DNA of 64,000 nt, from assembly GCA_019359315.1 (NCBI GenBank), contig JAHHHO010000019.1, forward strand, positions 1-64,000, read 5' to 3'. Every line of letters starts with the position of its first letter. Positions within the stretch are counted from its first letter, which is position 1. This document shows positions 1-64,000 of this stretch, in pieces. The position numbers and the translations under genes are program-made. The stretch is from Myxacorys californica WJT36-NPBG1 (GTDB taxonomy: Bacteria; Cyanobacteriota; Cyanobacteriia; Leptolyngbyales; Leptolyngbyaceae). The notes beneath the pieces are model-generated. The model ran no database searches and had not been told where the DNA came from. It worked only from the letters and a program-made list of their open reading frames with translations.

Positions 1-61
1 GCTCGTAGCGCGGCTGGGTGCGGAAATCTTTCACGTGTTTGAGGTGCTCGATTAAGCTCAT
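1..61 (-). CDS. 5' end of a probable ISAs1-type transposase (runs off the window)
   Basis: The reverse strand opens with ATG at 61 and reads MSLIEHLKHVKDFRTQPRYE before leaving the window. This matches the N-terminal style of cyanobacterial ISAs1/DDE_Tnp_1-associated transposases (an 'EHL..VKDFR' start followed by a basic RxxRY stretch). Upstream, at about 65-80 and 118-130, short complementary strings (GCAGGGCAG and CTGCCCT) could belong to the terminal inverted repeats of the element. Only 20 residues are visible, so the family call is tentative and intactness cannot be judged. Confidence 0.4.
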   Translation of the reverse strand, partial: MSLIEHLKHVKDFRTQPRYE

Positions 62-629
62 GGTCAGGCAGGGCAGAAACATCGACGCTATTCTGCTTTT
101 TCTACGGTCAATAAACTAGCCCTGCCCTCTCTATGGATTCTCATGCCTACAGACGAAACAAGCATCTAAAGCACGCGAGGTATAAGTCGGGAACAGTTCC
201 ATTCCAGGCATTCCTTAAGCAGCTGCTCAGGAGCGCGATCGCCCGCTGCCAGACTAGGAGTTTTCATTTTGCCAATGCCGTCCAAATGGCGCAGATTGGC
301 TTGCTCGCTATGGCAGGCATCCTAAATTAAATTATGTTGTGTCGCTTTTAGATACAACACCATTGATTTCTCCGTTTTCAAAACGGATTATTCTAGTCCC
401 TGAATCAGTTCCGCAGACTGTCTCGTTTGCAACGCGAGAGCTCTATTACCAAATAATCTGGGAATAGAGCCGTAGTCGTCATTCTTTCAATCATTTTGCG
501 GTCGTCCGCAATCTGGCAGCAGAGCGATCGCGTCTTGAAAAGTTTGACTACGGCAATCCCCATCGTCAGGTCTATTCGGTCGGTTTGGCGTCGAGAGCCT
601 TCCCCCGCTTCTTTTATTGTCTTGAGAGG
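62..629. other. Mostly non-coding stretch next to the transposase end
   Basis: No open frame here has convincing start, SD and composition. A 65-codon frame on the plus strand (133-330) has no SD and looks accidental. On the minus strand around 345-450 a short uninterrupted segment reads ...CGTDSGTRIIRFENGEI before a stop; it could be the tail of a decayed gene but I cannot name it. Several HIP1 sites (GCGATCGC) lie here. Confidence 0.4.
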
Positions 630-755
630 CTAGCTTCGTCTTTTAAGTTCAGCAGGGGTTTGATCGGCTTGCAATTGGGCTTCCTTATACGCTCTGTAGC
701 GATCGCAGTAGTCAAGCAACATTTGTAATCGTTCCGAGTAGATCGGCTTAGACAT
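630..755 (-). CDS. 41-residue basic small protein, unknown function
   Basis: A short frame that starts with ATG at 755 and is preceded by a strong Shine-Dalgarno (GGGAGGAGAG, about 4 nt before the ATG), which is why I accept it. The product begins MSKPIYSERLQMLLDYCDRY and ends in KRRS; it is rich in Arg, Lys, Tyr and Leu and could form one amphipathic helix (residues about 8-30). No signal peptide or membrane segment is visible. It stands alone between the transposase remnant and the divergently oriented XRE/kinase pair. I do not recognise a family. Confidence 0.45.
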   Translation of the reverse strand: MSKPIYSERLQMLLDYCDRYRAYKEAQLQADQTPAELKRRS

Positions 756-1006
756 AGGCTCTCCTCCCAAGTTTCTAACGATTGCAGGCTAGTCTACAGC
801 ACCTAATGCTTGGCAGTGGTTGTCCTAGAGGCGCGATCGCGTCATCTTAGGAGCTTTTATCAGCCTTTTACTTTTATCAGCCTTTTACTTAGTGCGATTA
901 AACAGCTTACGTTAGCTAACATTTCCTGTGTCCTACCAGAGAGAACGGTTGATATAGCAGCTGGTATATGCTGGTATATAGTGACTTCACTTCAGGGTCG
1001 TGTTCT

Positions 1007-1240
1007 ATGGCTGCAATCAACCAACCAACGCTAGCAGAACTTGTGCGGGAAAGCCGGCACCGCCTAGAACTCTCACAAACCAAATTTGCCGCGAAGCTAG
1101 GAGTTTCATTTCAGAGCGTCAATCGCTGGGAGAACGGGCGGACAAATCCCTTGCCCATCGCGTTGAAACGGATTGAGCACTTGCTGCGGCAGATGGGCGA
1201 TACTGGCAAAGACTTGCTCGTCAAATACTTTTCGGAGTGA
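1007..1240 (+). CDS. XRE-family helix-turn-helix regulator (77 aa)
   Basis: Small DNA-binding protein made almost wholly of one lambda-repressor-like HTH: 'LELSQTKFAAKLGVSFQSVNRWENGRTNP' region at about residues 19-47, where helix 2-turn-helix 3 is 'TKFAAKLGVSFQSVNRWE'. The ATG at 1007 gives a compact single-domain protein; a longer frame from 968 would add 13 unconserved residues. The stop at 1240 is 13 nt before the ATG of the giant hybrid kinase, so the two are probably co-transcribed. The regulator may control the operon or respond to the kinase; that link is inference. Confidence 0.75.
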   Translation: MAAINQPTLAELVRESRHRLELSQTKFAAKLGVSFQSVNRWENGRTNPLPIALKRIEHLLRQMGDTGKDLLVKYFSE

Positions 1241-1253
1241 GGACGTAAACCCG

Positions 1254-4200
1254 ATGACTGATGGCCTCCACCGCTCTGGTCTTGCAGACAGAGATTCCCC
1301 GCCAAGTTCTCACCTAGTCACTGAAGCAGATGTCCTCATGACAGGGGTGCTGGCGAACCGCCCTGCCCGAGAGCCTGATTTTGCAGCAGAAAGCCAAGCG
1401 CTTCGCACCCTTGCTCAACACCTAATGGACGAGCCAGAGTCCATGCTGAAGACGCTAGTTCATCTAGCACTTGACCTCTGTCGAGCCGATACAGTGGGGG
1501 TTAACTTACTCGAAACCGCGCCGGATGGTACATCGTTTTTCCGGTGGGTGGCGATCGCTGGTGCGCTAGAAGCGTTGGAGCAAAGCACGACCCCAGGCAA
1601 CTTCAGTCCTTGTGGCACAACCCTTGCTTGTAACCAACCCCAGCTATACAGCTATCCTGAGCGGTTTTTTACCTATTTGTATCACCCACAGTTCTCGGTC
1701 GTGGAAGGATTGCTCATTCCTTTATGCATCAACGATCGCCCTCTGGGGACGCTATGGATTGTGTCGCATCACGAGGATCGGCGTTTTGATCCCGAGGATC
1801 AGCGGCTGATGATGAGCCTGGGAGGCTTTACGGCTTCTGCCCTGCATAGTATGCAACAGATGAGCCAGACGGCGGTAACCGCGTTGCGACACGAGCAGTT
1901 TAATCAGCAGATTCTCGACAGTAGCGATGACTGCATCAAGGTGTTGGACTTAGAGGGACGACTGCTGTTCATGAGCCAGCCAGGGCAAGCGTTGTTGGGC
2001 ATTGAGGATATCACACCCTTTCTCAACACGTCTTGGGCTGAGTTTTGGCAGAGAGCAGATCAGCAAGCGGCAAGCGAGGCGATCGCCAAAGCCAGAGCAG
2101 GCGAAGTTAGTATCTTTCAAGGCTATCGTCCGACGCTCAGGGGCGAACTCAAATGGTGGGATAGCAAGGTGAGTCCCATTCGAGGAGCAGAGGGGCAAGT
2201 TGAACGGCTGTTGTGCGTCTCGCGAGACATTACTGGACGCAAGCAGAGCGAAGACAAACGCCAACAGGCGGAGGAGCGCTTGCGGAAGAGTGAGGAGCGG
2301 CTATCTGCGATCTTCTCACAAGCAGCGGTGGGGCTTTCTGAGATCTCACTAGATGGATATTTTCAGCGGGTTAACGATGAGCTATGCCGGATCTTGGGGC
2401 GATCGCGGGAGGAAATATTAGCGGTAAGCATACCCAATGTCACGCATCCTGAAGACGTGCTCAAAAGCTTAGAAGCTTTTCAACAAGTGGTTGAGACGGG
2501 TAAGCCAGTCTCGTTCGATAAGCGCTACCTGCGCTCGGATGGAACAATCGTCTGGGCTAACAGCAATCTCACGCGCCTCGACGATGAGCAGGGGCACCCG
2601 CGCACCGTGCTGGCAGTCACCGTTGATCTGAGCGAGCGCAAGCAGGCTGAGGCAGCACTGGCAGCGAGCGAGGCAAAGTACCGGACGCTGTTTAGTTCGA
2701 TGGACGAAGGCTATTATCTCGCCGATGTCATTTTTGACGAGAACGACCAGCCGCTTGACATCTTCTATATAGACGCGAATCCAGCGGCAACCCAATTGGT
2801 GGGGCAAGATTTCACCGGACGGTGGCTGAGCGAAATTAACCCAAATTATGAATCCTACTGGTATGAAATCTTCGGTCGCGTAGCTCGCACAGGCAACGGC
2901 GAGCGCTTAGAGCAATACGCTGAGCCGAATCAAAAATGGTATGACTTCTACGTTTTCAAAGTGGGCGGTGAGGACAGTCGCCGCATTGCCATCGTTTTCC
3001 AAGACATTACGGAGCGCAAACGCCGGGAAGCGAATGCTGCCTTCTTACTTGGCATGACTGAAGCGTTCTCACGCCTCTCGACTGCCAATGAGATTATGCA
3101 AGTCGTCGGAGCGAAGGTCGGCGAGTATTTGAAGGTCACCACCTGCAACTTCACAGATGTGGATGAAGCACGGGGCGAAGTAACGGTTCATGACGGTTGG
3201 AATAGCCCGGATGTACCGAGCACGATGGGCACATTTCGCACCACAGAGTACTTGAGTGAGGAGTTTGCGCGGGCAAGCCGTGCCGGGGAGACCTCCGTGA
3301 TTTGTGACACGCAGACTGACCCGCGCACGGATGGACCCGCCTATGCTGCGCTCAATATGTATGCGTTTGTCACGGTTCCGTTTCACCGCAACGGCAGGTG
3401 GACGCATTATATTGCGGTCTGTGATTCGCGCCCGCGCGATTGGCGTGACGACGAAATTGACCTGATTCAGGACATCTCAAACTGCATCTTCCCGCGTCTT
3501 GAACGTGCCCGTGCGGAAGCAGCCCTGCGCGAATCGGAAGCAAAATATCGATCGCTGTTCGAGTCAATGGACGAAGGCTTTTGTATTCTGCAGTTAACGT
3601 TCGATGAGGAGCAAACCCCCATCGATTACCGCTTTATGGAGGTTAACCCCGCTTTCGAGCAGCAAACTGGGCTCAAGAATGCCCTCGGAAGAACTATTCG
3701 CGAGCTTGTACCAGGCATTGAGCCGTTCTGGATTGACCTTTACGGCACAATTGCCCTGACGGGGGAGCCGAAGCGCTTCATGGATTATTCCCACGTCATG
3801 GGTCGATGGTTTGACGTGAATGCTTTCCGCATTGGTGAACCGCATGAGCACAAGGTAGCGCTTCTCTTCAACGACATCACCGATCGCAAACAGGCAGAAG
3901 AGATGACGCGGCGCACCGCCGAATTGGATGCTTTCCGCCTCTCCCTCTCTGACGCACTTCGCCCGCTTGTCGACCCGATAGAGGTTCAAGCAACTGCCAG
4001 TCGGGTGCTGGGCAAATATCTCAACGCAAATCGCGTGGCATACTTCGAGGTTCGCGGCACGGATTACGTGGTTGAGCGCGATTACGTCAACGGTGCCGCT
4101 GCCCTTGCTGGTGGCTACCCCATTGATTCGTTCGGACCCAAGCTGCTTGCAGCGTACTGTGCGGGTCGCACTGTGTGTGTGCCGGATGTGTCAACCGACG

Positions 4201-6101
4201 CCAACCTGTCCCTGACTCAGCAATCCGCTTACGCTGCCATCCAGATTGGTGCTTATATTGGCATCCCGCTAGTTAAAGGCGGCGAGTTCGTCGCAGGTTT
4301 GGCAGTCCACACGTCCGAACCGCGAGCTTGGGCAGAGGATGAAGTGGCGCTAGCGGAAGAAGTTGCCGAGCGAACTTGGGCAGCAGTCGATCGCGCCCGC
4401 GCCGAAGCGATTGTCGCAGCAGACCTCCAAGATACGCAGCGACTCCGTGAACTGGGAGCACGGCTTGTAACTGAAGGTGACATTCAAACGCTGTACCAAG
4501 AGATTTTGTCTACGGCGATCGCGATCACCGAGGCAGATGCTGGCACGGTGCAAATCTTCGATGGAGCGACGCAGGATCTGGTGCTGCTCGCCACGCAGGG
4601 CTTTGAACAAACGATGGTCGAGCATTTCCACCGGGTGAATGCAAGTTTTAATACGTCCTGCGGTATTGCCCTTAGGACAGGGATTCGTAGCTTCGTTGAT
4701 TTCGATGTGCCAGAGAGTGAAGACCCCAGCGGTGCAATGCGACTGCATGTGGAGGCTGGGTATCTCTCCGCGCAGTCCACCCCGTTGACCACCCGTGCAG
4801 GCAGACTGATCGGCATGGTTTCAACCCATTGGCATGAACACCACCGACCGAGCGAACGCGAGTTGCGGTTTCTGGATCTGCTAGCTCGCCAAGCCGCTGA
4901 CCTGATTGAACAGCGGCAGACCATTGCCGAGCGGGAACAACTCCTGACCCGCGAGCAAGCCGCCCGCGTTGAAGCTGATCGCGCCAATCGGATCAAAGAT
5001 GAGTTTTTGGCAGTGCTTTCCCACGAATTGCGATCGCCGCTTAATCCGATTTTGGGCTGGTCAAAACTCTTGCAGAACGGCAAGCTAGACCCTGACAAAA
5101 CCCAGCAAGCATTGCAGACGATCGAACGCAATGCCAAACTGCAATCGGAATTGATTGAAGATCTGCTGGATGTTTCCCGGATTCTCCAAGGCAAGCTCAA
5201 CCTGAATGCTAGGCCGCTCAATTTGGTCTCCATCATTCGAGCCGCAATGGAAACGGTCCGGCTGGCGGCAGAAGCCAAGTCAATCAAAGTAAAGACAAGC
5301 CTAGAACTGGAGATGGGTCTGGTTTTTGGAGATGCCACTCGGTTGCAGCAAGTGATTTGGAATCTGCTCTCCAATGCGGTCAAGTTCACGCCCGAAGGGG
5401 GGCAGGTGAACATCCAATTGGAGTGCACTGACTCTTACGCCCACATTACGGTCAGCGATACTGGGCAGGGAATTGCGCCTGACTTTCTGCCCTATGTGTT
5501 TGACTACTTCCGGCAAGCCAACGCGACCACGACCCGAAAGTTCGGTGGACTGGGATTAGGGCTGGCGATCGTGCGGCATTTAGTCGAACTACATGGAGGC
5601 ACAGTCGGAGTCGAAAGCCTAGGGGTTGGGCTGGGTGCAACTTTTACCGTCAGACTTCCACTGATGCCCACCCAGGTGATCGCCAATCAGAACCGTCCAT
5701 CGTCAGAGCTATCTTCTAATCTGAACGGTGTTCAAGTTTTGGTTGTGGATGATGAACCAGATTCACGGGAGTTTGTGGCGTTTGTGCTAGAGCAAGCGGG
5801 AGCAAGCGTGCTCACCGCAACAACTGCCGATGAAGCATTGGCCCTGCTGATGCAATCAAAGCCAACTATTTTGCTGAGTGACATTGGGATGCCAGACATG
5901 GATGGCTACATGCTGATGCAACAGGTGAGAGCGTTGCCGCCAGAGCAAGGTGGACGAGTCCGAGCGATCGCCCTCACTGCTTATGCTGGCGACTTCAACC
6001 AGCAACAAGCCCTGCAAGCTGGATTTCAACAGCATGTCTCAAAACCAATCGAACCAGAGAGATTAATTCAGGTGATTTCTAGCCTGATTAAGTCTGCTTA
6101 A
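1254..6101 (+). CDS. Multi-PAS/GAF hybrid sensor histidine kinase (1615 aa)
   Basis: Large cytosolic signalling kinase with no membrane segments. Rough domain order: GAF (45-200), three PAS (215-335, 345-475, 480-600), GAF (610-765), PAS (775-890), two GAF (900-1050, 1065-1225), HisKA with the phospho-acceptor His in SHELRSPLNPILGW (about 1256), HATPase_c with N box (NLLSNAVKFTPEGG) and G boxes (DTGQGIAP, GGLGLGLAI), and a C-terminal receiver whose acceptor Asp lies in LLSDIGMPDMDGY (about 1543). I chose ATG 1254 because it follows GGAGTGAGGA and sits just after the XRE gene; the frame is open further upstream but would overlap that gene. PAS copies 3 and 4 resemble each other (SMDEGYYL/SMDEGFCI), suggesting internal duplication. 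The ligand is unknown; the GAFs show no obvious phytochrome-type chromophore Cys that I could confirm. Confidence 0.9.
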   Translation: MTDGLHRSGLADRDSPPSSHLVTEADVLMTGVLANRPAREPDFAAESQALRTLAQHLMDEPESMLKTLVHLALDLCRADTVGVNLLETAPDGTSFFRWVAIAGALEALEQSTTPGNFSPCGTTLACNQPQLYSYPERFFTYLYHPQFSVVEGLLIPLCINDRPLGTLWIVSHHEDRRFDPEDQRLMMSLGGFTASALHSMQQMSQTAVTALRHEQFNQQILDSSDDCIKVLDLEGRLLFMSQPGQALLGIEDITPFLNTSWAEFWQRADQQAASEAIAKARAGEVSIFQGYRPTLRGELKWWDSKVSPIRGAEGQVERLLCVSRDITGRKQSEDKRQQAEERLRKSEERLSAIFSQAAVGLSEISLDGYFQRVNDELCRILGRSREEILAVSIPNVTHPEDVLKSLEAFQQVVETGKPVSFDKRYLRSDGTIVWANSNLTRLDDEQGHPRTVLAVTVDLSERKQAEAALAASEAKYRTLFSSMDEGYYLADVIFDENDQPLDIFYIDANPAATQLVGQDFTGRWLSEINPNYESYWYEIFGRVARTGNGERLEQYAEPNQKWYDFYVFKVGGEDSRRIAIVFQDITERKRREANAAFLLGMTEAFSRLSTANEIMQVVGAKVGEYLKVTTCNFTDVDEARGEVTVHDGWNSPDVPSTMGTFRTTEYLSEEFARASRAGETSVICDTQTDPRTDGPAYAALNMYAFVTVPFHRNGRWTHYIAVCDSRPRDWRDDEIDLIQDISNCIFPRLERARAEAALRESEAKYRSLFESMDEGFCILQLTFDEEQTPIDYRFMEVNPAFEQQTGLKNALGRTIRELVPGIEPFWIDLYGTIALTGEPKRFMDYSHVMGRWFDVNAFRIGEPHEHKVALLFNDITDRKQAEEMTRRTAELDAFRLSLSDALRPLVDPIEVQATASRVLGKYLNANRVAYFEVRGTDYVVERDYVNGAAALAGGYPIDSFGPKLLAAYCAGRTVCVPDVSTDANLSLTQQSAYAAIQIGAYIGIPLVKGGEFVAGLAVHTSEPRAWAEDEVALAEEVAERTWAAVDRARAEAIVAADLQDTQRLRELGARLVTEGDIQTLYQEILSTAIAITEADAGTVQIFDGATQDLVLLATQGFEQTMVEHFHRVNASFNTSCGIALRTGIRSFVDFDVPESEDPSGAMRLHVEAGYLSAQSTPLTTRAGRLIGMVSTHWHEHHRPSERELRFLDLLARQAADLIEQRQTIAEREQLLTREQAARVEADRANRIKDEFLAVLSHELRSPLNPILGWSKLLQNGKLDPDKTQQALQTIERNAKLQSELIEDLLDVSRILQGKLNLNARPLNLVSIIRAAMETVRLAAEAKSIKVKTSLELEMGLVFGDATRLQQVIWNLLSNAVKFTPEGGQVNIQLECTDSYAHITVSDTGQGIAPDFLPYVFDYFRQANATTTRKFGGLGLGLAIVRHLVELHGGTVGVESLGVGLGATFTVRLPLMPTQVIANQNRPSSELSSNLNGVQVLVVDDEPDSREFVAFVLEQAGASVLTATTADEALALLMQSKPTILLSDIGMPDMDGYMLMQQVRALPPEQGGRVRAIALTAYAGDFNQQQALQAGFQQHVSKPIEPERLIQVISSLIKSA

Positions 6102-6117
6102 CGATTGCTTGAAGCGC

Positions 6118-6156
6118 TTCCCCTCGTTGGAGACTCCGTTTACAAATTTTGTAAAT
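6118..6156 (+). repeat. 39-bp direct repeat, copy A
   Basis: Starts TTCCCCTCGTTGGAGA and ends TTTACAAATTTTGTAAAT. The same 39 bases occur at 9340-9378 in the same orientation with a single mismatch (C to A at the 17th base). The right half is a near-palindrome (TTTACAAA/TTTTGTAAA). The two copies bracket the EF-hand/Erv gene and the small RHH-like gene. Confidence 0.85.
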
Positions 6157-6280
6157 GCTATGCCATTCCTTTTTAATAACACCCAAGTCCCTATCACTCG
6201 ATGGGGGCTTTTGCAGGGTACGATCGCGCCCTTTATCCTGCTTAGGGGCATAATCAAACCGCCCCTTCTGCCATCCCCTC

Positions 6281-6490
6281 ATGAGCCAACGGCCATCGCC
6301 TCTGACTATTCGCCCTAAGAAGATTCTGCCAATTTTTCTGATTTCTCTCGCCATAGCAAGCGCTCTGGCAATAGCCTTTACAGTCTTCTATCACCCCGCC
6401 ATGGTCTGGCTGCATCACGGACAATGGTTCGCTGATGTGAACTCAGAAGCCAAGGTGCAGGCAGTTCACTATGGAGCGGATTGCGATTAA
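6281..6490 (+). CDS. Possible 69-aa single-pass membrane protein
   Basis: ATG at 6281 opens a frame with a basic N-terminus, one hydrophobic helix (about residues 15-36, ILPIFLISLAIASALAIAF) and a short polar tail ending GADCD. The SD is weak. The DNA for the tail (6392-6470) resembles a degenerate copy at 20331-20440, where the reading frame is shifted and stopped, so this may be the remnant of a longer gene rather than a complete one. I do not recognise the family. Confidence 0.3.
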   Translation: MSQRPSPLTIRPKKILPIFLISLAIASALAIAFTVFYHPAMVWLHHGQWFADVNSEAKVQAVHYGADCD

Positions 6491-6610
6491 TTGTGGAGAT
6501 GGAAAACAGCGCAATCGCGGCGTTTACAGCAACTCCTCTGCATCAGGTGGGTGTTTCCCTTAGCTGAATATCGCTAGGCTTACAGCAAATCATTGTGGAA
6601 CTGCTCAGTA

Positions 6611-8998
6611 ATGCCCTCTGGAGAGTTTAAAGAAGCCGCACTCAGCGATCAGGAAGTTACGACGTTGTGGAACACGTTCACCGGGTTAGATGCAAATGGA
6701 GCGCGAGCAAGCAGTTCTGCCAAGCGCCGCACCATCTCACTCGCTGACCTAAACCAGGTGATGCGATCCTTAGGACACACACCCACCGAAGCAGAATTAC
6801 ACCACTTGATGCAAGAGGTCGATCAAGACGCCTCTGGCACGATCGACTTTGAGGAATTTCGAGCCTCCATGGTGTCAAGGCACGGTGATCGTACCAGTCG
6901 GCTCAGGCTCGCCTTTAGCATGCTGGATGAAGATGGCAACGGTCAGATTAGCGCCGATGAACTGCGTCAGGTGATGCATCCGTTTGGGTTGACCGATGCC
7001 GAACTCGCCGAGATGATTCAAGAAGTGGACCGCGACGGCGATCACGCCATCAACTTCGAGGAGTTCTGTCAACTGGTGGTGCAGGAGTCATCCCACACAA
7101 CGGGCTATAAAGACAGGCTCAAGTTCTCGAATCATTCCTCAGTGCCTGATGCAGAGCACCGCTCACAGACTTCTAGCACCGCTCACCCTACGCCGCTTGA
7201 ACCCGGTTCCAAGACCATCACACCCCACCAGCAAGGGACGTCTCGCCTACAGATGCAGAGCGGGCTATTTCGGTTGATTCAGGGTGCGGCTTACCGTTGC
7301 TTCCGCGAAAGCTTCTGCGCTAACCATGAAACGCATTTGCGCGTCAAAAATCTACCTTACCGCATCACCGATTTTGTATCGTTTGTCGAAGGTGCGATCG
7401 CGTTATATAAAACATTAGGCATCGTCGAAGCGGCGTGTTATCCCATATTGGATGCGCTCGTAACCTCAATCACCGAGGAGTATGCCCGGCTTAAATTCCG
7501 CATCCAGCACTGGGAAAGCGTGGAAAAAACTCCAGAGATGTTAGCCACCCAGCAAGCGATGTTAGCGGCACGAGAAAAATCTGTAACGGTTCAAGAAAAG
7601 TTTACGGCGGGCGTTGAGTTTGCCATCACGCTGAAAAAAAAGCAGCTCAGCTTGGCAGACGTAGCAGACGGTGTACTAGCCATTCACGAACTCGATCGCT
7701 TGAGAAAACAGGAGGAGCAGGAAGACATCGCTCCAGTTACTTCCTCTGACGACGCTCCCAAAAGGTACTTGAGCCAGTGGAACCGAGTGATTTTGTCAGA
7801 CACATCTGAGGCGATCGATGGAGCAATGATGCCCGTTGCATATTGGTACGAAGACTTTATGCCGAAGCTGCTAGCCGCGTTTAGTGTAAACACGGCGGCA
7901 GACGTCCAGTCAAACACCCAACCGGTCGAATCAGAGTTAGACCAGTGGTACGAGAGCACCAAAGCAGCCGGGGAGTTCTATCCCTTTGGAATGGATGTGG
8001 CAGAAGGATTTTTAAGCTGCACGGCAGGCCAAAAACTGATGCTTAAGCAGGCATGGCGGTTAACGCGATTGTATCTCAATGGGGTGCAAAAACGGCGTGA
8101 ACGTGTGGAGTGTGGGCGCGAATCTGGCACCCTTTCGCACTACGTCGCGTTTATCGATGTCCATCTCAATCAGCGAGGTATGCAAACGGCTGAGATGCGG
8201 CTCAGCTATCCTTACTATCTCGGTCCTGGGGTGTGGCGGTTTTTTCACACCACGGCTGAAATCGTCTGCACAACCCCAATCGAGCAGCAGATCGGGATGG
8301 TTGCCCAAATCAAGGAGTTCTTCCAGACGTTTGCCGCTCTGTATCCCTGCCCCTATTGCCGTCACCATCTCAACCTGTATGTTGTGCAAAATCGAGAGGT
8401 AGAGCTGTACCCGCTGGAATATCTGATGTTGGGGCGCGATCCTCAAATCACGGACTTTGTGGTGTCGATCGAGGCTAAACTCTCCACTTTAGTAGATGGA
8501 GTATCGCTGCGCTTATTTTTTTGGAAGCTACACAACACAGTTTCTGCATCGATCTCGCGCACTGAAGCGTGGTATCGCCGCGATGAAAAGGCGTTCTACA
8601 CGAGCCGCTATTATCCGAGTTTGGATGCCGAACTTGCCTACGCTCAAGCCCTCGGACAGAACTATATGACTTGCGAGCAGGTTTCTCGGCTCTACGGACT
8701 GCTTAAACTAACATCCCGGTTATCAGGACTGAGACTGGCCCTCAAAAAGCTATTAGACAGGAGAAATCATGGAGGTAGCAAAGAGATATGTCTTGTTGCT
8801 CAAACCTATATACAGGAGTTAGATGAGGCACTGCTGAGCGGGCAGTTTTTACAAGAAATGTACCGCTTTGATTCTGAGTTAGTTGATCAGGTACCACAGG
8901 TCACACTGGTAGATGAAGGGTTTGCGCGAAGTGGTGCATTTACAGAAACGGTGGGTAGCAGAACATGGGGTTCTGCTACAAGAAGTTTTGAAGGGTAG
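6611..8998 (+). CDS. Calmodulin-like EF-hand protein fused to an Erv/ALR-like CxxC domain (795 aa)
   Basis: The first 160 residues are strikingly calmodulin-like: a degenerate EF1 with an expanded loop (27-43), then canonical loops EF2 at 71-82 (DQDASGTIDFEE), EF3 at 106-117 (DEDGNGQISADE) and EF4 at 140-151 (DRDGDHAINFEE). The helix before EF2, VMRSLGHTPTEAEL, is nearly that of eukaryotic calmodulin. After a long helical middle part, residues about 535-610 carry an Erv1/ALR-like signature: a W..FH segment (GVWRFFHTTAEIVC) and YPCPYCRHHL with C580 and C583, typical of FAD-dependent sulfhydryl oxidases. No signal peptide or transmembrane helix is seen. The ATG at 6611 is preferred over a TTG six codons upstream; no strong SD. 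Role inferred: calcium-responsive thiol oxidase or redox protein. The gene lies between two 39-bp direct repeats. Confidence 0.7.
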   Translation: MPSGEFKEAALSDQEVTTLWNTFTGLDANGARASSSAKRRTISLADLNQVMRSLGHTPTEAELHHLMQEVDQDASGTIDFEEFRASMVSRHGDRTSRLRLAFSMLDEDGNGQISADELRQVMHPFGLTDAELAEMIQEVDRDGDHAINFEEFCQLVVQESSHTTGYKDRLKFSNHSSVPDAEHRSQTSSTAHPTPLEPGSKTITPHQQGTSRLQMQSGLFRLIQGAAYRCFRESFCANHETHLRVKNLPYRITDFVSFVEGAIALYKTLGIVEAACYPILDALVTSITEEYARLKFRIQHWESVEKTPEMLATQQAMLAAREKSVTVQEKFTAGVEFAITLKKKQLSLADVADGVLAIHELDRLRKQEEQEDIAPVTSSDDAPKRYLSQWNRVILSDTSEAIDGAMMPVAYWYEDFMPKLLAAFSVNTAADVQSNTQPVESELDQWYESTKAAGEFYPFGMDVAEGFLSCTAGQKLMLKQAWRLTRLYLNGVQKRRERVECGRESGTLSHYVAFIDVHLNQRGMQTAEMRLSYPYYLGPGVWRFFHTTAEIVCTTPIEQQIGMVAQIKEFFQTFAALYPCPYCRHHLNLYVVQNREVELYPLEYLMLGRDPQITDFVVSIEAKLSTLVDGVSLRLFFWKLHNTVSASISRTEAWYRRDEKAFYTSRYYPSLDAELAYAQALGQNYMTCEQVSRLYGLLKLTSRLSGLRLALKKLLDRRNHGGSKEICLVAQTYIQELDEALLSGQFLQEMYRFDSELVDQVPQVTLVDEGFARSGAFTETVGSRTWGSATRSFEG

Positions 8999-9122
8999 AA
9001 GAACCTTCCATATCAACCGATTGAAGCTGTGATAGCGAGCGCGTCACCGCTTGGTCGATCACAATCCCGATGAACTCTTGCCGTAATGCTGATGCAATCA
9101 CAAAGGTTTTGGGGAATGAGGC

Positions 9123-9317
9123 ATGAGCGAGCCAAAGCCGACGATCGCGGCTAGAGTCTCGCTCGAAATTAAACAGCAGGTCGCTCGCTTGGCGGAGAAC
9201 ACCTACATCATCGCATCGAAAATTGTTGAGGCAGCGATGGAAAAGTTTCTGGGTATCCAGACTGGGGAAGGTCCGTCATCCCAAATCAATGAACATACGG
9301 GTGGAAGCATAAACTGA
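9123..9317 (+). CDS. Small ribbon-helix-helix-like protein (64 aa)
   Basis: Reads MSEPKPTIAARVSLEIKQQV and continues with a helix 'ARLAENTYIIASKIVEAAMEKF'. The pattern beta strand (TIAARVS) then two helices is that of ribbon-helix-helix/CopG-type DNA-binding proteins, often antitoxins or plasmid-copy regulators. The tail after residue 45 is polar and probably disordered. A GGAATGAGG SD sits about 3 nt before the ATG. No partner toxin follows; the next feature is direct-repeat copy B. It may regulate the EF-hand gene upstream, which is inference. Confidence 0.5.
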   Translation: MSEPKPTIAARVSLEIKQQVARLAENTYIIASKIVEAAMEKFLGIQTGEGPSSQINEHTGGSIN

Positions 9318-9339
9318 TGAGAGTAAGACTTCCTTTTGT

Positions 9340-9378
9340 TTCCCCTCGTTGGAGAATCCGTTTACAAATTTTGTAAAT
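9340..9378 (+). repeat. 39-bp direct repeat, copy B
   Basis: Second copy of the repeat found at 6118-6156 (38 of 39 bases identical, same orientation). It lies 22 bp after the stop of the RHH-like gene. Between here and 9536 I see no gene. Confidence 0.85.
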
Positions 9379-9536
9379 TCTTGCGCGTGATCGGGAATAT
9401 CGCTCTTAGAGAAGCCGTCTTGTGCAGCACTCTGAAAAGCTTTACCAGGGTGCGATTGGCTTTGACAAGCTCAGAAGGATTACTTAATCTTGGCGACTGC
9501 AAGCTTTCACTTACTCGGCTCCTAGCCCACGATCAA

Positions 9537-9594
9537 ATTTGTGTGAGGAGGGCTATAAAGAACCAAAGCCTTATATAGCCCTCCTCACACAAAT
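9537..9594. repeat. Perfect 21-bp inverted repeat (long hairpin)
   Basis: The arm ATTTGTGTGAGGAGGGCTAT plus A (9537-9557) is exactly repeated in inverse at 9574-9594, with a 16-nt loop. No T-run follows on either strand, so it is not a canonical rho-independent terminator. It resembles a small palindromic mobile repeat (MITE or REP-like). A second, weaker hairpin (GATTTAGG/CCTAAATC) at 9652-9673 lies just downstream of the tRNA-His gene on its strand. Confidence 0.8.
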
Positions 9595-9690
9595 GCAACA
9601 GCTAGGGTTAATAACCCCTGCTCTAAAATATTCAATTCTTAGTTTTAGGTCAGATTTAGGGCAGGCCTAAATCTTGAAGCCTAGAACTAG

Positions 9691-9764
9691 GGCGAACGAG
9701 GGGACTCGAACCCCCGGATGGTGGTACCACAAACCACTGCCTTAACCACTTGGCTACGCTCGCC
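9691..9764 (-). tRNA. tRNA-His (GTG)
   Basis: Cloverleaf read on the minus strand: an extra G at position -1, acceptor GCGAGCG pairing with CGTTCGC, anticodon stem GTGGT/ACCAC around the loop TTGTGGT (anticodon GTG), T-loop TTCGAGT, and discriminator C73 opposite G-1, a histidine-tRNA hallmark. CCA is not encoded. Confidence 0.97.
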
Positions 9765-9877
9765 ATCACCTTAATGATCATAGCATCTTGCTAACAATTT
9801 GATCCAAAATGTAGCGAGATTTTGTTCTGTGCCTAAGATGGGAAAAACGTTAGAAATGAGACGTGTTCGGTCGTGAT

Positions 9878-10270
9878 ATGAAACCATTTCAAATCTGTTT
9901 AGGTGTGCTGGGAGTCGGACTGGCAGGTTTGGGAGCAGTGATGGCACTCCTGAATCCCGAAGAAGCCGCGTTTGAGGAATTTGCTGTGCGTAAGCTAAAA
10001 ACAGACGGCTGTAAAGAGATTCCGTCGATCCTGCGGGAGCAGTGTCCGGAATTTGTGGAGACGAACAAAGCAGAGGTTAAGAAACTGATTACTCGCAATA
10101 GCGATCGCCAGAATTATTTCTTTTTCAGCATTTACAGCACTAACTTATCTGCCCGTTCTCTGTTTCCAGGTGTCCCGTTCTTTATCAAGTTGCCCTCGTT
10201 TCAGCTAGAGACGGTTGGCATGTTTGGCAAGTTTTATATCTATGATGCGGAGAAACGGGAGGCTCGGTAA
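9878..10270 (+). CDS. DUF4359-like membrane-anchored protein (130 aa)
   Basis: One N-terminal hydrophobic helix (about residues 5-25, ICLGVLGVGLAGLGAVMAL) followed by NPEEAAFEEFAVRKL, which is the start pattern of the cyanobacterial DUF4359 family; the rest would lie outside the cytoplasm. Two cysteines (CKEIP and CPEF regions) could form a disulphide. Start is uncertain: ATG 9878 or a GTG at 9863. The gene stands alone and converges with the C39-like peptidase gene. Function unknown. Confidence 0.65.
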   Translation: MKPFQICLGVLGVGLAGLGAVMALLNPEEAAFEEFAVRKLKTDGCKEIPSILREQCPEFVETNKAEVKKLITRNSDRQNYFFFSIYSTNLSARSLFPGVPFFIKLPSFQLETVGMFGKFYIYDAEKREAR

Positions 10271-10287
10271 GAGCCGTCGTATGCAGT

Positions 10288-11337
10288 TCAAGCGGGTGGC
10301 AGTTTTAAATCTTGCAGAGTTGGCACGTCTTTCAAAAATGCTCCGATCAGCAGTAATGATGTGTGAGGATTTAGAGTTCCGGTAGGGGTAATATTGTGCG
10401 ATCGCTGAAACGCTTTCACAGCAAGTTTGAAGTCCTGATCCTCATACCCCAATCGTTTGAGGTAGTCCCCCGCCTGAGTATCGCTCAACAACAGCACTTC
10501 CTGCGGACGATAGATCGGCACGTATTGCTGACGCCAAATTTTGCCAAATTCTAAGCGATTGAGCAGATAGATTTTTCCACTCGATGGATCACCGATCGCG
10601 GCGCGTTCTGTATCCATGCCTAGTAAAGCAACCGCATGAGGCAATTTGCGATCGCCATCCATCAGCCAAACCGCTAGCACCCCCGGACGATTGATCAGTT
10701 GCATCTGCTCCCATGTAGGCGATAGCTCGATGCCCTCCAAACCAAAGTGCTGTGCAGCTTCGATGACTTGAGGCATGCTCGTTCCTAAGCGACTGGTTCT
10801 GGCGTATTGTGCCACACTCACTTCTGTCGCGTCTTGAATTTTCCAAAGGCGCAAGACGGTCGCCAGTGCTGACGGCGCACAGCTTGTCATGGAGGTTTGT
10901 TTAAATACTCCATTGGGCTGCAAATTGTTGGTTAATTCTCCGTAGATGGGAGACAAAATATAACTTTCAGCACTGCTGAATCCGCCAATTCCGACAATAG
11001 TGAGTGCGACAATGGTGAGGAGTTGACGACGCGCTGACTTTTGAGTGATTGCGTAGGCAATGCCGCAAAAGCCTAGAAAGCTGATCCGAATGAACGTCCA
11101 GCTTGTTTGCAGCCCGTAGACGCGCCAGTCTTGTGGAAAAAGTTGGAGTTGAGGAATATTGAGCGCAAACACAATGAGCAGAATGTAGAGTCCTAAAAAT
11201 AGGAGAGAAACCGCATTTTTACCTTGAAAAATATTTTCAGCGGTAACGCCGCGATCGCCCAACGATCGCCCAATTTTTGTTCCTCCCCAAAAGCACAATC
11301 CTCCCAGCACGAGAGTGGCCAATACCTCTAACATCAT
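10288..11337 (-). CDS. C39-like cysteine peptidase with peptidoglycan-binding tail (349 aa)
   Basis: Four hydrophobic helices in the first 120 residues anchor it in the membrane. The central domain has a papain-like/C39 triad: Cys153 in MTSCAPSA, His near 234 in LPHAVALLG and Asp near 252 in GDPSSGK. The C-terminus (about 295-345) is a peptidoglycan-binding-domain-like repeat (RLGYEDQDFKLAVKAFQ..). C39 domains classically cleave double-glycine leader peptides in bacteriocin exporters; here there is no ABC module, so the substrate is unknown. The gene is 2 kb from a putative RiPP precursor but across aspS, so a link is speculative. Start chosen at the ATG of MMLEVLATL, the beginning of the first membrane helix; the frame is open 31 codons further. 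Confidence 0.7.
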   Translation of the reverse strand: MMLEVLATLVLGGLCFWGGTKIGRSLGDRGVTAENIFQGKNAVSLLFLGLYILLIVFALNIPQLQLFPQDWRVYGLQTSWTFIRISFLGFCGIAYAITQKSARRQLLTIVALTIVGIGGFSSAESYILSPIYGELTNNLQPNGVFKQTSMTSCAPSALATVLRLWKIQDATEVSVAQYARTSRLGTSMPQVIEAAQHFGLEGIELSPTWEQMQLINRPGVLAVWLMDGDRKLPHAVALLGMDTERAAIGDPSSGKIYLLNRLEFGKIWRQQYVPIYRPQEVLLLSDTQAGDYLKRLGYEDQDFKLAVKAFQRSHNITPTGTLNPHTSLLLIGAFLKDVPTLQDLKLPPA

Positions 11338-11489
11338 GAACTTGGTTTCTGATACGTCTTCTCTATGATTCCCCGCGCAATTGCTGGCATAATGGGGAAG
11401 TTTTCGCGATTTGTCGGAACAATGTCGCAATTGTTCTGACCATCGCTAGACTTAAATCTAGAAGTCCCCTTTTACTCTCACGTTCTGCT

Positions 11490-13295
11490 ATGCGTACCCA
11501 TTACTGCGGTCAAGTTCGAGCCAGCCACATTGGAGAAACGGTCACTTTGTTTGGATGGGTGGATCGGCGGCGAGATCATGGGTATGTAATTTTTGTGGAT
11601 TTGCGCGATCGCTCTGGTACGGTGCAGGTGGTCAGCGATCCTGAACGGACGCCCCAATCTCATGAGCAAGCGGGTGATCTGCGAAATGAGTATGTCATTA
11701 AAATTGTGGGACGGGTCACGAAGCGCCCGGATGAATCGCTAAACACAAAAATTCCGACAGGTGAAATTGAGATTTACGCCGATGAAATTGAGATTCTTAA
11801 TCCGGTGCGGAAGCAGCTTCCGTTTCAGGTTTCATCGGCGGACGCAGAACCTGTGCGAGAAGAGTTACGGTTGAAGTATCGCTATTTGGATCTGCGGCGC
11901 GATCGCATGAGTCAAAATTTGCAATTGCGCCATCGCATCATTAAATCCATGCGGCGCTATCTAGAAGATGCAGAAGGCTTTATCGAAGTTGAAACACCTA
12001 TTCTGACAAAATCCACACCGGAAGGCGCACGGGATTATCTGGTTCCATCGCGGGTGAACTCAGGTGAATGGTATGCCTTGCCGCAATCGCCGCAGTTATT
12101 TAAGCAACTGTTGATGGTGTCAGGGTGCGATCGCTACTATCAGGTTGCTCGCTGTTTTCGCGATGAAGATTTGCGGGCAGAACGTCAGCCAGAATTCACT
12201 CAGTTGGACATGGAAATGAGTTTCATGTCTCAAGAAGAAATTTTGGAACTGAACGAAAATCTAGTCTGTAATATTTTTAAGACCATAAAAGGCATCGAGA
12301 TTCCGCGTCCGTTTCCTCGCCTGACCTATGCTGAGGCGATGGCGCGGTACGGGAGCGATAAGCCAGATACCCGGTTTGGGCTAGAGCTAGTCGATGTGTC
12401 AGATGTTCTGAAAGATTCTGGCTTCAAGGTGTTTGCAGACGCCGTTTCTAAAGGCGGAATCGTAAAAATTCTGCCGATTCCCAACGGCAACGCCGCCATT
12501 TCTAATGTGCGGATTAAGCCAGGTGGAGACCTATTCAAAGAAGCCTCGGAAGCCGGGGCGCGAGGACTGGCTTACATTCGGGTGCGGGATGATGGCGATA
12601 TTGATACGATCGGCGCAATCAAAGACAACCTGAGTGAAGAGCAGAAACAAGAACTCCTTAAGCGGACAAATGCCAAGCCGGGACACTTGCTATTGTTTGG
12701 TGCAGGCGATTCGGCAACAGTGCACAAAACCCTCGATCGCTTGCGGCAATACGTGGGTCACGAACTCGGCATGATTGACCCGGACAAGATCAACTTGTTG
12801 TGGGTGACAGATTTTCCGATGTTCGAGTGGAATGCCGATGAGAAACGCCTAGAAGCCTTACATCATCCGTTCACTGCGCCGCATCCAGAAGATGTTGAGG
12901 ACTTGAAAACCGCTCGTGCCCAAGCCTACGACTTAGTGTTCAACGGCTTTGAAGTCGGCGGCGGCAGCGTCCGCATTTATCAGCCAGATTTGCAGGCAAA
13001 GGTATTCTCGACGATCGGCATCTCAGACGAAGAGGCCCAAAACAAATTTGGATTCTTAATTGAAGCCTTCGAGTATGGTGCGCCGCCCCATGGAGGCATT
13101 GCTTACGGCATCGATCGCTGGGTGATGCTGCTCTCTGGCGAAGACTCGATCCGCGATGTGATTGCGTTTCCGAAGACGCAGCAGGCGCGGTGTTTGCTCA
13201 CAGGGGCACCCTCTGGTGTGGATGACAAGCAGCTTAAAGAATTACAGGTTGCCTCGACGTACAAGCCGAAACTAGAGCCTGCGAAGCCTGCTTAA
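11490..13295 (+). CDS. aspS: Aspartyl-tRNA synthetase (601 aa)
   Basis: Charges tRNA-Asp with aspartate in the cytosol. The N-terminal OB fold binds the anticodon (residues 1-110); the class II catalytic core follows, with motif 2 around [18 protein letters not shown] (about 222-240) and motif 3 in [13 protein letters not shown] (about 535-547); a GAD insertion lies between, as in bacterial-type enzymes. Length (601) is typical. ATG 11490 fits the family start [10 protein letters not shown]. The stop overlaps by 4 nt the end of the convergent radical SAM gene. Confidence 0.98.
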
Positions 13296-14656
13296 ACCAA
13301 TAGCGCTTCAGCGGAAGGCGTCATCTGTTGCTCAATTCGAGCGACGGCATAGCCGAGCAATAATCGCTGTTCAATGTTGCGCTTAGCGCTGGGGCAAGGT
13401 TCTAACCCTTCTTGCCAAGCTTTGGGGCACGCGCCACCACAGACTGGCAGCATTCGACAAGTTGGACAGTTAAATTCGCCGCGCCGCACTCGATTGGTAA
13501 AGTCGCCCAGACGTTCCCGCGTGCCTGCCATCGCTTGACCATTCAAATGCTCGATCGCATACTCGTTTGGCGTGCCGTAAGCAGGCACATAAGAGACTTC
13601 GGTGCAGTTGTAAACCAAGCCATCTGCATCGACTAGCTCAGAGTGCGGACGGGTTGCCATGCAGGTGATCGGTTGCCGCGCTGGAATTAATTGGGTGGAG
13701 AATCCTAGCTCGATTTTCTCACTCATCCACTTGATTTCCCAAGCCGCAAATTCATCGGCTGAGAGCGAACGGGTGTGGGCATCGTTACCCCAAGAATGAA
13801 TTGGGGCGACGTAGAAATTAATTCGGTCTTGTACGCCTTCTTCTACAAACTTTAATAACAGTGGAGTAACAGATTCGTAATTCTGAGCGTCAACATTACA
13901 GCGAACGCTGACGTAAACATCTATATCGGTTCGACGAGCGATCGCAACTGTATTTGCAAAAATTTTATCAAACGTTGGCATTCCCGTTTTTTGCATTCGG
14001 CGAGCGTCGTGAAATTCTGCCAATCCATCGATCGTAATTTCAATTAATCTCACGTCAAAGTCTTGAACCAATTCGGTGGCTACCGAGTCAGTAAGCGCCA
14101 ATCCGTTCGTCACCATTTTTGACTCGTACACACACCCAAATTCTTCTGCCAACGCCCGAAACTTTGGCGCAAGATTCCGAATCACAGGCAACCCAATGAG
14201 GGGTTCTGCTCCAAACCATGTCACCCCAAAGGCGCGAAACGATCCTTCAGAAAGCTTGGTGCGGGCGCGCTCTAACAATCGCTCTTGATCCACGTCGCTC
14301 ATCTGTTTGTTGCGGTGTTCTTGCCCGCAATAATGACAGCCAAGCTGACACATTGCCGTTGGTTGGACGCTAAAAAAGAGGGTGTCATCGTTCTCAGAAG
14401 CGGCATCATTGCGATCGAGGATCGTCATGAGTTCATCTTCATCGCTTGGCACGAGAAGTTCCATCTCTAGCAAATCCGAGACCATCTGTTGAGAAAGTTG
14501 GTCAAAGGCTCCTGTTTCTAGCAGCATCCAGCTTGGATCATCGATAACACAAACATTTGAGGTTCGGGTTGCAAAGAGAACTCGCTTAAATTGCGAGCCA
14601 ATTTCGTCAAAAAAGGGTTGGGTCACAACGTGATATCGAGACAGTTTTACAGTCAT
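13292..14656 (-). CDS. Radical SAM/SPASM peptide maturase (454 aa)
   Basis: The N-terminal 95 residues resemble the peptide-recognition front part of RiPP maturases. Next comes the radical SAM cluster motif CQLGCHYC (C103, C107, C110) in a TIM-barrel core, with WFGAEPL (GxEP-type SAM-binding strand). The C-terminus is a Cys-rich SPASM domain ([37 protein letters not shown]), which would hold one or two auxiliary 4Fe-4S clusters. SPASM enzymes make thioether, C-C or cyclophane links in peptides. SD GAGGAA lies 7 nt before ATG 14656. The gene follows the repeat-containing precursor gene on the same strand (185 nt apart), with a hairpin between them, so the two probably form an operon. I do not match it to GrrM, sactisynthase or another named subfamily. 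Confidence 0.85.
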
Positions 14657-14706
14657 TGGTTTTTCCTCAGTATTGATGCGATTGGGACATCAGATTGTTA
14701 AAAGAA

Positions 14707-14777
14707 GGGTGAACCTGAGTGTAGTGATCTCTGAAGGTCTAGACAACCTTGAAAAGAGCCGTGACTCAGGTTCGCCC
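14707..14777 (-). terminator. Long hairpin between precursor and maturase genes (likely attenuator)
   Basis: 14707-14720 (GGGTGAACCTGAGT) pairs with 14764-14777 (ACTCAGGTTCGCCC): 14 pairs with one G-U. A nested hairpin AAGGT...ACCTT sits in the loop. On the minus strand it follows the precursor stop and precedes the maturase start. No long T-run follows, so partial termination or RNA stabilisation is as likely as full termination. Confidence 0.6.
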
Positions 14778-14841
14778 GTGTTACTTTGCGCTTTCCCTAA
14801 ACTGCAACAAGTCAGTTTGTTGAGAGGCCTCGCCAGAGGCA

Positions 14842-15267
14842 TTAGCGAAGTCGTTGCTGTACCGGATAAATCACTTCTGAACCACCGGGAATGGGGCTGG
14901 CAGCACATCCACCCGTATTGACACTGCCGCCACCATCACACATAACTGAGCCTTTCTTTAGCCCAGGAAGTTTCTCAATTCCACGATGTTCAAGTTGCGG
15001 AATCGGGCTGGTCGCACATCCGCCTGTATTGTGACTGCCGCCCCCATCACACATGACCGAGCCTTTCTTCAAGCCAGGAACCCGCTCCAACATGGGACTA
15101 CGCTGCAAAGAAGACGACGCATCAAGGCTGATATTTGCTTGGCTGAGGAGGTTGCTCATTGCACCCGGAACAGGGGCGGATTGAGCAGAAGGCGCGATCG
15201 CGGCAAACCCAGTCATTGCAATCAGACCGAGTACAAATTTGACCTGACCTAATGTGTTCGTAGCCAT
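14842..15267 (-). CDS. Putative RiPP precursor with two near-identical Cys/Gly-rich cores (141 aa)
   Basis: Strong SD (AAGGAGA, 6 nt before ATG 15267). Residues 10-34 are a hydrophobic signal-like segment ending PSAQSAP, so export through Sec is possible. The C-terminal half is a tandem repeat: residues 65-90 (PGLKKGSVMCDGGGSHNTGG + CATSPIP) and 101-127 (PGLKKGSVMCDGGGSVNTGG + CAASPIP), differing at two positions (H/V and T/A). Each core has two Cys (C73/C84 and C110/C121) around a Gly/Ser/Asn/Thr stretch. It sits directly upstream of a radical SAM/SPASM enzyme. Multi-core precursors beside SPASM enzymes are typical of RiPPs (for example GrrA-type Gly-rich repeat peptides), but these cores lack the aromatic-x-x pattern of cyclophane peptides. 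Function of the product is unknown. Confidence 0.75.
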   Translation of the reverse strand: MATNTLGQVKFVLGLIAMTGFAAIAPSAQSAPVPGAMSNLLSQANISLDASSSLQRSPMLERVPGLKKGSVMCDGGGSHNTGGCATSPIPQLEHRGIEKLPGLKKGSVMCDGGGSVNTGGCAASPIPGGSEVIYPVQQRLR

Positions 15268-15561
15268 GAATTTCTCCTTAGAAGATGAGTGCTTACTAAA
15301 CAGATCACTGTCATCCAACCACCTATCATTACTCTCCGTTGAGCTGCCTTTATTAAGCGGTGAAAGGCAGTTCAGGAGAGAGCTACAGGCGGTTGAGTAG
15401 TCGTTTCTCTGATAACTTATTGTTGAAGACAAACTGCGATCGCAGGGATACCCAGATGGGTACTTTGTCAGAAAAGAATTTTTGGATTCAAAAATAAACG
15501 AAAGGAACATGGCAGCGATCGCACGGATCTAGCACAATGAATTTATGCTGAAAGTGAATTT

Positions 15562-16942
<1,381 letters not shown>

Positions 16943-16957
16943 ATTGGGTGGAGGGTT

Positions 16958-17209
16958 ATGCAGACCTTATTTGCGCTCACTGTCATCACACTCATGATGT
17001 TAGGTGTGATTACTCTAGGGGAAATGATTGTTCGCGGGTTCAAACCTCGTCAACCTGACTCGGTTGAGCCTATGGAGTATAGCGGCGTCATCGATGCGGT
17101 TGCAAATGGAGCGTCGGGCATTGGCGAACACGCGGGTCAGACTGAGCATTTCTTGGGTCAGGTAGGTGGACATCTTGTGAGTGCGATTGCTCATCTTTTC
17201 CATCACTAA
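16958..17209 (+). CDS. Small single-pass membrane protein (83 aa)
   Basis: SD GGAGGG 3-4 nt before ATG 16958 and only 15 nt after the tocopherol cyclase stop, so co-transcription is likely. One hydrophobic helix (residues 4-25) followed by a soluble, Gly/His-containing tail (EHAGQTEHFLGQVGGHLVSA, ending HLFHH). I do not recognise a family. Confidence 0.6.
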   Translation: MQTLFALTVITLMMLGVITLGEMIVRGFKPRQPDSVEPMEYSGVIDAVANGASGIGEHAGQTEHFLGQVGGHLVSAIAHLFHH

Positions 17210-17261
17210 CTAAAAGAGCGCTCGATCGTTCTAGGTTTGCTATCATAATTTCGATACATTT

Positions 17262-17335
17262 GGGGCTGTAGCTCAGTTGGATAGAGCGACCGCCTCCTAA
17301 GCGGTAGGTCGAGGGTTCGAGTCCCGCCAGTCCCG
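17262..17335 (+). tRNA. tRNA-Arg (CCT)
   Basis: Acceptor GGGGCTG/CAGTCCC, D arm GTAGCTCAGTTGGATAGAGC, anticodon stem ACCGC/GCGGT around CTCCTAA (anticodon CCT), T arm with GGTTCGAGTCC, discriminator G. CCA is not encoded. Confidence 0.97.
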
Positions 17336-17803
17336 TAGCCTCTAAAAGCAGTCAGTACCAAAGGTTGAGGTGCATGTGTAACGAACTCTGGCAAACGCTG
17401 AGACAAGCAGGAATGGTTGCAAGTTTCCAGAGTTTTAAGCACAAATTTAAGCATAATGTCAAAGATTGAGTACACGTTGGCCATCGCGAGTTTCTCCCTG
17501 TGCTTTCTTGAGTCAAGACTGGTTCACTATCTGCGTGATTCAGCCATATAGGAACGGTATGAAAGTCGGCTACTGTGATTATGTGTCTGACGATGCAAAG
17601 GCATGAAGTTAATTTTTGAGTATGTGCCAATTGTGCCAATAATGTTTTGCTCTAAGATTTTTTCTGCATTCTGAAGCGATCGCGCCAGGCAACCAGTATC
17701 AGCAGAGCTAAAGGTTTCATCGTGGAACGATGTTGGAAGTGAGTACCAAGTTGTGTCTTAGGGAATATTGACAGAGACAATTGCTCCCTTTCTCTAGACA
17801 CAA
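17336..17803. other. Intergenic region downstream of tRNA-Arg
   Basis: About 470 bp with no convincing gene. The plus strand around 17375-17470 could encode NELWQTLRQAGMVASF.. for about 28 residues before a stop, perhaps debris of a gene inserted next to the tRNA; no integrase signature or duplicated tRNA 3' end was found. Confidence 0.4.
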
Positions 17804-20275
17804 ATGAATCAGCCATCGCTTTCTGCTGTCTCACTCCCCCGCAGTTTAACTGCAGTTGAAACCTGGGGATTTGGTTTTAGCGGTTTGCTTTTGTGGTTAG
17901 GCACTGCACCTGCAATGCACGCCGCTTTGGGGCCTCAAGCCATCTGGGTCTGGTTACCTGGAACGATCGTTGGCATTTTGCTAAATCTGCAAGTCAAACG
18001 CTTGGGCACCTATTATTCCGATGTTGCGGGTGGTACACCCAACTACATCACTCGTCTGCTTCAGCGCTTTCCATCGGTTGCGCGGTATAGCGCAATCGGC
18101 TACCTGTTAGGCTGGGTCTCTGTGCCGCCCATGAATGCCATCATCCTGACTGACTTAATTAAGGCAAATTTGGCACCCTTGGGAATTGCTTGTCCAATCA
18201 TGCCGTTCCGCATTGGCTTTGCGATTTTGCCCTTTATTGTGGCGTTTAGCGGTACGCGAACGTTGGGAATTCTGCATACCTTCTTTGTCTTTCCAGCGAT
18301 CGGGTTTCTCGTTACCTTTTGTTTGCAAGGCATTGGCTGGCTCAGCCTTGCCCCCACAAGCCCCGGTTTGCTGCCCCACATGTGGTCAGGCATTGACGCG
18401 ATCGAGTGGATGAAGTGGTTTTTTATTGCCATTTATGCCGTTTATGGCTGCGAGACTGCCTCTTCGTTTGTTGCCGATAGTCGTCAGCCGACCATAACTC
18501 TGCGATGTTTAAGCGTAACGGCTGGACTCATTCCGATCATTTATTTCGCTGGATCTTGGGTCGTCATGCGGTTGGCAACCGGATCTGGATTAGGAGATAG
18601 TGCGTATCTCAATTTAATTGCAGCCGCTCAACCCTTCTGGGGTGGTTTAGCTCCTGCACTCGTCACCTTCTTGATTACGTCTGGTTGCCTACTGAGTTCT
18701 GCAACTGCTGTTTCTAACTGCCCCCGCATTCTGTATCAATTGGCAAAAGATGGGTACCTGCCACCCCTATTCGCTACAGTTTCACGTCGAGGTGTGCTTG
18801 AACCTAGCTTGATTTTTACATTGTCGCTGAGTTTACTTTGCCTCGTGTGGGGAGACGTTTCCCGCGTTGTTATGGTCACAGGAACAGGCTACTTAACGTC
18901 GATGATGGCAGTTCACTGGGGCTTGTGGGTCTGCCGCAAGCAACCAGAAACTCGGTGGTCTTGGTTATCCCTTGGCTTCTTTGGCATAGAGGCTGTTGTC
19001 TTAGTCTCCGGCGGGTTGGCATGGGGCTGGCAGGATTTATTGCTTGGCTTACTGCTGCCATTAGCGGTTGGAGTGGCAGCCACACTGCTGCCGCGTCTGC
19101 ACTTTGCGCCGTTCCAACCCACTTGGTGGCTCCAGCGCGATCGCAAGACACTCCGTACACCTAAAGGCGACTGGATTGCTTTGCAGGTCACGATTCTCAT
19201 CTTTTTAGTGTGTGGTTCGGTCAGTGTTGGCTGGTTAGTCAGAGCCGGACTTGAACGCCAAGGCGTGGGTAGCCATATGGCGTTGTTTAGCATTTTGCTG
19301 ATAACTGTTGCCTTTGTGGGTGTGGCGATCGCGTGCTGGACAAGCCTACCTCAGATTGCCGCCATCACCGAAGCACGAGAAGAAGTGGAACGCGCCTTGA
19401 GTGATTTGCAGCGGACGCAAACACAACTGGTGCAGGCGGAGAAAATGTCGAGTTTAGGACAATTGGTCGCGGGAGTTGCTCACGAAATTAACAATCCTGT
19501 CAACTTCATCCACGGCAACCTAACCCCTGTGCGAGAGTACTCTCAAGATCTGCTGAACCTAATCCAACTTTATGAGAAGTACTATCCAAGCCCCGCACCC
19601 GAAATTCAAGCCGAAGCTGAAGCGGTCGATCTGGAATTTTTGCAAGTTGATTTAATTAAAACGCTCGATTCCATGAAACTTGGTACCGATCGCATCCGCC
19701 AGATCGTGCTGAGCTTACGTAACTTCTCCCGTACGGATGAAGCTGAATTCAAAGAAGTCAATGTCCACGAGGGCATTGACAGTACCTTGTTAATCTTGCA
19801 ACATCGTCTGAAGGCGCGATCAGACCGTCCAGAGATTCAGGTCATTAAGAATTACAGTGATTTACCGCAAGTAGAATGCTATCCCGGACAGTTGAATCAG
19901 GTGCTGATGAACATTCTGGCAAACGCGATCGACGCATTAGAAGAGAGTAACGCGAAACGAACTTATCAGGAGATTGAAGCAAAGCCTAACCAGATTACGG
20001 TTCGCACGTCATCGGCGCGGAATGCTGAGTGGATAGAAGTTGCGATCGCTGACAATGGATTGGGCATGCCCGAAACGATTCAGCAACACATTTTCAACCC
20101 CTTCTTTACAACAAAACCCGTGGGCAAGGGAACAGGTATGGGAATGTCTATTAGCCATCAAATCATTACCGAAAAACATGGTGGTAAGCTGAAGTGCATC
20201 TCTAGTCTTGGGGCTGGAGCCGAGTTCGTGATTCAAATTCCAATTCGGCAACCTGTGTGTGAAAGTGTCCGCTAA
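17804..20275 (+). CDS. APC-family permease fused to a sensor histidine kinase (823 aa)
   Basis: Residues 1-510 are an amino acid/polyamine/organocation transporter-like membrane domain of about 12 helices, starting ETWGFGFSGLLLWLGTAPAM and carrying the usual GGTPNYI loop. A coiled-coil (about 525-550, REEVERALSDLQRTQTQLVQ) leads into a HisKA-like dimerisation helix with His in VAGVAHEINNPVNF (about 559) and a HATPase_c domain with ILANAIDAL (N box), DNGLGMP (G1) and GKGTGMGMSIS (G2). There is no receiver domain. The arrangement resembles transporter-coupled kinases such as CbrA (SSS family fused to a kinase) but with an APC module. It probably senses a solute, with or without transport. No response regulator gene is adjacent. 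Confidence 0.85.
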   Translation: MNQPSLSAVSLPRSLTAVETWGFGFSGLLLWLGTAPAMHAALGPQAIWVWLPGTIVGILLNLQVKRLGTYYSDVAGGTPNYITRLLQRFPSVARYSAIGYLLGWVSVPPMNAIILTDLIKANLAPLGIACPIMPFRIGFAILPFIVAFSGTRTLGILHTFFVFPAIGFLVTFCLQGIGWLSLAPTSPGLLPHMWSGIDAIEWMKWFFIAIYAVYGCETASSFVADSRQPTITLRCLSVTAGLIPIIYFAGSWVVMRLATGSGLGDSAYLNLIAAAQPFWGGLAPALVTFLITSGCLLSSATAVSNCPRILYQLAKDGYLPPLFATVSRRGVLEPSLIFTLSLSLLCLVWGDVSRVVMVTGTGYLTSMMAVHWGLWVCRKQPETRWSWLSLGFFGIEAVVLVSGGLAWGWQDLLLGLLLPLAVGVAATLLPRLHFAPFQPTWWLQRDRKTLRTPKGDWIALQVTILIFLVCGSVSVGWLVRAGLERQGVGSHMALFSILLITVAFVGVAIACWTSLPQIAAITEAREEVERALSDLQRTQTQLVQAEKMSSLGQLVAGVAHEINNPVNFIHGNLTPVREYSQDLLNLIQLYEKYYPSPAPEIQAEAEAVDLEFLQVDLIKTLDSMKLGTDRIRQIVLSLRNFSRTDEAEFKEVNVHEGIDSTLLILQHRLKARSDRPEIQVIKNYSDLPQVECYPGQLNQVLMNILANAIDALEESNAKRTYQEIEAKPNQITVRTSSARNAEWIEVAIADNGLGMPETIQQHIFNPFFTTKPVGKGTGMGMSISHQIITEKHGGKLKCISSLGAGAEFVIQIPIRQPVCESVR

Positions 20276-20330
20276 AAAATCAGCTTTGACCAAGGCTCAG
20301 CGGTAAGTGAGAGTGTAGACGTTCGGCTAT

Positions 20331-20440
20331 CACCCTGCCATGGCTGGCTCAGTTACAAGCAATGGTGCGCTGATGTAAATTCAGAAGTCCGTGAATTCAG
20401 AAGTTCGTGAATTCAGAAATCAAAGTGCAGGCGGTTCATT
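20331..20440 (+). repeat. Degenerate copy of the 6392-6470 sequence with a triplicated 16-bp insert
   Basis: CACCCTGCCATGG...GATGTAAATTCAGAAG and GTGCAGGCGGTTCATT match 6392-6470, but the frame is broken (one base lost near CCATGGCTGG). Between the halves, a 16-bp unit TTCAGAA(G)..CGTGAA occurs about three times. It looks like a decayed paralogue. Confidence 0.55.
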
Positions 20441-20490
20441 ATTGACAATCGTCTCTGCAATATTTCTAGGATTCAGCTGCCAGAACCACA

Positions 20491-20763
20491 CCTGCCTTGT
20501 TTGGGCTGTTCTCGATGGTCGTCTTGTTTGCTCACCAACTCCTACCCCAAGAACAATGGCACTTACGCCAATCCGCTTGGTATGTTAAAGCTCATCCCAC
20601 TTTCATTGATGCCTTAGCTTTAGTGCGCTCCTATTTATGGGCACCCCGACTTTTTGAGAGGTCAGGTTCTCAGGTTGAGAGGTCAGGTTCTCAGGGCGAC
20701 CTGATTAATGTTTCGAGCCAAGTGTTGGGCTGTTGGTTAGAGCAGCTTTGCTATGCTGCCTAA
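20491..20763 (+). pseudogene. C-terminal remnant of a DDE transposase
   Basis: In one frame the DNA reads PALFGLFSMVVLFAHQLL, QSAWYVKAHPTFIDALAL, VRSYLW and ends VLGCWLEQLCYAA. This matches the end pattern of cyanobacterial DDE transposases (a 'TPALLGLFS.. ..WY.K..PTF.DALA.VR..LW' tail). There is no DDE catalytic core and no start, so it is a fragment. A 21-bp unit (TTGAGAGGTCAGGTTCTCAGG) is duplicated in tandem at about 20654-20695. Confidence 0.55.
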
Positions 20764-20765
20764 TC

Positions 20766-20921
20766 GATAAAGTCGAGCTTAGAGGCAATCACTATGAGCA
20801 AATGATTCACAGCGAGTTTTTGCCAAATTTAGACTTGGAGCTACTGGCATCGTTCGTGCTTAACCCAGAACCTTTAGATGCCGTTTCACAGTTTAGAGAA
20901 GCGATTCGAGCCAACCATTAG
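20766..20921 (+). pseudogene. C-terminal remnant of a Uma2-type nuclease-family protein
   Basis: Reads DKVELRGNHYEQMIHSEFLP then LDLELLASFVLNPEPLDAVS and FREAIRANH before a stop. The 'SEFLPNLDLELLA..' then 'AVSQFREAIR' end is that of the Uma2 (DUF820) family, which is highly amplified in cyanobacteria. The catalytic PD-(D/E)xK part is absent. It follows the transposase remnant directly, so an insertion may have cut the gene. Confidence 0.45.
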
Positions 20922-20935
20922 AGTGTTTAGAATGG

Positions 20936-21727
20936 TTATATCCAGCCCCGCAATTGATAGATAAAAATACCAATGTATTCTTTCAGCGCTCGTGTGGTGC
21001 GACGAAGCTGATCAGCATCGGGCAGTGCATCTAGGATGGCAGCTTCTGTACTGTTTTTACTGGCTTGATCGAGCGTCAGTGCAGTGTAGTCCGTAGGGGC
21101 AGGAATAGCATCAATGCCTAATTTCTGAAAAATTAAGAGCGATCGCGGCATGTGCATTGCAGAGGTCACAAGCAATACTCGTCGAATGCCTTGAGCGTCT
21201 ATGATTTTCTTGACATTTACCGCATTCTCGCGGGTATTGAGAGACGTTGGATCTTGCAGCATTGCCGATCGCGGTACGCCCATTGTTTCCATCAGAACTG
21301 CCATATCTTCCGACTCAGACGCGCTGCCCGCTCGCCAATCGACCCGTCCGCCACTGAGAATAACCTTCGGTGCTTTGCCATCGCGGTAGAGTTTTGCCCC
21401 ATACAACACGCGATCGCCTTCTTCACGCAACTCAACCCACGGTCTGGGCGCGATCGCGGATTCTGTTGCCCCCCCAAGCACCACGATCGCTTCTGCTTTC
21501 GGCAACTGGCCCTGAGGAATCGTTTGAAATTCGAGAGATTTCACAAGGGCGTCGCTAAACCGCGCACTGCCGCTCAACGTGAGTAACCCTAGCACCACAA
21601 TCAGGGGAATGAGTGCAAGGCGCGATCGCTTCTGAAGAATCAAAACAAACGTGACAATGAGCAGCAGGCAGCTTAGTCCGAGCGGGTAGAGAAAGATCGG
21701 CAGCAACTTCGAGAGGAATAGAAACAT
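20936..21727 (-). CDS. YdcF/ElyC-family membrane protein (DUF218, 263 aa)
   Basis: Two N-terminal membrane helices (about 1-58: KLLPIFLYPLGLSCLLLIVTF, LALIPLIVVLGLLTLSG) and a DUF218 domain: EAIVVLGGATE, GAKLYRDGKAPKVILSGGRV, SEDMAVLMETMGVP, LVTSAMHMPRSLLIFQKLGI. The family (SanA, ElyC, YdcF) is linked to envelope and peptidoglycan-precursor homeostasis; its exact reaction is not established. ATG 21727 gives the usual start MFLFLSKLLPIF; a TTG ten codons upstream is possible. The following glutathione peroxidase gene is on the same strand 110 nt upstream. Confidence 0.85.
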   Translation of the reverse strand: MFLFLSKLLPIFLYPLGLSCLLLIVTFVLILQKRSRLALIPLIVVLGLLTLSGSARFSDALVKSLEFQTIPQGQLPKAEAIVVLGGATESAIAPRPWVELREEGDRVLYGAKLYRDGKAPKVILSGGRVDWRAGSASESEDMAVLMETMGVPRSAMLQDPTSLNTRENAVNVKKIIDAQGIRRVLLVTSAMHMPRSLLIFQKLGIDAIPAPTDYTALTLDQASKNSTEAAILDALPDADQLRRTTRALKEYIGIFIYQLRGWI

Positions 21728-21836
21728 AAAGCGCTCTAGGGGAAGGACACTCAGCAAGCGATTTAGCTCAGGTCAAAAGGCGTCATTAATCCATTAATCA
21801 AAGAAGGTGACTAGGATCAAAGAAGGTGACGAGCTT

Positions 21837-22316
21837 CTATTTCGCCAACTCTTTCTCGATCGCATCCATTAATTCTGGACTATCTGGAGTCACACCACTG
21901 CGATAGCGAGCCACCACTTCGCCTTTTTTGTCGATCAAAAATTTCTCAAAGTTCCAGCTAACTGCGCCAGAGGGAGTCACAGAATCCGTCAAGGTTTTGT
22001 ACAGCAGATGCTGGTTTGCGCCTTTGGCATGAACTTTATCGAATAGCTCGAAGGTAACACCGTAGTTAAGATCGCAAAACTGCTGAATTTCTTCATTCGT
22101 GCCCGGTTCTTGTGCCCCAAAATCATTGCAGGGAAATCCCAGTACACGCAACCCTTGATCTTTATACTGCTGGCTCAGTTGCTCCAAGCCCTTGTACTGA
22201 GGCGTGTACCCACACTGAGACGCCACGTTCACAATCAGAAGAACGTCGCCTGCGTAGTCACCTAAGCTTTTGTCTACGCTGTCGATTGTTTTGACTGTAA
22301 TGTCAGAAATGCCCAT
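21837..22316 (-). CDS. Glutathione peroxidase-family thiol peroxidase (159 aa)
   Basis: Reduces hydrogen peroxide or lipid hydroperoxides using a thiol donor. The peroxidatic residue is Cys35 in VASQCGYTPQY (cysteine, not selenocysteine), with the Gln in FGAQEPGTNEE and the Trp/Asn in SWNFEKFLIDKKGEV completing the catalytic site. Length 159 is standard. In cyanobacteria such enzymes usually act on lipid hydroperoxides with NADPH or thioredoxin rather than glutathione; which applies here is unknown. ATG 22316 is the only sensible start. Confidence 0.95.
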   Translation of the reverse strand: MGISDITVKTIDSVDKSLGDYAGDVLLIVNVASQCGYTPQYKGLEQLSQQYKDQGLRVLGFPCNDFGAQEPGTNEEIQQFCDLNYGVTFELFDKVHAKGANQHLLYKTLTDSVTPSGAVSWNFEKFLIDKKGEVVARYRSGVTPDSPELMDAIEKELAK

Positions 22317-22388
22317 AGCCGTACTCGCCCAAACTGTCCGGCTTGCACTATATCATTTACTCTCATTCAGTCGCTTTTCTAAGCGAGT

Positions 22389-23288
22389 CTAAGCGCGAAG
22401 CACTTCTTTTGCGATCGCTAAATACTTTTGCCGCTCTGCAAATCCGTTCAGGCCCCCATTAATTATTCGAGTGACCATCTCTACATCATCAGCATCCGCA
22501 TACTCATTCAGATCATTTTTCTGCCAAAACCAGCCTGCACTGAGGCAAGCTAAATCATCGTTCTTTAACAAGACGGGATTGTTAATCAAATCAACTCCTA
22601 GGTCTTGTCCGCACGCTTCGTAGTTTGTTCTACCCGTAATCTGAATCAAGCCTCTGCCTTTGTAGCGCCGACCATCTCCCCGTTGAGTGTTGCCAATATC
22701 GGTACGACCTTCGAGATAGTCGCCTGGATCAATCTCTTCAACATAATTGAAGGAACCGGACTCATGAATGAGTTGCGACAGAAAGTGAGTTTCTCTAAGA
22801 GGGGTTGTGATGTCATACTCTGCCATTGCTAGAAGCAGATGAGGGTACAAGCGTTTGACACGATTTGGATCAGCGTAGATCGCCATTTCTAACAGCTGAT
22901 TGGAGCTAATCGATGGCAGAGAGGTTGCTGGAATAAGGTCTGCATAAGGTGGATTGCCTCCTCTAGGGGGCAGCGTGAGCAGCGATCGTAGGGCATCATC
23001 CACCCAGCCATCTTGGAGTTGAAGACTGTCGCCTTTAATATTGATGACGAGTTGTTTAAGTCGATTTGCGGTTTTGACCCGTCCAACGCTGATGCTCACA
23101 TCGGGAAAACTGCCTTTGTAAGGAGCGCGATCGCTGGGTCGCTGAGGCAAATTGCTCAACCGTCGTAACAACGTGTCGGCATGTGAATCAGTCGGTTGAA
23201 GCTCTTCTCCGGTATAGCTTGTAATCAATTGATGGATGCGGTTAGCCGCTTTTTTGCGCCAAATGATGAGTTGCTGTGTCGATGGCAT
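22389..23288 (-). CDS. GH19 chitinase/endolysin-type glycosidase with a duplicated N-terminal module (299 aa)
   Basis: The C-terminal 165 residues are a GH19 domain: catalytic Glu176 in FLSQLIHESGSF, then the family signature GRRYKGRGLIQITGRTNY and a GLNGFAERQKYL end. These enzymes cut chitin or, in many bacteria and phages, peptidoglycan. The N-terminus holds two similar 40-residue repeats, residues 12-51 (KKAANRIHQLITSYTGEELQ..) and 71-110 (VKTANRLKQLVINIKGDSLQ..), each ending LxxLPxR. The repeats may bind substrate or a partner; I do not recognise them. There is no signal peptide, so secretion would need a holin, lysis or another route. ATG 23288. Confidence 0.88.
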   Translation of the reverse strand: MPSTQQLIIWRKKAANRIHQLITSYTGEELQPTDSHADTLLRRLSNLPQRPSDRAPYKGSFPDVSISVGRVKTANRLKQLVINIKGDSLQLQDGWVDDALRSLLTLPPRGGNPPYADLIPATSLPSISSNQLLEMAIYADPNRVKRLYPHLLLAMAEYDITTPLRETHFLSQLIHESGSFNYVEEIDPGDYLEGRTDIGNTQRGDGRRYKGRGLIQITGRTNYEACGQDLGVDLINNPVLLKNDDLACLSAGWFWQKNDLNEYADADDVEMVTRIINGGLNGFAERQKYLAIAKEVLRA

Positions 23289-23572
23289 AGTCTGACCCTG
23301 AACGTAATTCCTCTAAAGTTCCCGTTCAGAACACGAACTGATCAGAACACTTGGGCAATCCATGAGCTACAATAGCCGTGTTTCTACGTAAAGCAGCGTC
23401 AGATTAAGCCAAGCCATGAATCCGATTGGCTTACTTAAATGTTGGCTCAACGGGCTGATACTCCAATCGCGGTAATCTAACCCTTTTGGATGATACGAAG
23501 CTGATAAGAAGCTGCTAAAACAGTTAAACAAATCTTTTAACATTTCTCATAATAAAAGGGTGCAATTTTGAA

Positions 23573-23773
23573 ATGGAAACTAAAAAGCGGCGGGATTTTC
23601 TTAGATTTTTGAAAGAAGAGTTAGCGCTACCGACCTCTGCGATTGACTTGGCAGTACGTCACGGTGATTCCAGCAGCGCTTATTTATCGCATCTACCGAT
23701 GATTCTTTGGCAGTACGGGTTGATTACGATCGCTCAACTCGATCAAATCTTCGATTGGATGGAGCAAGCGTAA
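23573..23773 (+). CDS. DUF2949-family small protein (66 aa)
   Basis: Reads METKKRRDFLRFLKEELALP, then a helical body with MILWQYGLITIAQLDQIFDW. Short cyanobacterial DUF2949 proteins have the same 'L..FL..EL.lp..ai.lA.....LP..LWqyGLit..QLd.i.DWl' layout. Cytosolic, function unknown. It converges with ftsE. Upstream (23289-23572) I see only a small hairpin, TAAGCCAA/TTGGCTTA at about 23404-23430. Confidence 0.7.
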   Translation: METKKRRDFLRFLKEELALPTSAIDLAVRHGDSSSAYLSHLPMILWQYGLITIAQLDQIFDWMEQA

Positions 23774-23799
23774 AGTAGACTCTGGCCTAACGATTCGGC

Positions 23800-24561
23800 C
23801 TAACGATATAGTCTACCGTTCCGAATCTGCACGACAGGATGATTAGACAAGCGAATCAGATTCTCATCGTGGGTTGTTACTACCACAGTGATGCCAAGCT
23901 GATTCAGCTTCTTTAGAATTTTAATGACTTGCCAGGAGTTATCGGGATCTAGGTTTCCGGTGGGTTCGTCTGCTAGTAATATCGGCGGAGTAGCGACGAT
24001 CGCACGGGCAATGCCAACTCGCTGCTGCTCTCCGCCAGAGAGCTCTTCTGGGAAGCGATTGGCTTTGTCAGTCAGTCCTACGATCTTGAGGGCAGGCTGT
24101 AAGCGACGCGCGATCTCTTGACGGTTATAGCCCTGCGCCCACAGCACGAACGAAACGTTTTCTGCTACAGTCCGACGCGGAATTAGCTTGTAATCCTGAA
24201 ATACAATACCGATGCGGCGGCGCAGCATCGACAGTTTGTTACCCCGCAACTGGTGCGGAAACTCTTTATCGACAATAATTTCTCCGTCCGATGGGCGTTC
24301 ATCGCCATATAGCATCTTTAATAGCGTTGACTTCCCTGAGCCAGACGGGCCTGTGATAAACAGAAAATCGCCTTTTCTAATGTCTAAATTGATGTTAACG
24401 AGGGCATGGCTACCGTTGTCATAGACCTTACTGACCCGCCGCAGTTGAATAATGCTGGGGGCAGGTTGATGGCTGGAGGGTTGCTTTAGAGGAACCCCTA
24501 CCTGTACCGCAGCAGCAGGACGAGCATCAGTTGTAGGGGGATGGGGTAGAACTTGCGTCAT
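23800..24561 (-). CDS. ftsE: FtsE-like cell-division ABC ATPase (253 aa)
   Basis: ATPase subunit of the FtsEX complex, which sits at the inner face of the membrane and activates septal peptidoglycan hydrolases. Walker [11 protein letters not shown]-loop [10 protein letters not shown], signature [15 protein letters not shown], Walker [13 protein letters not shown] and switch His in TTHDENL. The [19 protein letters not shown] start and the '[13 protein letters not shown]' stretch are FtsE-like. The first 35 residues are a Pro/Ala-rich extension unlike E. coli FtsE. ftsX is not next to it, so pairing must be with a gene elsewhere. Confidence 0.85.
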
Positions 24562-24718
24562 GGTGGGGTAGAAAAGAAGGGTTAGCGAATCGGAAGCTAG
24601 CCATAGAGCGCCCCGAAAGCGCCATAAACTAACTGTTACCCATCTTTTACATCAATTTTTTTTAGCGGGCGTCTGGGTACCTACTGAGGTATGTCACCCC
24701 CTCACCCTCCGGTTTGTC

Positions 24719-25495
24719 TCAGAATTTACTGACAATCACCGGATTCCGTTTTGTGAGGCGGTAAATCAGCGATCGCCAAGCAAATTTGGGCAGCGCTGAC
24801 ATCCGTTTCCAGCGCCACGGCTCTTGATACAGGCGATAAACCCACTCTAGATGATTGTCACAGAACCATTTTGGGGCGCGGGTTTTCGTGCCTGCCCAAA
24901 TATCAAAACTGCCGCCCACACCGATCCAAATCGAGTTTGGACAATAGTGCCGATGCTGAGCAATCCACAATTCTTGCCGAGGAACACCTAAGCCGACGTA
25001 GATAATTTGAGGTTGCAGTGTCTTTAGCCTGTGTAGAAAGGCAGGCTCCTCGTCGGGCGTGAGATAGCCGTTTTGAGTGCCTACGATCGCAATTCCTGGT
25101 GCATTTTGTTGCCAAACCTCAGCCGCTTTTGCCGCCACTCCGGGCGCACCGCCAAAAAAGAAAATTGACCAAGGCGGATTGAACTGTGGAGATCGCGCCA
25201 GTAGGGTTGCCGAAAGCTCAATGCCAGGACAGCGATTGACATGCCGACCGTGCAGCTTGAGGTAAAGCACGATTCCGGCTCCATCGGGAATCACCAGTTC
25301 AGCGTTTTGAATAATGTGAGCCAGTGCGGGGCTGTGTTCTGCCTGCATCGTCATTTCGGCATTTAGGGTGACGACGTGACAGCCAAGCCCTTGCTCAATG
25401 CGATCGGCTAACCAACTCGGATAGTCATTCAGGAGATGAACGGGTAAGCCGAGGACGGAGAACTGGTTCGACTGAGATGGAGTTAAATAAGTCAC
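24719..25495 (-). CDS. WecG/TagA/CpsF-family glycosyltransferase (258 aa)
   Basis: Likely transfers a sugar (ManNAc-type or related) onto a lipid-linked acceptor in surface polysaccharide synthesis. Family motifs: VVTLNAEMTMQA, VIPDGAGIVL, FFFGGAPGVAAKAAEVW, IIYVGLGVPRQELWIAQHR and SIWIGVGGSFDIWAGTKTRAP, WLYRL-like EWVYRLYQEPWRWKRM. Cytosolic or membrane-peripheral. The only start codon in range is GTG 25495, without a clear SD. The GT4 glycosyltransferase at 27.8-28.9 kb could act in the same pathway, but they are not adjacent. Confidence 0.9.
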   Translation of the reverse strand: MTYLTPSQSNQFSVLGLPVHLLNDYPSWLADRIEQGLGCHVVTLNAEMTMQAEHSPALAHIIQNAELVIPDGAGIVLYLKLHGRHVNRCPGIELSATLLARSPQFNPPWSIFFFGGAPGVAAKAAEVWQQNAPGIAIVGTQNGYLTPDEEPAFLHRLKTLQPQIIYVGLGVPRQELWIAQHRHYCPNSIWIGVGGSFDIWAGTKTRAPKWFCDNHLEWVYRLYQEPWRWKRMSALPKFAWRSLIYRLTKRNPVIVSKF

Positions 25496-25563
25496 AGGAG
25501 AATTTCTGATTCGCGAGCATTAACATTAAGTAACGCTTAGGGTATCGCTATCGCAATTTCATT

Positions 25564-25606
25564 GCAAGTCGGGATTGGTGTAAGTCGGGATTGGTGCAAG
25601 TTGGAT
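25564..25606 (+). repeat. Short tandem repeat, 16-17 bp x about 2.5
   Basis: The unit (G)(T/C)AAGTCGGGATTGGTG occurs twice and then in a decayed third copy (CAAGTTGGATTGG). Confidence 0.6.
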
Positions 25607-25745
25607 TGGATGAATGCCTCTCTCAATGAAAAAAGGATTTAGGGGAGGTCTTCGATTTAAGTTAAGTTGCGAGCTACAGTTGCGGGCTGCTGGAGAACAA
25701 GAGTTTTAGTAATACCAATTCCCTAAATAGTCGCTACAGATCTTG

Positions 25746-25773
25746 GTAAAGACGCGATTAATCGCGTCTTTAC
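25746..25773. repeat. 28-bp perfect palindrome
   Basis: GTAAAGACGCGATT followed immediately by its exact reverse complement. Near-identical GTAGAGACGCGATTAATCGCG-type palindromes are dispersed in many cyanobacterial genomes, so this is probably one copy of such a family. Confidence 0.8.
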
Positions 25774-25864
25774 GTGAGGAGCATGTGTATCAGGGTTTTT
25801 TAGAAACGGTATAAGTCTGTTTTGATACAGGTTTACAGGGGTGGCAGGCACTTCTGATCTCAAC

Positions 25865-26095
25865 GTTTCGGCTTCGGAAGGAGAGGTTTCAAGCTTCGAT
25901 CTTGAAGTTTCAGGCTTTGAAGGCGGCGTTTCAAGCTTTGAAGGCGGAATTTCAGGTTCGGAGGGCGGAGTTCCAGATTCAGAAGGCGGAGTTCCAGATT
26001 CAGAAGGCGGAGTTCCAGGTTCAGAAGGCGGAGTTCCAGGTTCAGAAGGCGACACTCCGAGTTCAGAAGGCGACATTCCGAGTTCGGAGGCTGAA
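25865..26095. repeat. 21-bp tandem repeat array, 11 units
   Basis: Eleven consecutive 21-bp units around the consensus GTTCCAGGTTCAGAAGGCGGA; the middle units at 25970-26011 are identical, the outer ones have decayed. Because 21 is divisible by 3 and the unit lacks stops, frames stay open on both strands: plus 25841-26236 gives heptads SEGGVPG, minus 25723-26076 gives SEPGTPP. Neither has an SD or flanking domain, so I treat the array as a minisatellite rather than a certain gene. Confidence 0.8.
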
Positions 26096-26171
26096 CGGTG
26101 GAGATTGAAGGGCGATTATCCCTTGAGAACTGCAAAGCAACCTTGGCTTCCAGCGTTCACGAACTCGTCGC

Positions 26172-27293
26172 TCACGAATTCAGAACAAGATTATCTCGAT
26201 GCACAACGGTTTCAGCACCCGCATAGCCTAAAATAGCTGCAATTTCGTCTGAGCGCCGACCTCGAATCTTTTGCAGTTCGGCGCTAGTGTAGTTAACCAA
26301 CCCCCTCGCGATTTCTTGTCCAGCGCGATCGCAAAGTCTCACCGCATCCTGACTCTCAAAGTCTCCTTCAATCTGAATAATGCCAGCCGCTAGAAGAGAG
26401 CGTTTTAACTGCCGCACCGCATTTACGGCTCCTTCGTCTAAAGTTAGCGTTCCAGTTGGAATTAAGCCATGAGCAATCCAGCGCTGGCGAGCATTAATTG
26501 GGCGGGGCTGGGGTTCAAACTGAGTTCCAATCGATTCTCCAGCCAAAATTTTGAGCAGATTTTCGGGTGAGCGTCCTTGGGTAATTACGGTTCTCACGCC
26601 TGCATCCGTTGCAATTCGGGCGGCGGAAATCTTCGTAATCATGCCTCCTGTCCCCCAAGCTGTGCCTGACGTCCCGGTGTTCACGCCAGCTAATTCTTCG
26701 ATGCGCTGGACTCGAATAATCGGTTCAGCATTGGGATTGCGACGCGGATCGGCAGAATATAAGCGATCGACATCGGTAAGCAAAAAGAGCCAATCTGCAC
26801 GGACTAAACCTGCTACGAGTGCCGATAGGCTGTCATTGTCGCCAAACTTGAGTTCTTCAACTGCAACGGTGTCGTTTTCATTCACAATCGGCACAACGCC
26901 CAACTGTAGTAGAGCCTGAAACGTTTGATAGACATTGATGTAGCGATTTCGCTCAACTAAGTCGCCACGGGTGAGGAGGACTTGGGCGATCGGTTGCTGC
27001 ATGGCGGTAAACAGGTCGTCGTAAATTCGCATCAACCGCCCTTGACCTACGGCAGCAACGGCTTGTTTGAGCGCGATCGCTTTCGGACGTTCGGTTAAGC
27101 CTAGCCGCGCACAACCAACCCCAACCGCTCCCGACGACACCAGAATCACGCGATGTCCTTGCCGCCGCAGTTCACACAAAACTTCGATCAGCGATGCGAT
27201 CGTGGAGAGGGCTAACTGTCCTGAATTCGGTTGCGTCAGGCTAGACGTACCAATTTTAATGACTAATGTTTGAGCTACCACAGTTTGAACCAT
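26172..27293 (-). CDS. proB: Glutamate 5-kinase (373 aa)
   Basis: First step of proline synthesis: ATP-dependent phosphorylation of glutamate to glutamyl-5-phosphate in the cytosol. The amino-acid kinase domain covers residues 1-260 ([60 protein letters not shown]). A PUA domain follows (about 278-365, [21 protein letters not shown]). Length is standard for the PUA-containing form. Start: ATG 27293, one codon after an alternative GTG. Its 3' end abuts the 21-bp repeat array. proA is not in this window. Confidence 0.96.
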
Positions 27294-27368
27294 CACCCGC
27301 TACATCACAATACGGTCGCGTTAATCATGATGCCTGAAAATAGGATCAACTGCCTTCCACAATTGAGC

Positions 27369-27755
27369 ATGAGTGAAGAACAAGATATTTTAGCTGTCAA
27401 TCATGCGTTTTACCGAGCTTTTGAGAAGAAAGATTTGGACGCCATGAATGCCGTTTGGTCAAAGGGCGCGGGAAGTATTTGTATTCATCCAGGGCGAGAA
27501 GCATTACGAGGATGGGAACGCATTTCTGATTCCTGGCAAAAGATTTTTCGCAATACAAACTATATTGAAATTGATACACAAATAATCACGATTGAAATCA
27601 ACGGCGACTTAGCTTATGTTGTGCTGATTGAGACAGTATTGCAAGTAGTAGGACGGAGGCAACTTCAAGCGCGATCGATGTCAACCAATGTGTTTGAGCG
27701 AATGGCAAAGCAATGGTATCTAGTGCATCATCATGGCAGTCCGTTGGTGGGGTGA
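27369..27755 (+). CDS. NTF2/SnoaL-like protein (128 aa)
   Basis: A single alpha-plus-beta barrel: EEQDILAVNHAFYRAFEKKD.. for the first helices, then MNAVWSKGAGSICIHPGREA, LRGWERISDSWQKIF, and a strand-rich C-terminus ending VHHHGSPLVG. The CIHPG and HHHGSP strings are typical of a cyanobacterial/bacterial NTF2-like group often annotated as ketosteroid-isomerase-like. Cytosolic; no catalytic role assigned. I chose ATG 27369 because homologues begin at about this point; the frame is open to 27270. Confidence 0.75.
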   Translation: MSEEQDILAVNHAFYRAFEKKDLDAMNAVWSKGAGSICIHPGREALRGWERISDSWQKIFRNTNYIEIDTQIITIEINGDLAYVVLIETVLQVVGRRQLQARSMSTNVFERMAKQWYLVHHHGSPLVG

Positions 27756-27797
27756 GGGATAGAGTTATTGAAATTGATTAGAGAGCCTTTCAGCCGA

Positions 27798-28919
27798 TCA
27801 CGTTGTCTCATCGATTAACTCGCGCACCTTTTGAGCGATCGCAGCTTTATCAAATAGCTCTAAACACTGCTTACGCAACCATGCACCATCACAGCGTTGA
27901 TCCGTCGATTGGAGCATCTCAACACACGCCGCTGCCACCGCCACCGGATCGCGATGAGGCACGCGCCACCCTAACGCACCATCCTGCAACGGATCAGCAG
28001 AACCGTCAGCATCGCCTGACAGAACAGGAACGCCGCATGCCATCGCTTCGAGGTAGACAATTCCAAATCCTTCTTGAGAGGGCATCACATAGGCATCCGC
28101 GAGGCAATAGTGCAGCGGCAAATCTTCAGTGGCGACAAAGCCCGCGAAAATAACGCGATCGCGCACTCCCAATTCTTCTGCTAAATGCGCTAGTCGGGGT
28201 TGATCATCGCCACGACCAATCACCAAATATTTCACATTCGGAAAACGCTGCGCGATCGCGGGCAAGGCGCGAATCGTCACATCGACACCCTTATACGGAT
28301 CGCCTGACCACAACCGTGCGACCGTCATCAAAACTTTAGCTTCCCGTAGTCCATACTTCTCTACCAGTTCCGGTGATTTGGCTTGAGGAGCAAACACCGT
28401 TCCATCAACCGCACAGAACAGAAATTGGAAACGCTGAGGATCAATTTGGTTGGACGCACAAGCGCGATCGCGGGAATAGCGGCTAATCGTCCAAATTTGC
28501 TCCGCCTTACGAAGCGCGTTTTGCTTGGCAGGTGAAAGCGGTTCCCAGACTTCTTTGCCGTAGGTCAGCACTGTGTACGGAATTCCCAAGGGTTGACACA
28601 AGGTTTGAACTAATGGGGCGAGTAGAATGTGACCACAGAACACTCGATCAGGACGATGGTTGATCAGATGCACCAAGAGCGCGATCGCCAGTCTCGTTCG
28701 TCCTAACAGGGCCGACTTTGATTTGAAGTAGTGAAACTTCAGATTTGAATGCTCCGACGAGTTCTCAACCTCTGCGCCGTCCCGCAGGAGAAAGACATCT
28801 CCGCGTGTGGGTAGCGCAGCATAAGCGTTCAGAATGTCTTTGACATAAGACTGAATTCCTCCCTCACGCGAGAAAATTTCTAAAAAGACGAAAGCATGAT
28901 GGGGAGATTGAGCGTTCAT
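27798..28919 (-). CDS. GT4-family glycosyltransferase (373 aa)
   Basis: GT-B fold retaining transferase. The acceptor half begins FVFLEIFSREGGIQSYVKDIL. The donor-binding half has VLMTVARLWSGDPYKGVDVT, YLVIGRGDDQPRL, VIFAGFV and the E-x7-E signature in PSQEGFGIVYLEAMACGVPV. Likely adds a sugar in exopolysaccharide or glycolipid synthesis, at the cytosolic face of the membrane. Start chosen at MNAQSPHH (ATG 28919); upstream in-frame starts add unconserved residues. Neighbours are unrelated. Confidence 0.88.
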   Translation of the reverse strand: MNAQSPHHAFVFLEIFSREGGIQSYVKDILNAYAALPTRGDVFLLRDGAEVENSSEHSNLKFHYFKSKSALLGRTRLAIALLVHLINHRPDRVFCGHILLAPLVQTLCQPLGIPYTVLTYGKEVWEPLSPAKQNALRKAEQIWTISRYSRDRACASNQIDPQRFQFLFCAVDGTVFAPQAKSPELVEKYGLREAKVLMTVARLWSGDPYKGVDVTIRALPAIAQRFPNVKYLVIGRGDDQPRLAHLAEELGVRDRVIFAGFVATEDLPLHYCLADAYVMPSQEGFGIVYLEAMACGVPVLSGDADGSADPLQDGALGWRVPHRDPVAVAAACVEMLQSTDQRCDGAWLRKQCLELFDKAAIAQKVRELIDETT

Positions 28920-29067
28920 ATCAGAATCAATAGGCGGCATGAAAAAAGGGCGAACGTACTGTCCGCCCCACCAAGTATTCAGAAGCATCTACTGCTCTAT
29001 GTAATTCCCATTTCAGAGCGCGATCTCACAGGGAGCTTCGGAGAATCGCACAGCCAGCTTTGCAAAA

Positions 29068-29352
29068 TTACGAGGCTTGAGGCACTTCCTTCAACATTTC
29101 AACAAGCGTCGTGTGAGCGTCTTTTGCATCTTCCAGTACATGATCAAACTCAACTCTCACTGGAACGGCTTGCCCGTTCACTTGGGCAGACAGATCCATT
29201 CCTTCGGCATCGATCGCGACCATCTCAGCCGCACTCGCCTCATCTGCTTTGCCAAAAACTTTTGCATAGACCAACACCGCATCCGCATGGTCTTTGTTCA
29301 TGTGGTTGCAGATGCGATCACTGATTGCTTGGGTAAATACCTCATCAGGCAT
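29068..29352 (-). CDS. DUF2470-domain protein (94 aa)
   Basis: Reads MPDEVFTQAISDRICNHMNK and then DHADAVLVYAKVFG; the HMNxDHxD motif is the DUF2470/HugZ C-terminal signature found in heme-binding or heme-degrading proteins. Start ATG 29352 is favoured by the SD AGGAGA 7 nt upstream; the longer frame to 29379 has none. Free-standing DUF2470 proteins are common in cyanobacteria. A heme-related role is plausible but unproven. Confidence 0.82.
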   Translation of the reverse strand: MPDEVFTQAISDRICNHMNKDHADAVLVYAKVFGKADEASAAEMVAIDAEGMDLSAQVNGQAVPVRVEFDHVLEDAKDAHTTLVEMLKEVPQAS

Positions 29353-29530
29353 CGTTTCATCTCCTGTCTTATCTGTCACGCATCATAACAAACAGGAGCC
29401 GAGGCGAAGAATGAATTGAGGCGTGAAAATTTTCTATGCCTTTATTCACAGATAGCTCTAGCCATAGACGGATGAAACACCCATCCCAAATCTGGTTGTT
29501 TCATTGATGTAGTTTTCTCCCCAAAAATTG

Positions 29531-30115
29531 ATGCTGAAGTTAGTTGTTCGGCAAGCTCAATGGCTTATTGCCGTGCTTCCTATAGGAGCTTGTATCGCAG
29601 GTTTCACCCCCTCTGCTTTGGCTCAAACGACTCCTAAATCAGCGGTTGAATCAGCGGCTGAATCGTTGGTTGAACCGTTGACTACTCAATCTGCAACTAC
29701 TCAATCTACAAAAGCTGCAACCTTACCGGTTCGACTAGAAATTCAGCTAAAACAGCGGCGTGTCACGCTATATCAGGGAGAAACCAAAGTTAAAAGTTAT
29801 CCGATCGCGGTGGGTCGTCCTGGCTGGGAGACGCCCAAAGGAAGCTATAAAGTGCAGCAGAAAATTGAGAAACCGACTTGGATTCATCCCCTGACCGGAG
29901 AAGTGGTGAAAGGCGGCGATCCAGAAAATCCGTTAGGAAAATATTGGCTTGGATTCTGGACAGACGGAAAGAACTGGATCGGATTTCACGGCACGCCAAC
30001 TCCTAAATCGGTTGGCACAGCGGCATCTCACGGTTGCATCCGCATGTACAACAAAGATATTTCCGAACTATTTGCCAAAATTCCGATCGGTACAGAAGTG
30101 ACTGTCCGTGACTAA
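29531..30115 (+). CDS. Secreted L,D-transpeptidase, YkuD domain (194 aa)
   Basis: A signal peptide (residues about 1-33, ending SALAQTTP) targets the periplasm. The YkuD domain (about 75-193) contains QRRVTLYQGETKVKSYPIAV, ETPKGSYKV, IGFHGTPTP and the catalytic SHGCIRM with its Cys and His. Such enzymes form 3-3 crosslinks in peptidoglycan or attach proteins to it. A low-complexity linker with repeated SAxES/TTQS units lies between signal and domain. ATG 29531 (a TTG sits one codon upstream). Confidence 0.9.
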   Translation: MLKLVVRQAQWLIAVLPIGACIAGFTPSALAQTTPKSAVESAAESLVEPLTTQSATTQSTKAATLPVRLEIQLKQRRVTLYQGETKVKSYPIAVGRPGWETPKGSYKVQQKIEKPTWIHPLTGEVVKGGDPENPLGKYWLGFWTDGKNWIGFHGTPTPKSVGTAASHGCIRMYNKDISELFAKIPIGTEVTVRD

Positions 30116-30301
30116 AGACAAATATCCATTCTTGATCTGAAAAATCAGACCATTGGGGGAGAGCTGCGCGATTACTAATCTTTACACTTCAGAACTGTGG
30201 TGACGATTCGACTTAGATTCTCACTGGCAGCAAAAAACAATCGCAGCCTGTAGCCCATCAATCATCCGGGCATGTAGATTCAGTACATCAAGGAGAACCA
30301 A

Positions 30302-31318
30302 ATGAACGGAAAGAAGCGTGTGTTTAGTGACTTATTCACCATGAAAGGCGTTGCGAAATTAGCAGGTACTTTAGGAATTGCAGGTGTGGGTTCCTTCTTG
30401 GCGCTTCCTGCATTAGCACAGACCTCTCCCCTCAATCCCAGACCTAGCATTTTTAACGAAGCTCCCTATAACAAGAGTCTTGCTCAGGCAACGCCAGATC
30501 AAACGACGCCTGGTATGATGTCGGCTCCCACAAGCGGCACAGGCGAAGCAACGCCCCGCAATTCAACACCTTCTTTAGCAAAAGTTAATCCTAACCCCAG
30601 CATTTTTAACGAAGCTCCCTATAATCGGGCACTCTCAGCTGGCAGCACCACGGCTCCAGATAGCAGCGCTATGCCGGGTATGTCTGGCTCCTCGGACAAC
30701 ACCATGCAGGCTCCTGGCAGTTCTTCGTCGGACTCGACTCAAATGTCGCCGTCTGGGTCAGGAATGTCTCAGCAGAATCCAGGTCAGTCGGGATCGGGAA
30801 GCTCTACCTTGCAGCAAACTGCTCCTAACACTCCCAACAATGGTTCGAGCACAGGTGACGCTTCTCAGCCAGGAACGTCTCAGCAGAATCTGTCTCAGCC
30901 GGGATCGGGAAGCTCTACCCTGCAGCAAACTGCTCCTAACACTCCTAACAACGGGTCTACTCCTGCTTCCCCCTCTAATGTGGGTCCGGGCAGCAACACG
31001 GACAGAAGTACCCCAGGTACCAACTCGACTACAGAAACGACTCCTGGTGGTTCTTCAGGAACTCAAGTTACGCCTGGTTCAGGCAGTGGCACGGGCGATG
31101 TGATTGTGCCGACTACGCCTAGTGGGTCTGTGACTCCTGGTGGGTCTGTAACACCTGGCAGCCCTAGCAACACGGCTCCGACAACGCCTGATTCAACCAT
31201 TCCTTCGACAACGACTCCTGATAACACAACAACGCCTAATACAACGGCTCCTGATGATACAACAACTCCTTCCCAGGGAGGAACTGAGTCTGGTGGAGGC
31301 GTGCGGGCGCTTTGGTAA
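30302..31318 (+). CDS. Exported Ser/Thr/Pro/Gly/Gln-rich low-complexity protein (338 aa)
   Basis: SD AAGGAGA before ATG 30302. A signal peptide ends ALPALAQTSP (about residue 40). Two copies of NPxPSIFNEAPYN (residues about 46-59 and 99-112) are followed by long disordered repeats: SGSGSSTLQQTAPNTPNNGS occurs twice, then PGGS/PTTPD-type units. No folded catalytic domain is evident. It is probably a periplasmic, cell-wall or S-layer associated protein; Thr/Ser-Pro tracts suggest an extended, possibly glycosylated spacer. A terminator follows at 31407. Confidence 0.65.
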   Translation: MNGKKRVFSDLFTMKGVAKLAGTLGIAGVGSFLALPALAQTSPLNPRPSIFNEAPYNKSLAQATPDQTTPGMMSAPTSGTGEATPRNSTPSLAKVNPNPSIFNEAPYNRALSAGSTTAPDSSAMPGMSGSSDNTMQAPGSSSSDSTQMSPSGSGMSQQNPGQSGSGSSTLQQTAPNTPNNGSSTGDASQPGTSQQNLSQPGSGSSTLQQTAPNTPNNGSTPASPSNVGPGSNTDRSTPGTNSTTETTPGGSSGTQVTPGSGSGTGDVIVPTTPSGSVTPGGSVTPGSPSNTAPTTPDSTIPSTTTPDNTTTPNTTAPDDTTTPSQGGTESGGGVRALW

Positions 31319-31406
31319 AAGCTGCTCAAGCGCTAGGTTTGCCTAGATTGAGCGATTTCTACTGGGTCTGCCAACCTTGATCAGGCAGAACGCTGAACCA
31401 ATAAGT

Positions 31407-31441
31407 AAAGGGACGCTCCTTCAGAAGAAGCGTCCCTTTTT
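31407..31441 (+). terminator. Rho-independent terminator
   Basis: AAAGGGACGCT... pairs with AGCGTCCCTTT across a short loop and is followed by a T-run on the plus strand, downstream of the 30302-31318 gene. It may also stop minus-strand transcription from the secDF operon. Confidence 0.85.
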
Positions 31442-31484
31442 CAGGTTTGGCTATGTTAGTAACTTCTCTAGCGTCTCGCTAATG

Positions 31485-31880
31485 CTAATTAATCCATTTC
31501 CAAAGCGGATGATTTGCTCCTTGATAGCGAATTTTGAGTACTCTGGCTTCAAGCCTCTTCTGCTCAACTTTTGAAAGACCAAAGAGAATATTTCGGCTTT
31601 GCCAAACAAGAGTACTTACAGTCATGCCAACGCAAAGACCTAACCCGATCGCGGCGATGGGATGACGAGCAAGTCCGTGACGCACGGCCGCCCAGGTAAA
31701 ATACTGTTGCAGTAGAGAAATAGACTCTCGTAAGCTCCACAAGCTTAGCAGGCCAACCGTGAGCCATAGCCCGATCACAACGATCCATCTCCCGAGCACG
31801 GTTAATCGATGCAACTTACGCACTGAGGTTTGAAACGTTGGATCAGAAGGTGACGAGTCGGACGAGCGCGGGTCGTGCAT
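31485..31880 (-). CDS. Two-helix membrane protein at the end of the secDF operon (131 aa)
   Basis: Hydrophobic helices at about residues 31-52 (RWIVVIGLWLTVGLLSLWSL) and 73-93 (HPIAAIGLGLCVGMTVSTLV), with a basic C-terminus. The gene begins 11 nt after the secF stop, so it is almost certainly the third gene of the operon. I do not recognise a named family. The context suggests a membrane or export-related role, which is inference. Confidence 0.6.
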   Translation of the reverse strand: MHDPRSSDSSPSDPTFQTSVRKLHRLTVLGRWIVVIGLWLTVGLLSLWSLRESISLLQQYFTWAAVRHGLARHPIAAIGLGLCVGMTVSTLVWQSRNILFGLSKVEQKRLEARVLKIRYQGANHPLWKWIN

Positions 31881-31890
31881 ATTGTAGATG

Positions 31891-32871
31891 CTACCCTAGT
31901 GAATCTTTAGAGACAGTCGCTTCGGTTGGCGTTGCGCTGACAGGCGCGATCGCGTTTCCAGTCCGTTCTCGCCACAGGGCAAGCAATGTACTAGCGATGA
32001 AAATGCTAGAGTACGCACCCATCGTGAATCCAATAATCAATGCCAGGGCAAAGTTCTTCAGCGTCTCTCCTCCAAATAAGAAGAGGGAAGTTAAGGTCAG
32101 CAAGACCGTTAGCGTCGTGTTAATTGAGCGCGTCAACGTTTGGTTTACAGCATCGTCAACAATATCGTTAATGTGACGACCGGGACTGAGACTGATGGTT
32201 TCCCGGACGCGATCGTAAATCACGACCGTGTCATTCACCGAGAAACCGACGATTGTTAACAACGCCACGATGAATAAACTATCCACTTCTGTGCCGTTGA
32301 TCAGACCCAAAATGGCAAAAAATCCAATAGTGATCAGCACATCGTGGAGAAGGGCGACGATCGCAAAGACGGCATAATCGAACTGATACCGAATGGTTAA
32401 GTACAGTGCGATGCCGGCAAACGAGACAATCAGCGAGAGCAAGCCCGATGAGAAGAGTTGACGACCGATTGTGGGTCCGACCGTATCGATCTGAGTTTTC
32501 TTAACATCAAACGTTCCGATTTTTGACTCTAAAGCAGATTGCAGCTTGGATCGCTGATCCACGTCCAGAGTCGTCGTCCGAATCGTAACCGCATGTTGCT
32601 CTTGCCCAAGAACTTGAATGGTACTGCCAGCCAATCCTTGAGTATCTAGCACGTCACGAACTGCTGCCGTCTGAATCGGCTGATCGCAATTATTCGGTTT
32701 TGTGCAATCTAATTCAAATTGGAGGCGGGTTCCTCCGACAAAATCTAGGCTGGGGCGCAAGGGTGCCTGAATTTGAGTCCAGAGAATCGCCATTGCCGCC
32801 AATCCCGCCAGAATTAATGCTGAAGAAATGGCCCACCAAAGTCCCCGTTGACGAATAACATTCAGTTTCAT
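31891..32871 (-). CDS. secF: Protein translocase subunit SecF (326 aa)
   Basis: Partner of SecD in the accessory complex that uses the proton-motive force to pull proteins through SecYEG. Six membrane helices with a large periplasmic loop after helix 1. Family motifs: [15 protein letters not shown] near the N-terminus, [14 protein letters not shown] and [20 protein letters not shown] in the helical core. The start ATG overlaps the secD stop by 4 nt (ATGA), so the two are translationally coupled. Length matches cyanobacterial SecF. Confidence 0.96.
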
Positions 32872-34286
32872 GAGGTTGCCTCCGCCGACGGTTTGTTAGG
32901 AATGTTGGGGCAAAAGAGTTCTGGCTTTCGCAAACTTTGAATGCTCAACACGTAGAGCATGAGTGTCCGGCTACAGGTAATAGCTGTAAACATACTAATT
33001 ACAACTCCCAATGCCAGCGTTAGCGCAAAGCCTCGAACGAGACCTGCGCCGAGCCAAAACAGAGCGGCACATGCAATCAGCGTCGTGACGTTGCTATCGA
33101 GAATGCTGGAGAAGGCGCGAAAGAATCCAGATTCGACCGAGCGATAGAGCGTTTTGCCCGCTTTAATTTCCTCGCGGGTACGCTCAAAGATCAGCACGTT
33201 GGCATCGACGGCCATCCCAATACTGAGAATGAAGCCTGCAATACCAGGCAGCGTCAGGGTAACGCCAAGCAAATTAAATGCGGCAAAGGTAAGCAAGGCA
33301 TAGATGACCAGCGCGATCGCGGCAATGACGCCGGGCAATCGGTAGTAGACAATCATAAACACCAGCACCAGTGTCAAACCACCGATACCCGCAATAATGC
33401 TGCTTCTGATGCTGTCTTGACCCAACGTTGCACCCACGGTTCGGTTCTCGACAATTTGAATGGGAACCGGAAGCGAACCACCGCGAAGCTGTAGCTCTAG
33501 CTCTCTGGCGGATTCTGCCGTAAAGTTTCCGGTAATGACCGCATTACCTCCGGTGATGCCTGTTTGGGAGAATTGCCCAGGGTCAACACTGGGAGAGCTA
33601 AGCAGTTTGTCGTCGAGAAAGATTCCCAAACGGGTGTTGGTTTGAGCCGCTTTCTTGGTGAGGGCTGCAAATAAATCGGCTCCTTTTTGGTCGAAGGAAA
33701 TGCCGACGGCCCAAACGTTACCTTGGAGTTCGGTGCGAGCGTCCTTGAGGTAGCGACCGTCTAGCCCCGTTTTCTCATAAACCTGTTTGATTGCATCCTC
33801 GACCTGCTTTTCTTTCGCGGCGATCGCGGCTTGGTTGGCAGCGATCGCGGCTTGGTCGCCCGCTTTTTCTAAGGCGGGTTGTTTTGCCTGCAATTCTTGC
33901 AGTTCTTCTTGCCGGACTCGTAAAAATGCGATTTGAGTCGGATTTTCTGAGCGAAAGTCTAGCTGTGCTGTTCCGCCCAAGACTCGTTCCGCTTGTAGAG
34001 GATTATCGACTCCTGGAAGTTGAACGAGTACCTGATCTTCTCCTGCGGTTTGAATCACAGGTTCAGATACTCCTAATCCGTTAATCCGCCCTTCAATTAC
34101 TTTTTGAACGGCTTCGAGTTCTCGCTCTGTAATTTTCTTAATTTCTTCGGTGGGTTTTACCTGAATAGTGAGCTGAGACCCCCCCTGCAAGTCTAGTCCT
34201 AAGCGAGTTGGCACTTTAACAATAACGACGATTGAGGCGATCACCAGTGCCAAGATTAATAACAATAATCCGCGTTGCCTTCCCAT
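32868..34286 (-). CDS. secD: Protein translocase subunit SecD (472 aa)
   Basis: Membrane protein with six helices and a large periplasmic P1 domain between helices 1 and 2. Seen: [16 protein letters not shown] (family DLxGG motif), [20 protein letters not shown], then the pore helices with [21 protein letters not shown] 34286 was chosen because AGG lies about 9 nt upstream and the product starts [11 protein letters not shown]; a TTG seven codons earlier is possible. First gene of secD-secF-31485. In cyanobacteria SecDF may serve both plasma and thylakoid membranes. Confidence 0.96.
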
Positions 34287-34645
34287 AGCCAAACCTGATA
34301 CAGACAAAGGCTATGATAGCTCTTTCTTCAGGGTTTAAGGCTGATGGAGGGATGTGGAGCTAGGGCAAACATATAAAAAATGGGTTCTTGTTTAGCAAGG
34401 ATTCTAGGCCAGGTAAGCAAGAACGATGAAGGCCTGAAATGCTAGACCTCAAGGATCAAAGCTTCCATACGTTTACCCTACAACATCCTTGTTTGAGTCC
34501 TAACGTTCATGTTCAACGGCGGCTAGTAACCTTCGCGTTACCACCGAGGTCTCTGAACTATTCGTTGCGACACGGTTGTTGTGCTGCCGTCCGCTACGAG
34601 GTTCTCGGTTTTGTTAGAGAGTAGTTCAAACTGAGACAAGAACTA
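34287..34645. other. Intergenic region upstream of secD
   Basis: No supportable gene. The plus strand from about 34439 is open for 61 codons (MLDLKDQSFHTF...) but has no SD and odd composition (Cys/Arg/His rich), like DNA left by a mobile element. Confidence 0.4.
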
Positions 34646-34906
34646 TCACTTTCTGTAAACATTTTTCCGGTGTTTGCATTGAAGTAGGAGAATGAGCAAC
34701 CCTTTATCGTCAATTTCATAACGAACGCGATAATCACCGATACGAATACGGTACTCATTGTCAGTACCTTTCATTTTGACCACTCCATCGGGACGTGGCT
34801 CTTCAGCAAGTTGTTGGATCCTAACAGCAAGGCGATCGTAAACGTCATTAGGCAAAGCATCTAGCTGTTTTTGCACAGCTTTAGGCGTGATTATGGTGTA
34901 GGTCAT
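34646..34906 (-). CDS. RelE/ParE-family toxin (86 aa)
   Basis: Compact RelE-fold protein: MTYTIITPKAVQKQLDALPN, then the central EYRIRIGDYRVRYEIDDKGL and the C-terminal LLILLLQCKHRKNVYRK. The GDYRVRYxI strand and a terminal HRKxVYR are RelE/ParE hallmarks; the basic residues around R52-R58 and the final Tyr-Arg fit mRNA cleavage on the ribosome (RelE-type), though a gyrase-poison role (ParE) cannot be excluded. Its ATG overlaps the antitoxin stop by 4 nt (ATGA), the usual order antitoxin then toxin. Confidence 0.92.
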   Translation of the reverse strand: MTYTIITPKAVQKQLDALPNDVYDRLAVRIQQLAEEPRPDGVVKMKGTDNEYRIRIGDYRVRYEIDDKGLLILLLQCKHRKNVYRK

Positions 34907-35142
34907 GCCGATCGATTTGCTCGCTGTGCTACATATTGGTCAAATGTGGTGTAGTCACCTGCTTCATAGTCAGCATGGGCAGCTTGAATTTCAGCGATGT
35001 CCTCTGGGGAGTCCTCATCATCGGGGAATAATTCAGCTTCTAAAAATTCCCAAAGCTTATGCTTTTCATTAATTTCCAGTGATGAAATTGCTTCTAAAAG
35101 TGATTGAAATGAAATATCTACTTTCACAGTATTCTCAGCCAT
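34903..35142 (-). CDS. Antitoxin of the RelE/ParE pair (79 aa)
   Basis: Reads MAENTVKVDISFQSLLEAIS and continues with a long helix (EKHKLWEFLEAELFP), an acidic stretch (DDEDSPEDIAEIQ) and a toxin-wrapping tail (DYEAGDYTTFDQYV). This layout is common for cyanobacterial antitoxins paired with RelE toxins (PHD/RHH-unrelated, 'DUF'-type). It should neutralise the toxin and, as a complex, repress the operon. SD-like GGAGGAAAG sits before ATG 35142. Confidence 0.85.
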   Translation of the reverse strand: MAENTVKVDISFQSLLEAISSLEINEKHKLWEFLEAELFPDDEDSPEDIAEIQAAHADYEAGDYTTFDQYVAQRANRSA

Positions 35143-35166
35143 TAAAGCTTTCCTCCATTGTTGATT

Positions 35167-35361
35167 TTACATTGTGCTTTTTAATTGCTCCTGTGCCCAT
35201 TCTCGCAATTGCTCATCGGGATCGTTAGTGGCTCTATCGCGCAGCAGTTCAAGATTTTTGGGATGAGTGAGATAGTAGGTGAGGAGAGCTTTTAAGGTCA
35301 CAGAACGAGAATTTTCTGTTCGCCAACCTTTATAGCCAGGTTCACAGCGATAGAGGATCAC
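35167..35361 (-). pseudogene. C-terminal remnant of a HEAT-repeat-like protein
   Basis: Frame reads LYRCEPGYKGWRTENSRSVT..., then LTYYLTHPKNLELLRDRATN and DPDEQLREWAQEQLK. The latter is like the last HEAT repeats of cyanobacterial NACHT/HEAT proteins ('..LLRDRATNDPDEQLREWA..'). The only start in range is a GTG at 35361 that overlaps the decayed DUF6883 gene, and an in-frame TAA precedes it, so I read it as a fragment. Confidence 0.35.
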
Positions 35362-35683
35362 AAGTTATTAATTTTGGAATCCCTGAACTATGCTCGATGA
35401 TCCAGCCACTCTGGAGGATTGCACTTCTATTTTGCCATTCGATTGTGAAATCTAGGGTGTAGCGTTGTCCAAACTCATCCGTCTTCCCAACTGGGCTTCC
35501 TGAACTTTGACAACCTCAAGAAGAATTTGACGTAATTCTTCAGCATTTTCAGCCTTCATTCCGAGAATAGCCGAGTTTTATGCTTTCCGTCATCGTGTTC
35601 CAGGCTAAGGCAGTAGTGATGTAGTTTACGAATGTCAACAACTACATTTTCCGCCTTCAGAATTATTGATTCGCTTGATTATA
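35342..35683 (-). pseudogene. Frameshifted DUF6883-like gene
   Basis: Three consecutive minus-strand frames join into one recognisable protein: ENVVVDIRKLHHYCLSLEHD with DGKHKTRLFSE, then (frame change near 35560) LGMKAENAEELRQILLEVVK and VQEAQLG, then (frame change near 35485, probably one lost A after GGGA) DEFGQRYTLDFTIEWQNRSA with SGWIIEHSSGIPKLITC and stop at 35342. The 'FGQRYTLDFxxEWQN' and 'GWIIEHxSxIPKL' strings belong to DUF6883, often found beside DUF4926 in toxin-like pairs. Start is lost: an in-frame TAA lies just upstream. Confidence 0.6.
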
Positions 35684-35740
35684 ATCACCTTAATTAAGAC
35701 CAAGGAACTTCAAACACTGTGGTGACGACCTTGGCGATCG

Positions 35741-36076
35741 CATTCCTTAGGAATGCTTCCGTGATACCGACTTAGGCTTCGGCATTATTAAGGAACGCTT
35801 TCGTTGTATCGACTTGCGCTACGGCATTCCTAAGGAACGCTATCGTGATACCGACTTACGCTACGACATTCCTTAGTAATGGCGTCGTGATACCGACTTA
35901 GGCTACGGCATTCCTTAGTAATGCCGTCGTGATATCGACTTGCGCTACAGCATTACTAAGGAACGCTGTTGTTATACCGACTTAGGCTACGGCATTACTA
36001 AGGAACGTTTGCGTCATACCGACTTGCGCTACGACATTCCTTAGTAATGCTTTCGCTATATCGACTTGCGTTATCC
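35741..36076. repeat. 42-bp tandem repeat array, 8 units
   Basis: Eight consecutive units of exactly 42 bp, each starting CATTCCTTAG(T/G)AATG or CATTACTAAGGAACG and containing CGTGATACCGACTT(A/G). The unit start is itself a small palindrome (CATTCC/GGAATG). No long frame survives through the array on either strand: the minus strand reads CRSLSRYHDGITKE-like 14-mers but meets TAG in units 7 and others. The array fills the gap between the DUF6883 remnant and the hydrolase gene. Confidence 0.9.
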
Positions 36077-36159
36077 CATTCCCAGTAAATAGGCTGACAG
36101 AGTGCAGTATCTCTAGCCAACTTAGAGAGATACGCTGCCTCGTTCTTCACATCTGTTGT

Positions 36160-37332
36160 TCAACTGACATTCGGAACCGTGGGAATATCTTGCGCCTGTC
36201 CTAAACTGCTCATGTTGCCAATGTTGGCTCGACCTTGGGTTAAAAATCGGAATGTTTCCTGATACAAACTCTGCCAAAAATGGTTGCTCATGTTCTGACT
36301 CACTTCGGTCGGGTCAACCATCGGATGGGGAACTTGGTCTTTTAGAGGGTAAAGATAAAAAGCATTCCTGCCTTCATCGCCACTGATATCTAGATAAAAC
36401 GCTTTGTTCGTCTCGATGTCTGCCGCGTCTTCATTCTCGGTTAGCACCATAAAGGTTGGAATGTTTTGCAGCGATCGCACAGACGAGTCACTCATCACAA
36501 CGCTACTGCCAAAGCGATCGACAGCGGTCAACGCCCCAACTGGAAAGCGTAAATTTGGGTCCCACCCCGACTCACTAATATCTAACGGACCTGCCAAATT
36601 CACATATTGCCTCCGCTCTTTGCCGTGAACTTTGAGCAACGGCGCGTAGGCAACAACACGCCGGACGCGATCGGGGCGCGACGCTGCCAATCCTAACGCA
36701 ACGGCTCCACCAACCGATAAGCCAACCGTATAGATAGCTCCCGGCATAGCCTGAAGTTCTTCGAGTCTGGTTTGAGCTTCGCTGAGGTAACCAAGATGGG
36801 ATGAAGTAAAGTACTCGTCAAAATCTGGATCGTCAGGGGACTCGATCGCTTTGATAATATCGAGCAACCGAGGCTCAATCGCCACCAATCGAGCCATCAG
36901 TGCAACCTGTTGCAGAAAGCCGGGACGAGCCGCATTCGGGCTATTGGCAAAGTTTCTAAAGAAGTCTTGCAGAATTGGGTCACGCCCAATCTTGGCTTTC
37001 AACGGATCGGCATAGGGAGGCTTGAGATCGACTTGACACCAGTTTTTAGCAGGATTAATTAGAACGTGTCCTGCGATCACGCACTGATACACATTGAATC
37101 CGTTTTGAAACAGATAATCCGCGAGTCTCCACATTTGATGCGGTTTGGCACTAAAGCCATGAAACATCATCACCGTGCCGCGAATCGGCTTTCCTGGCTC
37201 ATGAAACAGATAGTACGGATACGCTCCCTCGCGCCGCTCAGGATTGCGATCGAGACTTTGGATGTAGCCATCAATCGATCGTTTGGTCTGATCGATCTGT
37301 TCTCTAGTCGGTGTAACGTTAGGAGCATTCAT
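36160..37332 (-). CDS. Alpha/beta hydrolase (390 aa)
   Basis: Serine hydrolase fold with the oxyanion strand MMFHGFSAKPHQMW (HGF), nucleophile Ser in YTVGLSVGGAVALGLA (GxSxG) and the acid/His region in LTENEDAADIE and DQVPHPMVDP. There is no signal peptide. A long insertion of about 90 residues between the HGF strand and the nucleophile forms a cap. The substrate is unknown; carboxylesterase or lipase-like. ATG 37332 (MNAPNVTPT) preferred over a GTG four codons upstream. Next to the DUF924 gene, same strand, 40 nt apart. Confidence 0.82.
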   Translation of the reverse strand: MNAPNVTPTREQIDQTKRSIDGYIQSLDRNPERREGAYPYYLFHEPGKPIRGTVMMFHGFSAKPHQMWRLADYLFQNGFNVYQCVIAGHVLINPAKNWCQVDLKPPYADPLKAKIGRDPILQDFFRNFANSPNAARPGFLQQVALMARLVAIEPRLLDIIKAIESPDDPDFDEYFTSSHLGYLSEAQTRLEELQAMPGAIYTVGLSVGGAVALGLAASRPDRVRRVVAYAPLLKVHGKERRQYVNLAGPLDISESGWDPNLRFPVGALTAVDRFGSSVVMSDSSVRSLQNIPTFMVLTENEDAADIETNKAFYLDISGDEGRNAFYLYPLKDQVPHPMVDPTEVSQNMSNHFWQSLYQETFRFLTQGRANIGNMSSLGQAQDIPTVPNVS

Positions 37333-37371
37333 ATAAAAACCCACAAGAAAAACTTAAAATTCCCGTATCAC

Positions 37372-37932
37372 TTAAAACGATGAACCTGGCTGCTTCAGAA
37401 ACTCAAGCTCCTCAACGGTAGATTGGCGTCCCAAAATCATATTGCGATGGGGAAAGCGTCCAAACCGTTCAATAGTTTCCCGATGTCTTAGGGCAGATTG
37501 ATAGCTATCGCTTAACGCCGGATCATCTTTAAATTGCTCAAATAGCTTCACGGACTGATGTTGAAATTCCAGATCTTCGGTGTGCTCTAAAGGCAAATAA
37601 AAGAATTGTCGCTGCACGGGCGGAAGCTGCTGATCGAATTGGTGGGCGATGCCGTGCTGTGCTGCCTCTAATGCAGCCGAGTCGCTGGTAAATGCTTCTG
37701 GCTGACCGCGAAACATGTTGCGAGAGAATTGATCAAGCACGATCACCAGCGCTAAGCAGCTTTCGGCAGAGTTCTTCCAATCTGCCAGTTCTCCTGCTGT
37801 CGCTTGAATGTGGAGGGACAGAAAGCGCGACCTAATTTCTTGATCAAACTGCAAGTCTTTAGCAAACCAAGCCTTGCGTGGCTTCAACTCCTTGCCAAAC
37901 CAAAACTCCAAAACGGCTTGAACGGCTTTCAT
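37372..37932 (-). CDS. DUF924-family protein (186 aa)
   Basis: TPR-like all-helical fold. Motifs typical of DUF924: VLEFWFGKELKPRKAWFAKD at the N-terminus, LALVIVLDQFSRNMFRG in the centre, FFYLPLEHTEDLEFQ and HRETIERFGRFPHRNMILGR near the end. The start at MKAVQAVLEFWFG (ATG 37932) fits homologues; the open frame extends 22 codons upstream. Soluble. Function unknown, though the family is widespread. Confidence 0.9.
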   Translation of the reverse strand: MKAVQAVLEFWFGKELKPRKAWFAKDLQFDQEIRSRFLSLHIQATAGELADWKNSAESCLALVIVLDQFSRNMFRGQPEAFTSDSAALEAAQHGIAHQFDQQLPPVQRQFFYLPLEHTEDLEFQHQSVKLFEQFKDDPALSDSYQSALRHRETIERFGRFPHRNMILGRQSTVEELEFLKQPGSSF

Positions 37933-38028
37933 ATAAAAATTTTCCTCGCCAGTCACGGAAGTTCTAACACAAACTCCTGCGACTAACGAGGAAAACACGA
38001 GTATTTAGTTGTCTAACTAGTCTTGGCT

Positions 38029-38514
38029 CTATGACATCGCTTGAATGATGTAATCGAAGTAAGGAGCCGCTTCAGCTGCATCTGGCTGACTGAGCAAACC
38101 AGTCGCGGCATCTTTGAGACATGCGATCGCTTCTGCCATGCCCGGAACCGGAACACCCAGCGCGTTATACATTTCCCGCGCTCCTACGACACCAATCTTC
38201 TCAATCGGATCGGTGGTTCCCGACAACACACCATAGGTCACAAGGCGCAAATACCAGCCATAATCGCGCAGGCAAAGTGCCCGTTGTTTATTTCCATAAG
38301 CGTTGCCGCCCGGAGAAATAAAGTCAGGACGCTTCTTCCAAAGGGATTTGCTGGCTTCTTCTACAATCTTCTTCTCATTTTCAGACAAGACCGTAGCGAT
38401 GCGGGTGCGCTGTACTCCCGTCGTGAAAAAGTCCTTTATACCATTGAGTTCGCCGCTCGTTGGATAACGAAGTTCGTCGTCGGCTTGTAAGATAACTTGG
38501 CTAACTACGCTCAT
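38029..38514 (-). CDS. apcD: Allophycocyanin-B alpha subunit, terminal emitter (161 aa)
   Basis: Phycobilisome core protein that carries one phycocyanobilin and passes energy mainly to photosystem I. It begins [20 protein letters not shown], the ApcD-specific start (ApcA begins MSIVTKSI). The chromophore Cys81 lies in [15 protein letters not shown], and the end [11 protein letters not shown] is ApcD-like. Length 161 is exact for the family. The start was trimmed by nine codons from the first ATG. It is alone here; other core genes (apcABC, apcE) are not in the window. Confidence 0.97.
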
Positions 38515-38612
38515 ATTTAATTGCGGTATCTCAGAATTCATTTAGTAGTTTATCTATTTTCGGTCACTTAACGGAAGAGAGTTTTCTCATTTGCCTTGAC
38601 AAAACGTAACAT

Positions 38613-38696
38613 ATAGTCTGAGGAACAGGATTCGGGAATGCCACACTAAGACTTATAGTCTGAGGAACAGGGTTCGGGAATGCCACACTAAGACTT
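38613..38696. repeat. 42-bp tandem duplication
   Basis: ATAGTCTGAGGAACAGGATT.. (38613-38654) is followed directly by a second copy (38655-38696) differing at one base. It lies upstream of apcD and shares unit length but no obvious sequence with the array at 35.7 kb. Confidence 0.85.
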
Positions 38697-38979
38697 GTGG
38701 AGATGTGCTGACTTGCAGCGACGACTCTCCTTTGTCCGTGTTCAGGAAGCCGCACAACAGCCTCAAACATCACGGCATCAACTCCACACGGGGGTCGCTC
38801 ACCCGATTCGGAAAGGCTTTGCGCCAGTGCGCAGCACCGTTAGAGTTTAGAAATCCTTGCTTTTCTTTTGCGCTACTTCTCTCTTGTCGAACTCACGTTA
38901 TTGCTATGTCCAAGGGTTGGCTTGGTAAACTGTGTTAAGCAATACAAACAGTAGAGACAGACGGTGGAGTGAAGCGTCT
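38697..38979. other. Intergenic region, possible mobile-element debris
   Basis: Plus-strand frame 38705-38938 reads ..VFRKPHNSLKHHGINSTRGS.. and LTRFGKALRQ. It has no SD and I recall such strings only as dispersed hypothetical frames in cyanobacteria; I treat it as repeat-derived, not as a gene. Confidence 0.3.
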
Positions 38980-41046
38980 TTAGCTTCCTCTAACAAGACT
39001 TCGTTGTAGTTGAGTTTGCAACTGTTCTTCGGTTCGAGCGGGTTCTTTACAACTCAGTCCTTGGCAAACTAGCGCGATCGCATCTTCAGGCATTTCCTCC
39101 ATTACTGCAAAAGCTGCTGTTGGCAAATACTGCATTTCTAGCTGAGAGATTTGATCCCGTGTTGTCCGAATCAAGGTTTGGTTGCGAAACCAATCCAACG
39201 CGGAAAATAAACTGGGGCAGGCAGCTGGAGATTGTTCCATCACGCTTGCAAACGCTTGTAAGGTGTGTTCAGCTTTGTCGAAATAATCTAAATCTTCGGT
39301 GAGGAGAGAGAGACGGACAAGATTCGCGATCGCAATGCCATTGGCAGACGGAGTAGCGTTGTCCACATAACTCCGTTCTCGAATCAACAGATCCTGACTC
39401 GCATCCTTCGCCGTGTTGTAATAGCCGCCCATTTCAACACTCCACAAATATTCGTCGAATTCATCTTGCACACGCAGGGCAGCCGCCAACCAATCGGTCT
39501 CATTTTCGGGGGCTTGCGCTCGAATGCTGCGCGAGACTTGATGCAAATCGAGTAAGGCTTTGATAAATAGGGCGTAATCTTCGGATTGGGCGAGAACTTC
39601 TACAGTGCCGTCGTAGTTAACGCGATGAAATCGGTTGTTAATCCACTGATTTTGCAGAATAAACTCGGCGGCTTGGGCGGCAAGTTCTAGATACTCTACT
39701 TCTCGAAAGACCGCATACGATCGCGCTAGGCCTGAAATCATCAAACTATTCCAAGCGACGATCATTTTGGTATCTGTCACTGGTGGAATTCGGCCAGACC
39801 AAGCCAGCGATCGCGCTTCATCGGCATTGCGAGCAGGCGGAAACGTTTCTGTGATGCAGCTTCCGTATCTTGCTGCGAACAACTTACCGAGCGCTGTTTC
39901 TACCGAGTCGGATAGTCTTCCGGGATGCTGTCGCTGTAGAACGGTTTTGCCTTCAAAGTTACCTTGTTGAGTAATAGTGAATTGGGCTTGAAGTTCAGCC
40001 AGTTCTTCAGGGGTGAGCAGGTGCTGTAATTCTGCAAAGCCCCAAACGTAGAAGTCTCCTTCTTCAGGTTCTGCGGCATCGCTCGTAGCGAAATTATCCG
40101 CGTCTTGAGCCGCGTAGAAATAGCCTTCCGGTGAAGTCATTTCTCGTTTGAGCCAGCCTACAGTCAGTGCGATCGCTCGTTCAAATCCAGGTTCCTGAAC
40201 ACCCACCGCCCACAGATTCGCGAGATACTCCACAACCTGTCCATTGTCGTAAAGCATCTTTTCAAAATGCGGCACAGTCCAAGTGGGATCAACGGTATAG
40301 CGATGAAACCCGCCAGCCACATGGTCAAAAATGCCGCCGAGCGCTAAATTCATGCCGCGTCCAATACTCACATCATGCGGGTTGTATTGAGTATCCCAGT
40401 TGAAGCGCGTCGCTCGCAGGGCGGCTTCTGCATAAGGAATCATGGGAAACCTAGGACCCGGCGATTTGGATGAAAGAATTCCAGCACTGTACTCTAATCC
40501 ATGTCTTAGTAAGTTGTCACTGAGCTTAGAGGCGGGAAGCAGAGCAGAATTCTGCAAATTAGTCAAAATTTCGGCTTTGATGCCGTCTAACTTTCCTTTG
40601 TCTTGATCGTAATAGCGACGAATTGCCTCCAGCACTTGCAGAAATCCGGGGTGTCCGTATTTGGGATTAATCGGAAAATAGGTCCCCCCATAGAACGGCA
40701 CTAAGTCGTCGGGTGAAAGAAAGATGTTAAGCGGCCAGCCGCCCTGCTCTATGATCATCTGTAGAGCTTGCATGTAAATGCTGTCGAGATCCGGGCGTTC
40801 TTCGCGATCGACCTTGATTGGTAGAAAGTTAGCGTTGAGATAATCTGCGATCGCGCGATCTGAAAACGCTTCGCCTTCCATCACCGTGCACCAGTGACAG
40901 CTTGAATACCCAACCGATAGAAAAATGATTTTGTCCTCTCGCCGAGCGGTTTCTAGCGCTTCATCGCACCAAGGCCACCAGTCGATCGGATTGTTAGCAT
41001 GCTTTCGTAAGTAGAGGCTTTGAGCTTGGGCAAGACGATTCGGCAT
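38980..41046 (-). CDS. DUF255 thioredoxin-like / glycosidase-fold protein (YyaL/SPATA20 family, 688 aa)
   Basis: The N-terminal thioredoxin-like DUF255 domain (1-165) begins NRLAQAQSLYLRKHANNPID and has a CxxC-type site, Cys50 and Cys53, in GYSSCHWCTVM, and the cis-Pro strand FLSPDDLVPF. The rest is an (alpha/alpha)-barrel like N-acylglucosamine epimerases (GGFHRYTVDPTWTVPHFEKM, ARSLAWSGRIPP, SYVDNATPSANGIAIANL). The reaction is not established for the family. ATG 41046. A hairpin at 41061 separates it from the next upstream gene. Confidence 0.92.
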   Translation of the reverse strand: MPNRLAQAQSLYLRKHANNPIDWWPWCDEALETARREDKIIFLSVGYSSCHWCTVMEGEAFSDRAIADYLNANFLPIKVDREERPDLDSIYMQALQMIIEQGGWPLNIFLSPDDLVPFYGGTYFPINPKYGHPGFLQVLEAIRRYYDQDKGKLDGIKAEILTNLQNSALLPASKLSDNLLRHGLEYSAGILSSKSPGPRFPMIPYAEAALRATRFNWDTQYNPHDVSIGRGMNLALGGIFDHVAGGFHRYTVDPTWTVPHFEKMLYDNGQVVEYLANLWAVGVQEPGFERAIALTVGWLKREMTSPEGYFYAAQDADNFATSDAAEPEEGDFYVWGFAELQHLLTPEELAELQAQFTITQQGNFEGKTVLQRQHPGRLSDSVETALGKLFAARYGSCITETFPPARNADEARSLAWSGRIPPVTDTKMIVAWNSLMISGLARSYAVFREVEYLELAAQAAEFILQNQWINNRFHRVNYDGTVEVLAQSEDYALFIKALLDLHQVSRSIRAQAPENETDWLAAALRVQDEFDEYLWSVEMGGYYNTAKDASQDLLIRERSYVDNATPSANGIAIANLVRLSLLTEDLDYFDKAEHTLQAFASVMEQSPAACPSLFSALDWFRNQTLIRTTRDQISQLEMQYLPTAAFAVMEEMPEDAIALVCQGLSCKEPARTEEQLQTQLQRSLVRGS

Positions 41047-41060
41047 GGGAGCACAAGAAG

Positions 41061-41100
41061 GAGGGGCACACTCCGATTTTTTCGTGTTTGCCCCTCTTTT
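41061..41100. terminator. Hairpin with GAGGGGCA arms
   Basis: GAGGGGCACAC pairs with GTGTTTGCCCCTC across a T-rich loop; a T-run follows on the plus strand, a weaker one (TTCTT) on the minus strand. It lies between the 41168 gene and the DUF255 gene, both on the minus strand. At 41115-41153 a 19-bp string (CTATGGTCTTATCCTGA) is directly duplicated. Confidence 0.6.
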
Positions 41101-41167
41101 CTCATCCTTCTATAGCTATGGTCTTATCCTGAGGCTATGGTCTTATCCTGACCGTAAAAGCTCCTGA

Positions 41168-41989
41168 CTAAGGAGACGTTGGCGACCCGCGAAGAATGGC
41201 AGAACCATTCTGCAACTCGATACCTTTGACGTTGAGTTGATTCAATTGCAGTTCTAGTTTGAGCCGTTCTTTCACTTGCTCAGGAGACACGCCCAAACGC
41301 TGAGCAAGCTCCGCAACGGAGAGGCTCAAATTTCCAACTCGAACTCTTGTCTGATCGTCAAAATGCATCCTCCCGTCTTGAACATAGGGTTTGCCCTCGA
41401 TGCCGATATAGACTTTGCGATCGTTCAAGCCCGGAAATTTCTGAGCCGCTTCGTTCAAAAATCTTTTCTCCTGAGCGCCCAGATTACTGTCTTTTAGCGC
41501 CTTGATATCCACTACTGCACCCGTCTTTAAAGTGTCCTGTTCAACTGTAGTGTGAACGCTTTTAACCGATTTTGGCAGCGCTTTTGTTTGGCTCTTCTCA
41601 GCAATTTTTGCAACGAGCACATCATTCAGTTCTTGCTGATCAAGCTGCACTTCTACGTCCTTGCTCGAGCGCTTATCAAACGCTTGATTGGATGCTTCAG
41701 ACCCGGCGCTCGATAAGCTATCAGGCGCATTACTGACGGCATTATTATATGATCCAAGATTACTGCCGTTCAAATCATTTGAACCCAGACCCTTCGCTCT
41801 AGAATTCTGCTGAAGTTGCGCTTGGATCTTTTGCTCAACTTGTGCCGTACGTTGTTGAATATCAATTGACGATGGCTCGGCATTCCCCTGATACCAGTCT
41901 GGTAGCTTTGTCGCTTGATGCCAGACATAATACAAACCTGCCAGTGCGCCACCTAGCAGCACCAATAAGACAAATCCAATCTTTTTCAC
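41168..41989 (-). CDS. Membrane-anchored protein of unknown function (273 aa)
   Basis: One N-terminal hydrophobic helix (residues 4-23, IGFVLLVLLGGALAGLYYVW) anchors it; the rest would face the periplasm. Residues 45-110 are Gln/Ser/Asn rich and probably disordered. The C-terminal part (115-270) has a repeating strand/helix pattern (VQLDQQELNDVLVAKIAEKS, VHTTVEQDTLKTGAVVDIKA, KVYIGIEGKPYVQDGRMHFD) and ends with a helix, VSPEQVKERLKLELQLNQLN. I do not recognise a domain. It is divergent from clpP with 145 nt between. Confidence 0.6.
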   Translation of the reverse strand: MKKIGFVLLVLLGGALAGLYYVWHQATKLPDWYQGNAEPSSIDIQQRTAQVEQKIQAQLQQNSRAKGLGSNDLNGSNLGSYNNAVSNAPDSLSSAGSEASNQAFDKRSSKDVEVQLDQQELNDVLVAKIAEKSQTKALPKSVKSVHTTVEQDTLKTGAVVDIKALKDSNLGAQEKRFLNEAAQKFPGLNDRKVYIGIEGKPYVQDGRMHFDDQTRVRVGNLSLSVAELAQRLGVSPEQVKERLKLELQLNQLNVKGIELQNGSAILRGSPTSP

Positions 41990-42134
41990 AGCTACCTCAA
42001 ACTACTCGCAACAAGTCAATTTCCTCTCAAGATAGCCTGTCTTCCTCTGATTCCCAAACCTCTCATCTTGGTATTCCTCCACCCCTGCATCTCTCACAAC
42101 TCGCTAAAATAGAAAAAACTACTGGCGTGGCTTC

Positions 42135-42740
42135 ATGATTCCTACCGTTATTGAAAGTTCAGGTCGCGGCGATCGCGCCTTTGACATCTTTTCTCGGCTT
42201 CTGAGAGAGCGAATCATCTTTTTGGGACAAGCGATCGATTCAGATGTCGCAAATCTGATTGTCGCGCAACTGCTGTTTCTTGAGTCAGAAGATTCTGACA
42301 AAGACATCTATCTCTATGTCAACTCTCCGGGCGGTTCGGTCACGGCAGGCATGGGCATCTACGACACCATCAAGCAGATTCGTCCGGCGGTCTCGACGAT
42401 CTGTGTCGGCTTTGCTGCCAGCATGGGCGCGTTCCTCCTAAGCGCTGGAACTAAGGGCAAGCGCATGAGCCTGCCTCACTCCCGCATTATGATTCACCAA
42501 CCGCTTGGCGGCGCACAAGGTCAAGCTACAGACATCGAAATTCAGGCAAAAGAGATTCTCTATCACAAACAGCATCTGAATTCCTTACTCGCCGACCACA
42601 CAGGTCAACCGTTAGAGCGTATCCAAGAAGACACAGAGCGGGACTTCTTCATGTCTGCTGAGGAAGCCAAAGAGTATGGCTTGATTGATCAGGTCATCGA
42701 TCGGCGTCCTTCAGCCATGAGACCTGCTTTGGTTGCATAG
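42135..42740 (+). CDS. clpP: ATP-dependent Clp protease proteolytic subunit (201 aa)
   Basis: Serine protease that forms the 14-mer degradation chamber with ClpC or ClpX. Catalytic Ser in [14 protein letters not shown], His in [11 protein letters not shown] and Asp in [13 protein letters not shown]-terminal [20 protein letters not shown] is typical of cyanobacterial ClpP1/P2-type subunits, of which several paralogues are usual. A possible -10 (TAAAAT) lies at about 42107. It stands alone; clpX or clpR is not adjacent. Confidence 0.97.
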
Positions 42741-42911
42741 GCACATTTAGCCTGTGATTGAGGGTAAACCGAGACGTTTAGCTTTGGTTTGCCCTCTTTC
42801 GTAGAGTCAAATTCTGTATCAAAGCTTCAGAGAATTTGGGCTGTGATATGATGATTAACTTGGAATCTTTTGTCAAACCCTTGTAACCCGTAAGGAGTTC
42901 ACTTTCCCAGC

Positions 42912-43175
42912 ATGGTCAAACTGCGATTAAAGCGATTCGGCAAAAAACGCGAAGTCAGCTACCGCATCGTCGCGATGCAAAGCACAACTCGCCGTGATGG
43001 TCGTCCCCTAGCCGAAGTAGGTTTCTACAATCCTAGAAGTGATGAAGTGCGGCTCGATGTGCCCGCGATCGAGGACTGGCTCAAAAAAGGCGCACAGCCC
43101 ACAGATACAGTCCGGAGCATCCTCAGAAAAGCCAACGTGCTTGGGCAAGTAAACGCCGAGCAAGTAAACGCCTAG
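42912..43175 (+). CDS. rpsP: 30S ribosomal protein S16 (87 aa)
   Basis: Component of the small ribosomal subunit needed for assembly. The start [20 protein letters not shown] and the body [17 protein letters not shown] are diagnostic. Length is normal. SD TAAGGAG lies about 13 nt upstream. It is followed after 16 nt by khpA, a gene order common in cyanobacteria and many other bacteria. Confidence 0.98.
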
Positions 43176-43191
43176 ATCTTGAAGCCGTCCT

Positions 43192-43551
43192 ATGACTCAC
43201 TCTCTGCAATCGCAGCCCGACTACGCAGGATTACTGCGTTTTTTGATGCAGCCTTTTCTCGATACGCCTGAAGCCTTGCGGGTGGACTGTGAAAACTGTG
43301 CTGATGGCTCCCGCATCTGGGTGCGGATGGCGTTTGAAGGGGCGGATAAAGGGCGGATATTTGGTCGAGGCGGGCGGAACGTACAGGCAGTTCGAGACGT
43401 ATTGACTAGCGTGGCGAAGGCCGCTGGGCAGTCGGCGACCCTTGAAATCTACGGAGGGCATCAAGCCGAAGAAAGCTCAGAGCGAGAGCCGCGTCCCCGT
43501 CCATCTAAAAGCTTACCCAAGCCGCGCTCTGGTCCGCGTCGTGAATCGTGA
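43192..43551 (+). CDS. khpA: KH-domain RNA-binding protein KhpA-like (119 aa)
   Basis: Single KH domain with the GxxG loop in KGRIFGRGGRNVQAVRDVL (about residues 58-76), after a helical start LLRFLMQPFLDTPEALRVD. A 30-residue Pro/Arg/Ser-rich tail (ESSEREPRPRPSKSLPKPRS) extends beyond the usual length. KhpA binds RNA as a dimer with KhpB and acts as a chaperone. The operon position after rpsP supports the call. Confidence 0.93.
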   Translation: MTHSLQSQPDYAGLLRFLMQPFLDTPEALRVDCENCADGSRIWVRMAFEGADKGRIFGRGGRNVQAVRDVLTSVAKAAGQSATLEIYGGHQAEESSEREPRPRPSKSLPKPRSGPRRES

Positions 43552-43694
43552 TGATACGCAAGATCCTGCGCAACTGAGCTTCTGGAGGCATCTGAAACAT
43601 TCTATTCAGATGCCTTTATTCGTTAAAATTTCACCTACTAAGTGCAAGACTATCAATAACTGGTTATTAGAATTCACCCTTTTACCTTCTCTTC

Positions 43695-44648
43695 ATGAGC
43701 GAAACGGTTACTCTTCAATTGCCTAGTGATGAGAGCGCGATCGCGCTTGCCGGAGTTCAAGAATCAAACCTCAAATCGATTGGACAGCAAACGGGCGCGA
43801 AGCTAGTGCTGCGTGGACGAGAACTGATGATTTCAGGGACGGCAAATCAGGTTGAGCGATCGCAGCAGTTAGTCTATTCGCTTCAGCAATATTGGACGCA
43901 GGGCAAAGCGATCGACAGCGCTGATATTCTCACGGCGCGTCATGCGCTAGATACGCATCAGGAAGAAGCACTCCACGATCTGCAAAGCGATGTACTGGCA
44001 CGGACTCGGCGCGGTGAAGTCATTCGAGCAAAAACCTTTCGCCAAAAGAACTATATTCAGTCCATTCGCAAGCATGATTTGACGTTCTGCATTGGTCCTG
44101 CCGGAACCGGAAAAACATATCTTGCCGCCGTAATGGCAGTGCAAGCCCTGCTAGACAATCAGTATGAGCGATTAATTCTGACTCGTCCGGCAGTCGAAGC
44201 GGGTGAGAAGCTGGGTTTTTTGCCCGGAGACTTGCAGCAGAAAGTCAATCCTTATCTGCGTCCGCTTTATGATGCGCTGTATGAGTTTGTTGATCCGGAA
44301 AAGATTGCTGGATTGATGGAGCGGGGAGTGATTGAAGTGGCTCCGATCGCATACATGAGAGGGCGCACCTTAAATAATGCCTTTGTGATTGTGGATGAAG
44401 CACAAAACACAACGCCTGCGCAAATGAAAATGCTGCTCACTCGAATTGGGGCTAAATCCAAAATGGTAGTGACGGGCGATCTGACGCAAACCGATCTACC
44501 CTCGCACCAAAATTCCGGGTTAGCGGTGGCAGAACGAATTCTGCGATCGACAGAAGGGATTGCGTTCTGCAATTTCAACAAATCCGATGTTGTGCGTCAT
44601 CCACTTGTGCAACGCATCGTAGAAGCGTACGAACAGTACGAGAAGTAG
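43695..44648 (+). CDS. PhoH-family ATPase (317 aa)
   Basis: Cytosolic P-loop NTPase of the PhoH/YbeZ family, linked in bacteria to RNA processing and ribosome maturation with YbeY. A KH-like N-terminal part (1-85) precedes the ATPase domain with Walker A IGPAGTGKTYLA, RPAVEAGEKLGFLPGD and Walker B VIVDEAQNTTPAQMK, then TGDLTQTDLP. Length matches cyanobacterial PhoH. It follows khpA on the same strand after 143 nt. No Pho box was looked for in detail. Confidence 0.93.
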   Translation: MSETVTLQLPSDESAIALAGVQESNLKSIGQQTGAKLVLRGRELMISGTANQVERSQQLVYSLQQYWTQGKAIDSADILTARHALDTHQEEALHDLQSDVLARTRRGEVIRAKTFRQKNYIQSIRKHDLTFCIGPAGTGKTYLAAVMAVQALLDNQYERLILTRPAVEAGEKLGFLPGDLQQKVNPYLRPLYDALYEFVDPEKIAGLMERGVIEVAPIAYMRGRTLNNAFVIVDEAQNTTPAQMKMLLTRIGAKSKMVVTGDLTQTDLPSHQNSGLAVAERILRSTEGIAFCNFNKSDVVRHPLVQRIVEAYEQYEK

Positions 44649-44872
44649 AACGAAGAATTAATCAAGATTGCTCCATGCGCGTCACACACCTTAGGGAAAA
44701 TTAGAGCGAAGGTCGCAAAGTTTGGGCTGAACGTGCATTCATCTATAGAAAACCTACAGAGATTTAACCGAAAGGTCGAGACACGAATTGGGCATTTCAC
44801 ATCCAGCTAGAGGGCGGAGTGCGATCGGGGGGTTCTATCAAGTTGTAAATTAAGTCATAACAGCCGAAACAG

Positions 44873-45364
44873 ATGACAAACGAAGAACAACAAGTACGTG
44901 TTTGGAGAATTCGTAATAGAAGGCACGGCTATGAGAAGGACGTGCCTCTTGAAGCAAGTTGGGAAGTTAGTTTAGATCCAATCAGTGATAACTTTACACC
45001 GAAAGAAATCAGTGCCTTTGATCTCCTTAAGCAGTGGATTGAGAGAGTACAGCACGAATATCCAAATGGATTAGTTCCTATCTACTGGTCTGTTCGGGCA
45101 GCAAAACATGGTGTTTTTGAGGCAATGCCGTTCCAGTGCAAACTAGGAGGTTCACCTCGTAATGATTTTCTAACTTTCTTTACCTATCCTGAAGATCCTG
45201 AAACAGGTGAGCGGCTAAATTGGCTTTCTTTACCAGTTGTGGATAAGCTTTGGAACTCTCAATGCGCTGATAAAGGTGGGTTTATCCAACAAGCTACAGG
45301 TTGGAAACCCTCTATCCTTCAACCTTTTGTTTATCTACCAGCTTTAACGAACTTCCTAGACTGA
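44873..45364 (+). CDS. Hypothetical soluble protein (163 aa)
   Basis: Starts MTNEEQQVRVWRIRNRRHGY. The sequence is globular and mixed alpha/beta with many aromatic residues (VPIYWSVRAAKHGVFEAMPF, FLTFFTYPEDPETGERLNWL). No signal peptide or membrane helix. Base composition is more AT-rich than its neighbours (few HIP1 sites), which hints at recent transfer. I do not recognise the family. Confidence 0.55.
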   Translation: MTNEEQQVRVWRIRNRRHGYEKDVPLEASWEVSLDPISDNFTPKEISAFDLLKQWIERVQHEYPNGLVPIYWSVRAAKHGVFEAMPFQCKLGGSPRNDFLTFFTYPEDPETGERLNWLSLPVVDKLWNSQCADKGGFIQQATGWKPSILQPFVYLPALTNFLD

Positions 45365-45480
45365 GCTTATGCTACTTAACAATCCTAAAATTCTCTAGGA
45401 TGTAATAGCTGCTTATTTGCGGAAATACTGACTGAGTGTTGTAGTTTTCGCCAAGATTGCAGCAAAACTGAAGGATTCTA

Positions 45481-45636
45481 ATGGACAAATTTCTAAGCGG
45501 CTTCATTAAAGTCGAAAAATCTGTCCAAATTTTTACTCTGGTTGGCATAATGCTGTTTCTAGGCTATTTAGGATCTGTGAGCTATCGTGGTGATCGCGCG
45601 CCTTCTCCAAGGACATCACCAACAACACAGCAGTAG
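45481..45636 (+). CDS. 51-residue single-pass membrane protein
   Basis: Too short for a standard cutoff. It reads MDKFLSGFIKVEKSVQIFTL, then a hydrophobic helix VGIMLFLGYLGSVSY and a Ser/Thr/Pro-rich tail ending TTQQ. SD-like AAGGATT lies upstream. It sits between the hypothetical gene and the manganese riboswitch. Function unknown. Confidence 0.4.
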   Translation: MDKFLSGFIKVEKSVQIFTLVGIMLFLGYLGSVSYRGDRAPSPRTSPTTQQ

Positions 45637-45744
45637 AGAGCACATTGGCGTCTGGAAATGGAGAATGGCGATAAGCAATGATTGTGGACTAAGCAGCGCA
45701 ATGCTTGTGTCACACAACTCTATTCAAATTGCGATTCGTCTGTG

Positions 45745-45750
45745 TATAAT
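45745..45750 (+). promoter_or_regulatory. -10 box of the riboswitch transcript
   Basis: Perfect TATAAT (TGTGTATAAT, with an extended TGnT flavour) about 10 nt before the riboswitch. The expected -35 position (45722-45727, ATTCAA) is weak. Confidence 0.65.
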
Positions 45751-45759
45751 TTTGGGATA

Positions 45760-45873
45760 CTTGAAGGGGAGTAGCTGCTGGATCACCCAGCCCACCTAAA
45801 TCAACATACTGGCGATGAGCCTGGTTTAGGTGACAGATTAAAGCACTTCTAATTTGTAAGCGAGACCTTCACT
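45760..45873 (+). ncRNA. yybP-ykoY (Mn2+) riboswitch
   Basis: The P1 stem is TGAAGG (45762-45767) with CCTTCA (45866-45871). Conserved blocks of the family are present: GGGGAGTAGC at the 5' side, TCAACATACTGG in the middle and GCGAGACCTTC at the 3' side. The next gene is a GDT1/UPF0016 exporter, a typical yybP-ykoY client. Manganese binding is known for this class, not shown here. Confidence 0.85.
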
Positions 45874-45912
45874 GAGTTCACTTCTGATGTGAGCTTGGTG
45901 GAGTGTTTTAGT

Positions 45913-45953
45913 CTCCTCAAGCTCCTCAGAGTCCGTTACCCGATCTTGAGGAG
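45913..45953 (+). promoter_or_regulatory. SD-sequestering hairpin (expression platform)
   Basis: CTCCTCAAG (45913-45921) is the exact reverse complement of CTTGAGGAG (45945-45953), and GAGGAG in the latter is the SD for the GTG at 45963. Opening this helix would free translation, so control at translation is likely. Confidence 0.65.
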
Positions 45954-45962
45954 CCTGAGCGC

Positions 45963-46616
45963 GTGTTAACAGCTTTTACAGCCGGATTATTACTCATTAC
46001 CATCAGTGAATTAGGCGATAAAACCTTTTTTATTGCGATGTGCCTAGCCATGTATCATACACGGCGGTATGTTTTACTCGGCACGATCGCAGCTTTAGCT
46101 GCAATGACCATCCTTTCGGTTCTACTTGGCAAAACGGCTGCACTCTTGCCTCAACAGTGGTTGCACTATGCCGAAGTTGGGCTGTTTCTGTTCTTTGGCT
46201 TCAAACTACTCTACGACGCCAGTAAAATGCGCGTCGAGTGCCATAGCAAATCCTTGGCTTCCGATGAGACGTTAGCAAACTGCGCCTCTGACGCAGAACG
46301 CGAAGCCCTAGAAGCCGTCGCCGAAGCGGAGGCGAAACTGAGTAAGAAAACACCATTTGCCATTTGTCTAGAAGCGTTTGTTTTAATCTTTGCAGGAGAG
46401 TGGGGCGATCGCACTCAGTTTGCCACCATTACATTAGCCGCATCCAACGATCCGATGGGGGTAACGCTTGGAGCGATCGCAGGTCACACGATCTGCGCCC
46501 TGATTGCCGTCATGGGAGGGCGTTTAATTGCAAGACATATTTCTGAACGGACGGTCACACTTTCAGGAGGAATTCTGTTTTTGGTGTTTGCAGTTGTGGC
46601 ATGGGTAGAAGGATAA
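45963..46616 (+). CDS. GDT1/TMEM165 (UPF0016) cation exporter (217 aa)
   Basis: Membrane transporter of six helices, with the two family motifs E-x-G-D: ELGDKT at residues 16-21 and EWGDRT at about 145-150. In cyanobacteria members (Mnx) move Mn2+ out of the cytoplasm into the thylakoid lumen or periplasm; plant and yeast relatives carry Mn/Ca. A charged loop rich in Ala/Glu (SDAEREALEAVAEAEAKL) joins the two halves. The start is GTG 45963, with SD GAGGAG buried in a hairpin. The manganese riboswitch upstream supports a Mn role. Confidence 0.93.
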   Translation: MLTAFTAGLLLITISELGDKTFFIAMCLAMYHTRRYVLLGTIAALAAMTILSVLLGKTAALLPQQWLHYAEVGLFLFFGFKLLYDASKMRVECHSKSLASDETLANCASDAEREALEAVAEAEAKLSKKTPFAICLEAFVLIFAGEWGDRTQFATITLAASNDPMGVTLGAIAGHTICALIAVMGGRLIARHISERTVTLSGGILFLVFAVVAWVEG

Positions 46617-46857
46617 GAGAATCACACAGCACTCGGTAAATTTACTAAAACTTCGTTCTGCAGAAAATTGGGTGAAGAGACCGTTAAGCCTGAGATGACG
46701 TCACTACTTCGGTAAAATTCTTCAGCTTTAATGTAGGGCAAGTTTAAGGTATAACTGGCTTTTGGTCGTTGTCTGCTGCTTAACCAAAATCAGCTACAGA
46801 TTACATAACCAAACCTGTCCGGGCACGGTTAATCAACGTTTTCTAAAAAAATTGCTC

Positions 46858-48357
46858 ATGCTGCTAAACAAAGGGCACACTTCTTCAGCGTTCGGTTGGA
46901 GTCTGCAACATCGCCGCCTGCTTACAATCAGAACAGAAGTGCTTTCAGGAATTACAGTTGCATTGGCACTAATTCCCGAATCGTTAGCATTTGCCGCGAT
47001 CGCTAAGGTGCCTCCTATGGTGGCGCTCTATACCTCCTTTTGTATGGCGATCGTGAGTGCGATCGCAGGGGGGCGTCCTGCCATGATTTCTGCCGCAACT
47101 GGATCGATGGCGCTCCTGATGGTTAGCCTCGTTGAAAAGCATGGCGTTGAGTACCTGTTTGCCGCCACAATATTAACGGGAATACTTCAGTTTCTGATTG
47201 GAGCGTTTAAGCTCGGTAAGCTGTTTAATTTTGTTCCTCAAGCTGCGATCGCAGGGTTTGTCAACGCCCTCGGTATTCTAATTTTTCTAGCTCAAATTCA
47301 ACAACTTCCTGGAGAGCCTTGGCAGGCTTACGTTATGGTCGCGGTTACGCTCGCCATCGTTTATCTGTTTCCTCGAATTACGACAGCCATTCCGTCACCG
47401 TTGGTGGCTATTGTCGTGATGACGATCGCGGCAATGTCTCTCCAGTTACCCATTCGCCGGGTGGGAGATATCGGAGAGATCACGCGCAACTTGCCGATGT
47501 TTCATCTTCCTCAAGTCAGTGTCTCTCTAGAAACGCTGAGCATCATTTTGCCTTACGCAATTACCCTAGCGATCGTGGGCTTACTCGAATCTCTGCTGAC
47601 AGCAGATCTGGTGGATGATCTCACCGATACCCAAAGCTCTAAAAACAAAGAAGCGCGAGGTCAAGGCATTGCAAACTTTGTCACAGGCTGTATTGGCGGC
47701 ATGGCAGGATGCGGCATGGTCGGACAAACCTTAATCAATGTGCGATCGGGGGGTAGAAGACGGCTTTCAACTGCCGTTTCTGGAGCCTTTTTATTGTTTT
47801 CGATCTTTGTGCTGCAAGATGTTGTGCAACAAATTCCGATGGCAACTCTGATCGGCGTCATGATCATGGTAGCGGGTGAAACCTTTAGTTGGAAATCGAT
47901 CAAGACCCTGAAAACGTCGCCGTTTCCCGAAATTCTAGTCATGCCAGTTACAGTTTCAGTTGCCCTCTGTACGCATGACCTAGCCCAAGGCGTCTTAGCG
48001 GGGATGCTCTTCAGTCTGTTGCTGTTTGGTTGGCAACTCGCTCAAATCAACGCTACGAGCGCGATTGATTCAGATGGCGTCAAGCTCTACGAGGTGACAG
48101 GACAGCTATTTTTTGGGTCAGCGGCCAGTTTTGTAGACCTGTTTCGGGTCAGCAGCGATCCTGAGCAGATCGTGATCGACTTTGCGCGATCGCATATTTG
48201 GGATCAGTCCGCTGCCGACGCGATCGCAAAGGTTGTGGCCAAGTACGATCGTTTAGGCAAATCTGTTACTTTGGTTGGTCTCAATCTCACGAGCTACCAG
48301 TCCGCTAGGCGTTCAGGCGTTCCCGAGCAAGTCATGAGGATTCAACAAGTGGTGTGA
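46858..48357 (+). CDS. SulP-family anion transporter with STAS domain (499 aa)
   Basis: SLC26/SulP fold: TEVLSGITVALALIPESLAF starts the transport domain, PPMVALYTSF and GRPAMISAATGSMALLM follow, then GCIGGMAGCGMVGQTLINVR. A short C-terminal STAS domain (about 405-498) ends the protein. SulP members carry sulfate, bicarbonate (BicA) or other anions; the substrate here cannot be read from sequence. ATG 46858 (MLLNKGHTS) was chosen over a TTG at 46762 because the upstream 32 residues look non-coding. Confidence 0.9.
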   Translation: MLLNKGHTSSAFGWSLQHRRLLTIRTEVLSGITVALALIPESLAFAAIAKVPPMVALYTSFCMAIVSAIAGGRPAMISAATGSMALLMVSLVEKHGVEYLFAATILTGILQFLIGAFKLGKLFNFVPQAAIAGFVNALGILIFLAQIQQLPGEPWQAYVMVAVTLAIVYLFPRITTAIPSPLVAIVVMTIAAMSLQLPIRRVGDIGEITRNLPMFHLPQVSVSLETLSIILPYAITLAIVGLLESLLTADLVDDLTDTQSSKNKEARGQGIANFVTGCIGGMAGCGMVGQTLINVRSGGRRRLSTAVSGAFLLFSIFVLQDVVQQIPMATLIGVMIMVAGETFSWKSIKTLKTSPFPEILVMPVTVSVALCTHDLAQGVLAGMLFSLLLFGWQLAQINATSAIDSDGVKLYEVTGQLFFGSAASFVDLFRVSSDPEQIVIDFARSHIWDQSAADAIAKVVAKYDRLGKSVTLVGLNLTSYQSARRSGVPEQVMRIQQVV

Positions 48358-48358
48358 G

Positions 48359-48877
48359 TTAGAGCGGTTTAACCTCTTCCAATGGCGGTAATGACGGTGC
48401 TTTGTAATCGCCAGATTTGCCGCCTGTTTTGCTAATCAAGCAAATTTGCTCGATCTGAATTGATTTCTCTAGCGCCTTCGCCATATCGTATAGCGTCAGT
48501 GCGGCAACCGACACCGCCGTTAGCGCTTCCATTTCAACTCCCGTTTCTGCTCTTGTTCTCACCTCAGCCTGAATCGTATAACCTGGTAACTCTGAATCAG
48601 GCGTAATAAGAATCTCGACTTTTTGAATCGGCAACGGATGACACAGCGGAATCAGAGTTGCTGTTTGTTTGGCGGCCATAATGCCTGCAAGTCGTGCCGT
48701 TCCCAAAACATCCCCTTTTGGCGCATCGCCTGCTGCGATCGCGGCCATCGTCTGGGGCAACATTCTGACTCGCCCTTGAGCGATCGCGGTTCTAACCGTT
48801 AACTCCTTCGTCGAAACGTCCACCATTTGCGCTTGTCCTTGAGGATCGAGATGAGATAGAGATTGATGATTTTCCAT
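48359..48877 (-). CDS. moaC: Cyclic pyranopterin monophosphate synthase (172 aa)
   Basis: Second step of molybdenum-cofactor synthesis: converts 3',8-cyclo-GTP to cPMP. Family strings: [40 protein letters not shown] with [26 protein letters not shown] and the terminal KTGGKSGDY. The Lys and His residues of the active site are in those strings. Start at [10 protein letters not shown] (ATG 48877); 11 upstream codons are non-conserved. It converges with the SulP gene, 1 nt apart. moaA or moaE are not adjacent. Confidence 0.96.
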
Positions 48878-48963
48878 AAGTAATGAGGTCTCAAAAAAAT
48901 GAAGGTTCAAACATTTGTGTCACCACACTTGATGTGATAGTATAGATTTCTAGTGAAGCGCAA

Positions 48964-49037
48964 GGGCTTGTAGCTCAGTGGACTAGAGCACGTGGCTACG
49001 GACCACGGTGTCGGGGGTTCGAATCCCTCCTAGCCCG
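48964..49037 (+). tRNA. tRNA-Arg (ACG)
   Basis: Acceptor GGGCTTG/CTAGCCC (one T-T mismatch at pair 6), D arm TAGCTCAGTGGACTAGAGCA, anticodon stem CGTGG/CCACG around CTACGGA (anticodon ACG), T loop TTCGAAT, discriminator G. Confidence 0.95.
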
Positions 49038-49042
49038 TTACG

Positions 49043-49089
49043 ACAGGAAAGGGATGTACTTCTTATTGGTACATCCCTTTCCTGTTTTC
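49043..49089 (+). terminator. Strong rho-independent terminator after tRNA-Arg
   Basis: A 17-bp perfect stem, ACAGGAAAGGGATGTAC with its reverse complement, 9-nt loop, followed by TTTTCT. Confidence 0.92.
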
Positions 49090-49122
49090 TGTGTCAATTA
49101 TTTCTCTGTTAAAAATCTAAAA

Positions 49123-49152
49123 ATCCCCTTATCTAGACCTAGATAAGGGGAT
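49123..49152 (-). terminator. Rho-independent terminator for the 49180-49845 gene
   Basis: ATCCCCTTATCTAG pairs with its inverse across 2-3 nt; on the minus strand TTTTTAGATTTTT follows, so it ends transcripts arriving from 49180. Confidence 0.88.
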
Positions 49153-49179
49153 CTCAGCAACTTAATTTCTATTTAGAAA

Positions 49180-49845
49180 CTAGCGGTTTGGCTCAGTGTA
49201 AACGGGACGGTCATTGTTGTAAGCGGCACGAGGACTACGAGCGCCAACAACTGCACCAATTAAGGAAGAAAGTAATCCTAGCAATGAACCCAATACAAAA
49301 GACCAAGCTGCTTTAGAAGTATTGCCTGCAATGTCGCGAGCTTGATTTGCCGTCACATTAGGAGGAGTACTTGGAATTGCATTAGGAGCGTTGGCAGCAC
49401 CACCTGGGACTACTTGATTCGCTACTTCGCCTGCATTGGATGCTAGAACGCCGAATGCGCCAGAAACACCACTTGCTAACAAGTAAGCGCTGAGAGCTAA
49501 GGTGGTTGCCCACAGAATTGCAGCATTCAAGAGAGCCGTACTCCGGTTCATCGGACCGCAGGCGCGAGCCATTACCCAGTTGCCGATAAATAGCGAAATC
49601 AGTAAGCTAAGGATTGACCACCAGCCAACAGCACTCGCTACGTCAGGAGCATTGGTTCTAGGTGCGCCAGAGTTGGCGATCGACGTTGCCCCGATCGCAG
49701 CACCTAATGCGCTAAGAATTAATTGAGAAACTAAGGCAACGAAAAGTCCTGCAATGATGGGACCCCAGCGAACGCGATCGTGATAATCTGCTGCCACCGG
49801 AACCACCGCTGCCGTTTCGGTAATTGGTCGATTAGTATAAGCCAT
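49180..49845 (-). CDS. Four-helix membrane protein (221 aa)
   Basis: SD GGGAG lies about 8 nt before ATG 49845. The product begins MAYTNRPITETAAVVPVAAD, then RVRWGPIIAGLFVALVSQLI (helix 1), a Gly/Ala-rich stretch, WWSILSLLISLFIGNWVMAR (helix 2), ALLNAAILWATTLALSAYLL (helix 3) and FVLGSLLGLLSSLIGAVVGA (helix 4). The 'W(G)xIxAGxxVALxxQLxLSxLGxAIG' start resembles bacterial membrane proteins of unknown function in the YrzE/PhnA-like group. Likely envelope related. Confidence 0.65.
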   Translation of the reverse strand: MAYTNRPITETAAVVPVAADYHDRVRWGPIIAGLFVALVSQLILSALGAAIGATSIANSGAPRTNAPDVASAVGWWSILSLLISLFIGNWVMARACGPMNRSTALLNAAILWATTLALSAYLLASGVSGAFGVLASNAGEVANQVVPGGAANAPNAIPSTPPNVTANQARDIAGNTSKAAWSFVLGSLLGLLSSLIGAVVGARSPRAAYNNDRPVYTEPNR

Positions 49846-50176
49846 GTAAATTAGCTCCCAAAAGTGATAGTCTTTTACAAAAAATTTAGACTTGAGCATC
49901 ACTTTAGGCTTTGTTTTAATCACATATCTCTATCAGTAGTGGGAATCTTAGGGAAATACCTAGTCTGCCATTGGTTAGATATGATTTATAGAACCTGTAT
50001 GTATGAATGACACGTAAACCTCTGAACTAGAACAAAAGTTTCTAGTTTTGCTGAAAAGGTGCGAATTAAATGATAATTCTTACCTATTGCTCGATTCCGT
50101 CGGGGATCACTTGAGATCAGAAGTGCAGCGAGAGGTTTTGTCAAATTAATATCAGTACAACCTAATGCATTGGCGT
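49846..50176. other. Intergenic region
   Basis: About 330 bp, AT-rich, with no open frame of interest, no clear hairpin and no recognisable RNA. It holds the leader of the 49845 gene. Confidence 0.5.
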
Positions 50177-50503
50177 TTAGCGAAGTCTAACTGCTGTTCC
50201 GACTGCTGTAATCAATAACAACACTCCTGATTGATCCATATTGATTGTGCCAGTATCAATTTCAATGCCAATTACTGCATGTGCTCCTAACTGTTGAGCG
50301 CGCTTCTCTAGCTCCGCCATGGCATCACGCTGTCCACGCTCAAACACACGCTCATAGGCAGCAGTCCGCCCACCAATGATGTCTCGAATGCCTGCAAAAA
50401 AATCTCTTAGAGCGTTGCTACCATACACAACTTCAGCCGTGACAATACCTAGATATGCTTCAATATCTGCGTTTTGAACTACATCAGTTGTCGTTAAAAT
50501 CAT
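50177..50503 (-). CDS. YbjQ/UPF0145-family protein (108 aa)
   Basis: Small beta-rich homo-oligomeric protein family. Seen: MILTTTDVVQNADIEAYLGI, VTAEVVYGSN, DIIGGRTAAYERVFERGQRD, AQQLGAHAVIGIEIDTGTI. These are the standard YbjQ strings (GGRTxxYE, GAxAVIGI). Sometimes described as heavy-metal-binding, but no Cys is present here. SD GGAGAAGAG before ATG 50503. Stands alone. Confidence 0.93.
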   Translation of the reverse strand: MILTTTDVVQNADIEAYLGIVTAEVVYGSNALRDFFAGIRDIIGGRTAAYERVFERGQRDAMAELEKRAQQLGAHAVIGIEIDTGTINMDQSGVLLLITAVGTAVRLR

Positions 50504-50625
50504 GCTCTTCTCCGTGCAACAAGGTTAAAGGATACTAACATTTCTTCTTGATCATTAAAGATAGGACTAAATAAAAATAGCCAACAGCTTGAAGTTTGTA
50601 GCAAAGGTGTGGTAATCGATCATTA

Positions 50626-51795
50626 ATGAATCGTAATGAAACCTTGCCTTGGACAGTTTGCATGATAAAGCGATTAGCACAGAGTGCCATTCTAAAGAAA
50701 CCGATTCGAGTCACTGTCAATGTTCTCTTTGCTGGCTTTATTGTTTTCTCATCTCAAGTTGGACAGGCTCAGTCTCCAGAGCGGGATCCGTCTGCGTCGT
50801 CGGATGCAGGTCAAGAACTTAGTGCACTCGTTGAGCAAGGTCGAAAGCTAGCTGACACAAAGGACTGGGCAGGAGCGCTTGATGCGTTTCAAAAGGCGGC
50901 GGTTCTGGATGGTAAAAATGCTCGAATTTTTTCGGGAATTGGCTATATCCAAGCTCAAGCAGGTAACTTTCAGGAAGCAGCCACTGCCTACCGTCAAGCG
51001 ATCTCGCTTGATCCCGATAATGCCGATTTTGAGTACGCCTTAGGCTTCAGTTTGGCAAGTGCAGGAGACGATTGGGCGGCGGCAACTGCTTATCGTCGAG
51101 CCATAAAGCTAGATGCGAAAAACGCCAATGCCTATCTAGGATTGGGTGCTGTTCTGGCGCGCCAAGAACAATATGACGAGGCAATCGGGGCTTATAAGCA
51201 ACTCATCAAGGTCGAGCCTAAAAATGCAGCAGCCCAAGAGGCGATCGGGCTACTCTACCTTCAGCAGGGCAACACCGAAGCGGCAATTCTGGCACTGCAA
51301 GCTGCTGCAACTTTAGAGTCTCGTCGCAGCAGCGTTCAGCTTGGCTTAGGCCTAGCATGGTTAAGCCAAGGCAATCGTGAATCGGCACTCGCAGCATTCA
51401 ATCGTGCTACACAGCTCGATCCCCATAATGGAAAACTCCATTTGCAAATTGGTAATGCTTTAGAAGCAACAGGAGATAGGCAGGGAGCGTTGGCAGCTTA
51501 CCAGAAAGCGGTAAATACCAGCCCTGACTTAGCAGAGGCTCAGCTTGCCTTAGCAGATTTGGCCCTTGAACAAAAGGAAACGATGCGATCTCTGCTTGCC
51601 TATCGCGAAGTGATTCGTCTATCCCCCAATAGTGCGCGGGCCTACTATCAGTTGGGTATGGTTTTGAAAATGCGCGATCGCACTCAAGAAGCGATCGAGG
51701 CGTTGCAAAAAGCTCAAACTCTCTACCAGCAGCAAGGTCAATCCGATGATGCTAAGCGAGTTGAGACAGCACTAAAAGAATTGACCCGATCGTAA
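50626..51795 (+). CDS. Exported TPR-repeat protein (389 aa)
   Basis: A signal/anchor helix at about residues 28-45 (VTVNVLFAGFIVFSSQVGQA) is followed by about nine tetratricopeptide repeats (residues 65-385), each with the W/A/G/Y..A..P pattern, for example AGALDAFQKAAVLDGKNARI and EEAIGAYKQLIKVEPKNAAA-type units. TPRs bind partner proteins; in the periplasm they often help assemble envelope complexes. A shorter start at ATG 50662 would also keep the signal. No partner gene is adjacent. Confidence 0.82.
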   Translation: MNRNETLPWTVCMIKRLAQSAILKKPIRVTVNVLFAGFIVFSSQVGQAQSPERDPSASSDAGQELSALVEQGRKLADTKDWAGALDAFQKAAVLDGKNARIFSGIGYIQAQAGNFQEAATAYRQAISLDPDNADFEYALGFSLASAGDDWAAATAYRRAIKLDAKNANAYLGLGAVLARQEQYDEAIGAYKQLIKVEPKNAAAQEAIGLLYLQQGNTEAAILALQAAATLESRRSSVQLGLGLAWLSQGNRESALAAFNRATQLDPHNGKLHLQIGNALEATGDRQGALAAYQKAVNTSPDLAEAQLALADLALEQKETMRSLLAYREVIRLSPNSARAYYQLGMVLKMRDRTQEAIEALQKAQTLYQQQGQSDDAKRVETALKELTRS

Positions 51796-51829
51796 TCGTT
51801 TCTTTTCCTAGTCTGTAATTTGTTGGGAA

Positions 51830-52087
51830 TTAATAGGGCTGTCCGTCCACGAGGGTGAGCGCTGTCGGATGACAGCGTTTGATGATCGAGTGAATGCCGA
51901 TCGCGCCTTCACCGTTAAGATCTTCCAGATAGCCAGGACAAGCGGCTTCCGCCTCTGTTGGATGATCAAATGGACCAAAATAGTAAACGCAAGCCGGCTC
52001 ATGGGTAGAAACCTCGACCCACCAAGCTTGTTTTGCTGCTTGAAGAAACCCGATCGCAAATTCTTGAATTGCCTTTAATAGGAACAT
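51830..52087 (-). CDS. DUF1816-family protein (85 aa)
   Basis: Reads ...AWWVEVSTHEPACVYYFGPF then DHPTEAEAACPGYLEDLNGE and ends LTLVDGQPY. The 'WWVEI.T..P.C.YYFGPF....EA....GY.EDL' signature is DUF1816, a cyanobacteria-specific family that in some strains is associated with phycobilisome or CpcD-like context. Soluble. It converges with the TPR gene. An overlapping frame at 51808-52059 is a shadow. Confidence 0.8.
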   Translation of the reverse strand: MFLLKAIQEFAIGFLQAAKQAWWVEVSTHEPACVYYFGPFDHPTEAEAACPGYLEDLNGEGAIGIHSIIKRCHPTALTLVDGQPY

Positions 52088-52444
52088 GGTTGAAATTTAA
52101 TACCAGTAAGTTAAGAACGGCAATTTTTAGCTAGAGTTCCAAGGCTTCCTGAAATATTAACTACACTCTACATTAAGTTACTATCACAGAAAATCAAGTT
52201 GTCATCCTAAGCGTAATCCTTGTAGGAAGAGCATTTCGAGCTTTCAATTTATTAATAGCGATCCCCTTTTAAGAAGGTGTATTAAATTTAACAATTTGAA
52301 GATTCCTTAGCTCGAGCGATGAGTTTAGAGGAATGAAAGAATGACGATGCTTACTTCATCCCTCATTCTTACGTGGACGAGCACTAACCCCTGATGTTGA
52401 GCCTGGGAACCTCTGAAGCCCTCCCTATCTTCTAAACTGAAAGA
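52088..52444. other. Intergenic region upstream of mutL
   Basis: About 350 bp without a gene. A small hairpin AGAATGA/TCATTCT lies at about 52340-52372. Confidence 0.45.
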
Positions 52445-54124
52445 ATGGGGTTTACGATTCAGCCACTTCCAATCGACGTTGTGCATCTGATGGCTGCTGG
52501 AGAAGTGATCGATTCGCTCTCAGCAGTGGTACGCGAATTGGTGGAAAACGCGTTGGATGCAGGCGCAACTCGAATTTCGGTTTCGATCTGGGCAGATCAA
52601 TGGCGAGTGCGGGTCTCTGATAACGGTGCAGGCATGACGCTAGAGAATTTGCAGCAAGCGGCACTGCCTCACACGACAAGTAAAATTCGCGATCGCGCTG
52701 ATTTGCAAACCATTCAAAGTCTCGGTTTTCGCGGAGAAGCGCTCTATAGCTTGGCCCAGCTTTCTAACCTGGAAATCCTCAGCCGTGTCGGGGCTGAGCA
52801 AGGCTGGCGAGTCGTTTACGACACCGGGGGCAATCCGATCACAACCGAAACCGTTGCGATCGCACCCGGTACGATTATCACTGTGGATCGCTTGTTTGAA
52901 ACCTGGGCAGCTCGCCGGGATGGATTGCCGTCTGCCGCACAACAGTTAAAAGCGGTTCAGACGATGATTTACCATTTAGCGCTCTGCCATCCTCACGTTA
53001 CTTGGCAGGTTCAGCAGGGCGATCGCGAGTGGATCAGTCTGTGGGCAAGCCGCACGCCCAAACAAAGCTTGCCACAAATGGTGCGCGGCGTGCGTGGAGA
53101 GGAATTACAAGAAATTCAGTTGACGTTGAGCCAGTCATTAGCATCCGAGGCATCAACGTCCGAGGCATCGCTCTATCTGCTATTGGGATTGCCCGATCGC
53201 TGTCATCGTCGCCGCCCCGACTGGGTAAAAGTGGCGGTTAACGGACGGCTCATCCACATGCCCGAATTAGAGCAGACGCTACTCGCTGGGTTTCGCCGCA
53301 CTCTACCGCGCGATCGCTATCCGGTTTGCTTTCTGCATCTGCATCTCCCACCCGCCTACATTGATTGGAATCGCCATCCTGCCAAAGCGGAAATCTATTT
53401 GCACAACCTCGACTATTGGCAAGAACAGGTGACGAGCGCGATCGAGCAAGCCTTTCGGCTCAACCCAAAATCATTGCCTGACGATCTATATTCGAGTCGA
53501 GTCGGGACTCTGCTAAAAGCCGCAGAATCTGAAGGAGGCTATACCGTCCACCGAGAGATTGCCCCTGCTACGCCGACGCTATCCTCGCTACGAGCGATCG
53601 CGCAAGTTCACAATCGCTATATCTTGGCAGAACATGCCAGCGGCATGTGGCTTGTCGAACAACACATTGCCCATGAACGGGTGTTGTACGAGCAGATCTG
53701 CGATCGCTGGCAAATTGTTTCTCTCGAACCTGCGATCGTTCTGAATCAACTCACTCATGCCCAAGTCGAGCAGTTGCAGCATCTCGGACTGACGGTAGAA
53801 CCCTTTGGCGACCAGCTATGGGCAGTGCGCTCAATTCCTACTCTTTTGGCTGAGCGAGAAGACCGCGCGGAGGCATTACTAGAACTCAGTTTAGGAGGCG
53901 ATTTGCAAACGGCGCAAGTTGCGATCGCGTGCCGCAGTGCAATTCGGAATGGTACTCCTCTTACCCTCGCAGACATGCAAACGCTGCTTAACCAGTGGCA
54001 GCAGACTCGAAATCCTCGTACCTGTCCGCACGGACGTCCTATCTATCTAGCTTTAGAAGAATCCGCCCTCGCTCGTTTCTTTCGACGACATTGGGTGATC
54101 GGCAAAAGTCATGGGCTGGAATAA
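52445..54124 (+). CDS. mutL: DNA mismatch repair protein MutL (559 aa)
   Basis: ATPase that links MutS recognition to strand removal. N-terminal GHKL motifs: VRELVENALDAGATRI, SDNGAGM, TTSKI and GFRGEALYSLAQL. The C-terminal domain carries VEQHIAHERVLYEQ where endonuclease MutLs have DQHAxxExxxxE (the first Asp is Glu and Ala is Ile here), and the metal-binding end motif CPHGRPIYLAL. So nicking activity is plausible but the motif is not canonical. The linker is short, giving a compact protein. ATG 52445. Confidence 0.95.
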   Translation: MGFTIQPLPIDVVHLMAAGEVIDSLSAVVRELVENALDAGATRISVSIWADQWRVRVSDNGAGMTLENLQQAALPHTTSKIRDRADLQTIQSLGFRGEALYSLAQLSNLEILSRVGAEQGWRVVYDTGGNPITTETVAIAPGTIITVDRLFETWAARRDGLPSAAQQLKAVQTMIYHLALCHPHVTWQVQQGDREWISLWASRTPKQSLPQMVRGVRGEELQEIQLTLSQSLASEASTSEASLYLLLGLPDRCHRRRPDWVKVAVNGRLIHMPELEQTLLAGFRRTLPRDRYPVCFLHLHLPPAYIDWNRHPAKAEIYLHNLDYWQEQVTSAIEQAFRLNPKSLPDDLYSSRVGTLLKAAESEGGYTVHREIAPATPTLSSLRAIAQVHNRYILAEHASGMWLVEQHIAHERVLYEQICDRWQIVSLEPAIVLNQLTHAQVEQLQHLGLTVEPFGDQLWAVRSIPTLLAEREDRAEALLELSLGGDLQTAQVAIACRSAIRNGTPLTLADMQTLLNQWQQTRNPRTCPHGRPIYLALEESALARFFRRHWVIGKSHGLE

Positions 54125-54288
54125 TGGGTCGTCCTGCTGAACGTTGGATCTTTGAGACTATATTGCAGCATCAGCAGTAGAAACCCTTACAAATCACGAA
54201 TTCCGGATCGACTTGCCTTATAATCTCAGGCAGGATATTTACATGGGTACGTGATCCTACCCTTCTATTCCGTGAGGAGTTTAATACC

Positions 54289-54933
54289 ATGATGAAAGCG
54301 AAGGCTTGGCGTCAATCAGTCAGTGCTTTGGTTGTTCTAGCAGTGTCTACCGTTAGCGGTGCTGCACTCGCCCAAATCCAATCTTCTCAAACAGCTCAAA
54401 CTACATCCAATACTCTAGTTGCTCAAGGATCGTTGGTCGGTCAGAGGCGATGTGCTAAGCAGCCCACTGCCATTTTCGGCGATCGTACTGCAACCAGTGC
54501 AGTGGTCAGGGCATTAGCCACTAATCAATCTGTAACGCTTTCCGAAAATGCGGCCCAAGCTGGCTTTATTGGCGTCAGTGCACCATCTCCAGGATTTGTG
54601 CAAACCGTCAATCTGAAGCTCTGCCCTGGTACTCCGTCTCCATCACCATCACCGTCCCCGTCTCCATCACCGTCTCCGTCCCCTTCGCCTAATGCCTTGT
54701 GTCGCTCAGTTCGAGCACAACAGGGGCTGATTGCCCGTCGTGGACCCAGCGTGACTTCTGCGTATGTCGGTAGCGTAGCGTACAACTCAAAAGTGTATGT
54801 GACGAGAAATCCTCCCAATTCTAGAACTGAAGCGGATGGTCGGATCTGGATCGAGATCAATCGACCGATCGCAGGCTGGGTCTCCAATGGCTTTATCAAT
54901 ACACCTGGTTCAAACTTGGTTTACTGCCAGTAG
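54289..54933 (+). CDS. Exported SH3-like domain protein with PS-repeat linker (214 aa)
   Basis: SD GAGGAG about 9 nt before ATG ATG 54289. The signal peptide ends SGAALAQIQ (about residue 29). Two bacterial SH3-like halves (residues 50-105: RCAKQPTAIFGDRTATSAVV.., and 145-212: LIARRGPSVTSAYVGSVAYN.. with RIWIEINRPIAGWVSNGFI) are joined by a (Pro-Ser)n tract of about 22 residues (115-136). Such proteins usually bind peptidoglycan or cell-surface ligands. Cysteines near C50 and the end (YCQ) may form disulphides. Confidence 0.75.
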   Translation: MMKAKAWRQSVSALVVLAVSTVSGAALAQIQSSQTAQTTSNTLVAQGSLVGQRRCAKQPTAIFGDRTATSAVVRALATNQSVTLSENAAQAGFIGVSAPSPGFVQTVNLKLCPGTPSPSPSPSPSPSPSPSPSPNALCRSVRAQQGLIARRGPSVTSAYVGSVAYNSKVYVTRNPPNSRTEADGRIWIEINRPIAGWVSNGFINTPGSNLVYCQ

Positions 54934-54973
54934 ACAAATCCTTCCAACGGTTTACAGCTAAACCAATTATTTA

Positions 54974-54998
54974 CCGAGAGGCTTTATAAGCCTCTCGG
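54974..54998 (+). terminator. Hairpin downstream of the SH3-like gene
   Basis: CCGAGAGGCT..AGCCTCTCGG, 10-bp stem with a short loop; the T-run is short, so it works perhaps together with the next hairpin. Confidence 0.6.
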
Positions 54999-55005
54999 TA
55001 GTCAA

Positions 55006-55038
55006 GACAAAAGCAATTCAATTAGAATTGCTTTTGTC
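55006..55038. terminator. 14-bp perfect hairpin, bidirectional terminator candidate
   Basis: GACAAAAGCAATTC pairs with GAATTGCTTTTGTC (5-nt loop). A-rich and T-rich flanks fit termination in either direction, between the convergent 54289 and 55091 genes. Confidence 0.7.
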
Positions 55039-55090
55039 TATCAAAAGGACCTGAAAAGACATTGGTGAGTCCTGTTACAGATGAGTCCTG

Positions 55091-56017
55091 TTACAGGCCC
55101 GCTGTGCAAACCGGACGATTGTTTGCATTCAGCTTAATCTTCCCTTCAGTTCCATTCACCATAAAAGGTACTTGCTGATCTCCTACAACACGGACAAAGG
55201 TAGGCTTATCTTGCAAGCAGGCTCGCACCGCAGATCCCCAGCTTGGCAAGTCCTTAGACAACTTATCAGTAATGGGCGTATTGCTAGTAACTGACGCCTC
55301 TTGCACAACTTTAATATCCATTGGCAAAGTGAATCGAGCAGGCGTCACAGGCGGCGTTGGTAGAGTGACTTGCTTAATGCCAGTAATGGTTTCCTCCTCT
55401 AGCACCATTGTGGTTGCACTGGGCTGACCAGTTGGCTGGGTCGATTGTTCTCCAGTCGGTGCGGGTGTACTTGGGCTGGGTGTTACTGGGGTTGTGGAAG
55501 GAGTCGTTGTGTCTGGGGTTGTGGAAGGAGTGGTGGGCGTTGTAGTCGAATCAGGCGTTGTCGGAGCCGGAGTGGTCGTGTCTGGGGTAGTCGAATCGGG
55601 CGTTGTCGGAGCCGGAGTGATTGTATCTGGGGTTGTGGAAGGAGTCGTTGTGTCTGGGGTTGTGGAGGGAGTAATGGGCGTTGTAGTTGAATCGGGCGTT
55701 GTCGGAGCCGGGGTCGTTGAGTCTGGTGTGCCAGAGGGAGAGGGTAGCGGCGACGGAGTAGCCGAATCAGGCGCTGCCGGTGTAGTGGGGGCAGACTGCG
55801 TGATCGGAGAATTGACAGGCTGGGTCGAAGGTTGGATGGGCGCGATCGTAGATCCTTCTGGTGCAGAAGGCGTCATCTTGACGAGCTTCTCTGTTGGAAC
55901 CGCTCCTTTTGTATCTTTCGCGATCGACAGTGTTTCCGCAGTAACAGGGAATAGGGAACCCGCTAGGATTGCAACAACACTTGCAGCAGCAATAGGCTTC
56001 AACATGCTCACGTTCAT
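55091..56017 (-). CDS. Exported Thr/Pro/Ser-repeat protein (308 aa)
   Basis: A signal peptide (about 5-30, PIAAASVVAILAGSLFPVTA) is followed by a long disordered tract (about 60-200) of TTPDTTTP, STTPDTTTPSTTP and APTTPDSTTP repeats, then a small C-terminal domain (225-308) ending TFVRVVGDQQVPFMVNGTEG and KIKLNANNRPVC. The two Cys (ACLQD, VCTAG) may pair. It resembles cell-wall or sheath spacers; no enzyme motif. Start at MNVSMLKP (ATG 56017) or MLKP (56005). Confidence 0.65.
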   Translation of the reverse strand: MNVSMLKPIAAASVVAILAGSLFPVTAETLSIAKDTKGAVPTEKLVKMTPSAPEGSTIAPIQPSTQPVNSPITQSAPTTPAAPDSATPSPLPSPSGTPDSTTPAPTTPDSTTTPITPSTTPDTTTPSTTPDTITPAPTTPDSTTPDTTTPAPTTPDSTTTPTTPSTTPDTTTPSTTPVTPSPSTPAPTGEQSTQPTGQPSATTMVLEEETITGIKQVTLPTPPVTPARFTLPMDIKVVQEASVTSNTPITDKLSKDLPSWGSAVRACLQDKPTFVRVVGDQQVPFMVNGTEGKIKLNANNRPVCTAGL

Positions 56018-56325
56018 CTCCAAACTATATAAGGTCAATATCTAGGCTTTCTAGCAACCTGACAGGCGTGACTTAACTAAAAGACTCAAACGCCTCAAAC
56101 TTTAAAGTTGACAAAACTTCAAATTCAAAATGTGTAAACACCGTGAACCCTACTAAACTACCACTAATTATCTCAACCAACTGCCAGACAGATTCTCGAT
56201 CGGCACATACTTCTCAGGAAGGAGAGAAGTTCTCAATCTCGCCTCTCTTTGACCGTCCTTATGTAATGAATAGGATCACAACCTCTGTTAAATGATTTCT
56301 TCCATTCACAGTTAAAACGCTGATA
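56018..56325. other. Intergenic region between divergent genes
   Basis: No gene. It contains the divergent promoters for the 55091 and 56326 genes; I could not place a -10/-35 pair with confidence. Confidence 0.5.
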
Positions 56326-58521
56326 ATGCAGTACCCGTATTCTCGTCTTTCTCCCTTTATTCAAGAATATATTTATACCAATGGTTGGTCTTCACTTAGA
56401 CCAATTCAAGCAGAAGCTTGCCGTATTATATTTGACACGTCGAACCATCTATTGATTGCAGCAGGAACGGCCTCTGGAAAAACCGAAGCGGCATTTCTTC
56501 CTGTATTGACGATGTTGCATGAGCAACCTCCTAACGGAGTTGGTGCACTATATATCAGTCCTATCAAAGCGCTGATTAATGATCAGTTCGATCGCTTAAC
56601 TGATTTATTGAAAAATGCTGATATTCCTGTGTGGGCTTGGCACGGGGATGTGACGCAAAGCCGCAAGAAAAAGCTGCTTGAGAACCCCCAAGGCATTCTG
56701 CAAATTACACCCGAATCGTTGGAGAGTTTATTAATCAATAAAAGCGCTTATCTTCCTAGTATATTTGGAGACCTGCGCTTTGTAATTATTGATGAAATTC
56801 ACGCATTCATTGGCAGCGATCGCGGCTGTCAAATTTTATGCCAATTGTCTCGTCTGGCTAAAGTGACTGGAAACGTGCCGCGTCGAATTGGACTCTCAGC
56901 AACATTAGGTGACTATTCTTTAGCTGAAGAGTGGTTAAAGGGTGACACTTCTCGATCTGTCACTACACCAACGCTAGAAACTGCTCAGCGAAAGATTCAG
57001 CTGTCACTAGAACATTTTTACGATCCGGGGCTAGTCGTGCGGGCAAAAGGAGACACCCGAGACAAAGCGTTCAATCCTTGTCATTTGCACCTGTTTAACC
57101 AAACGCGGGGCAAGAAAAGTCTAGTGTTTGCCAATGGACGAACGGCAACAGAAGACGCGATCGCCGCGATGCGAGAGATTGCGACAGCGAAAGGACATCC
57201 CGATCTCTATCACGTTCATCATGGTAGTATCTCTGCCCCCCTTAGAGAAGCGGCAGAAGCAGCAATGCGACATTCTGATACGCCTACTGTTACAGCCGCA
57301 ACAGTGACCTTTGAGATGGGAATTGATTTAGGACACCTCGATCGGGTGATTCAATTAGAGTCGCCTGCCTCTGTTGCCAGTTTCTTGCAGCGATTGGGGC
57401 GCTCTGGCAGAAGGAGCGGCGTATCTGAAATGGAGCTTATTTGTGTGGAAGATAAGCCCACAGGTGAAGAGTCGTTGCCTGAGCAGATTCCTTGGCAGTT
57501 GTTGCAGTGCATTGCTGTGATTCAGCTTTACTTGGAAGAGAAATGGATTGAACCACCGCGTGCCATGCAGTATCCCTTCAGTTTGCTGTATCACCAAACG
57601 ATGAGCGTATTGGCGTCTTTAGGAGAACTGTCTCCCGCCGCGATCGCGCAGCAAATTTTAACCCTGCCGCCGTTCCGCTCGATTTCACAAGACGATTTTC
57701 GGGTGTTCTTAAGACATTTAATTGGCATTGATCATATTGAGAGAACAGTAGAAGGGGGGCTAATTGTCGGACTTGCAGGAGAGAAAGTCATCAATAATTT
57801 TAAGTTCTATGCTATCTTTCCTGACACAGAAGAATACTCGGTTAAACACAACGGAAAAGCAATCGGAAGTATTATCATTCCGCCTATGGAAGGCGATCGC
57901 TTTTCTCTTGCAGGACGAACGTGGGAAGTTCATGCAGTTGATAGCAAGAAGAAAGTAATTGAAGTTAAACTGTCAACAAAATCTGTCACATCAAGCTCGT
58001 GGCGCGGTACATCTGGGGAAGTCCATACTAGAGTGCTACAGAGAATGAAAAAGGCATTGCAGGAGACAACGCTATACTCCTACTTAACGCCGAATGCAAG
58101 ACAGCGGCTTGAGGACGCGAGAGCATTTTCTCGGTCAACCGGGATTTTAGATCATCCAATACAACTGCTAGACGAAAAGGTTTGCTGTATTTTTCCATGG
58201 ATGGGTACGATCGAGTTCCGTACGTTGGAAAGGTTCTTGCGATCGTACGGCAAACCATCCCTCGGTATTAAAAGTATCAAAGCGCGATCGCCCTACTTTC
58301 TCGTCGTGCGCTTGGGCAACTGTTCGCTTGACGCCCTGCGCTATGAGCTTCAGTCTCTTCCAGAACGACGCTTCAATCTAGAGGAATTCCTTGATCCGGA
58401 TGAGGTTCCGACGTTGCAGAAATATGACGAATACATTCCACCTGATCTATTACGCAAGAGCTTTATCGCTGACTATTTGGATGTTGAAGAACTAACGAAT
58501 TTTGTGAGTCAGTGGATATGA
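56326..58521 (+). CDS. Lhr-like DEAD/DEAH-box helicase (731 aa)
   Basis: Superfamily 2 helicase. Motifs: Q-like LRPIQAEACR, motif I GTASGKTEAAFLPVL, Ia YISPIKALINDQFDRL, Ib TPESLESLL, II VIIDEIHAF (DEIH), III GLSATLGD, then the second RecA domain with SLVFANGRTATEDA, motif V VTFEMGIDLG and VI LQRLGRSGRRSG. After residue 430 there is a winged-helix/accessory part (typical of Lhr) of unknown detail. Lhr proteins act in DNA repair or RNA processing; in some genomes similar helicases sit in phage-defence islands. No defence neighbours here except the small downstream gene. Confidence 0.85.
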   Translation: MQYPYSRLSPFIQEYIYTNGWSSLRPIQAEACRIIFDTSNHLLIAAGTASGKTEAAFLPVLTMLHEQPPNGVGALYISPIKALINDQFDRLTDLLKNADIPVWAWHGDVTQSRKKKLLENPQGILQITPESLESLLINKSAYLPSIFGDLRFVIIDEIHAFIGSDRGCQILCQLSRLAKVTGNVPRRIGLSATLGDYSLAEEWLKGDTSRSVTTPTLETAQRKIQLSLEHFYDPGLVVRAKGDTRDKAFNPCHLHLFNQTRGKKSLVFANGRTATEDAIAAMREIATAKGHPDLYHVHHGSISAPLREAAEAAMRHSDTPTVTAATVTFEMGIDLGHLDRVIQLESPASVASFLQRLGRSGRRSGVSEMELICVEDKPTGEESLPEQIPWQLLQCIAVIQLYLEEKWIEPPRAMQYPFSLLYHQTMSVLASLGELSPAAIAQQILTLPPFRSISQDDFRVFLRHLIGIDHIERTVEGGLIVGLAGEKVINNFKFYAIFPDTEEYSVKHNGKAIGSIIIPPMEGDRFSLAGRTWEVHAVDSKKKVIEVKLSTKSVTSSSWRGTSGEVHTRVLQRMKKALQETTLYSYLTPNARQRLEDARAFSRSTGILDHPIQLLDEKVCCIFPWMGTIEFRTLERFLRSYGKPSLGIKSIKARSPYFLVVRLGNCSLDALRYELQSLPERRFNLEEFLDPDEVPTLQKYDEYIPPDLLRKSFIADYLDVEELTNFVSQWI

Positions 58522-58710
58522 GCAACTCAGGACGACTAGGATCAAGCGCTACTCCTTAAATATTGCTTTATAAGCCCTAGCACAGTGATGCTCAACCGCG
58601 ATCGTATCAAGCACCATATTTACTACCGCTATAGATAGATGACAAATTTGGTAACATCTATCCTTAAACCTGATATGCTACCTAGATAAAATTATTGAGA
58701 GGCTAAAACG

Positions 58711-58965
58711 GTGTTATCTCAAGAACCACAGGTTGTTGATTTAGAACTGTCAGATGGGGAGTATTTAGAGCTATTAGCCCAAGGACGCGATCCGGTTAGA
58801 GAACAGTCTTACACCAAAGAACTGATAGCGTTTGGATTTACAACCGAATACACTGCTCATGTCGTGCCCTTATTTGATAAAGCAGAGGGTACGATCGCAG
58901 AAAAAATTCTGGTCAATCGTACCCTCAGATGTATCTGGGAACACTTGCTCAAGCAAGTAGGTTAA
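58711..58965 (+). CDS. Hypothetical acidic protein (84 aa)
   Basis: Begins at GTG 58711 with MLSQEPQVVDLELSDGEYLE. Helical and acidic, with a conserved-looking core SYTKELIAFGFTTEYTAHVV. No SD better than GAGAGG about 10 nt upstream. It follows the helicase by 189 nt on the same strand. I do not recognise a family. Confidence 0.5.
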   Translation: MLSQEPQVVDLELSDGEYLELLAQGRDPVREQSYTKELIAFGFTTEYTAHVVPLFDKAEGTIAEKILVNRTLRCIWEHLLKQVG

Positions 58966-58972
58966 TCTCCTG

Positions 58973-59530
58973 TTAGGTTGCCTGCGGTGCTTGAGATTCT
59001 TGACCCTGAGCCATCTCTAACGGCGCATTTTGCTCGTTCATCTGCCCATTCGCTTGAGCGTGCCCGTTTAACAAATTCACCGTCACAACTCGATTCTTTT
59101 CTTCTTCCGCTTTTGGAAGCGTCAAGTGCAACACGCCATGCTTAAATTCAGCTTGCACCTTGTCGTTTTGCACTCTTGCTGGAAGCGGAATTACACGCTG
59201 AAAACTACCATACCGAAATTCAGAACGCTGAATACCTTGGTTGTCTTGCTTCACCTCAGATTTGCGCTCACCCTGAATTGCCACCGCGTCGGCCGTCACC
59301 TTCACATCAAGATCTTTCGGCTCGATGCCAGGAACTTCCATTCGCAGCGTCACCTCTTCAGGCGTTTCGTGAATCTCAGCAGCAGGGATAAAGCTCATGC
59401 CAGCCGATTTCTCAAAACCAGATGCTGCATTGCCAGCATCTCCATAAGAGATCATCTCATCAAACAATCGATTCATTTGACGTTGCATGATATCAATGTC
59501 TCTGAATGGATTAAAACGTACAATTGCCAT
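58973..59530 (-). CDS. Small heat-shock protein, Hsp20/alpha-crystallin family (185 aa)
   Basis: ATP-independent chaperone that holds unfolding proteins. The N-terminus is MAIVRFNPFRDIDIMQRQMN; the alpha-crystallin domain (about 48-140) shows PAAEIHETPEEVTLRMEVPG, FRYGSFQRVIPLPARV and KAEFKHGVLHLTLPKAEEEK (GVLxLxLPK end). A Gln/Ala/Asn-rich tail of about 35 residues follows. SD AAGGAGG about 9 nt before ATG 59530. Upstream, a 20-bp string (GTTGxTGGAAGTGTTTxAAAG) is directly duplicated, which could be a binding site. Confidence 0.95.
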   Translation of the reverse strand: MAIVRFNPFRDIDIMQRQMNRLFDEMISYGDAGNAASGFEKSAGMSFIPAAEIHETPEEVTLRMEVPGIEPKDLDVKVTADAVAIQGERKSEVKQDNQGIQRSEFRYGSFQRVIPLPARVQNDKVQAEFKHGVLHLTLPKAEEEKNRVVTVNLLNGHAQANGQMNEQNAPLEMAQGQESQAPQAT

Positions 59531-59781
59531 ACTAACTAACCTCCTTTTTTGTGTTGTTGGAAGTGTTTCAAAGTATGTTGCTGGAAGTGTTTTAAAGGCT
59601 CACAGTTGAGTCTCTAATTACTAGTAAATCTCGGTCTTTTAGCCGTCTCACCCTCCTAAAGAATTAGATTTAAGTTGTGGTGGATAGCCCTACTTTGAGT
59701 TGGGTAAAACCCGTTCAAATTCAAGCGTTCAACCCTTTCAGAAAGCCGCCATAATAGAGCTACTGAGACATAAGCGAAAGC

Positions 59782-60870
59782 ATGACTAGTTCTGTGACGA
59801 CGGTTGCTTCACCGATTGCTTCTAATGCTTCTGACAGTGGGATTCGCAAGGCGCGTTTGTGGATGCCAGAGCGCGTGATGTTCACCCCTGACGCTCTGAA
59901 GGAGCCGTGGGGACAGCAAATTCTTGAGCGGGTGCAGGCGTTAGGCTTACCTGTGGACGAGTTGAAGCAGAATCGATTGACGGGTTTGCGTGGCGACACC
60001 GAGCGAGAGACTTATGCCACTGCAAAGCGGACGTTGGCCGTTGTGAATGCGCCCAAAGGACAATTTAAGCTGAGTCCGATTCCTCCTTCTGCCGATTGGC
60101 AGTTTCACATTGCAGAGGGATGCCCTGCCCACTGCCAATATTGCTATTTGGCAGGTAGCTTGCAAGGGCCACCTGTGATTCGGGTGTACGCTAACTTGCC
60201 GCAAATTTTGGGTAATTTAGCTGCTTATGAGCGATCGGGCAGCGAGACGAGCTATGAGGTGAGTTGTTACACCGATCCGCTTGGTATTGAACACTTGATT
60301 GGGAGCTTAGCCGAAGCAATTCGCTATTTTGGCACTCGTGAGGATGGCTATTTGCGTTGGGTGTCGAAGTTCGACAATGTTGAGAGTCTGTTGGATCTGC
60401 CCCATCGTGGACACACGCGCTGTCGTTCTAGCGTGAATACGGCATCGATTAGCGATCGCTTAGAAGGTGGCACAGCTTCTGTTCCGGCTCGACTTCGTGG
60501 ATTGCGGCGCTTGGGTTTAGAAGGCGGGTATCCGATCGGGGTGGTGATTGCGCCGATTATGCCGATTCCTGATTGGCAAGAGCAGTACACCCAGTTACTC
60601 GATAACATGTCTGAGGAGTTAGATTTTGATTGCGATCTGACGGTGGAGTTGATTACTCATCGGTTTACTCCTGGATCGAAGGATGTGTTGCTCAGTTGGT
60701 ATCCCAACACCAAGTTAGATTTGGATGAGTCGTCGCGGGTGGTGAAGCGCAATAAGTTTGGCGGCATGAAGTATGTGTATGACGCGAAGACGATGCGCGA
60801 GTTGCGTCAGTTTTTCGAGCGCGAGATTGGGCGGCGGTTTCCCCGCGCTAAGATCTTGTATTGGACGTAG
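59782..60870 (+). CDS. splB: Spore photoproduct lyase-family radical SAM protein (362 aa)
   Basis: Radical SAM enzyme with CPAHCQYC (C114, C118, C121) and the SPL-type extra Cys162 in EVSCYTDPLGIEHL, which is the H-donor position in Bacillus/Geobacillus SPL. Further strings: FHIAEGCPAHCQYCYLAG, RWVSKFDNVESLLDL, TRCRSSVNT and GYPIGVVIAPIMPIPDW. SPL reverses the spore photoproduct (5-thyminyl-5,6-dihydrothymine) in endospores. A cyanobacterium makes no endospores, so the substrate is probably another UV lesion. ATG 59782. Confidence 0.88.
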   Translation: MTSSVTTVASPIASNASDSGIRKARLWMPERVMFTPDALKEPWGQQILERVQALGLPVDELKQNRLTGLRGDTERETYATAKRTLAVVNAPKGQFKLSPIPPSADWQFHIAEGCPAHCQYCYLAGSLQGPPVIRVYANLPQILGNLAAYERSGSETSYEVSCYTDPLGIEHLIGSLAEAIRYFGTREDGYLRWVSKFDNVESLLDLPHRGHTRCRSSVNTASISDRLEGGTASVPARLRGLRRLGLEGGYPIGVVIAPIMPIPDWQEQYTQLLDNMSEELDFDCDLTVELITHRFTPGSKDVLLSWYPNTKLDLDESSRVVKRNKFGGMKYVYDAKTMRELRQFFEREIGRRFPRAKILYWT

Positions 60871-60969
60871 TAATTCCGGCAGGTTGCGTTCTGCGCTAAT
60901 TGCGAGTCTGGGGTCTAGAGTGTGTTCACACGCTACTCGACTCTCCTTGAGTCTCGGCATCCGACCCTT

Positions 60970-61022
60970 GGGGGTTTGGGGGCAAGCCCCCATTGGGGGA
61001 CGGTTGCCTCCCCCAAACCCCC
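60970..61022. repeat. G/C-rich nested inverted repeat
   Basis: GGGGGTTTGGGGG (60970-60982) is exactly inverted at 61010-61022 (CCCCCAAACCCCC); the loop holds a second hairpin (AGCCCCC/GGGGG) at about 60985-61000. No T-run follows. It resembles interspersed cyanobacterial palindromic repeats placed behind genes. Confidence 0.75.
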
Positions 61023-61119
61023 TGCAAACGAGACAAGGGTGGGCGATTCGAGATACTGGAATATAGGGAGTGATAGCTCTCTTTAAAATAAATGGACTAA
61101 TAACTAATAATTGTTAAAC

Positions 61120-62925
61120 ATGATTCGCGGTGTCTCTCAGCTTTTATCTACATTTCGCTACTGTGGACGAGCGATTCAATTAGTTTGGACGACCAATCGC
61201 AGATTAACGATCGTACTTGCCCTGTTTACCCTAATTTCTGGGTTGGTTCCGGCGATCATTGCCTATGCCGGAAAGCTGATTGTTGATACCGTAGTACTGG
61301 CATCTCGCACTGGATCTGCTAGCGATCGCTGGGCCGCCATCGGATACTTGGGATTTGAAGCCGTTGTCGTGGCGGTGCAAACGGGTAGTCGGCAAGGCAT
61401 TGCGTTGTGTCAGTCGCTCCTGAGAGTGTTGCTAGGGCAGAAGGTGAATGAACTGATTTTAGCAAAAGCCCTCACTCTCGATCTGGCTCACTTTGAAGAC
61501 TCAGAATTCTATGACAAAATGACGCGGGCGCGGCGAGAAGCGTCCAGTCGCCCCTTGAGCCTCGTCGGGCGCACGTTTGGATTGGTGCAAGACTCGCTTA
61601 CTATCATCACATATGGGGGATTGCTGATCCAGTTTTCGGTTTGGGCCGTTGTGGTGCTGATGCTTGCTGCCGTTCCTGCCTTTGTTTCTGAGACGCGATT
61701 CGCTGGACAAGCCTTTCGGCTGTTTCAGTGGCGCACACCCGAATCGAGACAGCAGAATTATTTGGAGTGGCTCATTGCCAATGAAGCTCCTGCGATGGAG
61801 ATTAAGCTCTATCAGTTGGGACGAATGCTACTCGATCGCTATCGGGCGATTTTCTACCGTCTATACGCAGAAGATCGCGACCTGACGATTCGTCGCGGTG
61901 TGTGGAGCTATCTGCTGAGCTTGGTCAGTACGATCGCATTTTACGGTGCGTACGTCTGGATTGTCTGGGAAACGATCGCTGGGCAAATAACGCTTGGCGA
62001 ACTAACGATGTATCTCGTGGTGTTTCGGCAAGGACAAACAGCGTTCGCCTCGATTTTAACGGCAGTTGGCGGCATGTATGAAGATTCGCTGTACCTCTCC
62101 AACTTGTACGAGTTTTTAGAAGAAGAAGTTCCCGAACCGATAGGACAGGCAATCCAAGGCATTGCACCGCAAGACGGAATACGGTTTGAACACGTCACGT
62201 TCTATTACCCTGGAAACCCAAAGCCTGCGCTCAACGATGTGTCGTTTCATCTTAAACCTGGAGAGAAGCTTGCGATCGTGGGTGAAAACGGCTCAGGTAA
62301 AACAACGCTGATCAAACTGTTAACAAGGCTTTACGAGCCTACTTCTGGACAAATTTTCTTAGATGGATTGGAGCTAAAGCAGTGGGACACGGCTGTTCTA
62401 CAGCGTCGTATCGGTGTGATTTTTCAAAGTTTCATGAAGTATCAATTTAGCGTGGGTGAAAATGTTGGTGTCGGTGATGTTGCCAATTTAGACGATCGCG
62501 ATCGCTGGGGTATTGCCGCAGATAAAGGCAATGCATTGCCATTCATTGATGAACTATCGGATGGATTCGACACGCAGCTTGGTCGTTGGTTCAAAGGAGG
62601 TCGAGAACTTTCAGGCGGACAATGGCAAAAGATCGCCTTGTCTCGCGCATTTATGCGAACCAGCGCCGACATTTTAGTGTTAGATGAACCGACTTCTGCA
62701 ATGGATGCTGAGTCGGAAGTTCAGATCTTCGAGCGGTTTCGAGAAATGACGCCCAACCAAATGGCAATTCTCATCTCCCATCGATTCTCCACTGTGCGAA
62801 TGGCAGATCGAATTATGGTGATGTCTGCTGGAGAAGTGACTGAGCAAGGAAGTCACGAACAGCTACTCGATCTCAAAGGACGATATGCACACTTATTTGC
62901 CCTTCAAGCAGCAGGTTATCAGTAG
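61120..62925 (+). CDS. ABC transporter, fused permease and ATPase (601 aa)
   Basis: Half-transporter of the MsbA/LmrA exporter class, working as a homodimer. Six membrane helices in residues 20-320, then the nucleotide-binding domain: Walker A VGENGSGKTTL, Q-loop VIFQSFMKYQ, signature LSGGQWQKIALSRAF, Walker B ILVLDEPTSAMD, switch ISHRFST. The substrate (lipid, peptide or antibiotic) cannot be told from sequence. ATG 61120 (a TTG three codons upstream is possible). Confidence 0.9.
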   Translation: MIRGVSQLLSTFRYCGRAIQLVWTTNRRLTIVLALFTLISGLVPAIIAYAGKLIVDTVVLASRTGSASDRWAAIGYLGFEAVVVAVQTGSRQGIALCQSLLRVLLGQKVNELILAKALTLDLAHFEDSEFYDKMTRARREASSRPLSLVGRTFGLVQDSLTIITYGGLLIQFSVWAVVVLMLAAVPAFVSETRFAGQAFRLFQWRTPESRQQNYLEWLIANEAPAMEIKLYQLGRMLLDRYRAIFYRLYAEDRDLTIRRGVWSYLLSLVSTIAFYGAYVWIVWETIAGQITLGELTMYLVVFRQGQTAFASILTAVGGMYEDSLYLSNLYEFLEEEVPEPIGQAIQGIAPQDGIRFEHVTFYYPGNPKPALNDVSFHLKPGEKLAIVGENGSGKTTLIKLLTRLYEPTSGQIFLDGLELKQWDTAVLQRRIGVIFQSFMKYQFSVGENVGVGDVANLDDRDRWGIAADKGNALPFIDELSDGFDTQLGRWFKGGRELSGGQWQKIALSRAFMRTSADILVLDEPTSAMDAESEVQIFERFREMTPNQMAILISHRFSTVRMADRIMVMSAGEVTEQGSHEQLLDLKGRYAHLFALQAAGYQ

Positions 62926-63094
62926 TCATGATGCATTTCAGGCATGGTAAAAGTCGTAGCAGATCAACAGATCTTAGAAGCTGATTTGCTACATTCGCTA
63001 TCCAATCCGTTGTCAGTGAGGAACCTTTGCAGATATCCTCTCATGTACTGAGATTGGGCATCCAGACAACTTCTCAAATCCCAAAATTTCGCGC

Positions 63095-63100
63095 TATAAT
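63095..63100 (+). promoter_or_regulatory. -10 box of ssrA
   Basis: TATAAT in GCGCTATAATTGAGG, 12 nt before the mature 5' end. Confidence 0.7.
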
Positions 63101-63112
63101 TGAGGAACGCTC

Positions 63113-63493
63113 GGGGCTGTAACGGTTTCGACGGGCTAGCGAACGATACGCTATGCAGGTCGAGAGGGAGTCTACTCTCGTAAATCCAGGCTCAAAAGAA
63201 TAGATGCAAACAACATCGTTCCTTTTGCTCGTAAGGCAGCAGCAGTTGCCTAATTAAAAACCTCTTCTAGGTTTGAGCACTCACAATTCGACGCCGTTAA
63301 GGATTGTGAGTTAACCCCAACGGCTGCTCTAGACGCTCGCCTCTGGTCGGGCGGCTAGTTAAGACAATACTAGAGAATCCCATCGTTCGGGATAATGAAC
63401 GATTCCCGCTTTGAGGACTAGAAAAGCTAAACCTGTGAATGAGTGGCGTACTAATACCTAGTTTGGACACGGGTTCGACTCCCGTCAGCTCCA
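63113..63493 (+). ncRNA. ssrA: tmRNA (ssrA)
   Basis: Rescues stalled ribosomes by adding a degradation tag. The tRNA-like ends are GGGGCTG (5') and CAGCTCC (3') with the conserved GGTTTCGACG and GGGTTCGACTCC arms. The tag frame starts at GCA 63206 and ends at TAA 63251-63253: ANNIVPFARKAAAVA, which is close to other cyanobacterial tags. One-piece form, CCA not encoded. Confidence 0.98.
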
Positions 63494-63501
63494 CTAAAAA
63501 G

Positions 63502-63531
63502 ACGACCTAGTAGCGATACTGGGTCGTTTTG
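63502..63531 (+). terminator. Rho-independent terminator of ssrA
   Basis: ACGACCTAGTA pairs with TACTGGGTCGT around GCGA, followed by TTTTG. Confidence 0.9.
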
Positions 63532-63738
63532 CTTTGTGAGGTTGCGCTTGGAGTTTTACATTTATTTCGCTTGGACCAAAAGTTAGGGTGGGTGTCTAAT
63601 CCTCTGTTCTTTTAGCCTTTAGTGAGTTAAGAAATGCATTGAGAACCAGTGGTGATTTGAAATAATCCTTGCGACAGTGCAAAGTTCTCTAAAACCTTCT
63701 AAATTTAAGATAGTGCCTTTAATTGAAACAGTTGCACC

Positions 63739-64000
63739 TTGATTCAAAACGAAACTTTAGAATTACTGGAGTGGTCGCGACTATGCCAGCATTTAGCGAC
63801 CTTTGCTTCGACCAAGCTGGGTGCGGTGGCGGCTCGTCAGCTGAAAATTCCAGCTACTCAGGTAGAGACAGAAGCGCTGTTGGCGCAAACGCAGGATGTT
63901 TATCAGTTAGAAAATCAGCTTACTACAGCGCTCAGCTTTGATGGAATTGATGACATTTGTGGTTCGTTAGAGCGGGCTGTGCGGCACGGCATTTTGTCTG
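63739..64000 (+). CDS. mutS2: 5' end of endonuclease MutS2 (runs off the window)
   Basis: The frame starts at TTG 63739 (a TGA lies 4 codons upstream and there is no ATG) and reads LIQNETLELLEWSRLCQHLA, TFASTKLGAVAARQL, then DVYQLENQLTTALSFDGIDD with CGSLERAVRHGILS at the edge. The 'ETLELLEW..LCQHLATFA.T..G...A' start is that of cyanobacterial MutS2, which acts in recombination control or ribosome rescue. Only 87 residues are visible. Confidence 0.8.
   Translation, partial: MIQNETLELLEWSRLCQHLATFASTKLGAVAARQLKIPATQVETEALLAQTQDVYQLENQLTTALSFDGIDDICGSLERAVRHGILS

Follow-up and report, generated by a model that had tools for sequence, protein, structure and literature searches.

A calmodulin-like domain and an Erv/ALR domain in one protein

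The window analysed here, a 64,000-nucleotide stretch of Myxacorys californica DNA, encodes a 795-residue protein in which a calmodulin-like domain is fused, by way of a middle helical region, to an Erv/ALR domain. The fusion is real and is found repeatedly, rather than being a one-off: the open reading frame (6611..8998, + strand) carries both domains and has homologues at 51 other loci. It begins with an ATG at 6611, from which all residue numbers are counted here (a TTG lies in frame at 6593), and its stop codon ends at 8998. A Pfam scan of the protein returned EF-hand_7 with an E value of 7.2e-24 and Evr1_Alr with 35.9 bits (curated cut-off 27.6). The first-pass annotation, made from the DNA letters, had proposed that EF-hands are joined to an Erv/ALR domain at this locus, and both Pfam domains are indeed found in the one reading frame.

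The reading favoured here, to which I give an even chance, is that the protein is a flavin thiol oxidase of the cytosol, controlled by Ca2+ via the calmodulin domain that it carries. Cyanobacteria show Ca2+ transients, and few proteins are known to read them. Joining a sensor covalently to a thiol oxidase would create a direct link from Ca2+ to redox control, an oxidative counterpart of calredoxin.

The full-length AF2 model has a mean pLDDT of 69.7 and a pTM of 0.67, and residues 205-765 modelled alone reach 74.0 and 0.79. The linker between the calmodulin-like domain and the remainder (residues 159-204; 7085..7222, +) has a pLDDT below 50 and is probably flexible. A thioredoxin domain is absent from the 14 Pfam families matching the protein with E up to 10, and six relatives likewise lack a thioredoxin match (Pfam, E up to 0.01). 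Since the maximum 19-residue hydropathy mean is 1.55, there is no clear transmembrane segment. The protein would reside in the cytosol, which in bacteria is reducing and an unusual place for an Erv enzyme.

The Erv/ALR domain and its redox motif

The Erv/ALR domain occupies residues about 538-655 (8222..8575, +), and helices at 688-744 may complete it. The slice alone scores 40.6 bits against Evr1_Alr (PF04777), again for a curated cut-off of 27.6, and 28 of the 28 family members scanned match this Pfam family (E up to 0.01). A profile search of the PDB with the Erv slice finds Arabidopsis Erv1 (4.2e-6), yeast Erv1 (5.7e-6), Erv2 and ALR, and Erv/ALR proteins make up 13 of the 14 matches obtained at an E limit of 10. 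In the full AF2 model, helices are predicted in the Erv part at 539-554, 557-577, 581-587 and 630-651, with CPYC opening the third and a local pLDDT of 54-76 near the motif. VIA-align superposes the 205-765 model on Arabidopsis Erv1 with Z 7.6 and rmsd 2.5 over 100 of 101 residues, spanning 532-752. These data uphold the earlier proposal of an Erv1/ALR-like C-terminus with a CPYC site. The stretch singled out at that time, residues 500-620, does contain Erv1-like helices with CPYC in the model, but it ends before the HN at 641-642.

The redox motif CPYC (residues 580-583; 8348..8359, +) retains both cysteines in all 63 rows of a 65-row alignment that reach it. W542, H546, H586, H641 and N642 are invariant in a 44-row alignment, H641-N642 (8531..8536, +) being the HN of the HN-x-V motif known from Erv proteins. 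These conserved residues (W, H and HN) are presumably the FAD contacts, in which case the domain would bind FAD. The HNTVN of Arabidopsis Erv1 reads HNTVS in the window protein and in nearly all its relatives, as might be expected if the Erv-like fold were catalytically dead and served as a scaffold. Given the invariance of CPYC, W542, H546, H641 and N642, such a loss of function appears very improbable. The protein is probably active as an oxidase.

By its profile membership, its CPYC and the superposition of its model on Arabidopsis Erv1, the window protein resembles Erv1/ALR; it differs in being much larger, with the EF-hands and the middle region added. Known Erv enzymes carry a shuttle cysteine pair. 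In the 65-row alignment no second pair of cysteines is shared by every row, C276 (61/65), C470 (57/64) and C727 (52/62) being common. As the only universal cysteines are those of CPYC, a shuttle pair of this kind is not evident. This feature and the missing thioredoxin match would suit a redox sensor, or a Ca2+-triggered source of H2O2, in which electrons pass from CPYC and the flavin to O2 or another acceptor instead of disulphides being donated; the flavin oxidase NOX5 provides a precedent for Ca2+ control. The CPYC region nevertheless resembles thiol oxidases, as the predominance of Erv/ALR among its PDB profile matches indicates, and this alternative is quite unlikely.

The calmodulin-like domain and its EF-hand loops

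The calmodulin-like domain, delimited by Pfam, phmmer and alignment, comprises residues 8-158 (6632..7084, +), with predicted helices between 13 and 155. In a phmmer search of the PDB, the N-terminus matches calmodulin chains over ~120 residues (E about 1e-28) with the calmodulin spacing and helix pattern, and in the structure comparison of the full model most calmodulin rows are 41-48% identical. The loops of EF2 (residues 71-82; 6821..6856, +) and EF3 (residues 106-117; 6926..6961, +) are canonical, and that of EF4 (residues 140-151; 7028..7063, +) is canonical at positions 1, 3, 5 and 12. The EF1 loop (residues 27-46; 6689..6748, +) is disrupted by an insertion of 8 residues that is missing from the aligned relatives, most of which have a canonical 12-residue loop. 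The calmodulin layout recognized in the first-pass annotation is thus present, but of the four EF-hands that it counted, the window copy has three with intact loops.

For the family as a whole, a loop was scored as canonical if it had D at position 1, D/N/S at 3, D/N/S/G at 5 and E/D at 12, position 6 being ignored. By this measure 39 of 52 rows have four canonical loops, 6 (the window copy included) have three and 7 have fewer. The remaining 13 of the 65 rows were left out, 11 having one or more loops cut off by the end of the locus or contig and two (L067 and L026, the latter also cut) having a loop shorter than 11 residues. The EF-hands are degenerate in L012, L013, L024 and L026 and partly so in the Pseudomonadota members and L082; Ca2+ control therefore cannot be universal. 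The first four belong to a small-genome cyanobacterial group that retains the catalytic part despite its degenerate EF-hands, and they are possibly a natural Ca2+-blind version of the protein.

The persistence of CPYC and the middle region in members with degenerate EF-hands is what one would expect if the thiol oxidase were permanently on, with EF-hands that contribute to stability, Ca2+ buffering or partner binding and not to gating; Erv enzymes are not known to need Ca2+. A full set of canonical loops in most rows, followed by a flexible linker, suits a sensor better than a scaffold, and on balance I find permanent activity somewhat unlikely.

A possible pseudo-Erv domain in the middle region

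Residues 205-504 (7223..8122, +) form a helical region that has no significant sequence match in the PDB and whose Pfam matches are weak and inconsistent (the commonest occurs in 10 of 27 members, best E 0.0015). Foldseek likewise found nothing significant in the PDB for residues 205-765 (best E 2.0). A second look was taken with VIA-align, which compared the 205-765 model with 259 chains already ranked by Foldseek. Seven QSOX chains came first, with Z from 12.1 to 10.5 on a scale where helical bundles can reach up to about 13 through their common arrangement. They align over 217-243 residues with an rmsd of 4.2-4.6 and span nearly the whole slice, the middle region included; unrelated chains follow at Z 8.6 or less, and baculovirus P33 has a Z of 7.2. 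Because the seven QSOX chains top this ranking, which is moderately persuasive, residues 205 to about 500 may be a pseudo-Erv domain, as judged by fold comparison. Residues 205-765 as a whole may then be a QSOX-like catalytic half in which calmodulin takes the place of the QSOX thioredoxin domain. The first-pass annotation makes no mention of a QSOX-like middle region.

Two related ideas were discarded at the level of sequence. An internal duplication relating the middle region to the Erv domain is not apparent by hhalign (E 0.36, no similarity), and a profile (A3) that finds Erv1, Erv2 and ALR finds zero QSOX chains, so that membership of the QSOX family by sequence was rejected. In the available text of PMC3616962, QSOX is defined by the combination of Trx and Erv domains, a pseudo-Erv domain is described, and the Trx-Erv fusion is called unique to the eukaryotic cell. 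The window protein resembles QSOX in the CxxC of its Erv part and may resemble it in the pseudo-Erv plus Erv fold suggested for 205-765; it differs in being bacterial and in carrying a calmodulin-like domain where QSOX has thioredoxin. If the predicted fold is right, a QSOX-like catalytic half would exist outside eukaryotes.

A candidate calmodulin target within the protein

The structure comparison of the full model also drew attention to a helix of the middle region, residues 327-344 (VQEKFTAGVEFAITLKKK; 7589..7642, +), as a low-confidence candidate for an intramolecular calmodulin target. Several EF-hand chains align over the model range 93..344, among them the calmodulin/connexin-36 peptide hybrid 2n6a and 5e37, titled a redox protein from Chlamydomonas and presumably calredoxin. 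This range apparently corresponds to the C-lobe together with helix 327-344, the predicted docking being read from the first and last aligned residues alone. The block has a pLDDT of 44-68 in the full AF2 model. F331 and V335 are nearly invariant, and these two residues and the basic tail of the helix are largely kept in members with intact EF-hands. Among 43 rows, 32 combine canonical EF2-EF4 loops with the basic pair, 6 keep the pair despite reduced EF-hands, and 5 have neither. On the tree, the association between EF reduction and loss of the basic pair is not significant (5 independent pairs). Co-loss was accordingly dropped as an argument: the changes go in the same direction in 1-3 of the 5 independent pairs and never in opposite ones, a sample with no power. 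The hypothesis is that helix 327-344 acts as an intramolecular latch for the calmodulin domain.

In the Ca2+-controlled oxidase favoured above, Ca2+ entering the cell would be bound by the EF-hands. The calmodulin domain would then hold the catalytic part differently, most probably by way of helix 327-344, and this change would switch the oxidation of thiols to disulphides, with a protein thiol, thioredoxin or glutathione as substrate and H2O2 as by-product. Ca2+-controlled thiol chemistry, in line with the calcium-controlled disulphide chemistry suggested by the first-pass annotation, can fairly be inferred; as to the sign of control, I lean towards Ca2+ switching the oxidase on. A more specific version, which is tentative, supplies the protein with a calmodulin and also with the helix to which that calmodulin binds, a Ca2+-closed lobe on helix 327-344 of the pseudo-Erv domain gating a cytosolic QSOX-like oxidase. 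Were this true, cyanobacterial Ca2+ transients would be turned directly into disulphides or H2O2, and the protein would be a prokaryotic QSOX-type module with a calcium sensor in place of thioredoxin.

Comparison with known calcium-sensing proteins

Calredoxin of Chlamydomonas, whose activity is critically dependent on Ca2+ according to the available text of PMC4911631, similarly has four EF-hands in a calmodulin fold fused to a thiol redox domain; its redox part is a thioredoxin, for reduction, whereas that of the window protein is Erv and is expected to oxidise. Bacterial calmodulin-like proteins in which EF-hands are combined with redox domains are reported in the portion of PMC7016017 available, where the fusion partners are 7TM, Tic110-like, haem oxygenase, NOS, NADPH oxidase, cNMP-binding, thioredoxin, cytochrome and sulfatase domains. 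Erv is not a partner in that list, and the term "Erv" is absent from the main text of the paper. Another cyanobacterial EF-hand sensor is CSE (Ca2+ sensor EF-hand) of Anabaena, which the accessible part of PMC7065334 describes as the only known Ca2+ sensor in that organism; unlike the window protein, CSE is small, with two putative EF-hands. The source genome itself encodes two small EF-hand pair proteins (79-residue frames, L002 and L003), possibly CSE-like.

Erv1/Alr proteins are noted in Nostocales, Oscillatoriophycideae, Rhizobiales, Rhodobacterales and a few others in PMC10598087, the available portion of which does not mention a fusion. In the open-licence PMC papers searched, no description of a calmodulin-Erv fusion was found. 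The architecture is conserved and its parts are known; to the extent that this literature shows, their combination is undescribed. The first-pass annotation likewise knew of no described bacterial protein joining the two. One homologue already bears the annotation "ERV1/ALR-related protein".

Distribution of the family

A contig scan with the C-terminal 600 residues gave the 51 loci, with best-segment identities of 49-71%. They come mainly from Nostoc, Microcoleus, Tychonema, Scytonema, Rhizonema, Calothrix and relatives, with a few from Pseudomonadota MAGs. Evr1_Alr matches exceed the cut-off in 15 of 386 sampled cyanobacterial genomes (4 of 19 matches, in frames of 22-91 residues, fell below it and were left out) and in none of 14 named control genomes. 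All 15 positives match the family, and 14 of them have frames of 761-843 residues. The fifteenth (L023) is a 362-residue frame with the EF part and a portion of the C-terminal half and without the middle region, probably a decaying gene. The fusion is found in many cyanobacterial genera. Its distribution is patchy, both in this sample and in the genomes of relatives: in a search of 57 further genomes, chosen as relatives of the source genome, only 6 gave matches, all within residues 41-203, and one genus of another family has the gene in 14 of 29 genomes, split over contigs in two.

Outside cyanobacteria, the sample-centre genome is the only one of 385 Alphaproteobacteria with the gene (three more match in the EF part alone), and the same genome is the only one positive for Evr1_Alr among 349 Pseudomonadota. 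Among 72,556 plasmid records a single homologue was found, the one annotated "ERV1/ALR-related protein"; it is 41% identical, with an Erv part over the Pfam cut-off and an EF-hand match below it. Carriage by phages or other viruses was considered and set aside: nothing matched in phages at a limit of E 1, and the five matches (E 5) let in by a limit of 10 were taken as chance; viral contigs either had no pattern match or had pattern matches (49 and 3) that encode no relative.

Two loci have peculiarities of their own. An in-frame stop at position 1702-1704 splits the homologue in L047, reflecting a MAG error or a nonsense change. In Scytonema NIES-4073, a separate 121-residue EF-hand ORF (L068:120-482), 49% identical to the EF region of the window protein, lies ~4.8 kb upstream of the homologue.

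Origin of the gene

One suggestion of the first-pass annotation was that the gene had been acquired from a eukaryote. The breadth of the family among cyanobacterial genera and its ordinary G+C content (51.5% for the gene, 49.2% for the window) speak against this, as does the EF-hand tree, and a recent acquisition is not supported. That tree was built after setting aside 26 of 83 EF domains, namely those of L012, L013, L024 and L026, identical sequences, and copies that were cut or repeated; with calmodulin and calcineurin B added it has 59 rows. Calmodulin clusters outside the family, with four further bacterial EF proteins (97/83). The tree is weak, since its branches are long and eukaryotes contribute just two rows; it does not reject a single clade for the family (p-AU 0.56).

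Identity to calmodulin reaches 57.5% among the family's EF domains, with 52.5% for the window copy and 43% or less for divergent rows. The figure is at most 44% for the seven other bacterial EF proteins that remain after removal of L094, L096 and L097, which are cut copies of family members. Since most family EF domains are nearer to calmodulin than the other bacterial ones are, an exchange long ago, in one direction or the other, may have taken place. The donor of the gene could have been an algal or protist eukaryote or else a giant virus, with later spread among cyanobacteria; this would accord with the confinement of Erv to the fusion family in the sampled cyanobacteria and its near absence from Pseudomonadota. 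The AF2 model of 205-765 also has a relative in BFVD, A0A5K0UAY3 of the giant virus Yasminevirus, a 1140-residue protein named histidine kinase that has this fold in common (Foldseek E 1.6e-18, TM-score by query 0.62, 19% identity); on these model comparisons it is predicted to be the same module in a eukaryotic virus. I consider this origin unlikely, given the points already made and two from the literature: the available text of PMC7016017 argues the opposite direction, with calmodulin deriving from bacteria, and that of PMC10598087 names further bacteria with Erv, such as Pirellula, outside the present sample.

In a quick tree of residues 205-765, three Pseudomonadota copies nest inside the cyanobacterial ones, which may reflect inter-phylum transfer or contaminated MAGs.

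Gene neighbourhood

No operon partner emerged from the 51 loci and the window, since no neighbouring gene cluster occurs in more than 9 of the 52, many of which are short; the larger clusters were other-frame overlaps of the fusion gene itself. Promoter and terminator scans gave matches no more frequent than in shuffled sequences. In the window, the fusion gene is preceded by a hybrid histidine kinase with PAS and GAF domains (1173-6101) and followed by a 64-residue ORF, ribbon-helix-helix-like by eye (9123-9317), and nothing links either to it. A Peptidase_C39-like protein with a peptidoglycan-binding domain is encoded at 10288-11430 on the - strand.
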